Source: Actinomycetota bacterium (GTDB taxonomy: Bacteria > Actinomycetota > Acidimicrobiia > Spongiisociales > UBA11373). Taken from it: a stretch of 48,147 nucleotides of DNA. The notes beneath the pieces were generated by a model. The model was not told the origin of the DNA, ran no database searches, and saw nothing but the letters and a program-made list of their open reading frames with translations. Shown here in pieces: positions 1 to 48,147 of this stretch. The position numbers and the translations under genes were made by a program. Positions within the stretch are counted from its first letter, which is position 1. Each line of letters starts with the position of its first letter. The stretch covers positions 1 through 48,147 of the forward strand of contig JAHLKU010000017.1 in assembly GCA_020444505.1 (NCBI GenBank), in the 5' to 3' direction.

Positions 1-252
1 CGCCGCAGGCGGTGGGGGAGCCGCGGCCGGCTCGGAACCGGACGCCAGGGCGAGCAGGCGGGTGCCGTCCACCCATGCCTCCCAGCCGGTGTCGGTGCGG
101 ATCTTCGACCAGCCTCCCATCGTGTCGATGACCTGGACCTCGACGCCGTTGCGGATCCGCAGCAGCGGCTCGAGGGAGGCGTTCGCCTCGGCCCGCGCCG
201 GCAGTCCCGCATCGGGGATGGTGTGGGTGGGCTTCCAGTTGGGGATGGTCAC
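1..252 (-). CDS. Bacterial SH3-like domain protein, partial (C-terminus outside window)
   Basis: An open frame of 84 codons runs off the left edge. It starts at GTG (250-252) with a strong AGGAGG at 260-265, which decides the start. The visible protein has a short N-terminal stretch, then a small beta-rich segment with LLRIRNGVEVQVIDTMGGWS and KIRTDTGWEAWVDGTRLL, the pattern of bacterial SH3 domains (a 'WxKIRxxxGxxxWVDG' core), then an Ala/Pro-rich start of a linker. No signal peptide is seen. Bacterial SH3 domains usually bind peptides or cell-wall material, but the rest of the protein is missing, so no function can be given. It is divergent from the OpuC operon. Confidence 0.6.
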   Translation of the reverse strand, partial: MTIPNWKPTHTIPDAGLPARAEANASLEPLLRIRNGVEVQVIDTMGGWSKIRTDTGWEAWVDGTRLLALASGSEPAAAPPPPAA

Positions 253-635
253 GGTGGTTCCTCCTGGGGTGCGCCGTGCTCCGGCGCCGTCAACGTCGTC
301 GGCCGATTATGGCTCGCCGATCGGCGCCGCGCCCAGTGGCCGCCCGCCGTCCGGGGGGTCCCGGGGCGCAGGGGCGCGATTCGATCCGCCGGACGATGCC
401 GTTATGGTGTTGGTCGACAGCGGAATCAACGCTGTGCACGGCTGGGACATCCGACATCGCCGTCGAGCTCGAGTTTGGCAGCTCCGGGTCGGAGGTCGTC
501 GAGGTCCCCGTCGAGTGCATTGGACGGCTCACCGCAGCTGTGGTCGAAGCCGTGTTCGCTGGCCATCGGACGCGTGATGCGGCCTGCGCCGCCCGCTCGA
601 TGGCACGACAAACGAAGACAATTGAAAGGCACTAC
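253..635. other. Intergenic region between divergent genes, 383 bp
   Basis: This gap separates the leftward SH3-like gene from the rightward solute-binding protein. Apart from the AGGAGG for the leftward gene and a weak GAAAGG (624-629) before the rightward start, nothing convincing is visible. The frame of the binding protein stays open upstream, but the extra residues look unlike a signal peptide. No recognisable ydaO (c-di-AMP) riboswitch motif was found by eye, although such elements can precede osmolyte transporters. Confidence 0.4.
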
Positions 636-1601
636 ATGCGCATGCTGACACGCGTGCGGCCCTTGTTCGCCGTGCTCCTGGCACTGGCGATGCTGACGGC
701 CGCGTGTGGCGACGACGACGCGGGAGCGAGCGGCGGCCGGATCGCCGAAGAGGTCGACCTCTCGGGCATCTCCATCACCGTGGGTTCGAAGGACTTCACC
801 GAGCAGCTGGTGCTCGGCAACATCATGGTCGAGGGTTTCCAGGCCGCCGGCGCCGACGTCACCAACAAGGTCGATCTCGGCGGCACGGTCGTCAACCGCG
901 AGGCACTCCTCAGCGGTGAGATCGACGTCTACATGGAGTACAACGGCACGGCGTGGACCGTCCACCTCGGGCAGGAGGACCCCAGCTTCGACCCTGCGCA
1001 GCTGACCGAAGACGTGCGCGCCCTCGATCTCGCCGAAAACGGGATCCGCTGGGTCGGCAAGTCGCCGTTCAACGACACCTACGGCTTCGCCACCGGCTCG
1101 GCGATGACCGAGGCGAACGGCGGCGCCTTCACCATGCAGGGCATGGCGGACTACCTGGCGGCCAACCCGGACGCCACCGTCTGCATGGAGTCCGAGTTCC
1201 CGAGCCGTCCCGACGGGCTGATCCTGTTCGAGGAGTTCACGGGGTACGAGATCCCGGACTCGCAGCAGGAGGTCCTCGACACGAACATCATCTACAACGA
1301 GACCGCCAACGGGAACTGCGACTTCGGTGAGATCTTCACCACCGACGGCCGCATCCCGGCGCTCGACATGTCGATCGTCGAGGACCCCGGCGTGATGATC
1401 GTCTACAACGTGTCGATCAACATGCCCGACGAGCTGTACCAGCAGGCTCCGGACGAGTTCGAGAAGTTCGCGGAGCTGATCTTCGAAGGGCTCGACGAGG
1501 ACACCATGGCCGAACTGAACCGGCGCGTGTCCGTGGAGGGCGAGGACGCCGAAGACGTCGCTCGCGACTACCTGACCGAGAAGGGCCTCATCGAAGGCTG
1601 A
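636..1601 (+). CDS. Glycine betaine/choline-type substrate-binding lipoprotein (OpuC/OsmF family)
   Basis: Extracytoplasmic binding protein of an ABC importer for quaternary-ammonium compatible solutes (321 aa). The N-terminus is a lipoprotein signal: Arg-rich start, hydrophobic core and lipobox LTAAC with Cys24, followed by GDDD. The mature part opens with ITVGSKDFTEQLVLGNIM, a hallmark of the OpuAC/OsmF family (substrate-binding type 2 fold), and also has DVYMEYNGTAW. The ATG at 636 is chosen because the signal peptide begins there, with GAAAGG 7 bp upstream. It is the first gene of a four-gene transporter operon. Family is clear; the exact solute (betaine, choline, carnitine, proline betaine) cannot be read from sequence. 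Confidence 0.88.
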   Translation: MRMLTRVRPLFAVLLALAMLTAACGDDDAGASGGRIAEEVDLSGISITVGSKDFTEQLVLGNIMVEGFQAAGADVTNKVDLGGTVVNREALLSGEIDVYMEYNGTAWTVHLGQEDPSFDPAQLTEDVRALDLAENGIRWVGKSPFNDTYGFATGSAMTEANGGAFTMQGMADYLAANPDATVCMESEFPSRPDGLILFEEFTGYEIPDSQQEVLDTNIIYNETANGNCDFGEIFTTDGRIPALDMSIVEDPGVMIVYNVSINMPDELYQQAPDEFEKFAELIFEGLDEDTMAELNRRVSVEGEDAEDVARDYLTEKGLIEG

Positions 1602-1611
1602 CGAGCCGATC

Positions 1612-1639
1612 GACCCGGGGAGCCTCGGCTCCCCGGGTC
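1612..1639 (+). terminator. Perfect 12-bp hairpin between binding-protein and permease genes
   Basis: GACCCGGGGAGC, loop CTCG, then the exact complement GCTCCCCGGGTC. It lies 10 bp after the binding-protein stop. No T tract follows, so it is better read as a 3'-end-stabilising or partial-attenuation structure than as a full terminator. This would let the binding protein be made in excess over the membrane parts. Confidence 0.6.
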
Positions 1640-1667
1640 CACTCGTCTCACCCGGAAGGAGTGAACG

Positions 1668-2324
1668 GTGGAATCCCTGCTCAGCTGGTTCGAGTTCATG
1701 GGGGACCGGGCCGACGACATCGTCAGCTTGACGCTGCAGCACGCCTGGTACGTGGCGTCGGTAGCCGTGGCGGCCGTCGTGACGGCCGTCGGGGTGGGCA
1801 TCCTGGTCCGCCATCACCGCCTCGCCAAGGAGATCGCCCTCGGCATCGCCGCGGTGTTCCTGACGATCCCGTCCCTGGCGTTGTTCGTCCTCTTCATCCC
1901 GCTCGTCGGCCTCGGCTTCTGGCCGACGTTCATCGCTCTGTACATGTACGCCCTGCTCCCGATCCTGCGGAACACCGTCACCGGCCTCAACGAGGTGAGC
2001 CCGGCGGTGCTCGAGTCGGCCCGGGGCATGGGCATGAGCCGCACGCAGCGGCTCTGGAGGGTCGAGATGCCCCTGGCGTGGCCGGTGATCATCGCCGGCA
2101 TCCGCGTGTCGGTCCTCATGACGACCGGCATCGCCGCCATCGCCACCCTCGTGGCCGGAGGCGGCCTCGGCGACTTCATCAAGAACACCGTGAACCGCTA
2201 CCCCCTGCCGACCTCGGTCGAGTCCGTCTGGACCGGCACGGTCTTCACCGTCCTGCTGGCCCTCGCGTTCGACGGAATCGTCTCCCTGGTCCGGCGATTG
2301 ACGACACCGGAGGGCATCAGATGA
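1668..2324 (+). CDS. OpuC-type ABC transporter permease (first)
   Basis: Inner-membrane permease (218 aa) of the compatible-solute importer, with about five or six hydrophobic segments. GTG start with GGAGTGAACG just upstream. The ABC-permease coupling (EAA) loop is clear at roughly residues 115-145: ESARGMGMSRTQRLWRVEMP, with the conserved Gly and the following PLAWPVIIAGIR. The segment FLTIPSLALFVLFIPLVGLG is typical of OpuCB/OpuCD and ProW relatives. Its stop overlaps the ATPase start by 4 bp (ATGA at 2321-2324), indicating translational coupling. Confidence 0.87.
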   Translation: MESLLSWFEFMGDRADDIVSLTLQHAWYVASVAVAAVVTAVGVGILVRHHRLAKEIALGIAAVFLTIPSLALFVLFIPLVGLGFWPTFIALYMYALLPILRNTVTGLNEVSPAVLESARGMGMSRTQRLWRVEMPLAWPVIIAGIRVSVLMTTGIAAIATLVAGGGLGDFIKNTVNRYPLPTSVESVWTGTVFTVLLALAFDGIVSLVRRLTTPEGIR

Positions 2325-3523
2325 GCCAAGCGCACGCATCCGCCGAGACGGCCACCGCCGAGGCCCTCATCCATCTCGACGCGGTCACCAAGGTCTACGC
2401 CGGCACCGAGGCGCCCGCCGTGGACCGGCTGACCCTCGACGTACCCGAGGGGGAGATCCTCATCCTCGTCGGCCCCTCCGGCTGCGGGAAGAGCACCACG
2501 CTGCGGCTGATCAACCGCATGATCGAGCCGACGTCGGGGCGCATCGTGTTCGAGGGCGAGGACGTCACCGACGTCAACCCCGACCAGTTGCGGCGCCGCA
2601 TCGGGTACGTCATCCAGCAGATCGGCCTGTTCCCGCATCGCACCATCGCCGAGAACATCGGCACCGTCCCCCAGTTGCTCGGGTGGGACAAGACGCGCAT
2701 CTCCGGGAGGGTGGACGAGCTGCTGGAGATGGTGGGCATGGAGCCGCACCTGTACCGGGACCGCTACCCGAAGGAGCTCTCGGGCGGCCAGGCGCAGCGC
2801 GTCGGCGTCGCCCGCGCCCTCGGCGCCGATCCCGACGTGCTGCTGATGGACGAGCCGTTCGGGGCGATCGACCCGATCACCCGGGACCGGCTGCAGAACG
2901 AGTTCCTGCGCCTGCAGGCCGAGCTCCGCAAGACCATCGTCTTCGTGACGCACGACATCGACGAGGCCATCAAGATGGGCGACCGGATCGCCATCCTGGG
3001 CGACTCCTCGGCGATCGCCCAGCTCGACACGCCCGAGCGGATCCTGGCACAGCCGGCCAACGAGTTCGTCGAGGACTTCCTGGGCGGCGGGGCCACGCTC
3101 AAGGGCCTCAACCTCCGCCGAGTGCGGGAGATCGAGGTGGCGGAGGGCTACCCGGTCATCCGCCCGGACACCTCCCGCGAGCAGGCCCTGGCCGCCCTGC
3201 GCTCGTCCGACGAGGATTTCCTCCTGCTGCTGGACGCCGAGGGGTCCCCGACCCGGTGGCTCGACGAGGACAACATCACCGACCCGGCGACCGCGCTCGG
3301 CGCATCGGGCCTCCCGGTCCGCGTGACCGTGGAGCCCGAGGACACGCTCGCCGATGCGCTGGAGTTCATGCTCCAATCGGCGCACGGCACCGCCTGCGTC
3401 GTCGATTCGCACGGCCGCTTCGACGGGATGATCCGGCTGGAGACGATCATGGGAGAGATCGCCTCGATGCAGCGCGCGGCCCGTGAGGCGTCTGCCGAGC
3501 GGAAGAGGAAGGGGGCGTCGTGA
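2321..3523 (+). CDS. OpuCA-type ABC transporter ATPase with C-terminal CBS domain region
   Basis: Cytoplasmic ATP-hydrolysing subunit (400 aa). Walker [10 protein letters not shown] at residues 51-59, Q-loop VIQQIGLFPHRT, signature LSGGQAQRVGVARA, Walker B DVLLMDEPFGAIDP and H-loop FVTHDIDEA are all intact. The run [20 protein letters not shown] is characteristic of the glycine-betaine ATPases OpuCA and ProV. The last ~130 residues form a CBS-like tail (for example VRVTVEPEDTLADALEFML and GTACVVDSHGRFDGMI). CBS tails of this family sense ionic strength or bind c-di-AMP; which applies here is not visible. The start overlaps the upstream permease stop (ATGA) and the stop overlaps the next start (GTGA at 3520-3523). 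Confidence 0.92.
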   Translation: MSQAHASAETATAEALIHLDAVTKVYAGTEAPAVDRLTLDVPEGEILILVGPSGCGKSTTLRLINRMIEPTSGRIVFEGEDVTDVNPDQLRRRIGYVIQQIGLFPHRTIAENIGTVPQLLGWDKTRISGRVDELLEMVGMEPHLYRDRYPKELSGGQAQRVGVARALGADPDVLLMDEPFGAIDPITRDRLQNEFLRLQAELRKTIVFVTHDIDEAIKMGDRIAILGDSSAIAQLDTPERILAQPANEFVEDFLGGGATLKGLNLRRVREIEVAEGYPVIRPDTSREQALAALRSSDEDFLLLLDAEGSPTRWLDEDNITDPATALGASGLPVRVTVEPEDTLADALEFMLQSAHGTACVVDSHGRFDGMIRLETIMGEIASMQRAAREASAERKRKGAS

Positions 3524-4311
3524 CCGCAAGGACCCCTGCGGCGGCGCCCGGCCTGTTCCGGCGGGTCCGGTCGAGCATGTCCGACCCGGAGGGTGGGTGG
3601 ATCGGGCTGGTCATCACCCCGGTGATGGCGCTGATCCTGCTGGGAACGATGCTGTGGGTGTGGAACACCGCAGACATCGACCAGACGACCCGCAACATCC
3701 TGGAGGGCTCCAAGCTGCGCGGCCAGTTCCAGGAGCACCTGTTCATGGCGGCGTGGTCGACGGTGTTCGTGATCGGCATCGCCGTGCCCCTCGGCATCCT
3801 GCTCACCAGGCCCCGGTTCAAGCGCTTCGCCACGCCGGTGCTGACCTTCGCCAGTTCGGGCCAGGCGATCCCCGCCTACGGGCTGCTGATCCTGTTCTTC
3901 ACGTGGATCGGCACCGGGCCGTGGACCTCGATCTACGCCTTCACCCTCTACGCCATCCTCCCGGTGCTCCGCAACACCATCGTCGGCCTCGAGCAGGTGG
4001 ACGATGCGGTGATCGAGGCGGGGCGCGGCATGGGGATGACCAAGCTCGAGGCGCTCCGCAAGATCGAGCTCCCTCTGTCGGTGCCGGTGATCCTGGCCGG
4101 CATCCGCACCGCCCTCGTCATCAACATCGGGATGGCGGCCCTGGCGGTGTTCATCGGCGGCGGCGGCCTCGGCGAGACCATCAACAGCGGGCTGAAGTTG
4201 CGGCGCGACGTCGCCACGTTCATGGGCGCCGGGATCGTCGCGATGCTGGCGCTCGTGGTGGATTGGCTCGCCGCCCTTGCCGAGCGGTACCTGCGCCCGC
4301 GGGGCGTGTGA
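3520..4311 (+). CDS. OpuC-type ABC transporter permease (second)
   Basis: Second inner-membrane permease (263 aa) of the importer, GTG start overlapping the ATPase stop by 4 bp. It has an extra N-terminal ~80 residues, with one membrane segment and a periplasmic loop, before the permease core. The coupling loop reads EAGRGMGMTKLEALRKIELP, and the pore region includes FASSGQAIPAYGLLILFFTW. Together with the first permease it forms a heterodimeric channel, the usual arrangement for OpuCB/OpuCD. Transcription probably continues into the small Cys-rich gene 19 bp downstream. Confidence 0.87.
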   Translation: MTARTPAAAPGLFRRVRSSMSDPEGGWIGLVITPVMALILLGTMLWVWNTADIDQTTRNILEGSKLRGQFQEHLFMAAWSTVFVIGIAVPLGILLTRPRFKRFATPVLTFASSGQAIPAYGLLILFFTWIGTGPWTSIYAFTLYAILPVLRNTIVGLEQVDDAVIEAGRGMGMTKLEALRKIELPLSVPVILAGIRTALVINIGMAALAVFIGGGGLGETINSGLKLRRDVATFMGAGIVAMLALVVDWLAALAERYLRPRGV

Positions 4312-4330
4312 GGTCGGAGGAGGAGCCATC

Positions 4331-4516
4331 ATGACGAACGGGGATGCAGAGTCCGGCAGTCACGAGCGGGTGCCGTGCGGATTCGAGCCGTGCACCTGCG
4401 AGGTGGACCCTCGCGACGAGTTCTGCGGGCCCACGTGCCGCTTCGGGCTCGGCGACCGAAAGGAGCCGTGCAAGTGCGGCCACGGCGAGTGCACGGCCAC
4501 GTCCGGGAAGGGGTGA
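4331..4516 (+). CDS. SmtA/BmtA-like bacterial metallothionein
   Basis: A 61-residue, hydrophilic, Cys-rich protein starting at ATG with a strong GGAGGAGG upstream. It has eight cysteines (16, 21, 23, 32, 36, 47, 49, 54) and histidines at 11 and 51. The spacing resembles cyanobacterial SmtA: EPCTCEVDP matches SmtA's EPCxCxVDP; a CxxxC pair follows; then CKCGHGEC resembles SmtA's GCGHTGC. Metallothioneins of this family bind Zn(II) or Cd(II) in a four-metal cluster. It sits 19 bp after the last opuC-like gene, so it is probably co-transcribed, an unusual partner for an osmolyte importer. Length and Cys pattern support the family; metal preference is unknown. Confidence 0.72.
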   Translation: MTNGDAESGSHERVPCGFEPCTCEVDPRDEFCGPTCRFGLGDRKEPCKCGHGECTATSGKG

Positions 4517-4526
4517 CCCCGCCTGC

Positions 4527-4904
4527 TCAGGCGGCGTCCTCGGGGCGCTCGTAGATGCAGAACTCGTTGCCCTGCGGGTCGGCCATGACGATCCAGACCG
4601 GCCACCCGGGGTGCTCGTGCTGCTCGATGACCCGCCCGCCCAGTTCGACCACCCACTCGGAGAAGGCGTCCCGGTCGTCGACCATCAGGTCGAGATGCAG
4701 CCGGTTCTTGCCGGCTTTGGGCTCGGGGACCCGCTGGAACGCCAGGTGCGGCCCCTCGGGAGCGAGGCCGCTCAGGTAGGCGTAGGTGTCGTCGCGGTAC
4801 TTCACCTCCAGCCCGAGCACGGCCGTCCAGAAGGCGACGGCCCCGTCGAGGTCGTCGGTGTCGTGCATCACGGCGGTGACCTTGCCGGCGGCGGGATCGG
4901 TCAT
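4527..4904 (-). CDS. VOC-superfamily (glyoxalase/bleomycin-resistance-like) protein
   Basis: A 125-aa single vicinal-oxygen-chelate unit. Typical landmarks are the start VMHDTDDLDGAVAFWTAVLG, the middle metal-site-like strand LHLDLMVDD and the end ADPQGNEFCIYE. This N-DLD/AFW...G and C-DPxGNEFC pattern is common in small actinobacterial VOC proteins of unknown substrate. It is the last gene of a leftward group (transporter, lipoprotein, this gene) but is separated from the lipoprotein by 48 bp. It converges on the metallothionein gene. It could be an isomerase, a dioxygenase or a drug-binding protein. Confidence 0.75.
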   Translation of the reverse strand: MTDPAAGKVTAVMHDTDDLDGAVAFWTAVLGLEVKYRDDTYAYLSGLAPEGPHLAFQRVPEPKAGKNRLHLDLMVDDRDAFSEWVVELGGRVIEQHEHPGWPVWIVMADPQGNEFCIYERPEDAA

Positions 4905-4952
4905 GGCCAGATCGTACCGAGCGCCGCCCCGATCCGCGGCGCCGGCCGCCGG

Positions 4953-5378
4953 TCAGTCGCCCTGCAGGCTGCGCTCGAAGGACAGGAGGGCGTCCACCTC
5001 GACGCCGAGGCGGTGGATCTCCTCGTAGGCCCGTTCGAACCCGGGCCCGGTCTCGTCGTGGGGCGGGCACTCGAAGAACACGCTCTCGGCGTACTCGGCC
5101 CACTCCAGGAACGCCTCACCCAGGTCGGTGTTGGGGGCGTCGGTGTAGGCGGCGGTGGCCTCGCGCAGCATGCCGACGGTGGCGGAGCAGATCGGCGTCG
5201 GGTCCTCGGCGGAGGTGATCGCGTCGAGCGCCGGGATGGCGGCGTTGGTATCCCGCCAGCCCTGCTCCCACTCGTCGAGGCCCAGGTCGTCGCTGCAGGC
5301 CACGGACGCCAGCACCACGACGGCGAGGACGGCCGCGATGCGGCGCCGTCCCTGCGGGGGATTGCTCCGTGCGCTCAT
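4953..5378 (-). CDS. Predicted lipoprotein of unknown function
   Basis: A 141-aa protein with a short basic N-terminus, hydrophobic core and a lipobox-like SVACSDD around residue 28, so it is probably lipid-anchored outside the membrane. The mature domain is acidic and mostly helical, with cysteines in DPTPICSATV and VFFECPPHD that could form a disulfide. I do not recognise a family. The start lies 4 bp after the stop of the large APC transporter, so the two are almost certainly co-transcribed and may act together at the membrane. Confidence 0.65.
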   Translation of the reverse strand: MSARSNPPQGRRRIAAVLAVVVLASVACSDDLGLDEWEQGWRDTNAAIPALDAITSAEDPTPICSATVGMLREATAAYTDAPNTDLGEAFLEWAEYAESVFFECPPHDETGPGFERAYEEIHRLGVEVDALLSFERSLQGD

Positions 5379-5382
5379 CCGC

Positions 5383-7719
5383 TCACACCTCCCGCGCCGA
5401 GTAGGCCTCGGCCTCGTCCTTCAGCAGCCACGGGACGGTCGTCGTGATGATGTCGGGGTCCCGAGCGAGGCGGGCCCGGAGCGACCGTGCCGTCTTGTTG
5501 TGCAATGCCCTGCCCATTCTGCCCGGTACGACGAACTCGGGGATCACCACCTCCACCACCCGGCCGGGCGGGGCCTCGGCACGGATCCGGCGGATGTAGT
5601 CGAGGATCACCGGCACCGTCGCCCGGAACGGGTTCGCGACGATCTCCAGCGGCACGTCGGGGTAGTACCGCGCCCACTCCTCCTGGGTGCGCTCGGCGTA
5701 CTCGGGCTCCAGTTCCACGTGCACCGGGTGGAGGGCCACCGGGTCGGTCCACCGCACGTAGGCGATCGTGTCGAGGGTGGCCTGGGTGACGCCGCCGACG
5801 GGGACGACGGCGATCCGCTCGGTGGGCGGCGGGGGAGGGGTGCCCCTGCCGCGCAGCAAGGGGCGCGGCGACAGCACGATGTTCACCATCACCACGTCGC
5901 GCATGCCGATGAGGCCGGCCTTGATCCTGGACGCCCGATGGTGCAGCAGCCGCCACAGCCAGCGGGGCTCGGACTGCCACTCCGGGATCACGACGACCAC
6001 CCGGGTGCGGGGGTGCTCCCAGCGGATGTCGCTGATGAAGGCCCGCAGCGGCCTGACGACGCCGCGCCTCCGGGGGCGCAGCACGGTGAGGGGAATGTCG
6101 GCGTTGGGGGCCTGCCAGTCCAGCCAGAAGGAGTCGCGCGGGCCCTCCTCCACGTGCACGCACTGCACCCGGTCGGCGCCGAGCGTGTCTGCATAGGCGA
6201 GGGCGCGGCGGGTGCCCTGGGACACGTGGGAGGCGAGCACGATCACCTCGGTGCGCAGCGGCGGGCGGCGGCGCTCCCGGAACAGGCTCAACTGCGTGGC
6301 GACCCACTCGTAGTGGCGGTTCACCCTGGACATCGCCAGGACCAGCAGGGGGATCGCCGCCACCACGGCCCAGGCGCCCTTTGCGAACTTGGCGGTGGCC
6401 ACGACCACGAGCACCACGCCGGTGGTGGTGGCGCCGACGGCGTTGATGGCCATCGACCGCCGCCACCGCCCGGTGCGGAGCTTCCACCAGCGGCGCACCA
6501 TGGAGGTCTGGCTCAGCGTGAACGAGACGAACACCCCCACCACGTACAACTGGATGAGGCGGGACAGCGTGGCGTCGAAGGCCACGATCAGCGCTGCGGC
6601 CATCAGCGACAGCACGACGATGCCGTTGGAGTAGACGAGGCGGTCGCCCCGGTTGCGCAACTGGCGGGGCATCAGGCGGTCGCCGGCGAGGATGGCCGAC
6701 AGCCGGGGGAAGTCCTGGTATGCCGTGTTGGCGGCCAGCACCAGGATCCCCATCGTGGCGGCCTGTAGGGCGAAGAACAGCACGCCCTCGCCGCCGAACG
6801 CGGTGCGGCCCACCTGCGACAGCACGCTCCCGTAGGTGTCCACGGTCGCTTCGCTGACGCGCACGTCGAACAGCAGGGAGAGGGAGGTGATGCCGAGGAA
6901 CATCGTGATCGACATCGTCGCCATGATCGCCAGCGTCGCGGCGGCGTTCCCCGCCTTCGGACGCCGGAAGGCGGGGACCCCGTCGGCGATGGCCTCGATG
7001 CCGGTGAGCGCGGTGGACCCGGAGGCGAACGCCCGCATGATCAGCAGCACGCCGACGGCGCCGAGTTCCGGTTCGATGGCGACGCTCGCCGTCTCCGCCG
7101 CAGGGCACGTCCCGCCGAGGCACCGGGCGAAGCCGGTGGCCAGCACCGCCATCACCATGACGAAGAAGAAGTAGGTGGGCACGGCGAAGAGGCGCCCGGT
7201 CTCCCTCACGCCGCGCAGGTTCACCAGACCGAGGAAGGCCACGAAGGCCATCGCGATCCACACCCGCTCCGGCAGCACCGAGGGGAAGGCCGACGTGATG
7301 GCGGCCACCCCGGCCGTCACCGACACCGCCACGGTCAGCACGTAGTCGATCATCAGCGCCGACGCCGCCACCCGGGCCGGGATCGCACCCAGGTTGTCGC
7401 GGGTCACCAGGTAGGCGCCCCCGCCCTGGGGGTAGGCCCGGACGGTCTGGCGGTACGAGGTGACCACGACGACCACCAGCAGGGCGATCGCCGCGGCGAT
7501 GGGGATCATGTGGGTGAATGCCGCCGCCCCCGCGAGCGCCAGCACCAGCATGATCTCCTCGGTGGCGTAGGCCACCGACGACAGCGGGTCGGAGGCGAAC
7601 AGCGGGAGCGCCAGGCGCTTGGGCAGCAGGTGGTGGTCCTCGTCCGAGGTGGCGAACGGCCTGCCCAACAGGATGCGCTTGACTCTGGCGAGCAGGCCGG
7701 GTGCGGGCGGTGTGGTCAT
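5383..7719 (-). CDS. KimA-like APC-superfamily permease with cytoplasmic C-terminal domains
   Basis: Integral membrane transporter (778 aa). Residues ~1-460 form about 12 membrane helices with APC landmarks: FASDPLSSVAYATEEIMLVL near the N-terminus, PQGGGAYLVTRDNLG, and DFPRLSAILAGDRLMPRQL after helix 8. The ASDPLSSVAYATEE and NRGDRLVYSNGI motifs are typical of the YdaO/KimA branch, whose founding member is a c-di-AMP-regulated K+ importer. The C-terminal ~270 residues contain two UspA-like alpha/beta units (starts near TEVIVLASHVSQGTRRALAY and RIAVVPVGGVTQATLDTIAY), longer than the regulatory tail of KimA (about 607 aa total). An amino-acid substrate cannot be excluded. Two small unknown genes precede it and a lipoprotein follows. 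Confidence 0.8.
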   Translation of the reverse strand: MTTPPAPGLLARVKRILLGRPFATSDEDHHLLPKRLALPLFASDPLSSVAYATEEIMLVLALAGAAAFTHMIPIAAAIALLVVVVVTSYRQTVRAYPQGGGAYLVTRDNLGAIPARVAASALMIDYVLTVAVSVTAGVAAITSAFPSVLPERVWIAMAFVAFLGLVNLRGVRETGRLFAVPTYFFFVMVMAVLATGFARCLGGTCPAAETASVAIEPELGAVGVLLIMRAFASGSTALTGIEAIADGVPAFRRPKAGNAAATLAIMATMSITMFLGITSLSLLFDVRVSEATVDTYGSVLSQVGRTAFGGEGVLFFALQAATMGILVLAANTAYQDFPRLSAILAGDRLMPRQLRNRGDRLVYSNGIVVLSLMAAALIVAFDATLSRLIQLYVVGVFVSFTLSQTSMVRRWWKLRTGRWRRSMAINAVGATTTGVVLVVVATAKFAKGAWAVVAAIPLLVLAMSRVNRHYEWVATQLSLFRERRRPPLRTEVIVLASHVSQGTRRALAYADTLGADRVQCVHVEEGPRDSFWLDWQAPNADIPLTVLRPRRRGVVRPLRAFISDIRWEHPRTRVVVVIPEWQSEPRWLWRLLHHRASRIKAGLIGMRDVVMVNIVLSPRPLLRGRGTPPPPPTERIAVVPVGGVTQATLDTIAYVRWTDPVALHPVHVELEPEYAERTQEEWARYYPDVPLEIVANPFRATVPVILDYIRRIRAEAPPGRVVEVVIPEFVVPGRMGRALHNKTARSLRARLARDPDIITTTVPWLLKDEAEAYSAREV

Positions 7720-7732
7720 GCGGGGCGTCCTG

Positions 7733-8164
7733 CTACTTGTCCGGCTTCAGTTCGACGCGATTGATCGCGCGCGTGCCGGGCTTGGTCACGAAGACGAACT
7801 GGACGCGGTCGTCGCCGTCGAACGAGGCGTGGAACGTGTATCGCGTTGCCCCCGTCGAGGTCTGCTTCGGGTCGCTCTCCTCGACGATGCCCCCGTAGGC
7901 CCCGAGGGACGCGGCGAGCGGTTCCCGCCACGCCTCGAACGCGGCCTCGTCGAGGGTCTCACGGTAGGCACCGGTGAACTCCACGCTGAAGGCGGCGTAG
8001 TCGCCGGCGGAGAACGCCTGGAGCATCTCCTCGGCGATGGCGCGGGCCTCGCCGGTGCCGTACTCCGCGGCCTGCTGGGCGGCCATCAGGGAGGAGCCGT
8101 GGTACATGGCCGCCACCAGACCGGCGGCGGCCACCACGGACACGACGATCCCCCGGCGGCTCAT
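7733..8164 (-). CDS. Small membrane-anchored protein of unknown function
   Basis: A 143-aa protein. Residues ~5-22 form an uncleaved signal anchor or signal peptide (IVVSVVAAAGLVAAMYHG). The rest reads like a small secreted alpha+beta fold of the NTF2/DUF4878 kind: a helix AIAEEMLQAFSAGDYAAFSV, a second helix and a beta sheet ending in RVQFVFVTKPGTRAINRVEL. That assignment is tentative. Its ATG overlaps the upstream stop by one base (TGATG), so it is translationally coupled to the 144-aa protein before it, and the APC transporter starts 13 bp after its stop. Confidence 0.65.
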   Translation of the reverse strand: MSRRGIVVSVVAAAGLVAAMYHGSSLMAAQQAAEYGTGEARAIAEEMLQAFSAGDYAAFSVEFTGAYRETLDEAAFEAWREPLAASLGAYGGIVEESDPKQTSTGATRYTFHASFDGDDRVQFVFVTKPGTRAINRVELKPDK

Positions 8165-8598
8165 CAGCCGATCCCCTGCGGGAACAGGTCGGCCTCGTGC
8201 GCCCGGGTGACCGCGTCCCGCCCGGCGCGCCCCGGCATCGCGGCCTGGGGTGCGGCGGCATTCAGGCGGAGCATCCGCTCCTTGCCGTCCACGCACACCC
8301 CCGCCTCCCACAGGCCGCCGACGGTGGGGTGCGGGCGCAGCGCGCCGATCCAGACCCGCAGCTCCTCGGCGGGGACCTCCCCGGTGCGGGTGTCGATGAG
8401 CACCTCGTACTCCCACTCGTCGCGGCTGCGACGGGTGCCGGAGCAGAAGAGCCTGCCGGTCGCCTCCACCCATCCGGCGGCCTGGACCCTCCCGTCCTGG
8501 ACGGGGAGCAGGGCGCAGACGGCGCCTCTGGGGAAGTGCCGGTCGAGCAGCACCTGGAATTCGCTGCGGGCTACGTAGGCGTCGTCGTGATCGTCCAT
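8164..8598 (-). CDS. Conserved-looking soluble protein of unknown function
   Basis: A 144-aa protein with no signal peptide or membrane segment. ATG start with GGGAGAGGTGG upstream. It is rich in beta strands (AAGWVEATGRLFCSGTRRSR, EYEVLIDTRTGEVPAEEL), with a final helical stretch. I do not recognise a family. It is the first gene of a leftward operon: this gene, the anchored 143-aa protein (1-base overlap), the KimA-like permease and a lipoprotein. The promoter must lie in the 371-bp gap shared with pstS. Confidence 0.6.
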   Translation of the reverse strand: MDDHDDAYVARSEFQVLLDRHFPRGAVCALLPVQDGRVQAAGWVEATGRLFCSGTRRSRDEWEYEVLIDTRTGEVPAEELRVWIGALRPHPTVGGLWEAGVCVDGKERMLRLNAAAPQAAMPGRAGRDAVTRAHEADLFPQGIG

Positions 8599-8825
8599 GA
8601 TCCACCTCTCCCGGCGACGGCACGGGGAAGGCCGGGTCGCAGCGGTCCTCCGGCATGCCGTTCGCCCCCGGGGGTCGGCGCCGCCGGGGGCGTCGTCGGG
8701 CGGGAGGGATGCTCGGGACCTGCTGGTGCGACTCCCATGCGGATTCGCCTTCGTGTCCAGGTGCCATCAGCCCAAGGCGGGCGGTTGCAGGCGGGCCCCA
8801 TCGCCATCCTCGATTGTAGGACGAC

Positions 8826-8837
8826 GGAACCGGTTCC
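8826..8837. promoter_or_regulatory. Perfect 12-bp palindrome GGAACCGGTTCC
   Basis: A self-complementary 12-mer 16 bp before the first Pho-box repeat. It could be an operator for a second regulator of pstS or of the leftward operon, or part of a promoter. It is short enough to be chance in GC-rich DNA. Confidence 0.3.
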
Positions 8838-8853
8838 AATGCGCCTCGGGAGA

Positions 8854-8897
8854 GTTCACGTTCTGGTCACGCAGCCGCCGGATCGGGGTCACAACGC
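8854..8897 (+). promoter_or_regulatory. PhoP-type Pho box: direct repeats phased at 11 bp
   Basis: GTTCACGTTCT (8854-8864) is followed without gap by GGTCACGCAGC (8865-8875), and after one degenerate unit by GGTCACAACGC (8887-8897). All three copies sit on the same 11-bp phase. Tandem 11-bp units beginning G(T/G)TCAC are the known binding pattern of actinobacterial PhoP, the response regulator of phosphate starvation. The position, 73-116 bp before the pstS start, fits activation of the phosphate importer. Confidence 0.7.
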
Positions 8898-8969
8898 ATC
8901 CGTAGCGTCCCCCGTGTCGTGGGCGTCGCTGCGCCCCGACCTCACACTCGATCAGGAGGATCAACCGAC

Positions 8970-10046
8970 ATGATTCGCAAGTACGGGCGACCGACCGCCC
9001 TCTTGCTGGCGCTCGCGCTGGTCGTGGCGGCCTGCGGAGACGATGACGCTGAGACCACCACCACGGCCAGCGACACGACCGCGGCACCCACCACGACGGC
9101 TGCGCCGACGACGACTGCGGCAGCCCAGGACGACGGCGCGTTGGACCTTGGTTTGCCGATGATCGACCCGTTGGAGGTGACGGGTGATGCGGTGTTGATC
9201 GCTGGTTCGTCGACGGTGTTCCCGCTGTCGACGGAGCTCCTGCGGAAGTGGCAGGACGAGGGCGGCCCGGAGTATGCGATCGATTCGATCGGCTCCGGTG
9301 GCGGCTTCGAGCGCTTCTGCGTGGCCGGCGAGTCGGACATCTCGAATGCGAGCCGTCCGATCAAGGACTCCGAGGTGGAGGCGTGCGCGGAGATCGGTCG
9401 TACCCCGATCGAGATCCGGGTGGGCACCGATGCGCTGTCGCTGGTGGTCAGCCCCGGCAACTACTTCGCCGGCGAGTTGAGCTACGAGCAGCTGGCGATC
9501 CTGTGGTCGCTGCCGAAGGGCTCGACGTGGGACATGGTGGATCCGTCGTTCCCGGCGCATCCGATCGAGCGGTACTCGCCCGGTCAGGACTCGGGGACCT
9601 TCGACTTCTTCGTCGAGGAGATCTTCGACGAGGACCCGCAGCCGATCCTGGACGCCAACGTCAACATCGTCGGTGAGAACGACAACACCACCGTCGAGGG
9701 CGTGGCCAACGACGGGTGCACCGAGGGCGACCTGTCCTCGACGTGCGCCATCGGCTACTTCGGGTACGCCTACTACGCCGAGAACGCCGACAAGCTCAAC
9801 GTGGTCGCCGTCGACGGGATCCTCCCGAGCGACGACTCGGTCAACGAGGGCACCTACCCGCTGGCTCGTCCGCTGTTCATGTACACCGACGCCGGTGTCA
9901 TCGCAGCCAAGCCGCAGGTGGCGGAGTTCATCGCCTACTACCTGACCTGGGTCAACTCGGTCATCGGCGAGGTCGGCTACTTCCCCGCCCCCCTCGACGC
10001 CCTCCAGGGCGCCGCGGACGCCATCAAGACGGCGGCAGGCTGGTAG
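8970..10046 (+). CDS. pstS: Phosphate-binding lipoprotein PstS
   Basis: High-affinity phosphate-binding protein (358 aa) on the outer face of the membrane. ATG at 8970 with AGGAGGA upstream. Signal with lipobox VVAACGDDD (Cys ~22), then a long Thr/Ala-rich linker (APTTTAAPTTTAA). The phosphate site is recognisable: AGSSTVFPLS near the start of the mature domain, SGGGFERFCVAGESDISNAS, and SPGQDSGTFDFFVEE. These match the Ser/Thr/Arg/Asp contacts of the PstS family. It heads pstSCAB and is probably PhoP-activated through the repeats at 8854-8897. A strong hairpin follows it. Confidence 0.95.
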   Translation: MIRKYGRPTALLLALALVVAACGDDDAETTTTASDTTAAPTTTAAPTTTAAAQDDGALDLGLPMIDPLEVTGDAVLIAGSSTVFPLSTELLRKWQDEGGPEYAIDSIGSGGGFERFCVAGESDISNASRPIKDSEVEACAEIGRTPIEIRVGTDALSLVVSPGNYFAGELSYEQLAILWSLPKGSTWDMVDPSFPAHPIERYSPGQDSGTFDFFVEEIFDEDPQPILDANVNIVGENDNTTVEGVANDGCTEGDLSSTCAIGYFGYAYYAENADKLNVVAVDGILPSDDSVNEGTYPLARPLFMYTDAGVIAAKPQVAEFIAYYLTWVNSVIGEVGYFPAPLDALQGAADAIKTAAGW

Positions 10047-10071
10047 GGAACCGACGCCAACCATGAGTGCA

Positions 10072-10103
10072 GGGTCCCGGCCGGCGTTGGCCGGCCGGGA
10101 CCC
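10072..10103 (+). terminator. Perfect 14-bp hairpin between pstS and pstC
   Basis: GGGTCCCGGCCGGC, loop GTTG, exact complement GCCGGCCGGGACCC. It starts 26 bp after the pstS stop and has no T tract. It probably attenuates read-through into pstC or protects the pstS message 3' end, as expected where binding protein is needed in excess. Confidence 0.65.
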
Positions 10104-10147
10104 CACTCGCTACCTTCCGACCTGACGATGCACCCTCGAGGAGCCGC

Positions 10148-11125
10148 ATGAGCACCCGACGCTCACACGACCCGGGCATGAAGCAGCAGCTCAAGGGCCG
10201 GCGCCGCCCCCTCGAGGGCAGCATCGTCGTCACGCTGTTCGTGATGGGGGCGATCTCGATCGCCATCACGCTCGGCATCCTCTGGGAGCTCGGCAAGGAG
10301 TCGCTCCTCTTCTTCGGGGAGGACGAGGTCTCCCTCTGGAGCTTCCTCACCAGCACCAACTGGTCTCCGCAGAGCGGCACGGCGGGATCGTTCGGCATCT
10401 GGCCGCTGATCCTCGGCACCGTCTACATCACGGTGATCGCCCTCATCGTCGCCGTCCCCATCGGCCTCGCCTCGGCCGTCTACCTCTCCGAGTACGCCAG
10501 CCCCCGGGTGCGCGGGTTCCTCAAGCCGGCCCTCGAGGTGCTGGTCGGCATCCCCACCGTGGTGTTCGGCTTCTTCGCCATCACCTTCATGACCCCCATC
10601 CTGCGCAGCGTCTTCGGCACCAGCACGGTCGGCTTCTTCAACGTGCTGTCGGCGGGCATCGTGGTCGGACTCCTCATCGTGCCGCTCATCAGTTCGCTCG
10701 CCGAGGACGCCATGGCCGCAGTGCCCGCCTCGCTGCGCCAGGCCGCGTACGGCGTGGGGGCCTCGAAGCTCGAGGTGTCGCTGCGCATCGTGTTCCCCGC
10801 CGCCCTCTCCGGCATCGCCGCCGGCGTCGTCGTGGCCATGTCGAGGGCGGTCGGTGAGACGATGGTGGTCACGCTGGCCGCAGGCGCCTCACCCAGGAAC
10901 TTCAACCTGGGGAGCGACTCGATCTTCGGGCACATCCTGAACCCGTTCCAGGGCGCGCAGACGATGACCGGCTACATCGCGGTCACCGCCAGCGGCGACC
11001 TCTCCTACAACTCCCTGGACTACAACTCGATCTTCGCCATCGGCCTCACCCTGTTCTTCATGACGCTCGGCCTCAACGCCCTGAGCAGGCGCATCGTCAA
11101 GCGCTTCCGGCAGGAGTACGAATGA
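10148..11125 (+). CDS. pstC: Phosphate ABC transporter permease PstC
   Basis: Inner-membrane permease (325 aa), ATG with GAGGAG upstream. Six membrane helices are visible, with a periplasmic loop after the first that contains [20 protein letters not shown], a typical PstC motif. Other landmarks are [17 protein letters not shown] and the coupling loop [19 protein letters not shown]. It pairs with PstA in the membrane. The stop overlaps the pstA start by 4 bp (ATGA at 11122-11125). Confidence 0.94.
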
Positions 11126-12492
11126 GCGCCGACACCGGCCGGCCGGTCGACCGCAATTTCCCCACAGAGGACGAGTACCAGGTGCTGTTGGGCAAGCGCA
11201 CCCGACGCGGCACCACCGCCAAGTTCGGCTTCCTGTTCCTCCTCTCCCTCGCCGTGCTGGGCCTGGCGGTGCTGCTGATGACCATCATCAACGACTCGTT
11301 CGGCCTGGTCGCTGTGGTGAACCAGCAGGAGCCCGAGGAGATCGTCGCCTCGCTCGGCTACGACCCCGGCGAGGTCACGCTCGAGTCGCTCAGCAAGGAA
11401 GACCTGGTGACGGTCCTGGCGGGCGGCATCAGCAACGGCGTCGGGCGCCGCCTGGAGCGCGAGCAGCGCTTCTTCGAGGACCGCCTCGCCTTCGAGACAC
11501 AGGACAAGTGGGACGAGGTGTGCGCCTCCGACGAGCCGCCGGCAGGCTGCAGCGGTGGCGCCCGCAGCCAGGGCGACGTCCTGCTGCTGGTGAAGGAGCG
11601 GATCGTCCAGCCCGACATCATCGCCTCGTACGGCTTCTTCAACTCGATCTTGGGAGGCAACGCCTTCAAGGACGACATCGCCGGCATCTTCGAGAACACC
11701 CCGGAGCGCTGGCCCGACTACACGTTCGACGAGGTCCGGTTCCAGTGGCGGGCGTGGCTCAACATGACCTTCGTGACCACGCCGTCGAGTTCGATCCCCG
11801 AGCTCGCAGGCATCCGCACCGCCATCCTCGGCTCGGCGTGGCTGGTGCTGTTCACGGTGCTGTTCGCCGTCCCGGTGGGGGTGGGGGCGGCGATCTACCT
11901 CGAGGAGTTCGCCAAGAAGAACCGCATCAACGACTTCATCCAGACGAACATCAACAACCTCGCCGGCGTGCCTTCGATCATCTACGGCATGCTGGGCCTG
12001 GCCGTGTTCGTCAGGCTGCTCGAACCTCTGACCCAGGGGAGGACGGTGATCAGCGCCGGCCTCACCCTGGGCCTGCTCACGCTGCCGGTGGTGATCATCT
12101 CGTCCCAGGAGGCGATCCGGGCCGTCCCCAACTCGCTGCGGCAGGGCGGCATGGCCCTCGGGGCCACCAAATGGCAGACGGTGCGCAGCCACGTGCTGCC
12201 CGTGGCCGTCCCCGGCATCCTCACCGGCACGATCCTGGCGGTCGCCAGGGCCATCGGCGAGACGGCGCCGCTGATCCTCGTCGGCGCCGCCGGGTTCATC
12301 ACCGTCGACCCGACCGGGCCGTTCTCGCAGTTCACGGCCCTGCCGATCCAGATCTTCCAGTGGGCGTCGTTCCCGCAGAAGGAGTGGCAGAACATCGCCG
12401 CCGCGGCGAGCCTGGCGCTCCTCATCATGCTGCTGCTGCTGAACGCGGTGGCCGTGATCCTTCGCAATCGATACAGCAGGAGAATGACCTGA
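11122..12492 (+). CDS. pstA: Phosphate ABC transporter permease PstA with a long extracytoplasmic insertion
   Basis: Second phosphate permease (456 aa, against about 300 in E. coli). After a ~33-residue cytoplasmic N-terminus comes TM1 (~34-56). A ~175-residue extracytoplasmic segment (57-231) follows, with two cysteines at 134 and 143, then the standard permease core: [35 protein letters not shown], coupling loop [20 protein letters not shown] and [16 protein letters not shown]. Some PstA proteins carry an N-terminal DUF3333 domain in a comparable place; whether this is the same domain cannot be judged here. Its stop overlaps the pstB start by one base (TGATG). Confidence 0.92.
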
Positions 12493-13397
12493 TGAGCGAC
12501 CAACCAGTGACCACGGGCGAGGACGCCGCCGGGGCGGCCGGGGAGATCCGTCCGGGCATGGCATTCTCCGGCGGGTTCCGCGGCGCGGGCGAGGGGGTGC
12601 CCGAGGAGCTGAGGCCGGGCGTCATCGAGACCCGCGGCATGAACGTGTACTACGGCGACTTCGAGGCCGTGTCGGGCATCGACCTGAACTTCCAGTACAA
12701 CGAGATCAGCGCCCTCATCGGGCCGTCGGGGTGCGGCAAGTCCACCGTGCTCCGCTCGCTCAACCGGATGAACGACCTGATCCCGTCGGCCCGCACCGAG
12801 GGCGAGGTGATCTACCACGGCGAGAACATCTACGCCCCCGGGGTGGACCCGGTCGAGATCCGGCGGCGGCTGGGGATGGTGTTCCAGAAGCCCAACCCGT
12901 TCCCCAAGTCGATCTACGACAACATCGCCTGGGGCGTGAAGATCAACGGGTTCAAGGGCAGCAGGGCCGACATGGACGACGTGGTGCAACGCGCTCTGGA
13001 GCAGGCGGCGCTGTGGGACGAGGTGAAGGACAAGCTCAAGGAGAGCGGCCTGTCGCTGTCCGGCGGCCAGCAGCAGCGGCTGTGCATCGCCCGCGCCGTG
13101 GCCACCCAGCCCGACGTGGTGCTGATGGACGAGCCGTGCTCGGCGCTCGACCCCATCGCCACGCTGCGCATCGAGGAGCTGATGCTGGAACTGAAGAAGG
13201 ACTACAGCATCATCATCGTCACCCACAACATGCAGCAGGCCGCCCGGGTCTCCGACCGCACCGCCTTCTTCAACGTCGAGTTGGACAACAGGGGCATGCG
13301 GACCGGCCACCTGGTCGAGTTCAGCCCCACCGACCTGTTGTTCACCAACCCGAAGCAGACCCAGACCGAGGACTACATCACCGGCCGCTTCGGCTAG
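12492..13397 (+). CDS. pstB: Phosphate ABC transporter ATP-binding protein PstB
   Basis: Cytoplasmic ATPase (301 aa). It has Walker [10 protein letters not shown], then the PstB-specific [19 protein letters not shown]-loop [20 protein letters not shown]; signature [14 protein letters not shown]; Walker [14 protein letters not shown]; and the [18 protein letters not shown] segment unique to this family. The N-terminus carries ~45 extra residues, low-complexity and Gly/Ala-rich, before the ATPase fold. No phoU or phoPR follows, so the regulators of this operon lie outside the window. Confidence 0.95.
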
Positions 13398-13431
13398 CCC
13401 CTACGATCCCCCTGGGCTGCCGGAGGGAGAC

Positions 13432-14298
13432 ATGGAGCGAATCGGGTTCATCGGGACCGGGGTCATGGGCCTGCCCATGGCGGGGCACCTGCTCGACGCC
13501 GGGTACCCCCTGGGAGTGTTCAACCGCACGCCGGAGCGCGCCGCCCCGCTGCTGGAGCGGGGAGCGGTGTGGCACGACGACCCGGCCTCGGTCGCGTCGG
13601 CCTCCGATGTGGTGGTCACCATCGTCGGCTTCCCCGCCGACGTGGAGGAGGTGTACCTCGGTGGCGGAGGCGTCCTCGCCCACGCCGCGGAGGGTGCCCT
13701 GGCGATCGACATGACCACCTCCAGCCCGTTGCTGGCGCGGCGGATCGCCGAGGCGGGGGAGGAGCGCGGCGTCGCCGTGCTGGACGCCCCGGTCTCCGGC
13801 GGCGACACGGGGGCCCGCAACGGCACGCTGGCGATCATGGTGGGCGGTGACGAGGACGCGTTCGGCCGGGCGCTCCCGCTGTTCGAGGCCATGGGGTCGA
13901 ACATCACCCGCCTCGGCGGCCCCGGCGCCGGGCAGTACACCAAGATGTGCAATCAGATCGCGATCGCCTCCGGCATGGTCGGCGTCTGCGAGTCGATGCA
14001 CTACGCCCGCGCCGCCGGCCTCGACCCGGCCCGGGTGGTCGAGACCATCGAGAAGGGCGCCGCCGGGTCGTGGTCGCTCAGCAACCTGATGCCCCGCGCC
14101 ATCGCCGGGGACTTCGCCCCCGGGTTCAAGATCAAGCACTTCGTGAAGGACCTGCGGATCGCCCTCGACTCGGCCGTCGAGATGGGCCTCGACCTGCCGG
14201 GGCTGACGATGGCACACGCCCTCTACGCCGCTCTCGAGGCCGCCGGTGAGGGCGAGGACGGCACCCAGGCGCTGCTGCGGCGGTACGAGCAGGAGTAG
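13432..14298 (+). CDS. NAD(P)-dependent beta-hydroxyacid dehydrogenase (HIBADH/GarR family)
   Basis: Cytoplasmic oxidoreductase (288 aa). N-terminal Rossmann motif GFIGTGVMGLPMAGHLLDAG; substrate-binding DAPVSGGDTGARNGTLAIMV; catalytic Lys in GAGQYTKMCNQI; helical C-terminal dimerisation domain. These are the family signatures of 3-hydroxyisobutyrate dehydrogenase, tartronate-semialdehyde reductase and related enzymes. ATG start with GGAGGGAG upstream, 34 bp after pstB, so read-through from pst is possible though the functions are unrelated. The precise acid oxidised or reduced cannot be told. Confidence 0.88.
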   Translation: MERIGFIGTGVMGLPMAGHLLDAGYPLGVFNRTPERAAPLLERGAVWHDDPASVASASDVVVTIVGFPADVEEVYLGGGGVLAHAAEGALAIDMTTSSPLLARRIAEAGEERGVAVLDAPVSGGDTGARNGTLAIMVGGDEDAFGRALPLFEAMGSNITRLGGPGAGQYTKMCNQIAIASGMVGVCESMHYARAAGLDPARVVETIEKGAAGSWSLSNLMPRAIAGDFAPGFKIKHFVKDLRIALDSAVEMGLDLPGLTMAHALYAALEAAGEGEDGTQALLRRYEQE

Positions 14299-14311
14299 CG
14301 CCGGGAGGCGT

Positions 14312-14692
14312 TCAGGCGCCGAGTGCGAGGACCAGGCAGCAGACGGCGAGCGCGAGGTTCACCGGCGCCCAGATCCGCTCGATCGGCGACCGGGAGAAGG
14401 CGTTCGTCAGCGTGCCGAGGACGAAGAAGCCGAAGAGCGCCCACATGACGCCCGCCCCGGCGCCGGGCATGTCGAGGCCGCCGACGCCGGCCGTCGCGAG
14501 CACGTACAGCGCCAGCACCGGGTACACCACGAGCGCGACGATGCCGCTGGCCACCCGGTAGCCGGTAGGGAGCACACCCGGGTGCTGTCCGCCCCATGCG
14601 GCGGCACCCCAGGGGCGGCCGGCGGCGAGGAGCGCCTGGAACACGGCGGTCACGCCGAAGAGGGCGGTTGCGATGAGTGCGGCGGTGGTCAT
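14312..14692 (-). CDS. Small four-helix membrane protein
   Basis: A 126-aa integral membrane protein with four hydrophobic segments, starting MTTAALIATALFGVTAVFQA and ending APVNLALAVCCLVLAL. Between TM1 and TM2 lies a Trp/Gly-rich loop (GRPWGAAAWGGQHPGVL), which recurs in a group of uncharacterised actinobacterial membrane proteins. It converges on the dehydrogenase gene with a 13-bp gap. No function can be assigned. Confidence 0.65.
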   Translation of the reverse strand: MTTAALIATALFGVTAVFQALLAAGRPWGAAAWGGQHPGVLPTGYRVASGIVALVVYPVLALYVLATAGVGGLDMPGAGAGVMWALFGFFVLGTLTNAFSRSPIERIWAPVNLALAVCCLVLALGA

Positions 14693-14778
14693 GGCGGGAG
14701 ACCATAGCCGTGTTGCGCTCCCGGGACCGCCGCCGCTCGCCGACGGCCGATACCCTTGGAGGGAGCAAGGGGGGCGGG

Positions 14779-15099
14779 ATGATCGACGGGGCCGAGGGCG
14801 CCGGGAACCGGTGGGAACGGGTGGCGGGGCGCGTGCTGTGGGGATGGCTCGGGCTCACCGTCCTCTTTGCGCTCCTCGCCGGGTTGGTGGCCGACGGGTG
14901 CCCGGACGCGACCTGCGACACCAGGGTGCAGACCGGGTGGGTGGTGCTCGTGGGGTTCGAGGCGGCGGCGGTGGCCGCCGCGGCCGTCGCGGGCTCTCGC
15001 CTGGGGTCGCGAGCCCGTCTCCTGCTGCTCGCCGGCGCGGGGGTGGCCTCGCCGCTGGCGATCGCCGTGTTCCTCGCCTACGCCTCCCGGTACGTCTGA
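14779..15099 (+). CDS. Small three-helix membrane protein
   Basis: A 106-aa protein with three hydrophobic segments. The loop after the first contains a Cys pair (GCPDATCDTRV) that probably lies outside and could be oxidised. ATG with GGGCGGG upstream. The frame is open further upstream, but the start with cytoplasmic MIDGAEGAGNRWERV before the first helix is most natural. It is divergent from the four-helix protein and converges on the repeat-protein operon. No recognised family. Confidence 0.55.
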   Translation: MIDGAEGAGNRWERVAGRVLWGWLGLTVLFALLAGLVADGCPDATCDTRVQTGWVVLVGFEAAAVAAAAVAGSRLGSRARLLLLAGAGVASPLAIAVFLAYASRYV

Positions 15100-15102
15100 C
15101 GC

Positions 15103-15855
15103 CTACGGCACGCTCCAGGCCGGGACCAGCAGGTACGCCTCGGCGATGGTGACGGTGCCGCCGTAGCCGACGACGACCGGCGCCCACCCGTCGGTGGGCC
15201 AGGCGGCTTCGCGGATGATCCCCACCGGTTCGGCCGACTGGCTCACCGGCGCCGCTGCGGCGAGGAACTCACCATCCTGGCGGGCCAGCACCAGCCACAG
15301 GCCGGTGCCCGCCGGCGCCGCGGCCACCGGGTCGCCGCCCTGCTCTTCGGCGCCCTCGTACACGCTGGACCCCAGGGCACCGCCGGAGACGACGACGCCC
15401 CAGCTCCGGTACTCGTCGGTCCCCGGCAGGCCGCGGTCGAAGGCGACGCGGAGCACCCGGCCGCTGCCCTGGTAGGTCAGCCGCAGCACCAGCGCCCACG
15501 CCTCCCCGGACTCGGAGGGAACGTCCACCACGACGGGTGACGACGGCGACCCGCGCAGGACCACGGTCCCGTCCTCCAGCGCGCCGTCGTCGGTGCGCCA
15601 CGGCCCGAGGGAGCCGTCGAACGTGTCGGCTTCGATCGTCGCCACCACGTCCCTCCCGCCGAGCACGTCGAGGACCCGGTCGGGGACCGCGTCGGGCGCA
15701 GGGTCCGGCTGCTGGGCGGACGCCGCCGGGGTGGAGCCGGCGGCGACGGCGTTCGGGGACCACGACGGCGTGAGGAAGACGGCGGCCGCGGCGAGCGTCC
15801 CGGCGGCGAACAGGAACAGCGGGAGCGCCGAACGGTGGGCATCGGAGGCGCTCAT
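15103..15855 (-). CDS. Exported or membrane-anchored beta-rich protein, third gene of the pentapeptide-repeat operon
   Basis: A 250-aa protein. Residues ~10-28 are a hydrophobic signal or anchor (LPLFLFAAGTLAAAAVF), followed by an Ala/Pro/Asp-rich linker. From about residue 75 there is a beta-sandwich-like domain (ATIEADTFDGSLGPWRTDDG, then SWGVVVSGGALGSSVYEG) resembling the concanavalin-like lamin-G/DUF1080 shape: the strand order and the 'F.....GPW' opening fit, but the match is by eye only. Its ATG comes one base after the stop of the repeat protein, so it is translated from the same message. It is likely located outside the membrane with that protein. Confidence 0.6.
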   Translation of the reverse strand: MSASDAHRSALPLFLFAAGTLAAAAVFLTPSWSPNAVAAGSTPAASAQQPDPAPDAVPDRVLDVLGGRDVVATIEADTFDGSLGPWRTDDGALEDGTVVLRGSPSSPVVVDVPSESGEAWALVLRLTYQGSGRVLRVAFDRGLPGTDEYRSWGVVVSGGALGSSVYEGAEEQGGDPVAAAPAGTGLWLVLARQDGEFLAAAAPVSQSAEPVGIIREAAWPTDGWAPVVVGYGGTVTIAEAYLLVPAWSVP

Positions 15856-15856
15856 G

Positions 15857-17911
15857 TCATCCCCCCTCGAGGCTCAGGTCGCAGTTGCGCAGCGTCGCCG
15901 ACCCGCTCGCCGAGGTGGTGGTGCCGTTGTTGTCGGTGACGTAGGCGGTCAGGCTGATGGTGGCGTCGGCGTCCACGGTGTCGGTGTCGAACGGCCCGAT
16001 CGAGGCGATCCACACGTCGGGCCCGTCGTTGGTCATCGGTGTGGACCCGAGCCGGGAGCCGACCCTCCACGACAGGCTCACCGACTGGACGTCGCCCGGA
16101 CCGGCCGAGGCGGGCTGCCCGTTCACCTCACGGTCGACCCACAGCGCGATCTGGGTGGTGAAGGGTCCGTCGCACTGCTGCTGGCCGTTGTAGGAGAACG
16201 ACTCCTCCAGGGATGTCGGTCCCTCGACGTCCACGGCGGATGCCACGACGCTCTCACCCGACGAGGGCGGGGGCGGCGGCACCGTGGTCACGGTGGTCTG
16301 GGTGGGCCCGCCCGGCGGCTCTTCCGGCGGCGGGGGCGGCGAGGACGGGATGGTGGTGGAGGTGGTCGTGGTCGTGTCCGACGGCTGGGGCCCGGTGGGC
16401 ACCTCGGGGCCCAGCGAGAAGAGGAACTCGCCGGGGGTGGTGTCCGCCACGATCACGCCGTCGCGGGTGGGCGGGTCGCAGTACTCCCACCGGTCGGCCA
16501 CCTCGTTGTAGATCTTGCCGTTCACACACAGGCGGGGCGGCTCCGGGATCGGTTGCACCACCGGCTCCCAGTTGGTCACCCATCTCTCGTTGACGGCGCG
16601 GCACCCGGCGAGGGCGAGGTCGGGGTTCTGCAGCATCGCCGCCGCCTCGATGAACCTGCGCTGCCCGGCCTCGGCGTCGTTGGTGACGCCGGCCATCGCC
16701 TTGAACGGACGTTGCTGGAGGTCGGTGAACTGCGCCCCCGAGTCGGTCGAGACGGGACCGTCGTACTGCGCCAGCACGGCCGACGACAGTCCGGACGTCA
16801 GTGGTCCCGGCGCCAGGCCGGCCGCCACCTGGAGGCGGCTCGATTCCATGGTCAGCATCTCGGCCGGGATCGCCTCCGCCGGGATGGCGTTGGAGGGGAT
16901 GCCGTTCGACGGGATGGCTTCGGCCGGGATGGCCTCGGCCGGGATGGCTTCGGCCGGGATGGCTTCGGCCGGGATGGCCAGGATGGGCACCGAGTTGCTG
17001 GGGATCCCGAGGGAGGCCAGCAGGTCGTCGGGCACCGGGGCCTCGTTGCTCGGGATGGCACCGCCGGACAGGTCGATCAGCCGCAGGAACTGGTCGTCGG
17101 ACAGGCCCACCTGGTTGGAGGGGATGGCGTTGGAGGGGATGGCGTTGGAGGGGATCGCCTCCGCCGGGATCGCTTCGGCCGGGATGGCTTCGGCCGGGAT
17201 GGCTTCGGCGGGGATCGCCAGCGCCACGCCGTTGAAGTCGACGACCATGCGCGCACGCGTGTCGCCCTCGTCGACGGCCCAGGTGTAGACCACGGCGTAC
17301 TCGCTGCCGTCGCCGTCGGTGACGGTGAACGATCCGCCCACGGGCCCCCTGGTGTAGCGGGAGGCCAGCCACTCGGCGGAGACGACCCCCGACGGGCGCC
17401 CGGCGGCGGAGTTGTCGGGGATCATGCCGACGGGGATCTCGTCGATCGGGATCGCAGATGCGGGGACGGCAGTGGCCGGTTCGTCGCTCTGCAGCCGCAC
17501 GTTGGCCATGACGCCGCCCTGCTGCAAGAGGCTCGAGGCCCCGATGGCGTAGACGAGACCGTTGGCCCGGAAGACGGCGTGGACGGCGCCGTCGATGTCG
17601 GCCCACACGTAGCGGAAGTCGTCGAGGAGGGTGGCGTCGGGGGCGTGGGTCCCCTCGATCGCATCGATGATGGTGTCCTCCTGGGGCACCGCCACGTCGA
17701 AGAGGCCGCAGGACACGTTGTAGCCGGGCGAGACGCCCTCCAGGGCGGCGATGGTGAGGTAGGTGGCCAGGAGCCCTGCGGGGACCACGGCGGCCCATTT
17801 CATGACCAGCATGCGGGCCCGCTTGGCGCCGAGGAATCCGCGGCTGAGGCTCTTGCGGAGCCCGCGCAGCATGGAACGGGTCGTCTCGACCCACTCGGTG
17901 AAGGCGCTCAC
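15857..17911 (-). CDS. Membrane-anchored surface protein with AIPAE/AIPSN pentapeptide repeat arrays
   Basis: A 684-aa protein of no family I recognise. GTG start overlapping the upstream stop (GTGA). Residues 1-35 are basic and cytoplasmic; ~36-56 form one membrane anchor (MKWAAVVPAGLLATYLTIAA). Outside come a ~90-residue domain, degenerate repeats at 153-167 (AIPID, EIPVG, MIPDN), and a beta-rich part. Array A (232-266) is four AIPAE then three AIPSN; one AIPSN is at 285-289; array B (312-351) is four AIPAE, AIPSN, GIPSN and two AIPAE. Then follow a helical domain (~352-445), a Cys-containing strand pair, a Thr/Pro-rich stalk (~510-550) and a C-terminal beta domain (~555-684) with Cys at 580 and 677. 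No LPXTG-type sorting signal is seen. Confidence 0.75.
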   Translation of the reverse strand: MSAFTEWVETTRSMLRGLRKSLSRGFLGAKRARMLVMKWAAVVPAGLLATYLTIAALEGVSPGYNVSCGLFDVAVPQEDTIIDAIEGTHAPDATLLDDFRYVWADIDGAVHAVFRANGLVYAIGASSLLQQGGVMANVRLQSDEPATAVPASAIPIDEIPVGMIPDNSAAGRPSGVVSAEWLASRYTRGPVGGSFTVTDGDGSEYAVVYTWAVDEGDTRARMVVDFNGVALAIPAEAIPAEAIPAEAIPAEAIPSNAIPSNAIPSNQVGLSDDQFLRLIDLSGGAIPSNEAPVPDDLLASLGIPSNSVPILAIPAEAIPAEAIPAEAIPAEAIPSNGIPSNAIPAEAIPAEMLTMESSRLQVAAGLAPGPLTSGLSSAVLAQYDGPVSTDSGAQFTDLQQRPFKAMAGVTNDAEAGQRRFIEAAAMLQNPDLALAGCRAVNERWVTNWEPVVQPIPEPPRLCVNGKIYNEVADRWEYCDPPTRDGVIVADTTPGEFLFSLGPEVPTGPQPSDTTTTTSTTIPSSPPPPPEEPPGGPTQTTVTTVPPPPPSSGESVVASAVDVEGPTSLEESFSYNGQQQCDGPFTTQIALWVDREVNGQPASAGPGDVQSVSLSWRVGSRLGSTPMTNDGPDVWIASIGPFDTDTVDADATISLTAYVTDNNGTTTSASGSATLRNCDLSLEGG
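16859..16978 (-). repeat. 15-bp coding tandem repeat, array B (8 units)
   Basis: Eight uninterrupted 15-bp units encode the pentapeptides AIPAE x4, AIPSN, GIPSN, AIPAE x2 (residues 312-351 of the repeat protein). On the plus strand the unit reads like GGCCGGGATGGCTTC. Units differ mostly at third codon positions, so the array is old or selected at protein level rather than freshly duplicated, although a few adjacent copies are nearly identical. Confidence 0.9.
17114..17218 (-). repeat. 15-bp coding tandem repeat, array A (7 units)
   Basis: Seven uninterrupted 15-bp units encode AIPAE x4 then AIPSN x3 (residues 232-266). The three AIPSN units are almost identical in DNA (plus strand GTTGGAGGGGATGGC), suggesting recent unit duplication. 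A further single AIPSN unit lies at 17045-17059. The order AIPAE block then AIPSN block is shared with array B. Confidence 0.9.
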
Positions 17912-18573
17912 GCGCCGGCCCTCCGGGCGGGCGCGACCATCAGGAGGGTCGCGGCCACGACCGTGGCGTACACGCCGATGCCGATGAACGAGAGCAGCGA
18001 CTCGGTGGTGCCGGCCTGATGGAGGAACCGTCCCCACTGCACCACGACGGCCACGGCGGCAGCCAGCACCACGAAGGCGATGCCCTTGCGGAGCCACGTG
18101 AGCGACGGCACGAAGACCAGTGCGAGCAGGATGGCTGCGGCCGCCAGCAGCGGGATCCCGAGATTCAGGGAGTCAGTGGGTGCCTGCAGGTCGTAGAGGA
18201 ACGGCGTGGGGATGTCCCACGCCCTGGCGATCCGGTACGGACTGTCGATCCACGGGAACAGGCCTGCCACGACGAGGACGGCGACCGCCCACAGCGCCGC
18301 CGCCGGCGGCCGAGGGATGGTGATGCCGTCTCCCCTCTGCGCGGCTGGGGCCGGGGCGGCCGCCGGTGCCTGGGGCGCGGCGGCCGCGGCCGGGGGAGAT
18401 TGGGGATCGGCGGCGGGGGTGGCCGCCGTTGCGACGGCGGGTTCCGCGGCCGCAACGGGGCGTGCGGGCGCTTCCGTCTCCGCCCGGGTCTGGGCGGTCC
18501 CGCATTCGTCGCAGTACCGGGCGTCGGTGCGGATCGGGGCCCCGCACTCGGCGCACTGCATCGCAGCATTCAC
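17908..18573 (-). CDS. Zinc-ribbon membrane protein, first gene of the pentapeptide-repeat operon
   Basis: A 221-aa protein. The N-terminus is a single zinc ribbon (CAECGAPIRTDARYCDECG, two CxxC knuckles) facing the cytoplasm. A ~65-residue Ala/Pro-rich linker follows, then four hydrophobic helices: AALWAVAVLVVAGLFPWI, GIPLLAAAAILLALVFV, IAFVVLAAAVAVVV and FIGIGVYATVVAATLLMVA. The zinc ribbon-linker-membrane layout is common in Actinobacteria for proteins of unknown role. Its TGA overlaps the GTG of the repeat protein, so the two are made together and may interact in the membrane. Confidence 0.7.
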   Translation of the reverse strand: MNAAMQCAECGAPIRTDARYCDECGTAQTRAETEAPARPVAAAEPAVATAATPAADPQSPPAAAAAPQAPAAAPAPAAQRGDGITIPRPPAAALWAVAVLVVAGLFPWIDSPYRIARAWDIPTPFLYDLQAPTDSLNLGIPLLAAAAILLALVFVPSLTWLRKGIAFVVLAAAVAVVVQWGRFLHQAGTTESLLSFIGIGVYATVVAATLLMVAPARRAGA

Positions 18574-18663
18574 AGCGTCCCCCTCCCTGGGTGTAAGGCG
18601 ATCCTAACGATGCGGCCGACGAGGTGTCGGGTCGGACAGGCCCGGGCACGGCCGTGCCGGCGG

Positions 18664-19317
18664 CTACGCCTCGAGGAGGCCGTCGAGGGCGTCGAGGATC
18701 AGGTCGAGGCCGAAGGTGAACTCGACGGCGTGGTCGTAGCCCTCCCTCAGCATCTCGCACGTGACCTCGGCGAGGTGGGGGTAGGCGTCGGCCATCTGCC
18801 GGAGCAGGTCGGTGCCGATCTCCTCGAGGCTCGCGTCGTCGTCGAAACCCAGGTTCGACTCCTGCAGGATCGACCCGTAGATGTAGGCGTCCACGATCGA
18901 GAATCCCCGCATGGCCGATCGGCCCGAGAACCCGGCGTCCCTGAGCGCGCCGAGGACGGTGTCGAAGTACCCGAGGCGCCGCGGGGTGGAGGTCTCGCTG
19001 TGCGCCTCGAGCAGTCCGACGGCCCACGGGTGCCGGTGGAACACGGCGCGGGCCGATTCGGCCCGGCGCCGCATGGCGTCCTTCCAGTCGTCGCCGGGGG
19101 ACGGCAGGTCGATCTCGGCCAGAACGAGGTCGATGACGCCGTCGAGGAGGTCGTCCTTGTTGGCGACGTGGTTGTAGAGCGACATCGCCTCCACGCCGAG
19201 GTGGCGGCCGAGGCGGCGCATGCTCACGGCTTCGAGGCCCTCGACGTCGGCCAGGTCGATGGCGGTGCGGAGCACCTTCTCTCGGGTGAGGTGTGCCCGG
19301 TGCCCGGCGGCGCTCAT
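18664..19317 (-). CDS. TetR-family transcriptional repressor
   Basis: A 217-aa regulator. The N-terminal helix-turn-helix is clear: LTREKVLRTAIDLADVEGLE, then SMRRLGRHLGVEAMSLYNHV and NKDDLLDGVIDLVL. The C-terminal domain looks like the tetracycline-repressor type (TetR_C), with a ligand pocket of unknown specificity. It is divergent from the MDR oxidoreductase and DUF4386-like genes, and two copies of a palindromic site lie in the 95-bp gap, so it most likely represses both directions until a ligand binds. Confidence 0.9.
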   Translation of the reverse strand: MSAAGHRAHLTREKVLRTAIDLADVEGLEAVSMRRLGRHLGVEAMSLYNHVANKDDLLDGVIDLVLAEIDLPSPGDDWKDAMRRRAESARAVFHRHPWAVGLLEAHSETSTPRRLGYFDTVLGALRDAGFSGRSAMRGFSIVDAYIYGSILQESNLGFDDDASLEEIGTDLLRQMADAYPHLAEVTCEMLREGYDHAVEFTFGLDLILDALDGLLEA

Positions 19318-19331
19318 GGTGTCCCCCTCAC

Positions 19332-19377
19332 TTGACTCCGCTTACATCGTAAGTATAGTACCCGCTTACAGCGTAAG
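19332..19377 (+). promoter_or_regulatory. Sigma70-type promoter overlapped by two palindromic TetR operators
   Basis: -35 TTGACT (19332-19337) and -10 TATAGT (19354-19359) are spaced 16 bp for the rightward oxidoreductase gene. Operator 1, CTTACATCGTAAG (19341-19353), fills the spacer; operator 2, CTTACAGCGTAAG (19365-19377), covers the expected transcription start. Both have arms CTTAC/GTAAG around a 3-bp centre and both are preceded by CCG. Centres are 24 bp apart. Binding at either would block RNA polymerase. The same sites lie 24-60 bp upstream of the tetR start. Confidence 0.8.
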
Positions 19378-19412
19378 GTCACGCGCTGGATCGACATCAC
19401 AGGAGGGGAACC

Positions 19413-20393
19413 ATGAAGGCGATCATCCACCGGGCGTTCGGCGCCCCCGACGAGGTCCTGGCTCTGCAGGACGCCGACACCCCGCAGCCCGCCGACGGCG
19501 AGGTGCTGGTGAAGGTGGCTGCGGTCGGGTTGGCGAAGGGCGACTGGCTCATCTCCGAGGGCCTGCCCTACGTGGCCCGCCCGTCGTACGGCATCCGCAC
19601 CCCCAAGGAGCGGGTTGCCGGGCTCGAGATGGCCGGCACCGTCGAGGCCGTAGGGCCCGGCGTCGCCCACTTCGCCGCGGGGGACCGGGTGTTCGGCTGG
19701 GCCAAGGGCGCCCTGGCCGAGTACGCCGTCGCCGCCGAGGACGGCCTGGCCACCATGCCGGAGGGCGCGTCCTTCGAGGAGGCGGCGGCCGTGCCGGTGT
19801 CCGGGCTCACCGCCCTGCAGGCCGTTCGGGACTCCGGCGAGGTGGCGGCAGGGCAGCGGGTGCTGGTGATCGGCGCCTCGGGGGCCGTGGGGTCGTTCGC
19901 CGTGCAGATCGCCGCGTCGCTCGGTGCCGAGGTGACCGGCGTGGCCGGCACCCGCAACCTCGACCTGGTGCGCTCGCTCGGAGCGACACACGTCGTGGAC
20001 TACACCAAGGACGACGCCACCGCCGAGGCCGACCGGTACGACGTCATCATCGACATCGCAGGCAACACCCCGCTGCGGAGGCTGCGGCACGCCCTGGCTC
20101 CCAAGGGGACGCTCGTCATCGTCGGCGGCTCCGGCGGCAAGGCCACCATGGGCTTCGGCAGGACGATCCGGGCGGCGCTGCTGTCGCCGTTCGTGGGCCA
20201 GCGCCTCCGGCCGCTGATCTCCAAGCCCAACCCCGCCGACCTGGAGGCCCTGGGACGGCTGATCGAGCGTGGAGACCTCCGCCCCGCCGTCGGCAGCACC
20301 TATCCGCTGGAGCGGGCCGCCGAGGCGATCGGATCCATCGGCGCCGGCCGGACCACCGCCAAGACCGTCGTCACCGTCGGCGCCGCTGCGTGA
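19413..20393 (+). CDS. Zinc-independent MDR-family NAD(P)-dependent oxidoreductase (quinone-reductase-like)
   Basis: A 326-aa medium-chain dehydrogenase/reductase. GroES-like N-terminal half (MKAIIHRAFGAPDEVLALQD, GDRVFGWAKGALAEYAVA) and a Rossmann half with VLVIGASGAVGSFAVQIAAS, then DVIIDIAGNTPLRRLRHALA and GTLVIVGGSGGKATMG. It lacks the structural-zinc cysteine cluster, which fits the NADPH:quinone reductase subgroup. ATG with AGGAGGGG upstream. It is the first gene under the TetR-controlled promoter, so it probably handles a quinone, enone or other reactive compound sensed by the repressor. Confidence 0.87.
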   Translation: MKAIIHRAFGAPDEVLALQDADTPQPADGEVLVKVAAVGLAKGDWLISEGLPYVARPSYGIRTPKERVAGLEMAGTVEAVGPGVAHFAAGDRVFGWAKGALAEYAVAAEDGLATMPEGASFEEAAAVPVSGLTALQAVRDSGEVAAGQRVLVIGASGAVGSFAVQIAASLGAEVTGVAGTRNLDLVRSLGATHVVDYTKDDATAEADRYDVIIDIAGNTPLRRLRHALAPKGTLVIVGGSGGKATMGFGRTIRAALLSPFVGQRLRPLISKPNPADLEALGRLIERGDLRPAVGSTYPLERAAEAIGSIGAGRTTAKTVVTVGAAA

Positions 20394-20422
20394 GCGCCCC
20401 TACCCCAGAGAGGACCCACCCC

Positions 20423-21166
20423 ATGACCACGACCACCACCGAGGAGCGGATCGAGCGGAGGGCCAGGGCCGCCGGCATCCTGTACCTGCTGCTCGTCCTC
20501 GTCGGCCCGTTCGCCCTGCTGCTGGGCCGCTCGGCGATGCTGGTGCCCGACGACGCCGCGGCCACGGTCGCCAACATCGTCGAGAAAGAGGGCCTGTTCC
20601 GGATGGGGATGACCGCCGAGGTGGCGATCATCCTCATCGAGGTGGTGCTGACCGCCCTCCTCTACACGATCACCCGCCCGGTCAGCCGCTCGCTGTCGAT
20701 GGCGGCGATGCTGGCGCGGTACGGCATGGTGATCGTGATGGCCGTCAGCCTGGCGACCGGCTTCCTGGCCCTCGCCGCCGCCGACGGCGCCGGCTACCTG
20801 GCCGGGTTCGACGCCGCCGGGCAGGGCAGCCTGGCCGCCATGTTCCTGGAGGCGGGCGAGTACCTCATCACGGCGTGGGGGTTCCTGTTCGGCATCCATC
20901 TGGTGCTGCTCGGCCACCTGGTGCGCCGCTCCGGGTTCTTCCCGGCGGTGCTGGGGGTGCTGCTGATGGTGGCCGGGGCCGGGTACCTGCTGGAGAGCTT
21001 CGGCGCGATCCTGTGGACCGGTGGCGAGAGCATCCTGGCCACCGTGGTGATCGTGCTGGCCATCCCCGGCGAACTGGGCTTCCCGCTGTGGCTGCTGATC
21101 AAGCGGCTCGATGGATCCGCCTGGAAGACCAGGGCGCTGGAGGCCGCTGCCGAACCGGCCGCCTGA
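20423..21166 (+). CDS. DUF4386-like integral membrane protein
   Basis: A 247-aa protein with about six membrane helices. Opening RRARAAGILYLLLVLVGPFA, middle EVAIILIEVVLTALLY and later GFLFGIHLVLLGHLVRRSGF plus LGVLLMVAGAGYLLESF are the usual DUF4386 landmarks. ATG start with AGAGAGGA upstream, 29 bp after the oxidoreductase, so it is the second gene of the TetR-controlled unit. The biochemical role of the family is not known; co-regulation suggests a membrane part in the same stress response. Confidence 0.78.
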   Translation: MTTTTTEERIERRARAAGILYLLLVLVGPFALLLGRSAMLVPDDAAATVANIVEKEGLFRMGMTAEVAIILIEVVLTALLYTITRPVSRSLSMAAMLARYGMVIVMAVSLATGFLALAAADGAGYLAGFDAAGQGSLAAMFLEAGEYLITAWGFLFGIHLVLLGHLVRRSGFFPAVLGVLLMVAGAGYLLESFGAILWTGGESILATVVIVLAIPGELGFPLWLLIKRLDGSAWKTRALEAAAEPAA

Positions 21167-21186
21167 GCCGGTCCGATCGTCGAGAC

Positions 21187-21216
21187 GACGGGGCCCGCCG
21201 CACGGCGGGCCCCGTC
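21187..21216. terminator. Bidirectional terminator hairpin
   Basis: GACGGGGCCCGCCG, two-base centre CA, then the exact complement CGGCGGGCCCCGTC: a 14-bp stem. It lies between the convergent DUF4386-like and MFS genes and overlaps the MFS stop codon by two bases. There is no T tract in either direction, as is common for high-GC actinobacterial terminators. Confidence 0.7.
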
Positions 21217-22447
21217 ACGTCGGCAGGGCCGCCTCCCGCGCCTCCCGGCGCCCCGCCCAGCGGACCACCGCCAGCGCCACGAGGCCGGAGCCGAGGAACC
21301 CGATGGCCAACGGGTACACGGTGCCGTCGTAGGCGGCGTCGATGACCCCGCCGAGCAGCGCCCCGACGCCCGTCTGGGCCGTCCCGATGAGCGCCGAGGC
21401 GGTGCCCGCCACGGCCCCCATCGGCTCCATCGCGAGCGCGAACAGGTTGGGGACCATGAAGGCGTGCAGGCACAGCAGGCCGGCGAGCGGGGGGCCGAAC
21501 GCCCAGAACGAAGGGGTGCCGCCGGAGGCGATGGCGATCGCCATCAGCACGGTGCCCCCGATCGCGTACCCGACGATCACCCGCCGGGCGATGACCGCCG
21601 AGCCGAACCGGCGCACCACGGCGGCATTGGTGAGGGTGGCGAGGCCCATCAGCGCGGCGTTGGCGCCGAACACCAGCGGGAACCAGGAGCCGAGGCCGAA
21701 CACGTCGTCCACGATCAGTTCCAGCGACGCCAGGTACGACATGAATGCCCCGAACAGGGCGGTGGCCGCCAGGGCGTAGGCCATCGCCGGCCGCTGGGCC
21801 ACCACGGTGCGGGCCGCCCTCCGCACCCCGTCGAACCGCAGATCGATGCGCGACGCCGGGTCCAGGGTCTCCGGCAGCCGGGCCACCCAGACCGCCATCG
21901 CCGCCACCACGGCCACGCAGAACCAGAACACGGCGCGCCAGGGGGCGACCGAGACGATGGCGGCGCCGATGCTGGGGGCGATCACCGGCACCAGGATGAA
22001 CACGGCGGTGAGCAGCGACATGGTGCGGGCCATCTCGTCGCCCCGGTAGGAGTCGCGCACGATGGCCATCGAGACCACGCGCGGGCCGGCAGAGCCGACG
22101 CCCCACAGGAACCTGCTGGCCAGCAGCATCCCGAACGAGGGCGCCGCGGCCGCTCCCACCGCTCCCAGCGCGTAGAGGCCGAACCCGGCGTACAGCACCG
22201 GCTTGCGGCCGAAGCGGTCCGAGATCGGCCCGTACAGCAACTGGGCGACGGCGAGGCCGATGAAGAACACGGTGACGATCTGCCCGGTGGCGGGGGAGTC
22301 GGGTGCCAGGTCGAAGCCGGCGCGGATCTCTCCGAACGCCGGCAGCATCAGGTCGATGGCCAGGGCCGTCAGCGCCATCATCAGCGCCAGCATCGCCAGG
22401 AACTCGCGGCGGCCGATCCGCCGGGCTGGGGGTGATGCCGTGCTCAC
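21215..22447 (-). CDS. Bcr/CflA-type MFS drug efflux transporter
   Basis: A 410-aa, 12-helix major facilitator. The Bcr/CflA signature LALMMALTALAIDLMLPAFG is in TM1, followed by the MFS loop motif GPISDRFGRKPVLYAGFGLY between TM2 and TM3 and GVGSAGPRVVSMAIVRD in TM4-5, close to the drug:H+ antiporter motif C region. GTG start with GGAGG upstream. Expected role is proton-driven export of drugs or small metabolites. It is the gene after the CotH-like lipoprotein, but a possible hairpin between them suggests separate units. Confidence 0.88.
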   Translation of the reverse strand: MSTASPPARRIGRREFLAMLALMMALTALAIDLMLPAFGEIRAGFDLAPDSPATGQIVTVFFIGLAVAQLLYGPISDRFGRKPVLYAGFGLYALGAVGAAAAPSFGMLLASRFLWGVGSAGPRVVSMAIVRDSYRGDEMARTMSLLTAVFILVPVIAPSIGAAIVSVAPWRAVFWFCVAVVAAMAVWVARLPETLDPASRIDLRFDGVRRAARTVVAQRPAMAYALAATALFGAFMSYLASLELIVDDVFGLGSWFPLVFGANAALMGLATLTNAAVVRRFGSAVIARRVIVGYAIGGTVLMAIAIASGGTPSFWAFGPPLAGLLCLHAFMVPNLFALAMEPMGAVAGTASALIGTAQTGVGALLGGVIDAAYDGTVYPLAIGFLGSGLVALAVVRWAGRREAREAALPT

Positions 22448-22484
22448 GGGATGCCGCCTCCGGTGCAGAGCGCAGCGTACCGGT

Positions 22485-22505
22485 GCGGCCGGCGGGCCCG
22501 GCCGC
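22485..22505 (-). terminator. Possible terminator downstream of the CotH-like gene
   Basis: GCGGCCGG, loop CGGGC, CCGGCCGC: a perfect 8-bp stem 9 bp after the CotH-like stop (read on the minus strand). There is no T tract. In DNA this rich in G and C an 8-bp stem may be chance. Confidence 0.4.
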
Positions 22506-22513
22506 AGGGCGGG

Positions 22514-23866
22514 TCACCCGGCCGAGCCCTCGATCACTGCGGCGATCGCCGCCGCCTCGGACGCCACCGTGGCGGGGTCCACCAGATCGGAGGCTCCGGT
22601 GGTCAGGAGGTCCACCCAGCCGTCCAGCACCCCGGAGGCGGTGCCCGACGCGTACAGCGACGCCTGCAGTTCGGCGAGGCGCAGGTCCACGAGTTCGGCG
22701 TACTCGTCGACGGCGAGGAAGCGCTCCGAGAGCACGTTGCCGCCCGGGGCGTCGGGGCCCGCCGTCCCGGCGTCGGGGGGGCCGCCGGCCGGGCGGTCGG
22801 GGCGGTCTCCTGCATCGGGAGGGCCGCCCACCTCTCCACCGGGGCCGTGCTGGGCGCCGTAGGCGAGGTTGTGGTCCCAGGGGACCACGGTGAACTCCCC
22901 GGTGCCGGGATCCCAGTACAGGTACGAGTTGTTGCCGGGGCCGTCGATGTCGTCGAAGTTGGCGATCAGTTCCTGCGCCGCCAGGTAGGTGGCGAAGGCG
23001 TCCACGTCGAGACGGTCGGCGATCTCGGCGGCGAAGGTGGCGTCGTCCGACTCGTTCAGGAACTGCAGGAACTCGATGAGCGGGGTCAGGTCGGCATTGC
23101 CCTCTCCCGCCTCCTGGTCGAACACCTCGTCGTAGGCGTCGGGGTCGTCGCCCCGGTAGGTGTAGTCGCCGGTGCTCTCCGCCTTGTACAACGCCCCGTC
23201 GGCCGAGAACGCGTCGGCCATCCACACGTCGTCGGGGTGTTCCAGCACCAGGCGCAGCGTCTCGTCGCTGCCGTTCACGGAGAACCGGACGTACACGGCG
23301 TCCTGCGAGGCGAGGCCGGCCAGGTCCAGCACCTCGACGGCGACGGCCTCGTTGAGCGCCGACTCGGAGGCGTTGGACCGGACCACGAAGTCGGAGATGC
23401 CCTCGTGTGCCTGCCCGTCGACGTACTCGTCGAGGCGGAGCAGCCAGGGGAGGCTCTCCGGCGCGTCGGCGTCGGCATCGGTGGTGGGCCCGCCGGGCCC
23501 TCCGGGCGCGGTCGATCCCTGTCGCAGCCCGAACAGCGACGAGTTGCCCTTGAGTCGCACGCCGGCGTGCTCGTAGGCGGTTCCGTCGATGGTGATCGTC
23601 GCCTCGATCCACTCCTTCTCGCCGGTGGCGGCGTAGGTGTCGATCATCTCCTCGTAGTCGCCGGTGTCGAACGTGACCGCGATCTCGTGGATCTGCGAGG
23701 GGTCGAAGAAGCCCGACCCGGTGCCTGCGGCGGCGCCGGCGGTGGTGCCGGCGCCGCCACAGGCTGCGACGACCAGTGCGGCGGAGAGCACGAGTGCCGC
23801 AAGGCGGCCCCGCGGGAGATTCGGGGCCATGCCGTCCGGTCGTGTCGCTGGGCGGGTCATGCCCAC
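22514..23866 (-). CDS. CotH-kinase-family lipoprotein
   Basis: A 450-aa lipoprotein with lipobox VVAACGGAG (Cys ~36). CotH-family landmarks follow in order: IHEIAVTFDTGDYEEMI; AGVRLKGNSSL; RLDEYVDGQAHEGISDFVVR (the Phe/Leu-Arg-Ser 'scaffold' segment); NEAVAVEVLDLAGLA; and the active-site region YLYWDPGTGEFTVVPWDHNL. CotH proteins are protein kinases first known from spore coats and also found in secreted proteins of non-sporing bacteria. After PWDHNLAYG there is a Gly/Pro/Asp-rich insertion (GGPPDAGDRPDRP repeated loosely) of about 35 residues. GTG at 23866 or ATG at 23860 could be the start; neither has a good ribosome binding site. Confidence 0.85.
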   Translation of the reverse strand: MGMTRPATRPDGMAPNLPRGRLAALVLSAALVVAACGGAGTTAGAAAGTGSGFFDPSQIHEIAVTFDTGDYEEMIDTYAATGEKEWIEATITIDGTAYEHAGVRLKGNSSLFGLRQGSTAPGGPGGPTTDADADAPESLPWLLRLDEYVDGQAHEGISDFVVRSNASESALNEAVAVEVLDLAGLASQDAVYVRFSVNGSDETLRLVLEHPDDVWMADAFSADGALYKAESTGDYTYRGDDPDAYDEVFDQEAGEGNADLTPLIEFLQFLNESDDATFAAEIADRLDVDAFATYLAAQELIANFDDIDGPGNNSYLYWDPGTGEFTVVPWDHNLAYGAQHGPGGEVGGPPDAGDRPDRPAGGPPDAGTAGPDAPGGNVLSERFLAVDEYAELVDLRLAELQASLYASGTASGVLDGWVDLLTTGASDLVDPATVASEAAAIAAVIEGSAG

Positions 23867-23948
23867 ACTGCACCACGAAGGGTTCGGAGAACCCCGAGGG
23901 CTTCCTGGGAGGTCGCTGGGAGTGTCGGTCCGGCAGGATGTGCCGGTG

Positions 23949-24470
23949 CTACGGGTCGGGGACCTCGACCGCGAGGTCGCCGAGGGCGGCGAGGAAGGCG
24001 TCGGCGTTGGACGACACGGGCCGCTTCAACGCGGTGAGGCCGGTGTGCTCCGTGCGCCACCTGCCGTCGCCGAAGTCGGTGATGAAGTGGCGGAACCGGT
24101 TGCCGGAGCCGGCGTCGTGATCGAACCAGTGAACCCGCACCCCGGCGAGCGGGGCGGTGTGCAGGAGGTCCTTGGGACGGTTGCGCACGCCGCTGCGGGT
24201 GCCGAGCGACAGGCTCGTGTCGGTGAGCAGCAGGAACGTCCCCCCGTAGCCCCGGAAGCCCTTGTCGGGGTCGTACCCCAGTTCCTTCGCCACGGCGGCG
24301 CGCCGGCGGATGCCCCCGGTGGGCCCGGAGTAGTGGACCAGCGGCCCGTCGCCTGCTCGGAACGCCCCTCCGCCCGGCATGTCGGCCGAGGTCGTGACCC
24401 AGGAGACGACGGTCTCTCCCGGCAGGTGCTCCGCCGCCCACGCATCGAGGTCCTGGTGTTTGAAGCCCAT
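23949..24470 (-). CDS. Protein of unknown function, possibly PH-like
   Basis: A 173-aa soluble protein with no signal peptide. The middle has a strand-rich part (TFLLLTDTSLSLGTRSGVRN, then GVRVHWFDHDAG, RFRHFITDFGDGRW) resembling bacterial PH-like domains, ending in a helix DAFLAALGDL. This is a weak resemblance. The ATG is 23 bp after the stop of the RNA methyltransferase gene, so it is probably the end of that operon. Ribosome binding site is poor. Confidence 0.6.
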   Translation of the reverse strand: MGFKHQDLDAWAAEHLPGETVVSWVTTSADMPGGGAFRAGDGPLVHYSGPTGGIRRRAAVAKELGYDPDKGFRGYGGTFLLLTDTSLSLGTRSGVRNRPKDLLHTAPLAGVRVHWFDHDAGSGNRFRHFITDFGDGRWRTEHTGLTALKRPVSSNADAFLAALGDLAVEVPDP

Positions 24471-24493
24471 GGTGGGCGGGACCCTAGCGGCGG

Positions 24494-25708
24494 TCAGGTC
24501 CGTACGAAGGACGCCACGGTCTCGACGTGGAACGTCTGGGGGAACAGGTCCACCGGCGCCGCCCACTCCAGGAGGTAGCCCCGCTCGGCCAGGCCCCGCG
24601 CATCGCGGGCCAGCGACGCCGGGTCGCACGACACGTAGGCGATCCGCCGGGGCTCGCATGCGGCCACGCCGTCCACCCCCGCGGCGCCGAGGCCGTCCCG
24701 GGGCGGGTCCACCACGGCCAGGTCCCACGGGTCCCGCACCGCCGACAGCCCGGTGGCGAAGTCCACGTTGAACAGGCGGTGCTCGATGCCGGCCCTGCCG
24801 GCGTTGTGGGCGAAGTCGACGGCGGCGGTCTCGTCGGCCTCCACCGCGATCACCCGGCCGGCGTCGCGGCCCACGCCGACCCCGAACAGGCCGCCGCCGG
24901 CGTAGCCGTCCATCAGCGTGTCGTCCGGCTCGGGCCGGAGCGCCTCCCGCACCAGGGCGACCAGGGCCCCGGCGCCGGGCGTGTTGTTCTGGAAGAAGGC
25001 GTCGCCGGTGATGCGGAAGCGGAACCCGGCCGCCTCCTCGTGCAGCACGCCGTCGCCCACCACGGGGAGGAGGCCGTCGGGAGTGCGGTGCACCACGCCG
25101 CAGCCCCAGCCCTCCGCCCCATCGGGCAGGTCGCCGCTCACCACGGCGAGGGTCTCGCCGGTGGCGGTCCCCACCCGCAGCGTGATGCCCCGGGCGTCGC
25201 CGAGGGGCCCCAGCCGCCCGAACAGGTCGGCGAGGGCGGGGTGCATCAGGTGGCACTCGTCGATGGGCACGGTGTCGCGGCTGCGGCGCCTGCGCAGCGC
25301 GGGGCGGCCGAAGGTGACGGCGAAGTCCATGCGGTTGCGGTAGCCGTAGGGGTCGCCGGTGGTGAGCGTCGCCCGCACCGGGGGGTCGGCGATGCCGCCC
25401 AGGTGCCGCAATTGGCCGGCCACGATGGTCTGCTTCCAGTCGCGCTGCGCTTCGTACGCAGCGAACTGCCACTGGCAGCCCCCGCAGTCGGCGAAGTGGG
25501 GGCACGGCGGCTCCACCCGCTGCGGGGACGGCTCCAGCACCCGGGTCAGCTCCACCCGCGCCCACGAGCCCTTGTCCCGGACGACCTCGCCCTCCACCAG
25601 TTCGCCCGGCATGGCGCCGGCCACGAAGTGGGCCTTGCCGTCGAGGCGGGCGACGGCCTCGCCGCGGTGGGCGACGTCGGTGGGTCTCAGCTGGATCACG
25701 GCGGCCAA
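24494..25708 (-). CDS. TrmA/RlmD-family RNA m5U methyltransferase
   Basis: A 404-aa class I SAM-dependent enzyme that methylates C5 of a uridine in tRNA or rRNA. An N-terminal TRAM-like beta barrel (~1-60) is followed by the iron-sulfur cysteines CPHFADCGGC plus a fourth in DTVPIDECHLMHP. The catalytic domain has FFQNNTPGAGALVALVREAL (RumA-type motif), SAM site LMDGYAGGGLFGVGVGRDAG, NPPR-like LAVVDPPRDGLG and the nucleophile motif YVSCDPASLARD with the catalytic Cys. All key residues are present. Whether the target is tRNA U54 or a 23S rRNA uridine cannot be told from sequence alone. Confidence 0.92.
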   Translation of the reverse strand: MAAVIQLRPTDVAHRGEAVARLDGKAHFVAGAMPGELVEGEVVRDKGSWARVELTRVLEPSPQRVEPPCPHFADCGGCQWQFAAYEAQRDWKQTIVAGQLRHLGGIADPPVRATLTTGDPYGYRNRMDFAVTFGRPALRRRRSRDTVPIDECHLMHPALADLFGRLGPLGDARGITLRVGTATGETLAVVSGDLPDGAEGWGCGVVHRTPDGLLPVVGDGVLHEEAAGFRFRITGDAFFQNNTPGAGALVALVREALRPEPDDTLMDGYAGGGLFGVGVGRDAGRVIAVEADETAAVDFAHNAGRAGIEHRLFNVDFATGLSAVRDPWDLAVVDPPRDGLGAAGVDGVAACEPRRIAYVSCDPASLARDARGLAERGYLLEWAAPVDLFPQTFHVETVASFVRT

Positions 25709-25723
25709 GGTAGCCGTTCCCGG

Positions 25724-26587
25724 TCAGCCCTCCGCCGGTTCGAACACCAGCGCCCGCCCGTCGCCGGTGGAGAGGGTGAGCGTGGTGCCCTCCACCGTCA
25801 TCGTGGCGGCGTCCGACAGCGCGGCGTGGAAGCGGGCCTCCTGGTCCATGATCTCGGGCGCGCAGGCCATCAGCGTGGTGGCGACGTCGCCGACCACGAC
25901 GGTGACCGCCGTGGCGCCGCTGCCGCCGGTGATCTCGAAGCTCCCGGTGAACTGGTTGCAGCCGCCGCTGCCGGACAACGTGCCCATGCCTGCGCCGCTG
26001 TCGATGGTGAGGGTCACCTCGGTGCCGGCGACCGTCGACGCGGCGGTGTCGCCGTCGACGAACGTGGTGAGCCGCCACGCGCCGCTCAAGGGCAGTTCGG
26101 GGGTCGGCTCGGGGGCGGCCAGCACGATGGCGGCCGACCCGTCGGCGGCCACCAGGGTCGGCCCGGCATCCCGGTCGGCGAGGGTGTCCACCCTGGCGAG
26201 CGCCTGGAAGAAACGCTGCTCCTGGTCCATGACCCCCTGGTCCATGCAGGCCATCTCCGTCCAGGCCAGGTCGACGATGGACACGCCGTCGCCGGGGCCG
26301 AGGGCGATCGAACCGCCGAACGAGTTGCAGCCACTGTTGCCGCCGATGGTGCCGTCCTCGAAGAAGCGGATGGTGGGCACCGCATCGGGGAGCACAGGGT
26401 CGTCGGCGCCGTCGATGCCGAAGGAGACGACCACCCAGGAGGTGCCGGTGAGCCCGGCTGCGCCGGGGCCGGGCACGGCGGTCGTCGGCACGGAGGCGGT
26501 GGGGTCCGAGGCGTCCTCGCCCCCTCCGCCGCACGCGGCGGCGGCCAGGGCGACGAGGGCGAGCGTGGCGACGAATCGGTGGGTCAT
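25724..26587 (-). CDS. Lipoprotein with two META (HslJ-like) domains
   Basis: A 287-aa lipoprotein: signal with ALAAAACGGGG, Thr/Pro linker, then two tandem META domains. Domain 1 (~45-150) has LTGTSWVVVSFGIDG, NSGCNSFGGS and MACMDQGVMDQEQRFFQAL. Domain 2 (~170-285) has LSGAWRLTTFVDGD, SGGCNQFTGS and LMACAPEIMDQEARFHAAL. Each keeps the GCNxFxG core and the later Cys that probably forms a disulfide. META proteins such as HslJ are outer-surface or periplasmic stress-linked proteins without known enzyme activity. Its stop lies 15 bp before the methyltransferase start. Confidence 0.87.
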   Translation of the reverse strand: MTHRFVATLALVALAAAACGGGGEDASDPTASVPTTAVPGPGAAGLTGTSWVVVSFGIDGADDPVLPDAVPTIRFFEDGTIGGNSGCNSFGGSIALGPGDGVSIVDLAWTEMACMDQGVMDQEQRFFQALARVDTLADRDAGPTLVAADGSAAIVLAAPEPTPELPLSGAWRLTTFVDGDTAASTVAGTEVTLTIDSGAGMGTLSGSGGCNQFTGSFEITGGSGATAVTVVVGDVATTLMACAPEIMDQEARFHAALSDAATMTVEGTTLTLSTGDGRALVFEPAEG

Positions 26588-26645
26588 GGCGTCCTTCTCG
26601 GTGATGGTCTGTCGATGGGACGGTCGGGCGGGGCCTGCCGGTTCC

Positions 26646-27050
26646 TCACGGCCGGTGCGATGCGATCGCTGCGAGGTGCTCGCGGTCGCGGGGACGGTCG
26701 GCGAGGCGCTTGTACGCCACGATGTGCTCCAGACGGACGCAGGGGATGCCGTCGAGGTCCTCGGCGGTGTCGATGTAGGTGTCGACCGGCGTTCGGCCGT
26801 ACCGCCACGAGCGGCCGATGGTGATGTCCCCGTCGTCCACCCGCACGATCTCCACCCCGTCGGGCTCCAGCATCGCGGTCTCACCGATCTCGACGGCCCG
26901 GTCCCATGCGGGACCGCGGCAGACCACGTCCAGGTCGCCCACCTCCTCGATCCAGCCGCGCAGCAGCAGCGGCCCGCTCCCGAACAGCGCCCAATCGCCG
27001 TCGGGGAGGCCGAGGCCGCGCAGCCGGGCGATGAAGGGGTGGTCGCGCAC
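26646..27050 (-). CDS. Nucleotidyltransferase-fold protein of unknown function
   Basis: A 134-aa protein. The start is taken as GTG (27048-27050) because homologous-looking content begins at RDHPFIARLRGLGLPDGDWA; the longer frame to 27308 is Arg/Pro-rich and reads like non-coding DNA. It has LFGSGPLLLRGWIEEVGDLD, where GSGP...GDLDVV recalls the GS...DxD motif of nucleotidyltransferases. A substrate-specific part YIDTAEDLDGIPCVRLEHIV and a helix YKRLADRPRDREHLAAI follow; that helix is common in MNT-like and kanamycin-nucleotidyltransferase-like proteins. Function is not known. Confidence 0.6.
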   Translation of the reverse strand: MRDHPFIARLRGLGLPDGDWALFGSGPLLLRGWIEEVGDLDVVCRGPAWDRAVEIGETAMLEPDGVEIVRVDDGDITIGRSWRYGRTPVDTYIDTAEDLDGIPCVRLEHIVAYKRLADRPRDREHLAAIASHRP

Positions 27051-27177
27051 GGGAACCTGGTCTCGTCGACACGCCGAGGCTAGATACCCCGGCGGGTGCG
27101 GGTTGGCTGCTTGGCAGAATGGGTACCGGTGCCGGGGTGGGAGCATCGGTGGAGCAGCGCGAACGGGAGCAGGGCGG

Positions 27178-27765
27178 ATGAGCGCACGGCAGATCGTGGT
27201 GGTCCGGCACGGCCAGACCGAATGGAGCGACGCCCGGCGCCACACCGGGCGCACCGACATCCCCCTCACCGACCTGGGGCGCCGGCAGGCCGACGCCCTC
27301 GCCGGCATGCTGGAGGCCTTCGAGTTCGACGCCGTGGTGTCGTCCCCGTTGGCCCGCGCGTGGGAGACGATGGAGCGGGCCCGCCTCGGCCCCGACGGCG
27401 TGGCCGACGACGACCTGATGGAGTGGGACTACGGGGTGTACGAGGGCCGTCGCACCGTGGACATCCGCGACGAGATCCCGGGCTGGTCGGTGTGGACCCA
27501 CCCCATCCCCGGTGGCGAGTCGCTCGCCGGGGTGGGTGAGCGCGTCGACCGGGCCATCGCCCGGGCCCTCGAGGCCGGTGAGACGGTGGCCGTGTTCGGC
27601 CACGCCCACCTGCTGCGGATCTTCGCCGCCCGGTGGGTGGGCCTGCCTCCGGAGGCGGGGCGCCATCTGCAACTCGACACCGCCACTGTGTCGGTCCTCG
27701 GCTGGGAGCGCGAGAACCGCGTCATCCACCGCTGGAACCACGTCTGTCCGGCGGCGGGCCGCTAG
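27178..27765 (+). CDS. Histidine phosphatase (phosphoglycerate-mutase-like)
   Basis: A 195-aa branch-1 histidine phosphatase. The catalytic RHG motif is [20 protein letters not shown]; other parts are [11 protein letters not shown] (second Arg), [11 protein letters not shown] (Glu acid) and [15 protein letters not shown] (second His). This is the pattern of the PhoE/GpmB type. ATG with GCAGGG upstream. It is 16 bp ahead of glucose-6-phosphate isomerase, so the two are co-transcribed and the phosphatase may act on a sugar phosphate, but cofactor-dependent mutase activity cannot be excluded. Confidence 0.88.
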
Positions 27766-27781
27766 CGAACGGAGCACACCC

Positions 27782-29410
27782 ATGGAATCGATCACCGCCA
27801 CGCCGGAGTGGGCCGCCCTCGAAGCGCTCGCCGCCGCAGGGCCCCCGGACCTGAGGGAGGCGTTCGATGCCGACCCGGGCCGGGCGGAGCGGCTCACCTT
27901 CACCGCCGGCGACCTGCTGGTGGACCTCTCCAAGCACCTGGTGACCGGCGAGATCGTGGACGCCCTGCTCGCCCTGGGGCGCAGAGCCGGCCTGGAGGAG
28001 CGCACGGCAGCCCTCTTCGGCGGGGAGCACCTCAACACCACCGAGGACCGGGCCGTGCTGCACCCTGCACTGCGCGCCGCCCCCGGCGACCGCTTCGCCG
28101 ACGAGGGGCGTGACGTGGTGGCCGACGTGCACCGGGTGCTCGACCGGATGGAGGCCCTCGCCGCCCGGGTGCGCTCGGGGGAGTGGCGGGGCCACACCGG
28201 GGAGCCGATTCGCGACGTGGTGAACATCGGCATCGGGGGCTCCGACCTGGGCCCGGCGATGGCCTACGGCGCGCTGCGCCGTTTCACGACGCCCGCCCTG
28301 CGGGCGCATTTCGTCTCGAACGTGGACCCGGCCCACCTCGAGTCGGTCCTCGCCGTCACCGACCCCGCCACCACGCTGTTCGTGGTGGCGTCGAAGACGT
28401 TCACCACCGTCGAGACGCTCTCCAACGCCCGGGCGGCCCGCCGCCGCGTCACCGAGGCGCTGGGCGGCGAGGACGCGGTGGCCCGCCACTTCGTGGCGGT
28501 CTCCACCAACGCCGATGCGGTGGCGGCGTTCGGCATCGACCCGGAGCACATGTTCGAGTTCTGGGACTGGGTGGGCGGCCGGTACTCCATGGACTCGGCG
28601 ATCGGCCTCTCGCTGATGATCGCCGTGGGCCCCGACCGCTTCCGGGAGATGCTGGCGGGGTTCCGCTCGATCGACGAGCACGTCCGCGAGATGCCGATGG
28701 GGCAGAACGTCCCGGCGCTGCTGGGGCTGATCGGCGTCTGGTACCGCGACTTCCTGGGCCTGCCGTCGTACGCCGTGCTGCCCTACGCCCAGGACCTGGC
28801 CCGCTTCCCCGCCTACCTGCAGCAGCTGGACATGGAGTCGAACGGCAAGCGGGTGCGCCTCGACGGGACGGAGGTGGATCTGGACACCGGCCCGATCGTG
28901 TGGGGCGAGCCCGGCACCAACGGGCAGCACGCCTTCTACCAGTTGCTCCACCAGGGGACCACGGTGGTCCCCGCCGACCTGATCGGGTTCGTGGAGCCGA
29001 TGGCCGACGACGACGATGGACGCCACGACCTGCTGGTCGCCAACCTGCTGGCGCAGGCGGAGGCGCTGGCGTTCGGCAAGACGCCCGCCGAGGTGGCCGC
29101 CGCCGGGGTCGGCGCCGCGCTGGTGCCGCACCGCACCTTCCCCGGCAACCGCCCCACGTCGGTGATCCTTGCCCCGGCGCTCACCCCGTCGGTGCTGGGG
29201 CAACTGGTGGCGCTCTACGAGCACAAGGTGTTCACCCAGGGCACGGTGTGGGGCATCAACTCGTTCGACCAGTGGGGCGTGGAGCTGGGCAAGGAGCTCG
29301 CCACCACCATCGCCGGGGAGGTGATGGCAGCGGAGCGGCCCGGCCTCGACCACGACGCCTCCACCGCGGCGTTGATCCGCCGCTACCGGGAGGGCCGGGG
29401 GAGGGCCTGA
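27782..29410 (+). CDS. pgi: Glucose-6-phosphate isomerase
   Basis: Glycolytic enzyme (542 aa, normal length) interconverting glucose-6-phosphate and fructose-6-phosphate in the cytoplasm. Characteristic pieces: [20 protein letters not shown] (phosphate site), [33 protein letters not shown] (PGI signature 1), [31 protein letters not shown] and [15 protein letters not shown] (signature 2). The catalytic Glu lies in [16 protein letters not shown] at 27782 has GGAGCACACCC upstream. It belongs with the phosphatase gene. Confidence 0.97.
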
Positions 29411-29556
29411 CGGCTCGCCGCTCGAAGACGATCGCCGCTCACGCGTCGGTCCTGAAGCCCTCGGGTCCTTCCCGCGTGCCGGAGCGCGGGGCGACCTCGG
29501 CAGGGGCGGGTGCCCGCTGCGGTACGGTCCCGGTGACGACCCTCGGGAGGCACACC

Positions 29557-30072
29557 ATGGAGACCTGGGATGCGATCAGGGCGCGCCGCAACGTGCGCGA
29601 CTTCGAGGACCGGCCGATCCCGGGCGCCGACCTGGACCGGATCCTGGAGGCGGCCCGCCGCTCGCCGTCGTCCCGCAACGGCCAGCCGTGGGACTTCGTC
29701 CTCGTGGCCGATCGGGAGCGGCTCCAGGCGCTGTCCGGCGTGTGGCGCGGCGCCGGCCACGTCGCCCGCTCGGCGGCCACGATCGCGATCGTCGCCCCGG
29801 TCCCCGACGACGAGCGCTCCGCCGCGTCGCTGCACTACGACCTGGGCCAGGCGACCATCCAGACGATGCTCGCCGCCGCCGACCTCGGTATCGGCTCCGG
29901 CCACGCTGCGGTCCGCGATCAGGACCTGGCCCGGGAGGTGCTCGGCCTTCCCGGGGACCGCTTCCTGGCCTGGCTCATCGCCCTCGGCTACCCCGCCGAC
30001 CGCCCGCTGCGCCCCATCGAGCACCCCGATCGCCGCCCGTTCGACGAGGTCGTCCACCGCGAGACGTGGTGA
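29557..30072 (+). CDS. Nitroreductase-family FMN oxidoreductase
   Basis: A 171-aa flavoprotein. N-terminal FMN-phosphate region AIRARRNVRDFEDRPIPGAD, then AARRSPSSRNGQPWDFVLV (FMN-binding Ser/Asn), LGQATIQTMLAAADLGIGSG and a C-terminal FLAWLIALGYPADRPLRPI. The 'R(R)xVRxFxDRPIP' and 'PSxxNxQPW' pattern defines the family. ATG with CGGGAGG upstream. It follows pgi after 146 bp in which no other feature was seen. Substrate unknown; members reduce nitroaromatics, quinones or flavins. Confidence 0.9.
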   Translation: METWDAIRARRNVRDFEDRPIPGADLDRILEAARRSPSSRNGQPWDFVLVADRERLQALSGVWRGAGHVARSAATIAIVAPVPDDERSAASLHYDLGQATIQTMLAAADLGIGSGHAAVRDQDLAREVLGLPGDRFLAWLIALGYPADRPLRPIEHPDRRPFDEVVHRETW

Positions 30073-30145
30073 GGGGTCCCGGGCCGAGCCTCCGCGGCGT
30101 GTGAACGGCCCCAGGAGGGACGGCAGAGCCCCCCGGGCGCACGAA

Positions 30146-30165
30146 ACCACGCCGGATGGCGTGGT
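30146..30165 (-). terminator. Terminator of tRNA-Ile
   Basis: Read on the minus strand, ACCACGCC, loop ATCC, GGCGTGGT, then TTCG: an 8-bp stem whose last T begins a TTT run. It begins 4 bp beyond the tRNA 3' end, the usual place for a tRNA terminator. Confidence 0.65.
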
Positions 30166-30169
30166 CTCG

Positions 30170-30244
30170 TGGGCCCGGCTGGATTCGAACCAGCGACCTC
30201 ATCCTTATCAGGGATGCGCTCTAACCAGGCTGAGCTACGGGCCC
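30170..30244 (-). tRNA. tRNA-Ile (GAT anticodon)
   Basis: A full cloverleaf of 75 nt. Acceptor GGGCCCG pairs with CGGGCCC; D-arm GCTC/GAGC; anticodon stem CATCC/GGATG with loop CTGATAA, so the anticodon is GAT; T-arm GCTGG/CCAGC with TTCGAAT; discriminator A. CCA is not encoded. It is a stand-alone gene rather than part of an rRNA operon in this window. Confidence 0.97.
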
Positions 30245-30275
30245 GCGGAGCGGGAGGATACCACCGGCCGGCCGG

Positions 30276-31196
30276 TCACCCTCCGAGCAGGTCCATGGTC
30301 TCGCCGGTGCGCTGCATGTCGTCCGACCACATGGTCTGCAGGTAGAAGCGGCTCACGCCGACCCCGGCCATCTCGGCGAGCTCGGCCTGCACCTGCTCGG
30401 CGGTGCCGCAGGGGGTGTTGCGTGCCTCGAAATGGGCCTGGATCTCCTCGACCGTCGTCCCGTCCTCGGCGGCGAGCTCGGCGAGGCGCTCCCGGTAGTC
30501 GGCTTCGTCTGCGCCGACGAGCACGGCGCCGGAACTGCTGATGAGGAGGGCGTCGGGGTCGCGGCCTGCGGCGGCCGCCTCGGATCGGGCGAGGGCGATG
30601 CGGGCCCGCATGCCTTCGGGGGTGTCGGGGTACATGTTGTACTCGTCGGCGTAGCGGCCGGCGAGGGTGGGCGTCTTGACGGCACCGCGGCCGCCGACCA
30701 CCACCTGGAACCCCTCGGTGGGCCGGGGGTGGAGGTCGCGGGCCTGGAGGGTGGCGTGCCTGCCGTCGAACCCCTCCCCGGCGGCCATGGCCCGCACATA
30801 GGCGAGGGCGTCTTCCATCATCTCGTAGCGCTCGGCCAGGGGCGGGTAGCGGAACCCGAACACCTCGTGCTCCAGGTCGAGCCAGCCGGTGCCGAGCCCG
30901 AGGGTGAACCGCCCGCCCGACATCCGGTCGATGGTGAAGGCGCTCTTGGCGAACACGGCGGGGTGGCGGAACGTCACCGGGCCCACCATCACGGACAGGC
31001 GGATGGCCGAGGTGTCCCGGGCCAGGCCGCCGAGCAGGGCGAACGCATCGGGCGCCGGCCGTTCGATGCCTTCCTCGGCGAGGGTGAAGAGGTAGTGGTC
31101 GGGGATGGCGAAGCAGGCGAGGCCGCGGTCCTCGGCCCAGCGGGCGGCGGCCAGCACGACGTCGTAGGTGCCCGAGGCCTGCAATCCGTACTCCAT
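30276..31196 (-). CDS. LLM-class, probably F420-dependent, oxidoreductase
   Basis: A 306-aa luciferase-like monooxygenase-fold enzyme. Landmarks: AARWAEDRGLACFAIPDHYL near the N-terminus, RLSVMVGPVTFRHPAVFAKS, DRMSGGRFTLGLGTGWLDLE (the family's GR..LGxGxGW motif) and FQVVVGGRGAVKTPTLAGRY. These fit the actinobacterial F420-dependent group better than FMN luciferases. The ATG at 31194-31196 is chosen because the family's usual N-terminus starts there; upstream residues of the longer frame overlap the tRNA-Ala gene. Substrate unknown. Confidence 0.87.
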   Translation of the reverse strand: MEYGLQASGTYDVVLAAARWAEDRGLACFAIPDHYLFTLAEEGIERPAPDAFALLGGLARDTSAIRLSVMVGPVTFRHPAVFAKSAFTIDRMSGGRFTLGLGTGWLDLEHEVFGFRYPPLAERYEMMEDALAYVRAMAAGEGFDGRHATLQARDLHPRPTEGFQVVVGGRGAVKTPTLAGRYADEYNMYPDTPEGMRARIALARSEAAAAGRDPDALLISSSGAVLVGADEADYRERLAELAAEDGTTVEEIQAHFEARNTPCGTAEQVQAELAEMAGVGVSRFYLQTMWSDDMQRTGETMDLLGG

Positions 31197-31250
31197 GGCG
31201 GCGCAGCCTAGACCGCCCTGCCCCGGGCGCCCCGTAGACTGTCGGCGTCC

Positions 31251-31324
31251 GGGGATGTAGCTCAGTCCGGCAGAGCACCTGGTTTGCAACCAGGGGGTCA
31301 GGGGTTCGAATCCCCTCATCTCCA
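31251..31324 (+). tRNA. tRNA-Ala (TGC anticodon)
   Basis: A 74-nt cloverleaf. Acceptor GGGGATG pairs with CATCTCC and includes the G3:U70 wobble pair, the identity element of alanine tRNAs. Anticodon stem CCTGG/CCAGG with loop TTTGCAA gives TGC; T-arm AGGGG/CCCCT with TTCGAAT; discriminator A; no encoded CCA. The thiolase gene starts 25 bp downstream with no visible terminator between. Confidence 0.97.
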
Positions 31325-31348
31325 CGGACCGACCCACAGGGAGACACC

Positions 31349-32515
31349 ATGCGCAGCGCCGTGATCGTCGACGCCGTGCGAAGCCCGATCGGGCGCCGCA
31401 ACGGGATCCTGAAGGGCTGGCACCCGGTCGACCTGTCGGGCCACGTCATCCGCGCCCTGCTCGACCGGGTCGGGGTGGAAGGCGGGCAGGTGGACGACGT
31501 CATCTGGGGGTGCGTCTCCCAGACGGGCGAGCAGACCGGCAACATCGGCCGCTTCGCCGGCCTGGCGGCGGGCCTGCCGGACGAGATCCCCGGCGTGGCC
31601 ATCGACCGCCAGTGCGGGTCGAGCCAGCAGGCCGTCCACTTCGCCGCCCAGGCGATCATGGCCGGGGCACAGGACATCGTGGTGGCCGGCGGGGTCGAGT
31701 CGATGAGCCGCATCCCGATGGGCATCACCTACAGCCAGGGTCCGGGCCAGGCGTTCGGGCCCATGGTGATGGACCGCTACGACGGCCGCCTGGTCCCGCA
31801 GGGGATCTCGGCGGAGATGATGGCGGAGAAGTGGGGGGTGTCCCGCACCCGACTCGACGAGATCTCCACCGACTCGCACGCCAGGGCCGCCAGGGCCATC
31901 GACGAGGGCCGCTTCGCCACGCAGATCGTCCCGGTGGAGGTGAAGGACGAGGAGACGGGCGAGACGGTGACGGCCGACACCGATCAGGGGGTGCGGCGCG
32001 GCACGACCGTCGAGACGCTGGCGGGGCTGAAGCCGGCCTTCAAGGAGGACGGCCTGATCACGGCGGGCAACTCGTCGCAGATCTCCGACGGTGCGGCGGC
32101 CCTGCTGGTGGTGGGCGAGGACGTCGCCGAGAAGATGGGGTGGACGCCGATGGCCAGGGTCACCCACTTCAGCGTGGTCGGGTCCGACCCGGTGCTGATG
32201 CTCGACGCCCCGATCCCTGCCACCTTCAAGGTGCTGGAGCGGGCCGGCCTGGGCATCGACGACATGGGCGTCATCGAACTGAACGAGGCGTTCTCGAGCG
32301 TGGTCGCAGCCTGGCTGATCGAGACCGGGGCCGACTGGGAGAAGGTCAACCCGAACGGCGGGGCGATCGCCCTCGGGCACCCGCTGGGGGCCAGCGGGGC
32401 GATCCTGATGACCCGCCTGGTGCACGAGATGGCCCGGGTTGGGGCCCGCTACGGCCTGCAGTCGATGTGCGAGGGCGGCGGCACCGCCAACGGCACCATC
32501 CTGGAGCTGGTCTGA
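31349..32515 (+). CDS. Thiolase (acetyl-CoA acetyltransferase)
   Basis: A 388-aa thiolase of fatty-acid or polyhydroxyalkanoate metabolism. It has the acyl-enzyme Cys in AIDRQCGSSQQAVHFAAQ, then NGGAIALGHPLGASGAILMT with the catalytic His, and the second Cys in LQSMCEGGGTANGTILE. The last motif reads CEGGG rather than the usual C(I/V)GGGxG, a mild deviation also seen in other actinobacterial thiolases. Middle parts NSSQISDGAAALLVVGED and ELNEAFSSVVAAW are typical. ATG start 25 bp after tRNA-Ala. Whether it degrades 3-ketoacyl-CoA or condenses acetyl-CoA is not decided by sequence. Confidence 0.93.
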   Translation: MRSAVIVDAVRSPIGRRNGILKGWHPVDLSGHVIRALLDRVGVEGGQVDDVIWGCVSQTGEQTGNIGRFAGLAAGLPDEIPGVAIDRQCGSSQQAVHFAAQAIMAGAQDIVVAGGVESMSRIPMGITYSQGPGQAFGPMVMDRYDGRLVPQGISAEMMAEKWGVSRTRLDEISTDSHARAARAIDEGRFATQIVPVEVKDEETGETVTADTDQGVRRGTTVETLAGLKPAFKEDGLITAGNSSQISDGAAALLVVGEDVAEKMGWTPMARVTHFSVVGSDPVLMLDAPIPATFKVLERAGLGIDDMGVIELNEAFSSVVAAWLIETGADWEKVNPNGGAIALGHPLGASGAILMTRLVHEMARVGARYGLQSMCEGGGTANGTILELV

Positions 32516-32523
32516 GCGCGTTC

Positions 32524-32754
32524 GTGGACGTCCTGGTCGCCGCCGCCATCGGCGCGGCGATCCTGCTGCTCGGGTGGTTTGGCATCCGGGTGCTGAGGAC
32601 CGCACCGCCGGAGGCGGGAGCGGGCGGCGTGGTGGAGGTGTCGGCCGACTACCGCTGCACGGTGTGCGGGATGCGCCTCACCGTCACCCACGCCGGGGGC
32701 GAGGAGATCGACCCGCCCCGCCACTGCCACGAGCCCATGGAGGAGGCGCCCTGA
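32524..32754 (+). CDS. Small membrane-anchored protein with a Cys/His metal-binding tail
   Basis: A 76-aa protein beginning at GTG 9 bp after the thiolase stop. One N-terminal helix (VLVAAAIGAAILLLGWFGI) and a ~40-residue cytoplasmic tail with YRCTVCGMRLTVTHA and PRHCHEP, four to five Cys/His that could bind zinc as a small ribbon. It is too short for a confident family call and has no strong ribosome binding site. Co-transcription with the thiolase is likely. Confidence 0.55.
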   Translation: MDVLVAAAIGAAILLLGWFGIRVLRTAPPEAGAGGVVEVSADYRCTVCGMRLTVTHAGGEEIDPPRHCHEPMEEAP

Positions 32755-32783
32755 CCGCAGGGCCGGCGGGTACGGTGGCGGGC

Positions 32784-33095
32784 ATGGACGGCACGACACC
32801 CTCGACGGCACGCCGGGCCCTGCTGCTGGTGGCGATGGCCGCCCTGCTCCTCGCCGCCTGCGCCGCCGGCCCCAACGGGGCGGCGGGCGTCCCTGCCGAG
32901 ACCGGCCGGGTCGCCGGGTTCTGGCTGGGCCTGTGGCACGGCGTGATCGCCCCGATCACGTTCGTGATCTCGCTGTTCGGCGACGGCGTCAACGTGTACG
33001 AGATCCACAACAACGGCGGCTGGTACGACTTCGGATTCGTGCTCGGGGCGGTCTGCCTCATCGGCGGCAGCCACGGGGCGCGGCGCCACAGGTGA
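32784..33095 (+). CDS. Small membrane protein or lipoprotein
   Basis: A 103-aa protein. The N-terminus has a hydrophobic run ending in a lipobox-like LLAACAAG, and the rest contains GLWHGVIAPITFVISLFGDG, VYEIHNNGGWYDFGFVLGA and one further hydrophobic stretch. The 'LWHG.I.P..F' and 'YE.HN.GGWYD.GF..G' blocks recur in short uncharacterised bacterial membrane proteins. Start taken at ATG; an in-frame GTG lies 9 bp upstream. No function assigned. Confidence 0.65.
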   Translation: MDGTTPSTARRALLLVAMAALLLAACAAGPNGAAGVPAETGRVAGFWLGLWHGVIAPITFVISLFGDGVNVYEIHNNGGWYDFGFVLGAVCLIGGSHGARRHR

Positions 33096-33137
33096 GGGGG
33101 GCGGTCGTGTGCCCGGAGACCACCGGGCGCCACCCCG

Positions 33138-33169
33138 TCGTCCACAGCAGTGGACAACCCTGTGGAGAA
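33138..33169. promoter_or_regulatory. Cluster of three DnaA-box-like sites
   Basis: TCGTCCACA (33138-33146), then on the other strand TTGTCCACT (33149-33157) and TTCTCCACA (33161-33169). Each differs by one base from the actinobacterial DnaA box TTGTCCACA. They are spaced 2-3 bp apart in a 150-bp gap between two convergent genes, the small membrane protein gene and crgA. The crgA-trpG-pknB neighbourhood is known to lie near oriC in Actinobacteria, which fits, but no dnaA or dnaN is in the window, so this is not claimed to be the origin itself. Confidence 0.5.
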
Positions 33170-33245
33170 CTACACGAGTGTGATTCGGGGCCCTGCGGCG
33201 GCGCGCCGGGGCCTCATCGGGGACGGCTGCGGGGCAGGGTCCGGC

Positions 33246-33494
33246 TCAGTAGTAGTTGAGCGTCATGACGAAGCCGACGCCGATGAGCCCGAGACCCGAG
33301 TAGAGCCAGACGCTGTCGGTGCCGCCGGGGACGGCGCCGATGTAGTTAAGGATGACCACGAGCGCGCCGATGCCCATGACACCGAACATGAGGGCCACGT
33401 ACCAGGTGGGCGACTCCTTGTGCTTCTGCGACTCGGGTTGCGCCTGGTGGGTGCGTTGGGACTTCGGCTTGCGCCGGCCTTTGGACTTCGGCAT
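33246..33494 (-). CDS. crgA: Cell division protein CrgA
   Basis: An 82-aa protein with the CrgA layout: very basic N-terminus MPKSKGRRKPKSQRTHQAQP, then two membrane helices (WYVALMFGVMGIGALVVILN and WLYSGLGLIGVGFVMTLNYY) joined by a short loop. In Mycobacterium and Streptomyces CrgA binds FtsZ, FtsQ and PbpA and helps place the septum. It is divergent from the sortase gene and next to DnaA-box-like sites. Confidence 0.93.
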   Translation of the reverse strand: MPKSKGRRKPKSQRTHQAQPESQKHKESPTWYVALMFGVMGIGALVVILNYIGAVPGGTDSVWLYSGLGLIGVGFVMTLNYY

Positions 33495-33548
33495 GGGGGC
33501 AAGGGTAGCGGCACCCGCGACGCGGCCCACCGGGAAGGAGAGCGACGG

Positions 33549-34388
33549 ATGAGGACGATGCCTGCCGGGCGGCGCCCGCTCACCCCGTCGGCGCGCCTCG
33601 GGACCCTGCTGCGCCGCACCGGGTGGACGCTGCTCGGGATCGGCGTGCTGCTGGCCGGGTTCGTGGTGTACGAACTGTTCGTCACGTCCTTCTTCGCAGG
33701 GCGGGCCCAGGCCGGCCTGACCGAGGACCTCAACGCCCGCATCGCCGCTGCCGAGGTGCAGACGGTCGCCTACGAGGCCGGGAGCCTGGACCTGATCGCC
33801 GTGCCGGTGGGGATGGCCGACGACGTGCCGGCGCCCGCCGACGAGGAGGTGGCCGCGGCGCTGGAGTCGTCCCTGGGTCGCGCCGCCGTGCAGGCGGTGG
33901 CCGCACCGGCCGGAACCGCCGAACCGCCGGAAGGGTCGATCGTCGAGGAGCCGGCGGTGCCGGAGGGAGACGCCCTGGGCCGCATCGAGATCCCCTCCAT
34001 CGGCCTCGACTGGACCGTGGTCGAGGGGGTGGAGACGGCCGACCTGCGCCGCGGAGCCGGGCACATGCCCGACACGGCCATGCCGGGCCAGCCCGGCAAC
34101 GCCGTCATCAGCGGCCACCGCACCACGTACGGCGCCCCGTTCCACGACCTCGGAGACACCGGGGAGGGCGACCTGATCACCGTCACGACGGCCACCGGGT
34201 CGCACGTCTACCAGATCGTCGAGCGCCGGGTGGTGGCGCCCACCGAGACGTGGGTGACCGGGCAGTGGGAGGGGTCGTGGCTCACGCTCACCACGTGCCA
34301 CCCCAAGTACTCGGCGCGCCAGCGCCTCGTGGTGGTGGCGCGCCTGGTGGGCGGCCCCAACGCCGTCACGCTGGGCGCCGGCGCATGA
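33549..34388 (+). CDS. Class E sortase
   Basis: A 279-aa membrane-anchored transpeptidase that attaches surface proteins to peptidoglycan. Basic N-terminus and one helix (~24-47), a ~90-residue acidic linker, then the sortase domain from ~140. Catalytic residues are present: His190 in AVISGHRTTYGAPF, Cys250 and Arg258 in TLTTCHPKYSARQR, a run typical of actinobacterial SrtE (LAXTG type). ATG with AAGGAG upstream. The next gene overlaps by 4 bp. No protein with an obvious sorting signal is in the window. Confidence 0.92.
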   Translation: MRTMPAGRRPLTPSARLGTLLRRTGWTLLGIGVLLAGFVVYELFVTSFFAGRAQAGLTEDLNARIAAAEVQTVAYEAGSLDLIAVPVGMADDVPAPADEEVAAALESSLGRAAVQAVAAPAGTAEPPEGSIVEEPAVPEGDALGRIEIPSIGLDWTVVEGVETADLRRGAGHMPDTAMPGQPGNAVISGHRTTYGAPFHDLGDTGEGDLITVTTATGSHVYQIVERRVVAPTETWVTGQWEGSWLTLTTCHPKYSARQRLVVVARLVGGPNAVTLGAGA

Positions 34389-34537
34389 TCGCCCGCCTCG
34401 CCGCCCGCCTGCCCGGCCCGCCCGCCGTCGGCTACGCCCTGCTGGCACTCGCCGTGCTCGTTACCCTGGCGCTGCTCGGACTGCTCTACGAGTGGGTCGG
34501 GTCCACGTTCCTCGACACAGGCGGCCGGATCGGGTGA
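34385..34537 (+). CDS. 50-residue single-helix membrane protein
   Basis: Starts in the ATGA shared with the sortase stop and ends in the GTGA shared with the trpG/pabA start, so it is translationally coupled on both sides. It is basic and Pro-containing at the N-terminus, has one helix (GYALLALAVLVTLALLGLLY) and a short tail. The overlaps make it very likely to be a real gene. No family is recognised; it might help sortase assembly or anchoring. Confidence 0.65.
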   Translation: MIARLAARLPGPPAVGYALLALAVLVTLALLGLLYEWVGSTFLDTGGRIG

Positions 34538-35097
34538 GGGCCCTCGTCCTCGACAACTACGACAGCTTCACCTTCAACCTCGTGCAGTACCTCGGCGAGT
34601 TGGGGGCCGACCCCGTCGTGCTCCGCAACGACGCCATGCCCCCCGAGGAGGCCGCCCGCCGGATCCGGCCCGACCGCCTGGTGATCTCGCCCGGCCCCGG
34701 CCGGCCCGAAGACGCCGGGTTGTCGGTGGCCTACGTCCGGGCGTTCGGCGAGGCGGTCCCCACCCTCGGGGTCTGCCTGGGGCACCAGGCGATCGTCGTC
34801 GCCTACGGCGGTACCGTCGGACCTGCCCCCGAGCCGCGTCACGGCAAGGTGTCGAGCATCTCCCACGACGGGCAGGGCCTGTTCGAGGGGCTCGAGAACC
34901 CGCTCACCGCGACCCGCTACCACTCGCTGGCGGCGGCCGGCCTGCCGGACGACCTGGTGCCGACCGCCCACAGCGAGGACGGCGTGGTGCAGGGCGTCCG
35001 GCACCGGCGCTTCCCGGTGGCCGGGGTGCAATTCCACCCCGAGAGCATCATGACCACCGAGGGGAAGCGCCTGCTGGCCAACTTCCTCGCCGTCTGA
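34534..35097 (+). CDS. trpG: Glutamine amidotransferase subunit of anthranilate/aminodeoxychorismate synthase
   Basis: A 187-aa class I amidotransferase supplying ammonia for anthranilate (tryptophan) or 4-amino-4-deoxychorismate (folate). Start RALVLDNYDSFTFNLVQYL, oxyanion strand VISPGPGRPEDAG, nucleophile GVCLGHQAI (Cys), and His/Glu in AGVQFHPESIMT. GTG start overlapping the previous stop. In Actinobacteria this gene sits between crgA and pknB, as here, and may serve both pathways; the trpG symbol follows that usage and pabA is equally possible. Confidence 0.93.
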   Translation: MRALVLDNYDSFTFNLVQYLGELGADPVVLRNDAMPPEEAARRIRPDRLVISPGPGRPEDAGLSVAYVRAFGEAVPTLGVCLGHQAIVVAYGGTVGPAPEPRHGKVSSISHDGQGLFEGLENPLTATRYHSLAAAGLPDDLVPTAHSEDGVVQGVRHRRFPVAGVQFHPESIMTTEGKRLLANFLAV

Positions 35098-36435
35098 TCA
35101 GGGACGGAAGCGCGGGTACCCCGAGGGCGCCATCTGGGTCAGGTTGGTCTGGTCGGACCCGTCGGCCCGCATCAGCCACACGTCCTGGCCGTACTGGCGG
35201 TCGCTCTGGAAGGCGATGAAGGCGCCGTCGGACGACCAGGTGGGGAACTCGTCGTCCGCCGGGTGGTTCGTCAGGTTCACCTTGTTGGCCCCGTCGGCGT
35301 CCATCACGAAGATCTCGTAGTCGCCGGTGCGGTCGGTGGTGAACAGGATCTTCGTCCCGTCCGGCGACCACGTCGGGTCTCCGTCGAAGGCCGGGTCGGT
35401 GGTCAGGTTCAGCAGGATGCCGCCGGCGGCGTTGGTGACCCGGATGTTGCTGTTGCCGTCCACCCTCGCCCGGTAGACGATCCGGGTGCCGTCGGGGTGC
35501 CAGCTGGGCGAGGAGTCCCGGTCCGGGTTGTCGGTGACCCGCTGCACGTCCGACCCGTCGGCCGCCATCGTGAAGATGTCGAACTCGCCGTTGGCCCGGG
35601 TGGAGATGAAGGCGATCCGGGTGCCGTCGGGGGACCACACCGGGGTGTCGTCCACGCCGGGGTCGTCGGTGAGCCGGGCCCTGCCGGTGCCGTCGGCGTT
35701 GACGACGTAGATGTCGGTGTTGCCGTCTACCTCGGCGGAATAGGCGATCCGGGTGCCGTCGGGGCTCCACCCCGGCTGGGCGGTCAGCTCCCTGGCGGCG
35801 TCGGCGGTGACGTTGGTGGCGCCCGTGCCGTCGCCGGCGATGGTCCACACGTCGATGTCGTCCATCTCGGAGAGGAAGGCGATCACCTCGCCGGGGGCGG
35901 TGAGCCCGGCGCTGGCGACGGTGCCGATCATGGGGCCGTCCTGGTAGGCGGCGCACACGATGGTGCGGGACCCTGCCGCCCACGAGTCCTCATTGGGCCA
36001 CACCCAGTACGCCCAGAGGCTCCCGTCGGTGAGCGGCAGCCCGGCGAACTCGAGCCAGGGGCCGGCACACGCCTCGTCGGCGGCGGCCTCGATGTCGGCG
36101 GGGTAGGGGGCGCCCTCCGGCTCGTCGATCGCCACGATGGCGACGGTCTCGTTGTCGTGCGGCTGGTCACAGTCGACGACGTCGGGCAGGGTGATGAAGT
36201 CGAGCTCCCCCTCGTCGTCGAAGACGTCGTCGAAGCACACGCCCGGCGCCAGGGCGGCCGCCCACTGCTCGTGCGTGGTGTCCTGTCCGCCGGAGACCGG
36301 CCTCGTCGTGCCGGGCGCCCCGGTGGTGGACGGCGCCGCCGTGGTGGTGGTGTCTGCGGCGCCTCCTCCGCAGGCCGCCAGCAGAGTGGCGGCGGCGGCG
36401 ACGAACGCGAGCCGGGTACGGGCCTTGCCCTGCAC
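35098..36435 (-). CDS. Lipoprotein with septum-formation domain fused to a TolB-like beta-propeller
   Basis: A 445-aa lipoprotein: lipobox LLAACGGG, Thr-rich linker, then a septum-formation-type domain (~55-165) with [25 protein letters not shown] and a late VCAAYQDG holding the family cysteines. From ~180 it continues as a six- or seven-bladed PD40/TolB propeller: repeats such as [39 protein letters not shown] and [19 protein letters not shown]. Septum-formation proteins are tied to actinobacterial division; TolB propellers bind proteins or envelope parts. Its stop abuts the trpG stop (TGATCA), leaving no room for a terminator between them. Confidence 0.82.
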
Positions 36436-36486
36436 GATTCTCCCCTCCAGGAACGGTCGGGGGACCGTAGCAGGATCGGCCCCCGA

Positions 36487-37320
36487 TCACCGGGGCAGGC
36501 GCAGCAGGCCACCGTCGGCGTCGATCATCCCCTCGGCGGCGAGTGCGGTGGCAGCGGCGGCTGCCCGCTCGACCGGGAGACCCGAGGCGCGGGCGATCTC
36601 CTCCGCGGTGGCAGGGCCGTGACCCGCCAGGTGGCGCACCACCGCCCCCCTGGCCTCGCGGGTCGAGCCCTCGAAGTGGCCCTGGGGCCGGGGCGGCTCG
36701 TACACCGAGGGGTCGGCGCACCAGGCCGCCACCGGGCAGCGGCCGCACGAGGGGTCGCGGGGCCGGCACACCAGGGCGCCCAGGTCCATGACCGCCTGAT
36801 TCCAGTCGGCGGCGTCGCCTGCCAGTTCTCCGGCCGCAGCGTCGCGCAGGGCGGCGCCGTCCAGGGGGCGGCCGAGCCACCGGCTCAGCACCCGGCGGGC
36901 GTTGGTGTCGGGTGCGGCCACCTGCCGCCCGAAGGCGAAGCAGGCGACGGCGGCGGCCGTGTAGGGGCCCACCCCGGGGAGCGACGCCAGGTCGCCGGGG
37001 GCGGGCCATCCGCCCGCCTCGATGCGGCGGGCCGCCTCACGCAGGCGGAGGGCGCGGCGGTTGTACCCGAGCCCCTGCCAGGCGGCCAGCACGTCGGCGG
37101 CGGGTGCGGCGGCCAGGTCGGCGGCGGTGGGGTAGCGGTCGAGGAAGCGGCGGTAGGGCTCCACCACCCGCGGGGCCTGGGTCTGCTGCAGCATCACCTC
37201 GGCCACCAGCACCCGGTACGGGTCGGTCTCACCCCGCCACGGGAGGTCGCGGCGATGCGCCGCGTACCAGGCGGCGAGTGCGGCGTTGCGGCGCCGGGTC
37301 AGGACGGAGGGGCCGGGCAC
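36487..37320 (-). CDS. mutY: A/G-specific adenine DNA glycosylase
   Basis: A 277-aa base-excision repair enzyme removing adenine opposite 8-oxoguanine. Catalytic Glu in VAEVMLQQTQA, helix-hairpin-helix LASLPGVGPYTAAAV, catalytic Asp in APDTNARRVLSRW, and iron-sulfur cysteines in CRPRDPSCGRCPVAAWC (C-x6-C-x2-C-x5-C). It lacks the C-terminal Nudix-like domain that recognises 8-oxoG in E. coli MutY (~350 aa). Instead the last ~60 residues resemble a winged helix (EARGAVVRHLAGHGPATAEE...). GTG start inside the end of pknB (22-bp overlap). Confidence 0.92.
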   Translation of the reverse strand: MPGPSVLTRRRNAALAAWYAAHRRDLPWRGETDPYRVLVAEVMLQQTQAPRVVEPYRRFLDRYPTAADLAAAPAADVLAAWQGLGYNRRALRLREAARRIEAGGWPAPGDLASLPGVGPYTAAAVACFAFGRQVAAPDTNARRVLSRWLGRPLDGAALRDAAAGELAGDAADWNQAVMDLGALVCRPRDPSCGRCPVAAWCADPSVYEPPRPQGHFEGSTREARGAVVRHLAGHGPATAEEIARASGLPVERAAAAATALAAEGMIDADGGLLRLPR

Positions 37321-39944
37321 GCCTCGAGGGAGGCGAGGTCGCCGATCCGGAACGAGAACGGGTCGTTGGCGCCGACCAGGGTGTCGGGAGCCACGCTCTG
37401 CCAGGCGACGAGCCCGTCGTTGCCTGCGTCGTCGGGGATGCAGGAGGCGTCCTCGGTCACGTTGGTGAACCCGAGGTCGGCGAGCAGGTCCTCGGCGTCG
37501 GTGAGGGTCATGCCCAGCAGGTCCGGCACCCGGGGGCCGGATTCCGCCCGGTAGTAGCCGACCTTCACCTCCGTGTTGGGGGCGACGACCGATCCCGCGG
37601 TCGGGTTCGTGGCCGCCGCCTTCCCGTCCCGGCTGTCGCCGTACGGCACGGTCTGGTCCATGCTCGCCTGGTACGTGTAGGTCAGCCCGTCGGAGACGAT
37701 CCGGTCCTCGGCCTGCGCGGCGTTGTAGCCCAGGCCGACCACGTCGGGCACCGCGATGCCTTCCGGCGCCTCCCCGAGGCTGATCGTCACCTCGGCGCCC
37801 TCACCCACCTGGGTGCCGGGCGGCGGGCTCTGCTCGGCGACGTGGCCGTCGAACGGACTGGCGTACTCCACCTCGACGTCGGGCCCCTGCACGACGACCA
37901 GGCCGAGGTCCTCCAGCATGGTCTTCGCCTCGTTGAACGTCAGCGGGTCGTCCACGTCGATGAGGTTCGGCACCGTCACGGGTTCGCCGCTGGCGCCCAC
38001 GCGGACGGTCACGACGTCGCCGGGGACCAGTTCGGTCCCGGAGGACGGGTCCTGGGAGATCACCTTGCCGTCGTTCTCGTCGCCGAACGGCACCTCGATG
38101 ACGTCCCCCTGCTGGGCGACCAGGCCCAGTGCCTCGATGGCGTCGATGGCGTCGTCCAGGTCCATCCCCACCACATCGGGGACCTCCACCGGGGCGGACC
38201 CGCTGGAGACGACGACCGTGATGGTGGTGGTGCTGGCCACCATGTTCCCGGCCTCGGGCACGGTGGCGATCACGAACCCCTCCAGCACCTCGTCGGACGG
38301 CTGCTCGTCGATGACGATCTGGTCGGAGGTGAAACCTGCCTCGCTCAACTGGAACAGGGCGTCGGCCTGCGACTTGCCCACCACGTCGGGCATCTCGATG
38401 GCGTCGGTGCCGGCAGAGACCACCAGGTCCACCACCGTGCCGGCCTCCACCACCACGCCCGGCAGCGGGTCCTGGCTGAGGACCGTGTCGGCCGGGACCA
38501 CCGCCGACACCTCGAACTCGATCTTCCCCAGCACCAGCCCGCTGGAGGAGAGGATCGACCGGGCTTCGTCGAGGGTCAGGTCCAGCAGGTTGGGCATCGC
38601 CACCGACGACGGGCCGGTCGACACCAGCAGCGTCACCTCGCTGCCGGACTCCACCTCGGTCTCGGCGGCGGGGTCGGTGCCGGCGACGAGCCCGGCGGGG
38701 ATCTCGGCGTCGGGCGCCTCGGCGGGGGTGACGGTGAGCCCCAGGTCCTCGAGGACGGTGGTGGCGGCTTCGACGGTGGCGCCCCGGACGTCGGGGATCG
38801 CCACCATCGCCGCATCGCCGGACGGCGACAGGATGCGGATCAGCAGGATCAGCGCCAGGCCCACCAGGGCGGTGGCGGCCATGATCCCGATGATCCAGCT
38901 GCTGGTGCTCATCCGGCTCGGCTCTGCATACGACCCGGCGCCGTAGTCGGGGCGGGGTGCCCTGGGCGGCGGGGTGGGGGTGGGCGCCCCTCCGGCGGCC
39001 GCACCGGCCATGCCCCCTGCTGCGGCGCCCGCGGCGGCACCTGCGCCTGCGCCCTCGGCGACCGCCCCGCCGAGACGGGTGGTCGCCTCGGTCTCCTCGG
39101 TGGCGATCGGCGGGATGCCGGCCAGGTAGCGCTCCAGGTCGTCGCGCATGTCGTCGGCCGTCTGGTAGCGGTGCGCCGGGTCCTTGGCCAGCGCCTGCAT
39201 GACGATGTCCTCGATCTCCGGAGGGATGCGAGGGTTGATCGTCGAGGGCTCGGGCACCGTCTCGCGGACGTGCTGGTACGCCACCGCCACCGGGCTCTCC
39301 CCGCTGAAGGGGGGCCGCCCGGTCAGCAGCTCGTACATCACCACGCCCAGCGAGTAGATGTCGGACCTGGCGTCGGCCGGGAGGCCCTGGGCCTGCTCGG
39401 GGCTGAAGTAGGTGGCGGTGCCGATGACGGCGCCGGTGCGGGTGAGCTGCTCCGAGTCGTCCCACGCCCTGGCGATGCCGAAGTCGGTGACCTTGACGGC
39501 GCCGTCTGCGGTCAGCAACACGTTGGCGGGCTTGATGTCGCGGTGGACCACCCCGGCGCGATGGGCGGCGGAGAGGGCGCTGGCGACGTCGCTGGCGATC
39601 TCGGCGACCCGCTGGGGGAGCAGCGTGCCCTCGCTCTTGAGCACCTGGCGGAGGTTCCGTCCCTTCACCAGCTCCATGACCATGTAGTAGAGGCCGCTGT
39701 CGTCGTCGCGGCCCCAGTCGTGGATGCCCACCACGTTGGGGTGCTGCAGACCGGCGGCGGCCTGGGCCTCGCGGCGGAACCGCTCGACGAAGGCGTCACT
39801 CCGGGCGAGCTGCCCGTGGAGCACCTTGACGGCGACGCGACGGCCCAACCTCCGGTCCTCGGCGACATAGACATCGGCCATGCCGCCGCGGGCGAGGTGG
39901 GAGATGAGTGCGTAGCGCCCTGCGAGGACGTGCTGGGGTTCCAC
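37299..39944 (-). CDS. pknB: PASTA-domain serine/threonine protein kinase (PknB type) with about seven PASTA repeats
   Basis: An 881-aa membrane kinase. Cytoplasmic kinase domain ~8-270: P-loop ARGGMADVYVAEDRRLGRRV, Lys in VAVKVL, catalytic HRDIKPANVLL, DFGIARAWD, and SPEQAQGLPADARSDIYSLG. A ~75-residue Ala/Gly/Pro juxtamembrane part follows, one helix ~347-370, then outside seven PASTA-like units beginning IPDVRG, MPNLLD, MPDVVG, VPDVVG, VPNLID, VPDVVG and VPDLLG. PASTA domains bind muropeptides. M. tuberculosis PknB has four, so this stalk is long. It controls growth and division in Actinobacteria. No pknA, rodA, pbpA or pstP follow in the window. Confidence 0.93.
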   Translation of the reverse strand: MEPQHVLAGRYALISHLARGGMADVYVAEDRRLGRRVAVKVLHGQLARSDAFVERFRREAQAAAGLQHPNVVGIHDWGRDDDSGLYYMVMELVKGRNLRQVLKSEGTLLPQRVAEIASDVASALSAAHRAGVVHRDIKPANVLLTADGAVKVTDFGIARAWDDSEQLTRTGAVIGTATYFSPEQAQGLPADARSDIYSLGVVMYELLTGRPPFSGESPVAVAYQHVRETVPEPSTINPRIPPEIEDIVMQALAKDPAHRYQTADDMRDDLERYLAGIPPIATEETEATTRLGGAVAEGAGAGAAAGAAAGGMAGAAAGGAPTPTPPPRAPRPDYGAGSYAEPSRMSTSSWIIGIMAATALVGLALILLIRILSPSGDAAMVAIPDVRGATVEAATTVLEDLGLTVTPAEAPDAEIPAGLVAGTDPAAETEVESGSEVTLLVSTGPSSVAMPNLLDLTLDEARSILSSSGLVLGKIEFEVSAVVPADTVLSQDPLPGVVVEAGTVVDLVVSAGTDAIEMPDVVGKSQADALFQLSEAGFTSDQIVIDEQPSDEVLEGFVIATVPEAGNMVASTTTITVVVSSGSAPVEVPDVVGMDLDDAIDAIEALGLVAQQGDVIEVPFGDENDGKVISQDPSSGTELVPGDVVTVRVGASGEPVTVPNLIDVDDPLTFNEAKTMLEDLGLVVVQGPDVEVEYASPFDGHVAEQSPPPGTQVGEGAEVTISLGEAPEGIAVPDVVGLGYNAAQAEDRIVSDGLTYTYQASMDQTVPYGDSRDGKAAATNPTAGSVVAPNTEVKVGYYRAESGPRVPDLLGMTLTDAEDLLADLGFTNVTEDASCIPDDAGNDGLVAWQSVAPDTLVGANDPFSFRIGDLASLEACPAPPS

Positions 39945-40006
39945 GATTCAGTGCGGCATGGTACCGGCCATCCGGTGCAGCGCGGCCGATTCGCGGGATG
40001 CGCCGC

Positions 40007-40846
40007 TCAGCCGCCCACGGCGACGTAGCGGTGCCGGAGGGCCCGGCCGTCGGCCTCGACGATGCGGAACCCCGACGGATCCGTGCCGAGGGGGATGCCT
40101 ACGGGGCCGGACGTCACCATCTCGAAGGCGCCGTCGCGAGCGTGGGCGTTGCGGTGCCAGTGCCCGGCGAGCATCAGCGGCACGCCGTGGTCGTGGATCA
40201 GGTCCAGGATCGGGCGGCGGCGCTCCAGGGGGAGGTTCCAGTAGTCGTCGGGCTCGTCCGGGTGCGAGGTGAAGAGCGGGTGGTGGCCGACCAGCACCGG
40301 GGTGAGGCCGGAGGGGCCTGCCCCGGTGAGCTGGCCGGCCAGGAAGGCCATCTGCGCCTCGAGCTCGCCGGGCACCTCCTCGGGATGGTCGATGACCACG
40401 GTGTCGAGCCCGATGATCCGCAGGGGCCCCAGGTCGAGGGCGAAGTAGTCGGAGCCGAACGCGGCGCGGTACGAAGCGATGCTGTCCGGGGTGGGGACCA
40501 CGGTGTCGGGGGCGATGTCGTGGTTGCCCGGCACCCACCGCACCGGCACCGACGGGTCGATGTGATTGGTGATCTCCATGAAGGCGTCGTACTGGGCCCG
40601 ATCGGAGGGGTCGTCCACCATGTCGCCGCCGATCACCACCAGATCGGGGCGGAGGCCGTTGACCGCCTCGACCGTCTCCCGGTAGCGGTCGGCGTCCCAC
40701 TCGTGGCCCTCCACCGGGGGCCGGGCCTCCACCGCCATGCCCATCTGCTCCGCATACCGGGCGACGTCGGCCTCGTCCAGGCCGCTGAACGAGGCGTAGG
40801 CGCCGAGCTGCATGTCGGCGAGGAAGCAGAAGCGGAACGTGGTCAT
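40007..40846 (-). CDS. Calcineurin-like metallophosphoesterase (CSTP1-like)
   Basis: A 279-aa cytoplasmic phosphoesterase with the five-block dinuclear metal site: FLADMQLGAY (D-x-Q instead of D-x-H, as in the CSTP1 subgroup), VVIGGDMVDD, RWVPGNHDIAP, LVGHHPLFTSH and LAGHWHRNAHA. All other ligands are present. CSTP1-type enzymes act as protein or small-molecule phosphatases. ATG start. It precedes pknB in the same orientation (62-bp gap), so a link to phosphorylation signalling is possible but unproven. Confidence 0.86.
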   Translation of the reverse strand: MTTFRFCFLADMQLGAYASFSGLDEADVARYAEQMGMAVEARPPVEGHEWDADRYRETVEAVNGLRPDLVVIGGDMVDDPSDRAQYDAFMEITNHIDPSVPVRWVPGNHDIAPDTVVPTPDSIASYRAAFGSDYFALDLGPLRIIGLDTVVIDHPEEVPGELEAQMAFLAGQLTGAGPSGLTPVLVGHHPLFTSHPDEPDDYWNLPLERRRPILDLIHDHGVPLMLAGHWHRNAHARDGAFEMVTSGPVGIPLGTDPSGFRIVEADGRALRHRYVAVGG

Positions 40847-40900
40847 GGGTGGACGACGGTCGACGCCATCGGGCCGGATGGGGCCCGGGTGGGCGACGCC

Positions 40901-41329
40901 CTACGGCCGCAACTGCTCGTCGAGCTCACGCACGAGCGAGGCGAGGTGCTGGATCAGGCCGTACGCCAGGTCGGCGTCCTTCTGCAGCAGGGTCTTGAAC
41001 CCGTACCCGTCCACGGCGAGGATCCGCATCGGCGTCTTGGCGGAGACGGTGGCGGTCCGGGGGCCGGAGTCGAGGAGGGCGACCTCGCCGAACGAGTCGC
41101 CCGGGCCGATCTCGGCCACGGGGGTGCCGCCGATCGACACCTCGGCGGTGCCCTCGATGATCACGTGCAGGGCATGCGCCGTGGACCCCTCCGAGACGAC
41201 CACGTGGCCGGCGTCGTGGGCGACCTCGCGGGCGAGCGAGGCGATCGTCTCCAGGCTCCGGGCCGACAACCCGGAGAACAGCGTCGTGCCGGCCAGCAGG
41301 TCCTTGTGCTCACGTGTGGTGGCCATCAT
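40901..41329 (-). CDS. Stand-alone cyclic-nucleotide-binding domain protein
   Basis: A 142-aa protein made almost wholly of one cNMP-binding beta barrel with flanking helices. The phosphate-binding cassette DSFGEVALLDSGPRTATV keeps the Gly-Glu pair (81-82), Arg91 and Thr/Ala that contact cAMP ribose and phosphate. No helix-turn-helix, kinase or channel part is attached, and the C-terminal helix (AYGLIQHLASLVRELDEQL) looks like the linker helix of Crp. Start ATG 41329 (or 41326), with GAAGGG upstream. It lies 70 bp beyond the stop of the PQQ-propeller gene and 3.4 kb from a class III cyclase, so cAMP sensing is plausible. Confidence 0.82.
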   Translation of the reverse strand: MMATTREHKDLLAGTTLFSGLSARSLETIASLAREVAHDAGHVVVSEGSTAHALHVIIEGTAEVSIGGTPVAEIGPGDSFGEVALLDSGPRTATVSAKTPMRILAVDGYGFKTLLQKDADLAYGLIQHLASLVRELDEQLRP

Positions 41330-41399
41330 GTCCCTTCGCTTCGGATCGCCGCGCATGGTAGGCAGGCTCGGGGCACGGCGGCGGCCTCCCTTCCACCCA

Positions 41400-44300
41400 T
41401 CACTCCCCGTCGGGCGCCGGGCCGATGGCGGTGATGGTCCCGTCGGTGCTGGTGATGAACACCACCCGGTCGCCGAGCGCCGGCTGCGACTCGATGGCGC
41501 CGGAGGTCTGCCAGTTCCACAACTCCTCGCACGTCTCCCCGTCGATGGCGTGCAGCACGCCGTCGTCGTCCCCGAAGTAGACGATCGAGGTGCCGTCGGC
41601 CCGCTTGGCGATGGCGGGGGTGGAGGCGATGCGCACCCTCCCGCCGGTCACCGGGTACTGGCAGGTGTGGTCGGTGCCGGGGAGGATCAGGCCGGGGACG
41701 TCGTAGCGGAGCAGGAAGAAGCCGATCGGCTGGTAGAGCGCCTCGTGCTCGATGTCCACGGCGGGGGCGGTGCTCGCCTCGCCGCCGACGATCACATCGA
41801 TGGTCTCCGGTTCACGGCAGTCGGTGGCGTCGAAACGCTGCAGGAACACCCCGGCGGACACGAACAGGTAGCCGTCGGCCGCCACCGGGTGGCCGGCGGG
41901 GGTGCCGCCGAGCGTGTCGTAGGCGCACAGGGGCCGGCCGTCCTCGGTGGCGAGGCCGCCGGTGAGGGGGTCGATGCCGTACAGCGAACCGTCCTCCCGC
42001 ACCACGTAGACCACCCCGTCGGACAGGGCCATGGCATCGATCGGCTGTGACGGCGGGATGTCGGAGCCGTCGGCGGGGAAGCGCCACACCGTGGCTCCCT
42101 CGGCCGAGGCGAGATCGAAGGCGTGCACGTAGCCGTCCACGCTGCCCACCAGCACCAGGTCGCCCACCACCAGGGGTGCGGTCGAGACGGGGCCCCCGGT
42201 GGAGGCCTGCCAGTCGGCGAACTCGGTCCCTTCCCCGGCATCGGCGGCGTGGAGGCGGCCCTCGGTGTCCCCGAAGAAGACGACGTCGCTGCGGGTGGCC
42301 TCCGACGATGCGGTGGCGCCGATCAACTCGACGGCGGCCGGCGTGGTGATGCGTCGGTTGCCGTCGGGGCGCAGCGTGCGGTGCAGGCGCCCGCCGGTCT
42401 CGAACACGTAGAAGTCGCCGTTCTGGTCGCCGACGAACAGGTTGCGGCCCCTGGCGACGATGGTCGCCGACACCCGGGAGTTGGTGGACCGCTGCCAGTA
42501 GTACCCGCCCGGTTCCACGACCGCCGAGACGTTGGCGACGCCGGCCAGGCCCCGATCGTCCTCCCCGAGGATCCGCTCGCCGCCGTAGCCCCACTGCGAC
42601 GTGAGTTCCGCCTCCGGGTCGGGGAGCACGCGGGCCTCCAGGGGCGGGATGGTCGTCGTGGTCGGGGCCGCCGGGGTCGTGACGGTGACGGTGACGGGCG
42701 AGGATGCCCCGGCATCGTCCGGCTCCGGCGAGGACATCGCCACCACGAGGGCGGTGACGGCGACCCCGGCGACGATCGCTGCGGCGGCGATGCCGAGCGC
42801 CGTCTGCCAGACCGGCCGCCTGCGCCGCCTGCGGATGCGCATGCCGGCGGCGCGTCGCTGGGCCGGGCTGAGGACGTGGCCGGCCCCCGCCAGACCGGCC
42901 TCCTCGAAGACGGCCGCCAGGCTCTCGCGCAACTCCTCGGTGGCTTCGTCCAGATCGGCGCCGGAGGGTTCGGGAGTCTCCAGGCCAGCGGCGACCTCGG
43001 GCAGGGCCGCCCACGCCCCGGCCCACTCGTCGGGGATGTGCGGCTGCAGGGCCCGCAGCCTGGTGGCCACCACCGACCCGACCGGCTCGTCCCAGAGGCG
43101 GCCGGCGTGCACGTTGCGGGCGGCCACCATCGGGACCCCGAGCTGCAGAGCGAGGGCGGCTCCCCGCCGGGCCAACTCCGGGTCCTTCTCGGCGAGGGCG
43201 CGATCGGCGAGCACCTGGGCCGCCGGGAGGTTCCAGCGTGCGGTGAGGCAGGCCTCGGTGACCTCGTCTGCCTCGGATGCCGGCCAGGGCGTTCCCCGGG
43301 CTGCTCCGATGCGCAGCGCCAGTGCCCTGCACCGGAGCCGCCACGCGTCGCCGTCGGCGCCGTCGGGGCAGGCGGCCACGGCGAGGGCGATCTCCCCGGC
43401 TGCAGCGTCGGCATCGCCGCAGGTGAGCAGTGCCTGGGCGCGCAGGTACCTGGCGCTGTTCTCCCATTGCGGGAGGTGCTCCAGGACGATGGCCAGGACC
43501 CGGTCGGCTGCGGCGAGCGCGTCCTCGCCGGCGCCGTGGAGCGCGGCTCCCGAGGATCGGGCCATCGCCGCCAGGAACAGGGGACCCATCTCCCCGCCGG
43601 GTCCCGCGGCCGCCTCGGCGGCTCCTGCCTCGCGGAGCGCCTCGTCGGGCAGGCCGGCGTACATGAGCGCCCTCGCCCGCCACGCCCGGGCGTCGGCCTC
43701 GGCCGACGGACCGCCCGCATCGGCCCGCCGGGCGACGACCCCGGCGAAGTGCGCCTCCGCCTGCTGCATGCGCCCCTGGTCGAACGCCACCCACGCCCGG
43801 TTGGTGGCGGCGAGGGCGCGCTGGGCTGCGGTGCCGTCGGCCGCGAGGATCGCCGTCCCGCGGACGGCGGCGGCTTCCGCCTCGTCCCCGAACCCGAGCC
43901 GGCCCAGCACCCTGGCCCGGAGGGTGAGCAGGGAGCCGAGCTTGCCCTGCTCGCCGTGCGTGGCCGCCACGTACTCGCCCATGGCGAGCAGGCGCTCGGC
44001 CTCTCCGATGCGCTGGCGGTCGTCTGCCAGCGATGCCGCCCAGCCGTAGGCGTCGACCAGTTCGGCGCCCTCCAGGCGCCGGGTCGCGACGTCGGCGTCG
44101 GCGGCCGCCTCGGCGGATTGCCCCAGCAGCCGCTTGGCCTGGGCGCGGGCCAGGTGCAGGCGCCCTTCGAGGAGCGGGTCGTCGCCTGCCTCGTCGTACG
44201 CCCGGATGGCGGCGTCGAGACCGGGGAGGGCCTCGGCGGCCTCACCGCCTGCGGCTCCGAGGGCGGCTTCGGCGAGCCGCGGGAGGGCCTCGGCGGGGCG

Positions 44301-44630
44301 TCCCGCTTCGAGCAGGAAGCGGCCGACCTCCGGGGCACCTGCCGTGGACGGATCGGCCTCGAAGGCATCGGCCAGGGCGCCGAAGGTGACGCTGCGCCGG
44401 GATCCGCCGACCGCGCCCGCGATCTCGGCGGCGCGCCCTTCGGCGACGACGAAGCCGCGTGCGGTGTCGGACAGCCATCCCTCGGCAGAGAGCCGCTCGG
44501 CGATGGACAGCGCCTCGCCCTGGCGGACGCCGAGCAGATGGGCGACCACGCCGGGGGGCAGCGGCACGCCGCCGAGGGCGGCGGCCTCCACCACCAGCCG
44601 CTCGGGACCCGACAGACCAGCGATGGACAT
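41400..44630 (-). CDS. Winged-helix/TPR protein with one transmembrane helix and an extracytoplasmic PQQ-type propeller
   Basis: A 1076-aa protein. N-terminal ~90 residues (GLSGPERLVVEAAALGGVPL, then GEALSIAERLSAEGWLS) look like the winged-helix part that follows the ATPase in STAND/cyclase proteins, but no NTPase domain precedes it. Residues ~95-560 are helical TPR-like repeats. A basic stretch and a single helix (~608-632, TALGIAAAAIVAGVAVTALV) lead to a Pro/Thr linker and a ~400-residue PQQ/WD-like propeller with NLFVGDQNGDFYVFETGG, VLVGSVDGYVHAFDLAS and YFGDDDGVLHAIDG repeats. ATG with GAGGGGG upstream. It is divergent from the cyclase gene and similar in plan to that protein's C-terminal half. 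Confidence 0.75.
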   Translation of the reverse strand: MSIAGLSGPERLVVEAAALGGVPLPPGVVAHLLGVRQGEALSIAERLSAEGWLSDTARGFVVAEGRAAEIAGAVGGSRRSVTFGALADAFEADPSTAGAPEVGRFLLEAGRPAEALPRLAEAALGAAGGEAAEALPGLDAAIRAYDEAGDDPLLEGRLHLARAQAKRLLGQSAEAAADADVATRRLEGAELVDAYGWAASLADDRQRIGEAERLLAMGEYVAATHGEQGKLGSLLTLRARVLGRLGFGDEAEAAAVRGTAILAADGTAAQRALAATNRAWVAFDQGRMQQAEAHFAGVVARRADAGGPSAEADARAWRARALMYAGLPDEALREAGAAEAAAGPGGEMGPLFLAAMARSSGAALHGAGEDALAAADRVLAIVLEHLPQWENSARYLRAQALLTCGDADAAAGEIALAVAACPDGADGDAWRLRCRALALRIGAARGTPWPASEADEVTEACLTARWNLPAAQVLADRALAEKDPELARRGAALALQLGVPMVAARNVHAGRLWDEPVGSVVATRLRALQPHIPDEWAGAWAALPEVAAGLETPEPSGADLDEATEELRESLAAVFEEAGLAGAGHVLSPAQRRAAGMRIRRRRRRPVWQTALGIAAAAIVAGVAVTALVVAMSSPEPDDAGASSPVTVTVTTPAAPTTTTIPPLEARVLPDPEAELTSQWGYGGERILGEDDRGLAGVANVSAVVEPGGYYWQRSTNSRVSATIVARGRNLFVGDQNGDFYVFETGGRLHRTLRPDGNRRITTPAAVELIGATASSEATRSDVVFFGDTEGRLHAADAGEGTEFADWQASTGGPVSTAPLVVGDLVLVGSVDGYVHAFDLASAEGATVWRFPADGSDIPPSQPIDAMALSDGVVYVVREDGSLYGIDPLTGGLATEDGRPLCAYDTLGGTPAGHPVAADGYLFVSAGVFLQRFDATDCREPETIDVIVGGEASTAPAVDIEHEALYQPIGFFLLRYDVPGLILPGTDHTCQYPVTGGRVRIASTPAIAKRADGTSIVYFGDDDGVLHAIDGETCEELWNWQTSGAIESQPALGDRVVFITSTDGTITAIGPAPDGE

Positions 44631-44768
44631 GTTGCGACCCCCTCGTCCGTCGGGCGCCCGTCGCCCTGGTGGACGGGGCACGATATCGCATGGGGCCCCT
44701 CGCCGCCGGGCGGTGCTGCATGCCGGCGGCGGCCGTTGTACGCTCCCCACCTGCCCGGGAGGGGGTCG
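44631..44768. promoter_or_regulatory. Divergent promoter region between propeller protein and cyclase genes
   Basis: 138 bp separating the two divergent large genes. GAGGGGG serves the leftward gene and GGGAGGGGG the cyclase gene; a GCGATATCG stretch lies near the centre. No clear -35/-10 pair or dyad beyond that was found. The shared gap suggests joint regulation. Confidence 0.4.
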
Positions 44769-47700
44769 ATGCGTTGTCAATCGTGCGGTTCCGACAACCG
44801 CGAGGGTCGTCGCTTCTGCCGTGAGTGCGGCACGGCGCTGTCCCTCGCCTGCCCGTCGTGCGGTGCCGGCAACGAACCGGACGACAGGTTCTGCGGTGAG
44901 TGCGGCTCGCCCCTGTCCGCCGACGCCCCCACCCCGGACCGGCCGTCCGGGGCCCCGGTGCGGCCGGAGCAGCGCTTCGTGTCGGTGCTGTTCGCCGACA
45001 TGGCCGGCTACACCGCGCTCTCGGAGACCAGGGACTCAGAGGACATCCGCGATCTGCTCACCGACTACTTCGATCGGTCGCGGACGATCATCGAGCGCTT
45101 CGGCGGCACGGTGGACAAGTTCATCGGCGATGCCGTCATGGGGGTGTGGGGCGCCACCGAGGCCCGTGAGGACGACGCCCAGCGCGCCGTGCGGGCCGCG
45201 CTGGAACTGGTCGACATGGTGGCCGCCCTCGGCGACGAGGCCGGGATCCCCGACCTGCGGCTGAGGGCCGGCGTGAACTCGGGCACCACGTCGGTGGGCC
45301 CCGGCGGCAACGAGAAGGGCCTCGTGGTGGGCGACCTCGTCAACGTCGCGTCCCGCCTCCAGTCGATCGCCGAGCCGGGTGCGGTGTACGTCGGCAACGC
45401 CACCCAGTCGGTGTCGGGCGCCGCCATCGACTACCGGTTCGTCGGCGAGAGGGACCTGAAGGGCAAGGCCGATGCGGTCGGGGTGTGGCAGGCGCTGCGG
45501 GTGGCCGGCATGCGGGAGGGGCGACACGACGACGTGCGCCACCCCCCCTTCGTGGGGAGGGACCGGGAGTTGCGGCTCCTCAAGGACGCCCTCGCCGGCG
45601 TCGAGGCCGACCGGCGGGCGAGGCTCCTCTCCATCGTCGGCGAGGCCGGCATCGGCAAGACCCGGCTCGCCGAGGAGTTCCGCAACCACATCGACGGCTA
45701 CACGCAGAGCATCTTCTGGCACTGGGGCAGGTCGCCCTCCTATGGGGATGGAGTCGCCTTCTGGGCGCTCGGCGAGATGGTGCGCCGCCGGTCCGGCATC
45801 GTCGAGGGCGAGGACCAGGTCCGCTCGATGACCCGGCTGAGGACGTCGATCGCCGAACTGGTGCCCGTCGAAGACGACCGCAAGTGGATCGAGCCGCGGC
45901 TCGCCGGCCTGCTGGGGCTCGCGGAGATGCCGGCCGGGAGCCGGGCCGACCTGTTCTCGGCGCTCCGGTCCTACTTCCAGAACATCGCTGCCCAGGGGAC
46001 GGTGGTCCTGGTGTTCGAGGACGCCCACTGGGCCGACTCGGGCCTCATCGAGTTCATCTCCGAACTGGTGGAGCGGTCGTCGCGGTCGCCGATCCTGGTG
46101 GTGACGCTGGCCAGGCCCGATCTGCTCGAGCGGCATCCCACCTGGGGGACCCAGCACCGCAGCTCGATGGCCGTGCGGCTGGCTCCCCTGCCGGATGCCG
46201 ACATGGTCGAGATGGTCCACCAGTACGTCCCGGGGATCGGCGACGAGGTGGTCGGGCAGGTCGTCCGCCGCTCCACCGGCTTCCCGCTGTATGCGGTGGA
46301 GATCGTCCGGATGCTGACCGCTTCCGGCGACCTGGTCGCCGACGGCGATCGGTTCCGCTACGAGGGCGACCCGTCGGCGATGGCGCTGCCCGAGACCCTG
46401 CAGACGGTCATCGGCGCCCGGCTCGATCGCCTCGATCCCGTCGAGCGGGCCCTGCTGCAGGACGGGGCGGTGCTCGGACAGGCGTTCCACGCAGAGGCGA
46501 TCGCCTCGCTGCGCGGCGAACCGGTCGAGGAGATCAGGGAGACGCTGGCGCCGTTGCTCCAGTACGAACTGCTCGAACTGCAGGACGACCCTCGCTCGCC
46601 CGAACGGGGTCAGTACCGGTTCGTCCAGTCGCTGATCCACGAGGTCGCCTACCAGCGCCTGGGACGCGACGAGCGGCGCGCCAAGCACCTCCAGGTGGCC
46701 GGGTACTACGAGGACCTCGGCGACCCGGAGCTGGCGGGGTTCGTCGCCGGCCACTTCATGGGCGCCTACGAGGCGACGCCCGCCGGCCCCGAGAAGGAAG
46801 AGATGGTCGCTCGCGCCATGCGGGCCCTCGGCGACGCCGCCGATCGGGCCCTGGACCTCCACTCCTACCGGCAGGCGGTCGACCTGCTCGAAGAGGCCAT
46901 CGACCTCGCCCCCGACGAGAGCCACTGCCTCGACCACCGCATCAAGGCCGCCTACGCATGGAGCGACTACAACGAGCCCGACCGCGGGATCGCCCACCTG
47001 GACACGGCCCGGCGCCATTGCGAGGCGGCCGGCGACGTCCAGGGCCTCCGCCGGGTGGCGACCGCGGCGTCGTTCGTCCACAACAGCCACTACGGGTCGG
47101 ACCGCGCCCTGGAAGCCGTCCGGGAGGCGTACGAGGGCCTGGAGGAGATCGAGGACGCGGTGGCGGTCGGCCTCGCCGCCGAGGCCGCCAGGGCCTTCGC
47201 GCTCACCATGCATCCGCAGCAGGCGGTGGAGGCGGCCGACCGCCTGCTCCCTGCGGCCTCACGTCTCGGGGACGTGGCGACCGTGCTCCACGTGCTGGTC
47301 TCCAAGGCGACCGCGCTGGCCACCCTGGGCAGGCGCGTCGAGGCGTACTCGCTGCTGCGCGGCGTCGCCGAGGAGGCCGAGATCCGCGGGCTGCTCGATC
47401 CTGCCGGGCGTGCGCTCAACAACCTTGCGTCGGTGATCGGGGCGCGCAACGCCAGGGAGGCGGCGCGGCTCGCCGAGCGGCTCGAGGGGCTGCTGGCACG
47501 GTCGCAGAACGTGTCGTGGATGGTGCGCCACGCCGCCGACTCCGCCGATTTCGAGATCGACGACGGCCGGTACGCGAAGGCCGCAGAGCACCTCGACCAT
47601 CTCGCCGGCGAGGACCTCACCGAGTTCTGGGAGGAGATCGTCGGGCTGCAGCGCAGCCGGATGCTCCACCTGACCACCGGCGACGCCGATGCCCTGGAGG

Positions 47701-48147
47701 CCGCACACCGCCACGCCGCGTACTTCGACGGGGAGGCCGATCCGCAGATCAGGGCCGGCCTCGACCACTTCAAGTCGGCGCTCGCCCGCAACGCGGGCGA
47801 CTGGGAGGCGTCGTACCGCTACGGCATGCTGGTGGACCCGGGCGTGCTGCCGTTGGGGGTGTGGGATACGGCCCACGCCGCCGCATGGCTGGGAGACCTC
47901 GACCGGCTCGCCCGGGTGGAGGAACTGCTGGAGCGGTGCTCCGACGGGGTGCCCCGCCTCGATCGGTACCTCGCCGCCATCCGGACCGCGCTCGAAGGCG
48001 ACCCTGCGGCCGCCTCCGCCGAGTTCGTGGCGGCGATGGAGGAGTGGCCGGTCCGCCTGCTGGGGGTGGACATGGCGCAGGCCAATGCCACGTTCGCCAA
48101 GGTGGTGGGGCCGGGCGACCCGGCGGCGGCTGCCGCCGCGGCAGCGG
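44769..48147 (+). CDS. Zinc-ribbon/class III nucleotide cyclase/AAA (STAND) ATPase/TPR protein, C-terminus outside window
   Basis: At least 1126 residues, cut by the window end. ATG with GGGAGGGGG upstream. Two zinc ribbons (residues 3-48, four CxxC pairs), then a class III cyclase domain ~68-245: metal Asp77 (LFADMAGYT) and Asp121 (FIGDAVMGVWG), Lys117, transition-state Asn192 and Arg196 (GDLVNVASRL). The adenine-specifying position is Leu185 rather than Asp or Thr. Next is an AAA/STAND ATPase with Walker A GEAGIGKT (291-298) and Walker B VVLVFEDAHWAD (~410-420), a winged-helix part (LDPVERALLQDGAVLG), then TPR repeats to the end. This is a cytoplasmic signalling enzyme; ATP cyclisation is likely but not certain. 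Confidence 0.9.
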   Translation, partial: MRCQSCGSDNREGRRFCRECGTALSLACPSCGAGNEPDDRFCGECGSPLSADAPTPDRPSGAPVRPEQRFVSVLFADMAGYTALSETRDSEDIRDLLTDYFDRSRTIIERFGGTVDKFIGDAVMGVWGATEAREDDAQRAVRAALELVDMVAALGDEAGIPDLRLRAGVNSGTTSVGPGGNEKGLVVGDLVNVASRLQSIAEPGAVYVGNATQSVSGAAIDYRFVGERDLKGKADAVGVWQALRVAGMREGRHDDVRHPPFVGRDRELRLLKDALAGVEADRRARLLSIVGEAGIGKTRLAEEFRNHIDGYTQSIFWHWGRSPSYGDGVAFWALGEMVRRRSGIVEGEDQVRSMTRLRTSIAELVPVEDDRKWIEPRLAGLLGLAEMPAGSRADLFSALRSYFQNIAAQGTVVLVFEDAHWADSGLIEFISELVERSSRSPILVVTLARPDLLERHPTWGTQHRSSMAVRLAPLPDADMVEMVHQYVPGIGDEVVGQVVRRSTGFPLYAVEIVRMLTASGDLVADGDRFRYEGDPSAMALPETLQTVIGARLDRLDPVERALLQDGAVLGQAFHAEAIASLRGEPVEEIRETLAPLLQYELLELQDDPRSPERGQYRFVQSLIHEVAYQRLGRDERRAKHLQVAGYYEDLGDPELAGFVAGHFMGAYEATPAGPEKEEMVARAMRALGDAADRALDLHSYRQAVDLLEEAIDLAPDESHCLDHRIKAAYAWSDYNEPDRGIAHLDTARRHCEAAGDVQGLRRVATAASFVHNSHYGSDRALEAVREAYEGLEEIEDAVAVGLAAEAARAFALTMHPQQAVEAADRLLPAASRLGDVATVLHVLVSKATALATLGRRVEAYSLLRGVAEEAEIRGLLDPAGRALNNLASVIGARNAREAARLAERLEGLLARSQNVSWMVRHAADSADFEIDDGRYAKAAEHLDHLAGEDLTEFWEEIVGLQRSRMLHLTTGDADALEAAHRHAAYFDGEADPQIRAGLDHFKSALARNAGDWEASYRYGMLVDPGVLPLGVWDTAHAAAWLGDLDRLARVEELLERCSDGVPRLDRYLAAIRTALEGDPAAASAEFVAAMEEWPVRLLGVDMAQANATFAKVVGPGDPAAAAAAAA

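Follow-up and report, generated by a model that had tools for sequence, protein, structure and literature searches.

Tandem I/L-P pentapeptide arrays in a probable surface protein of Acidimicrobiia and their recurrence in a remote bacterial genome

The window analysed here comprises 48,147 nucleotides of contig JAHLKU010000017.1 (assembly GCA_020444505.1) from an acidimicrobial member of the Actinomycetota. It includes a three-gene operon that codes, in this order, for a zinc-ribbon protein with several predicted membrane segments, a protein with pentapeptide arrays (the array protein) and a predicted secreted protein (Table 1). The product of the first gene matched Pfam Zn_Ribbon_1 at E 1.6e-5, just under the family cut-off, and its hydropathy profile shows several hydrophobic segments. 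The third gene begins directly after the stop codon of the array gene.

Table 1. Features of the operon and of the array protein (positions in the window; residues of the array protein).
Feature	Position	Strand	Residues or length	Basis or remark
Operon gene 1, zinc ribbon and several hydrophobic segments	17908..18573	minus		GTGA overlap with array gene
Array gene	15857..17911	minus	684 aa, GTG start	ORF and translation, syntenic homologue in G011
Single N-terminal hydrophobic (predicted TM) segment	17732..17812	minus	about 34-60	hydropathy and charge
First strand-strand-NG-strand module, no array, FRYVWADIDGAVHAVFRANGLVYAIGASSLL	17525..17617	minus	99-129	kept in G011; strands in low-confidence model
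Degenerate IP units AVPAS AIPID EIPVG MIPDN	17411..17470	minus	148-167	
Second strand-strand-NG-strand module	17207..17302	minus	204-235	ends in IPAEA, leads into array 1
Array 1, AIPAE x4, AIPSN x3	17114..17218	minus	232-266	
Lone AIPSN unit	17045..17059	minus	285-289	
Array 2 with in-register lead, GIPSN SVPIL AIPAE x4 AIPSN GIPSN AIPAE x2	16859..17008	minus	302-351	
Pro/Thr-rich linker	16256..16393	minus	about 507-552	translation
C-terminal beta domain	15884..16264	minus	about 550-676	conserved in G011, 37% over 123 aa
Operon gene 3, N-terminal hydrophobic segment and beta-rich predicted secreted domain	15103..15855	minus	250 aa	hydropathy, G011 homologue

Translation confirmed the two AIPAE/AIPSN arrays that an earlier sequence-only reading had placed at residues 232-266 and 312-351. 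TRF detected 15-bp arrays at 17114-17218 and 16859-16979, the same stretches, and four consecutive AIPxx codon units occurred six times in the window against a mean of 0.00 in 100 dinucleotide shuffles. AIPAE accounts for 10 of the 15 window units. Array 2 proper occupies residues 312-351, and the GIPSN-SVPIL stretch ahead of it (residues 302-311) is in register with it, giving ten in-register [x][IV]Pxx units. The single units reported earlier were also present, the second as GIPSN at residues 302-306 instead of IPSN at 303-306, and so were the degenerate IP units, but these begin at residue 148 rather than 153; their counterpart in the G011 homologue described below is a full AIPSN/AIPAE array. 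The two arrays have the order AIPAE then AIPSN in common, as had been noticed, but the whole-block duplication proposed from this order found no support in the DNA: in-register mismatches between the arrays were no fewer than under any of the 48 within-type permutations, and units were equally alike between the arrays (1.38 differences) and within them (1.33).

The N-terminus ahead of the hydrophobic segment carries a net charge of +7, and the array protein would accordingly be oriented N-in with the remainder outside. Together with the MopE repeats of a homologue, the segment and the charge agree with the earlier view of a membrane-anchored and probably extracellular protein.

The same operon, with the same order and orientation of genes, was present in Acidimicrobiia bacterium OFTM344 (JAJCYA010000086.1; G011), which belongs to the same family as the window genome (E 1.7e-30, 8e-41 and 2.8e-11 for genes 1, 2 and 3). 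The G011 array protein (L015:7312-9771, minus strand) is homologous over its full length, has 23 IP steps and combines AIPSN-type and ALPSS-type arrays within one protein. Between its arrays and its C-terminal domain lie two metal-binding repeats of the MopE type, which the window protein does not have. The sequence-only reading had held that absence of the arrays from all close relatives would indicate a local sequence accident; the G011 homologue carries them, and the arrays are not such an accident.

The array gene family was not found beyond these two genomes among 14 genomes of the family and 138 of the order, and a scan of 85k genomes confirmed no close homologue of the whole array protein. 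Neither was the protein found in plasmid and phage collections, nor the AIPSN/AIPAE pattern in viral contigs. Across 397 sampled genomes of the phylum to which the window belongs, AIP[SA]x was confined to the window genome except for a single match in G660, which reads as AIPGA/AIPGS. Homologues of the zinc-ribbon protein in three genomes (G008, G012, G349) had no adjoining arrays. Weak matches in G001, G016, G040 and G054 appeared to be low-complexity or other-frame readings. The flanks of the operon (window 11000-14030 and 19540-22420) match different contigs in relatives, and because of this the operon looks accessory and may lie where the genome is variable, contig breaks limiting the inference.

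A second array locus was detected in the window genome on contig C30 (L016:4579-8734). There, a paralogue of the zinc-ribbon protein (34%, E 1.1e-8 against operon gene 1) immediately precedes an array protein that starts with a signal-like sequence and contains a PASTA domain as well as 38 units of ALPSS and one of ALPAS. Array loci of the AIPSN/ALPSS type thus directly follow a zinc-ribbon membrane protein in all three cases in the window genome and G011. The sequence-only reading had missed that the pentad belongs to a wider set (AIPSN, AIPAE, ALPSS, ALPAS, ALPAN) common to several proteins and phyla.

Outside the Acidimicrobiia, the pentads were found in Deltaproteobacteria bacterium RIFOXYA12_FULL_61_11 (MGSU01; G395). 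This genome was reached by a pattern scan of named genomes combined with frame checks, and the taxonomic spread obtained is a lower bound. The scan gave at least 115 stretches; among the matches listed, most could be put down to chance or to antisense reading, often of short frames, and MGSU01 and JAJCYA01 (G011) were taken as true AIPSN-type arrays. One other genome of the class and phylum of G395 was searched and had no arrays.

At least three consecutive A[IL]P[SA]x units were present in 24 of the 25 loci examined in G395, and a lipobox-like motif (loose pattern) in about 20 of the 25. A beta domain at the N-terminus is common to many of the paralogues (16 rows aligned), and their C-terminal domains differ, including Ig-like, FGE-sulfatase, FG-GAP and CarboxypepD_reg domains. 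In the window protein, the C30 protein, G011 and G395 alike, the runs border on a surface domain, which is not the same one each time. The G395 arrays come after a short strand ending in I/L-P, and in many a [YFW][FLY]L strand begins soon after the last unit. Their length ranges from 3 to 13 consecutive units among paralogues and varies where the flanks align. Two paralogues (L276, L279) have degenerate units only, which we count against the explanation favoured below.

The G395 arrays resemble those of the window in their pentads (AIPSN, ALPSS, ALPAS), in the short strand followed by an I/L-P lead-in and in the coupling of residues 2 and 5, so that the window arrays share both the units and the coupling of the G395 type. 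They differ in sitting in lipoproteins with other domains, and no zinc-ribbon partner was noticed in the loci that were read. A G395 profile matched the window arrays at E 1e-16, the matches being limited to the array columns and a short lead-in, and hhalign joined window and G395 proteins over a repeat-like segment only (probability 31-36%). Since homology outside the arrays was not demonstrated, the common architecture could be convergent. As far as we found, the A[IL]P[SA]x arrays of G395 are undescribed.

The coupling associates I at residue 2 with N, E or D at residue 5, and L with S or A. The counts were 38:4 versus 37:112 in G395 and 39:2 versus 1:44 in the Acidimicrobiia proteins, though units within one array are related by duplication and not independent, so that significance is overstated. 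It is notable that one coupling rule is found in both remote lineages. At the codon level, units differed far more at third than at second positions (0.38 versus 0.03 in the window, 0.46 versus 0.00 in C30 and 0.57 versus 0.15 in G011). The distinct 15-mers numbered 10, 21 (among 39 units) and 19, respectively. The unit pattern conditions this test on A, I/L and P, which leaves residues 4 and 5 as the freer test; residue 5 is Ser throughout in C30. We read the concentration of variation at third positions as selection on the peptide. It speaks against a DNA-level feature, either a contingency-locus minisatellite or a mobile 15-bp repeat of which the peptide would be a by-product, and so do the differences among most 15-mers and the occurrence of one peptide in genomes of differing codon usage (GC3 0.94 versus 0.68). 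The in-frame 15-bp periodicity and the presence of many copies within a single genome, in genes unrelated to one another, would fit such a feature, which we nevertheless regard as very improbable.

Among known five-residue repeats, the pentapeptide-repeat proteins (PRPs; Pfam PF00805/PF13599) resemble the arrays in repeating a unit of five residues in tandem, with a hydrophobic residue at a regular place. Their consensus is [S,T,A,V][D,N][L,F][S,T,R][G], with Leu or Phe at the centre (PMC8145042). AIPAE and AIPSN contain neither residue, and no window unit has the consensus centre in any register; the best registers agree with three to four of the five positions of the broad 2019 consensus but lack its L/F centre. 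At least eight contiguous PRP-consensus units were not found, the window arrays having seven (array 1) and eight units (array 2; ten with the loose ones), none of the PRP type. The arrays also differ from PRPs in having Pro in every unit, in being often shorter than eight units and in matching no profile: none of the window, G011, C30 and G395 proteins tested matched a Pfam or NCBIfam pentapeptide family. Judged by its sequence, the window protein is not a canonical pentapeptide-repeat protein, failing on both consensus and profile.

Elastin-like VPGXG repeats likewise have a five-residue unit with Pro and may form successive turns. The window pentads have no VPG, Gly being absent from them save in two GIPSN units, and a further contrast is that, in its model, the G395 array forms a loop within a beta domain that is folded. 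The earlier opinion that neither the canonical pentapeptide-repeat nor the elastin-like register fits thus holds, as does the one that the arrays belong to no recognised repeat family, with no match in Pfam, NCBIfam, the PDB or the literature searched. A literature search for the array strings returned no description, and libraries of defence systems, phages and NCBIfam gave nothing useful.

Arrays of the form P[LVF]xxI were observed in giant secreted proteins of Acidimicrobiia (L018:3054-14153, L017:2031-9683, L288, L290, L291, L293, L296, L022), reading PLGAI, PLSAI, PFSAI, PVSSI or PVNSI and being nearly uniform per genome. The pentads often alternate with D/E/Q-L-x-x-[STA] units, and no Pfam repeat exceeded its threshold. 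These arrays have the P-x-x-[A/S]-I register in common with those of the window and come from the same class of bacteria, and profiles of the window family gave weak matches to them (G345, E 6.6e-11). They differ in being much longer, with ten-residue alternations and a hydrophobic residue after Pro, and in lying in frames of about 1800-4200 aa with lectin or Ig-like domains. They may represent a further branch of the repeat class to which the window arrays belong, undescribed as far as we found. Separately, 15-bp-periodic arrays at L006, L010 and L020 read VFPDQ, VVPLQ and GVPGP in one frame, possibly as the antisense of another pentad.

The PFSAI giant protein had a sub-threshold match to Pentapeptide_4 (23.5 bits, cut-off 38), and the interspersed DLSGV-type units can be read as [I/V][P/D][L/F]xx. 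Both these points, like the five-residue period with its regular hydrophobic residue, would suit a divergent pentapeptide-repeat (Rfr) beta-helix in which I/L-P-x-x-A units form a quadrilateral solenoid and Pro replaces Asp or Asn. This fold appears improbable given the absence of the L/F centre and of Pfam pentapeptide matches, the many arrays of fewer than eight units and a structure model of the G395 array that shows no solenoid.

That AF2 model was constructed of a G395 domain (L216:254-1165, mf3591930fb30; 16-row alignment) and reached pLDDT 78.9 and pTM 0.77. The flanking beta domain was mostly at pLDDT about 78-97 and the array (query residues about 147-215) at 37-64; at this low confidence the array joins the predicted strands 139-143 and 219-228 without forming a solenoid. 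The AlphaFold model of the window protein, based on a two-row alignment, was too poor (pLDDT 35) and was discarded, the strands of its C-terminal beta domain being mostly at 50-71. A strand-strand-NG-strand lead-in similar to that of G395 occurs twice in the window protein. Because a short, three-residue helical turn directly follows some of the I/L-P steps in both models, the models suggest, from low-confidence stretches, that what is multiplied in the array is a turn motif closing a strand, P-x-x-A-[I/L]. The G395 domain itself is a largely confident predicted beta domain with no PDB match by fold or sequence; the fold search gave no match below E 0.06, and the low-confidence loop of the query may blunt it.

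The arrays might also be passive, proline-ordered spacers that hold domains apart or off the membrane, their uniformity resulting from repeat homogenisation. This is in line with the free variation in unit number among the G395 paralogues, with the location of arrays between folded parts and with the different yet internally uniform units (PLGAI, PLSAI, PVSSI, PVNSI) of giant proteins of the same order, as homogenisation predicts. Recent homogenisation, however, fails to explain the identity of the peptide, because units within one gene differ in synonymous spelling, as the 15-mers of C30 illustrate. The coupling of I with N and of L with S in two remote lineages also counts against a spacer, as does the presence of a distinct Pro/Thr-rich linker elsewhere in the window protein. 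We consider a spacer function unlikely, but worth serious attention. Ala/Ser/Pro-rich regions are known to act as acceptors of O-glycosylation in other bacteria, and ALPSS, ALPAS and AIPSN, all with Ser next to or near Pro, occur in surface proteins; the arrays could thus be acceptor sites of surface lipoproteins. As a main role this is disfavoured because AIPAE units have neither Ser nor Thr, which is also true of ALPAN, AIPAN and ALPAA in G395, and we hold it to be quite improbable.

The explanation we favour, if tentatively and at somewhat less than even confidence, is that the pentads are a turn motif built into a surface loop of variable length, which serves as a shared multivalent recognition element. 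The motif P-x-x-[A/S]-[I/L] would stand at the end of a short strand in a beta module exposed at the surface (strand - G - strand - NG - strand - I/L-P-x-x-A), and copying of its five residues in place would produce tandem units and thus a loop projecting from a membrane-anchored protein outside the cell. Such loops would serve as a peptide tag, bound in trans by a partner or scaffold that they share on the surface of the cell, and not as passive spacers. Recognition is suggested by the retention of the same few pentads, as peptides, in many otherwise unlike surface proteins of a genome, and by the coupling of residues 2 and 5. It is favoured over a spacer because many proteins and remote lineages keep the peptide, whereas the number of units varies freely. 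Also in its favour are the operon conserved with G011, the second zinc-ribbon and array locus, the recurrence in G395, the third-position codon bias, the loop position in the G395 model and the turns after I/L-P steps; the poor model of the window protein weighs on the other side. The window's array protein would have as partners the zinc-ribbon membrane protein encoded upstream and the small secreted protein encoded downstream.

A broader and rather doubtful proposal, to which we give slightly less credence than to the spacer, is a genome-wide peptide tag by which the loops of surface proteins are gathered by one putative reader (an adhesin, a scaffold, or a sorting or modifying enzyme), a scheme that transfer or convergence would have established in two or more phyla. 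Short tandem repeats are common in surface proteins, but the reuse of one motif in two dozen different surface proteins of a genome, together with coupled residues inside the unit and peptide-level selection, is unusual and, as far as we searched, undescribed. The system supplies a defined peptide and a two- or three-gene operon for asking what reads the motif.
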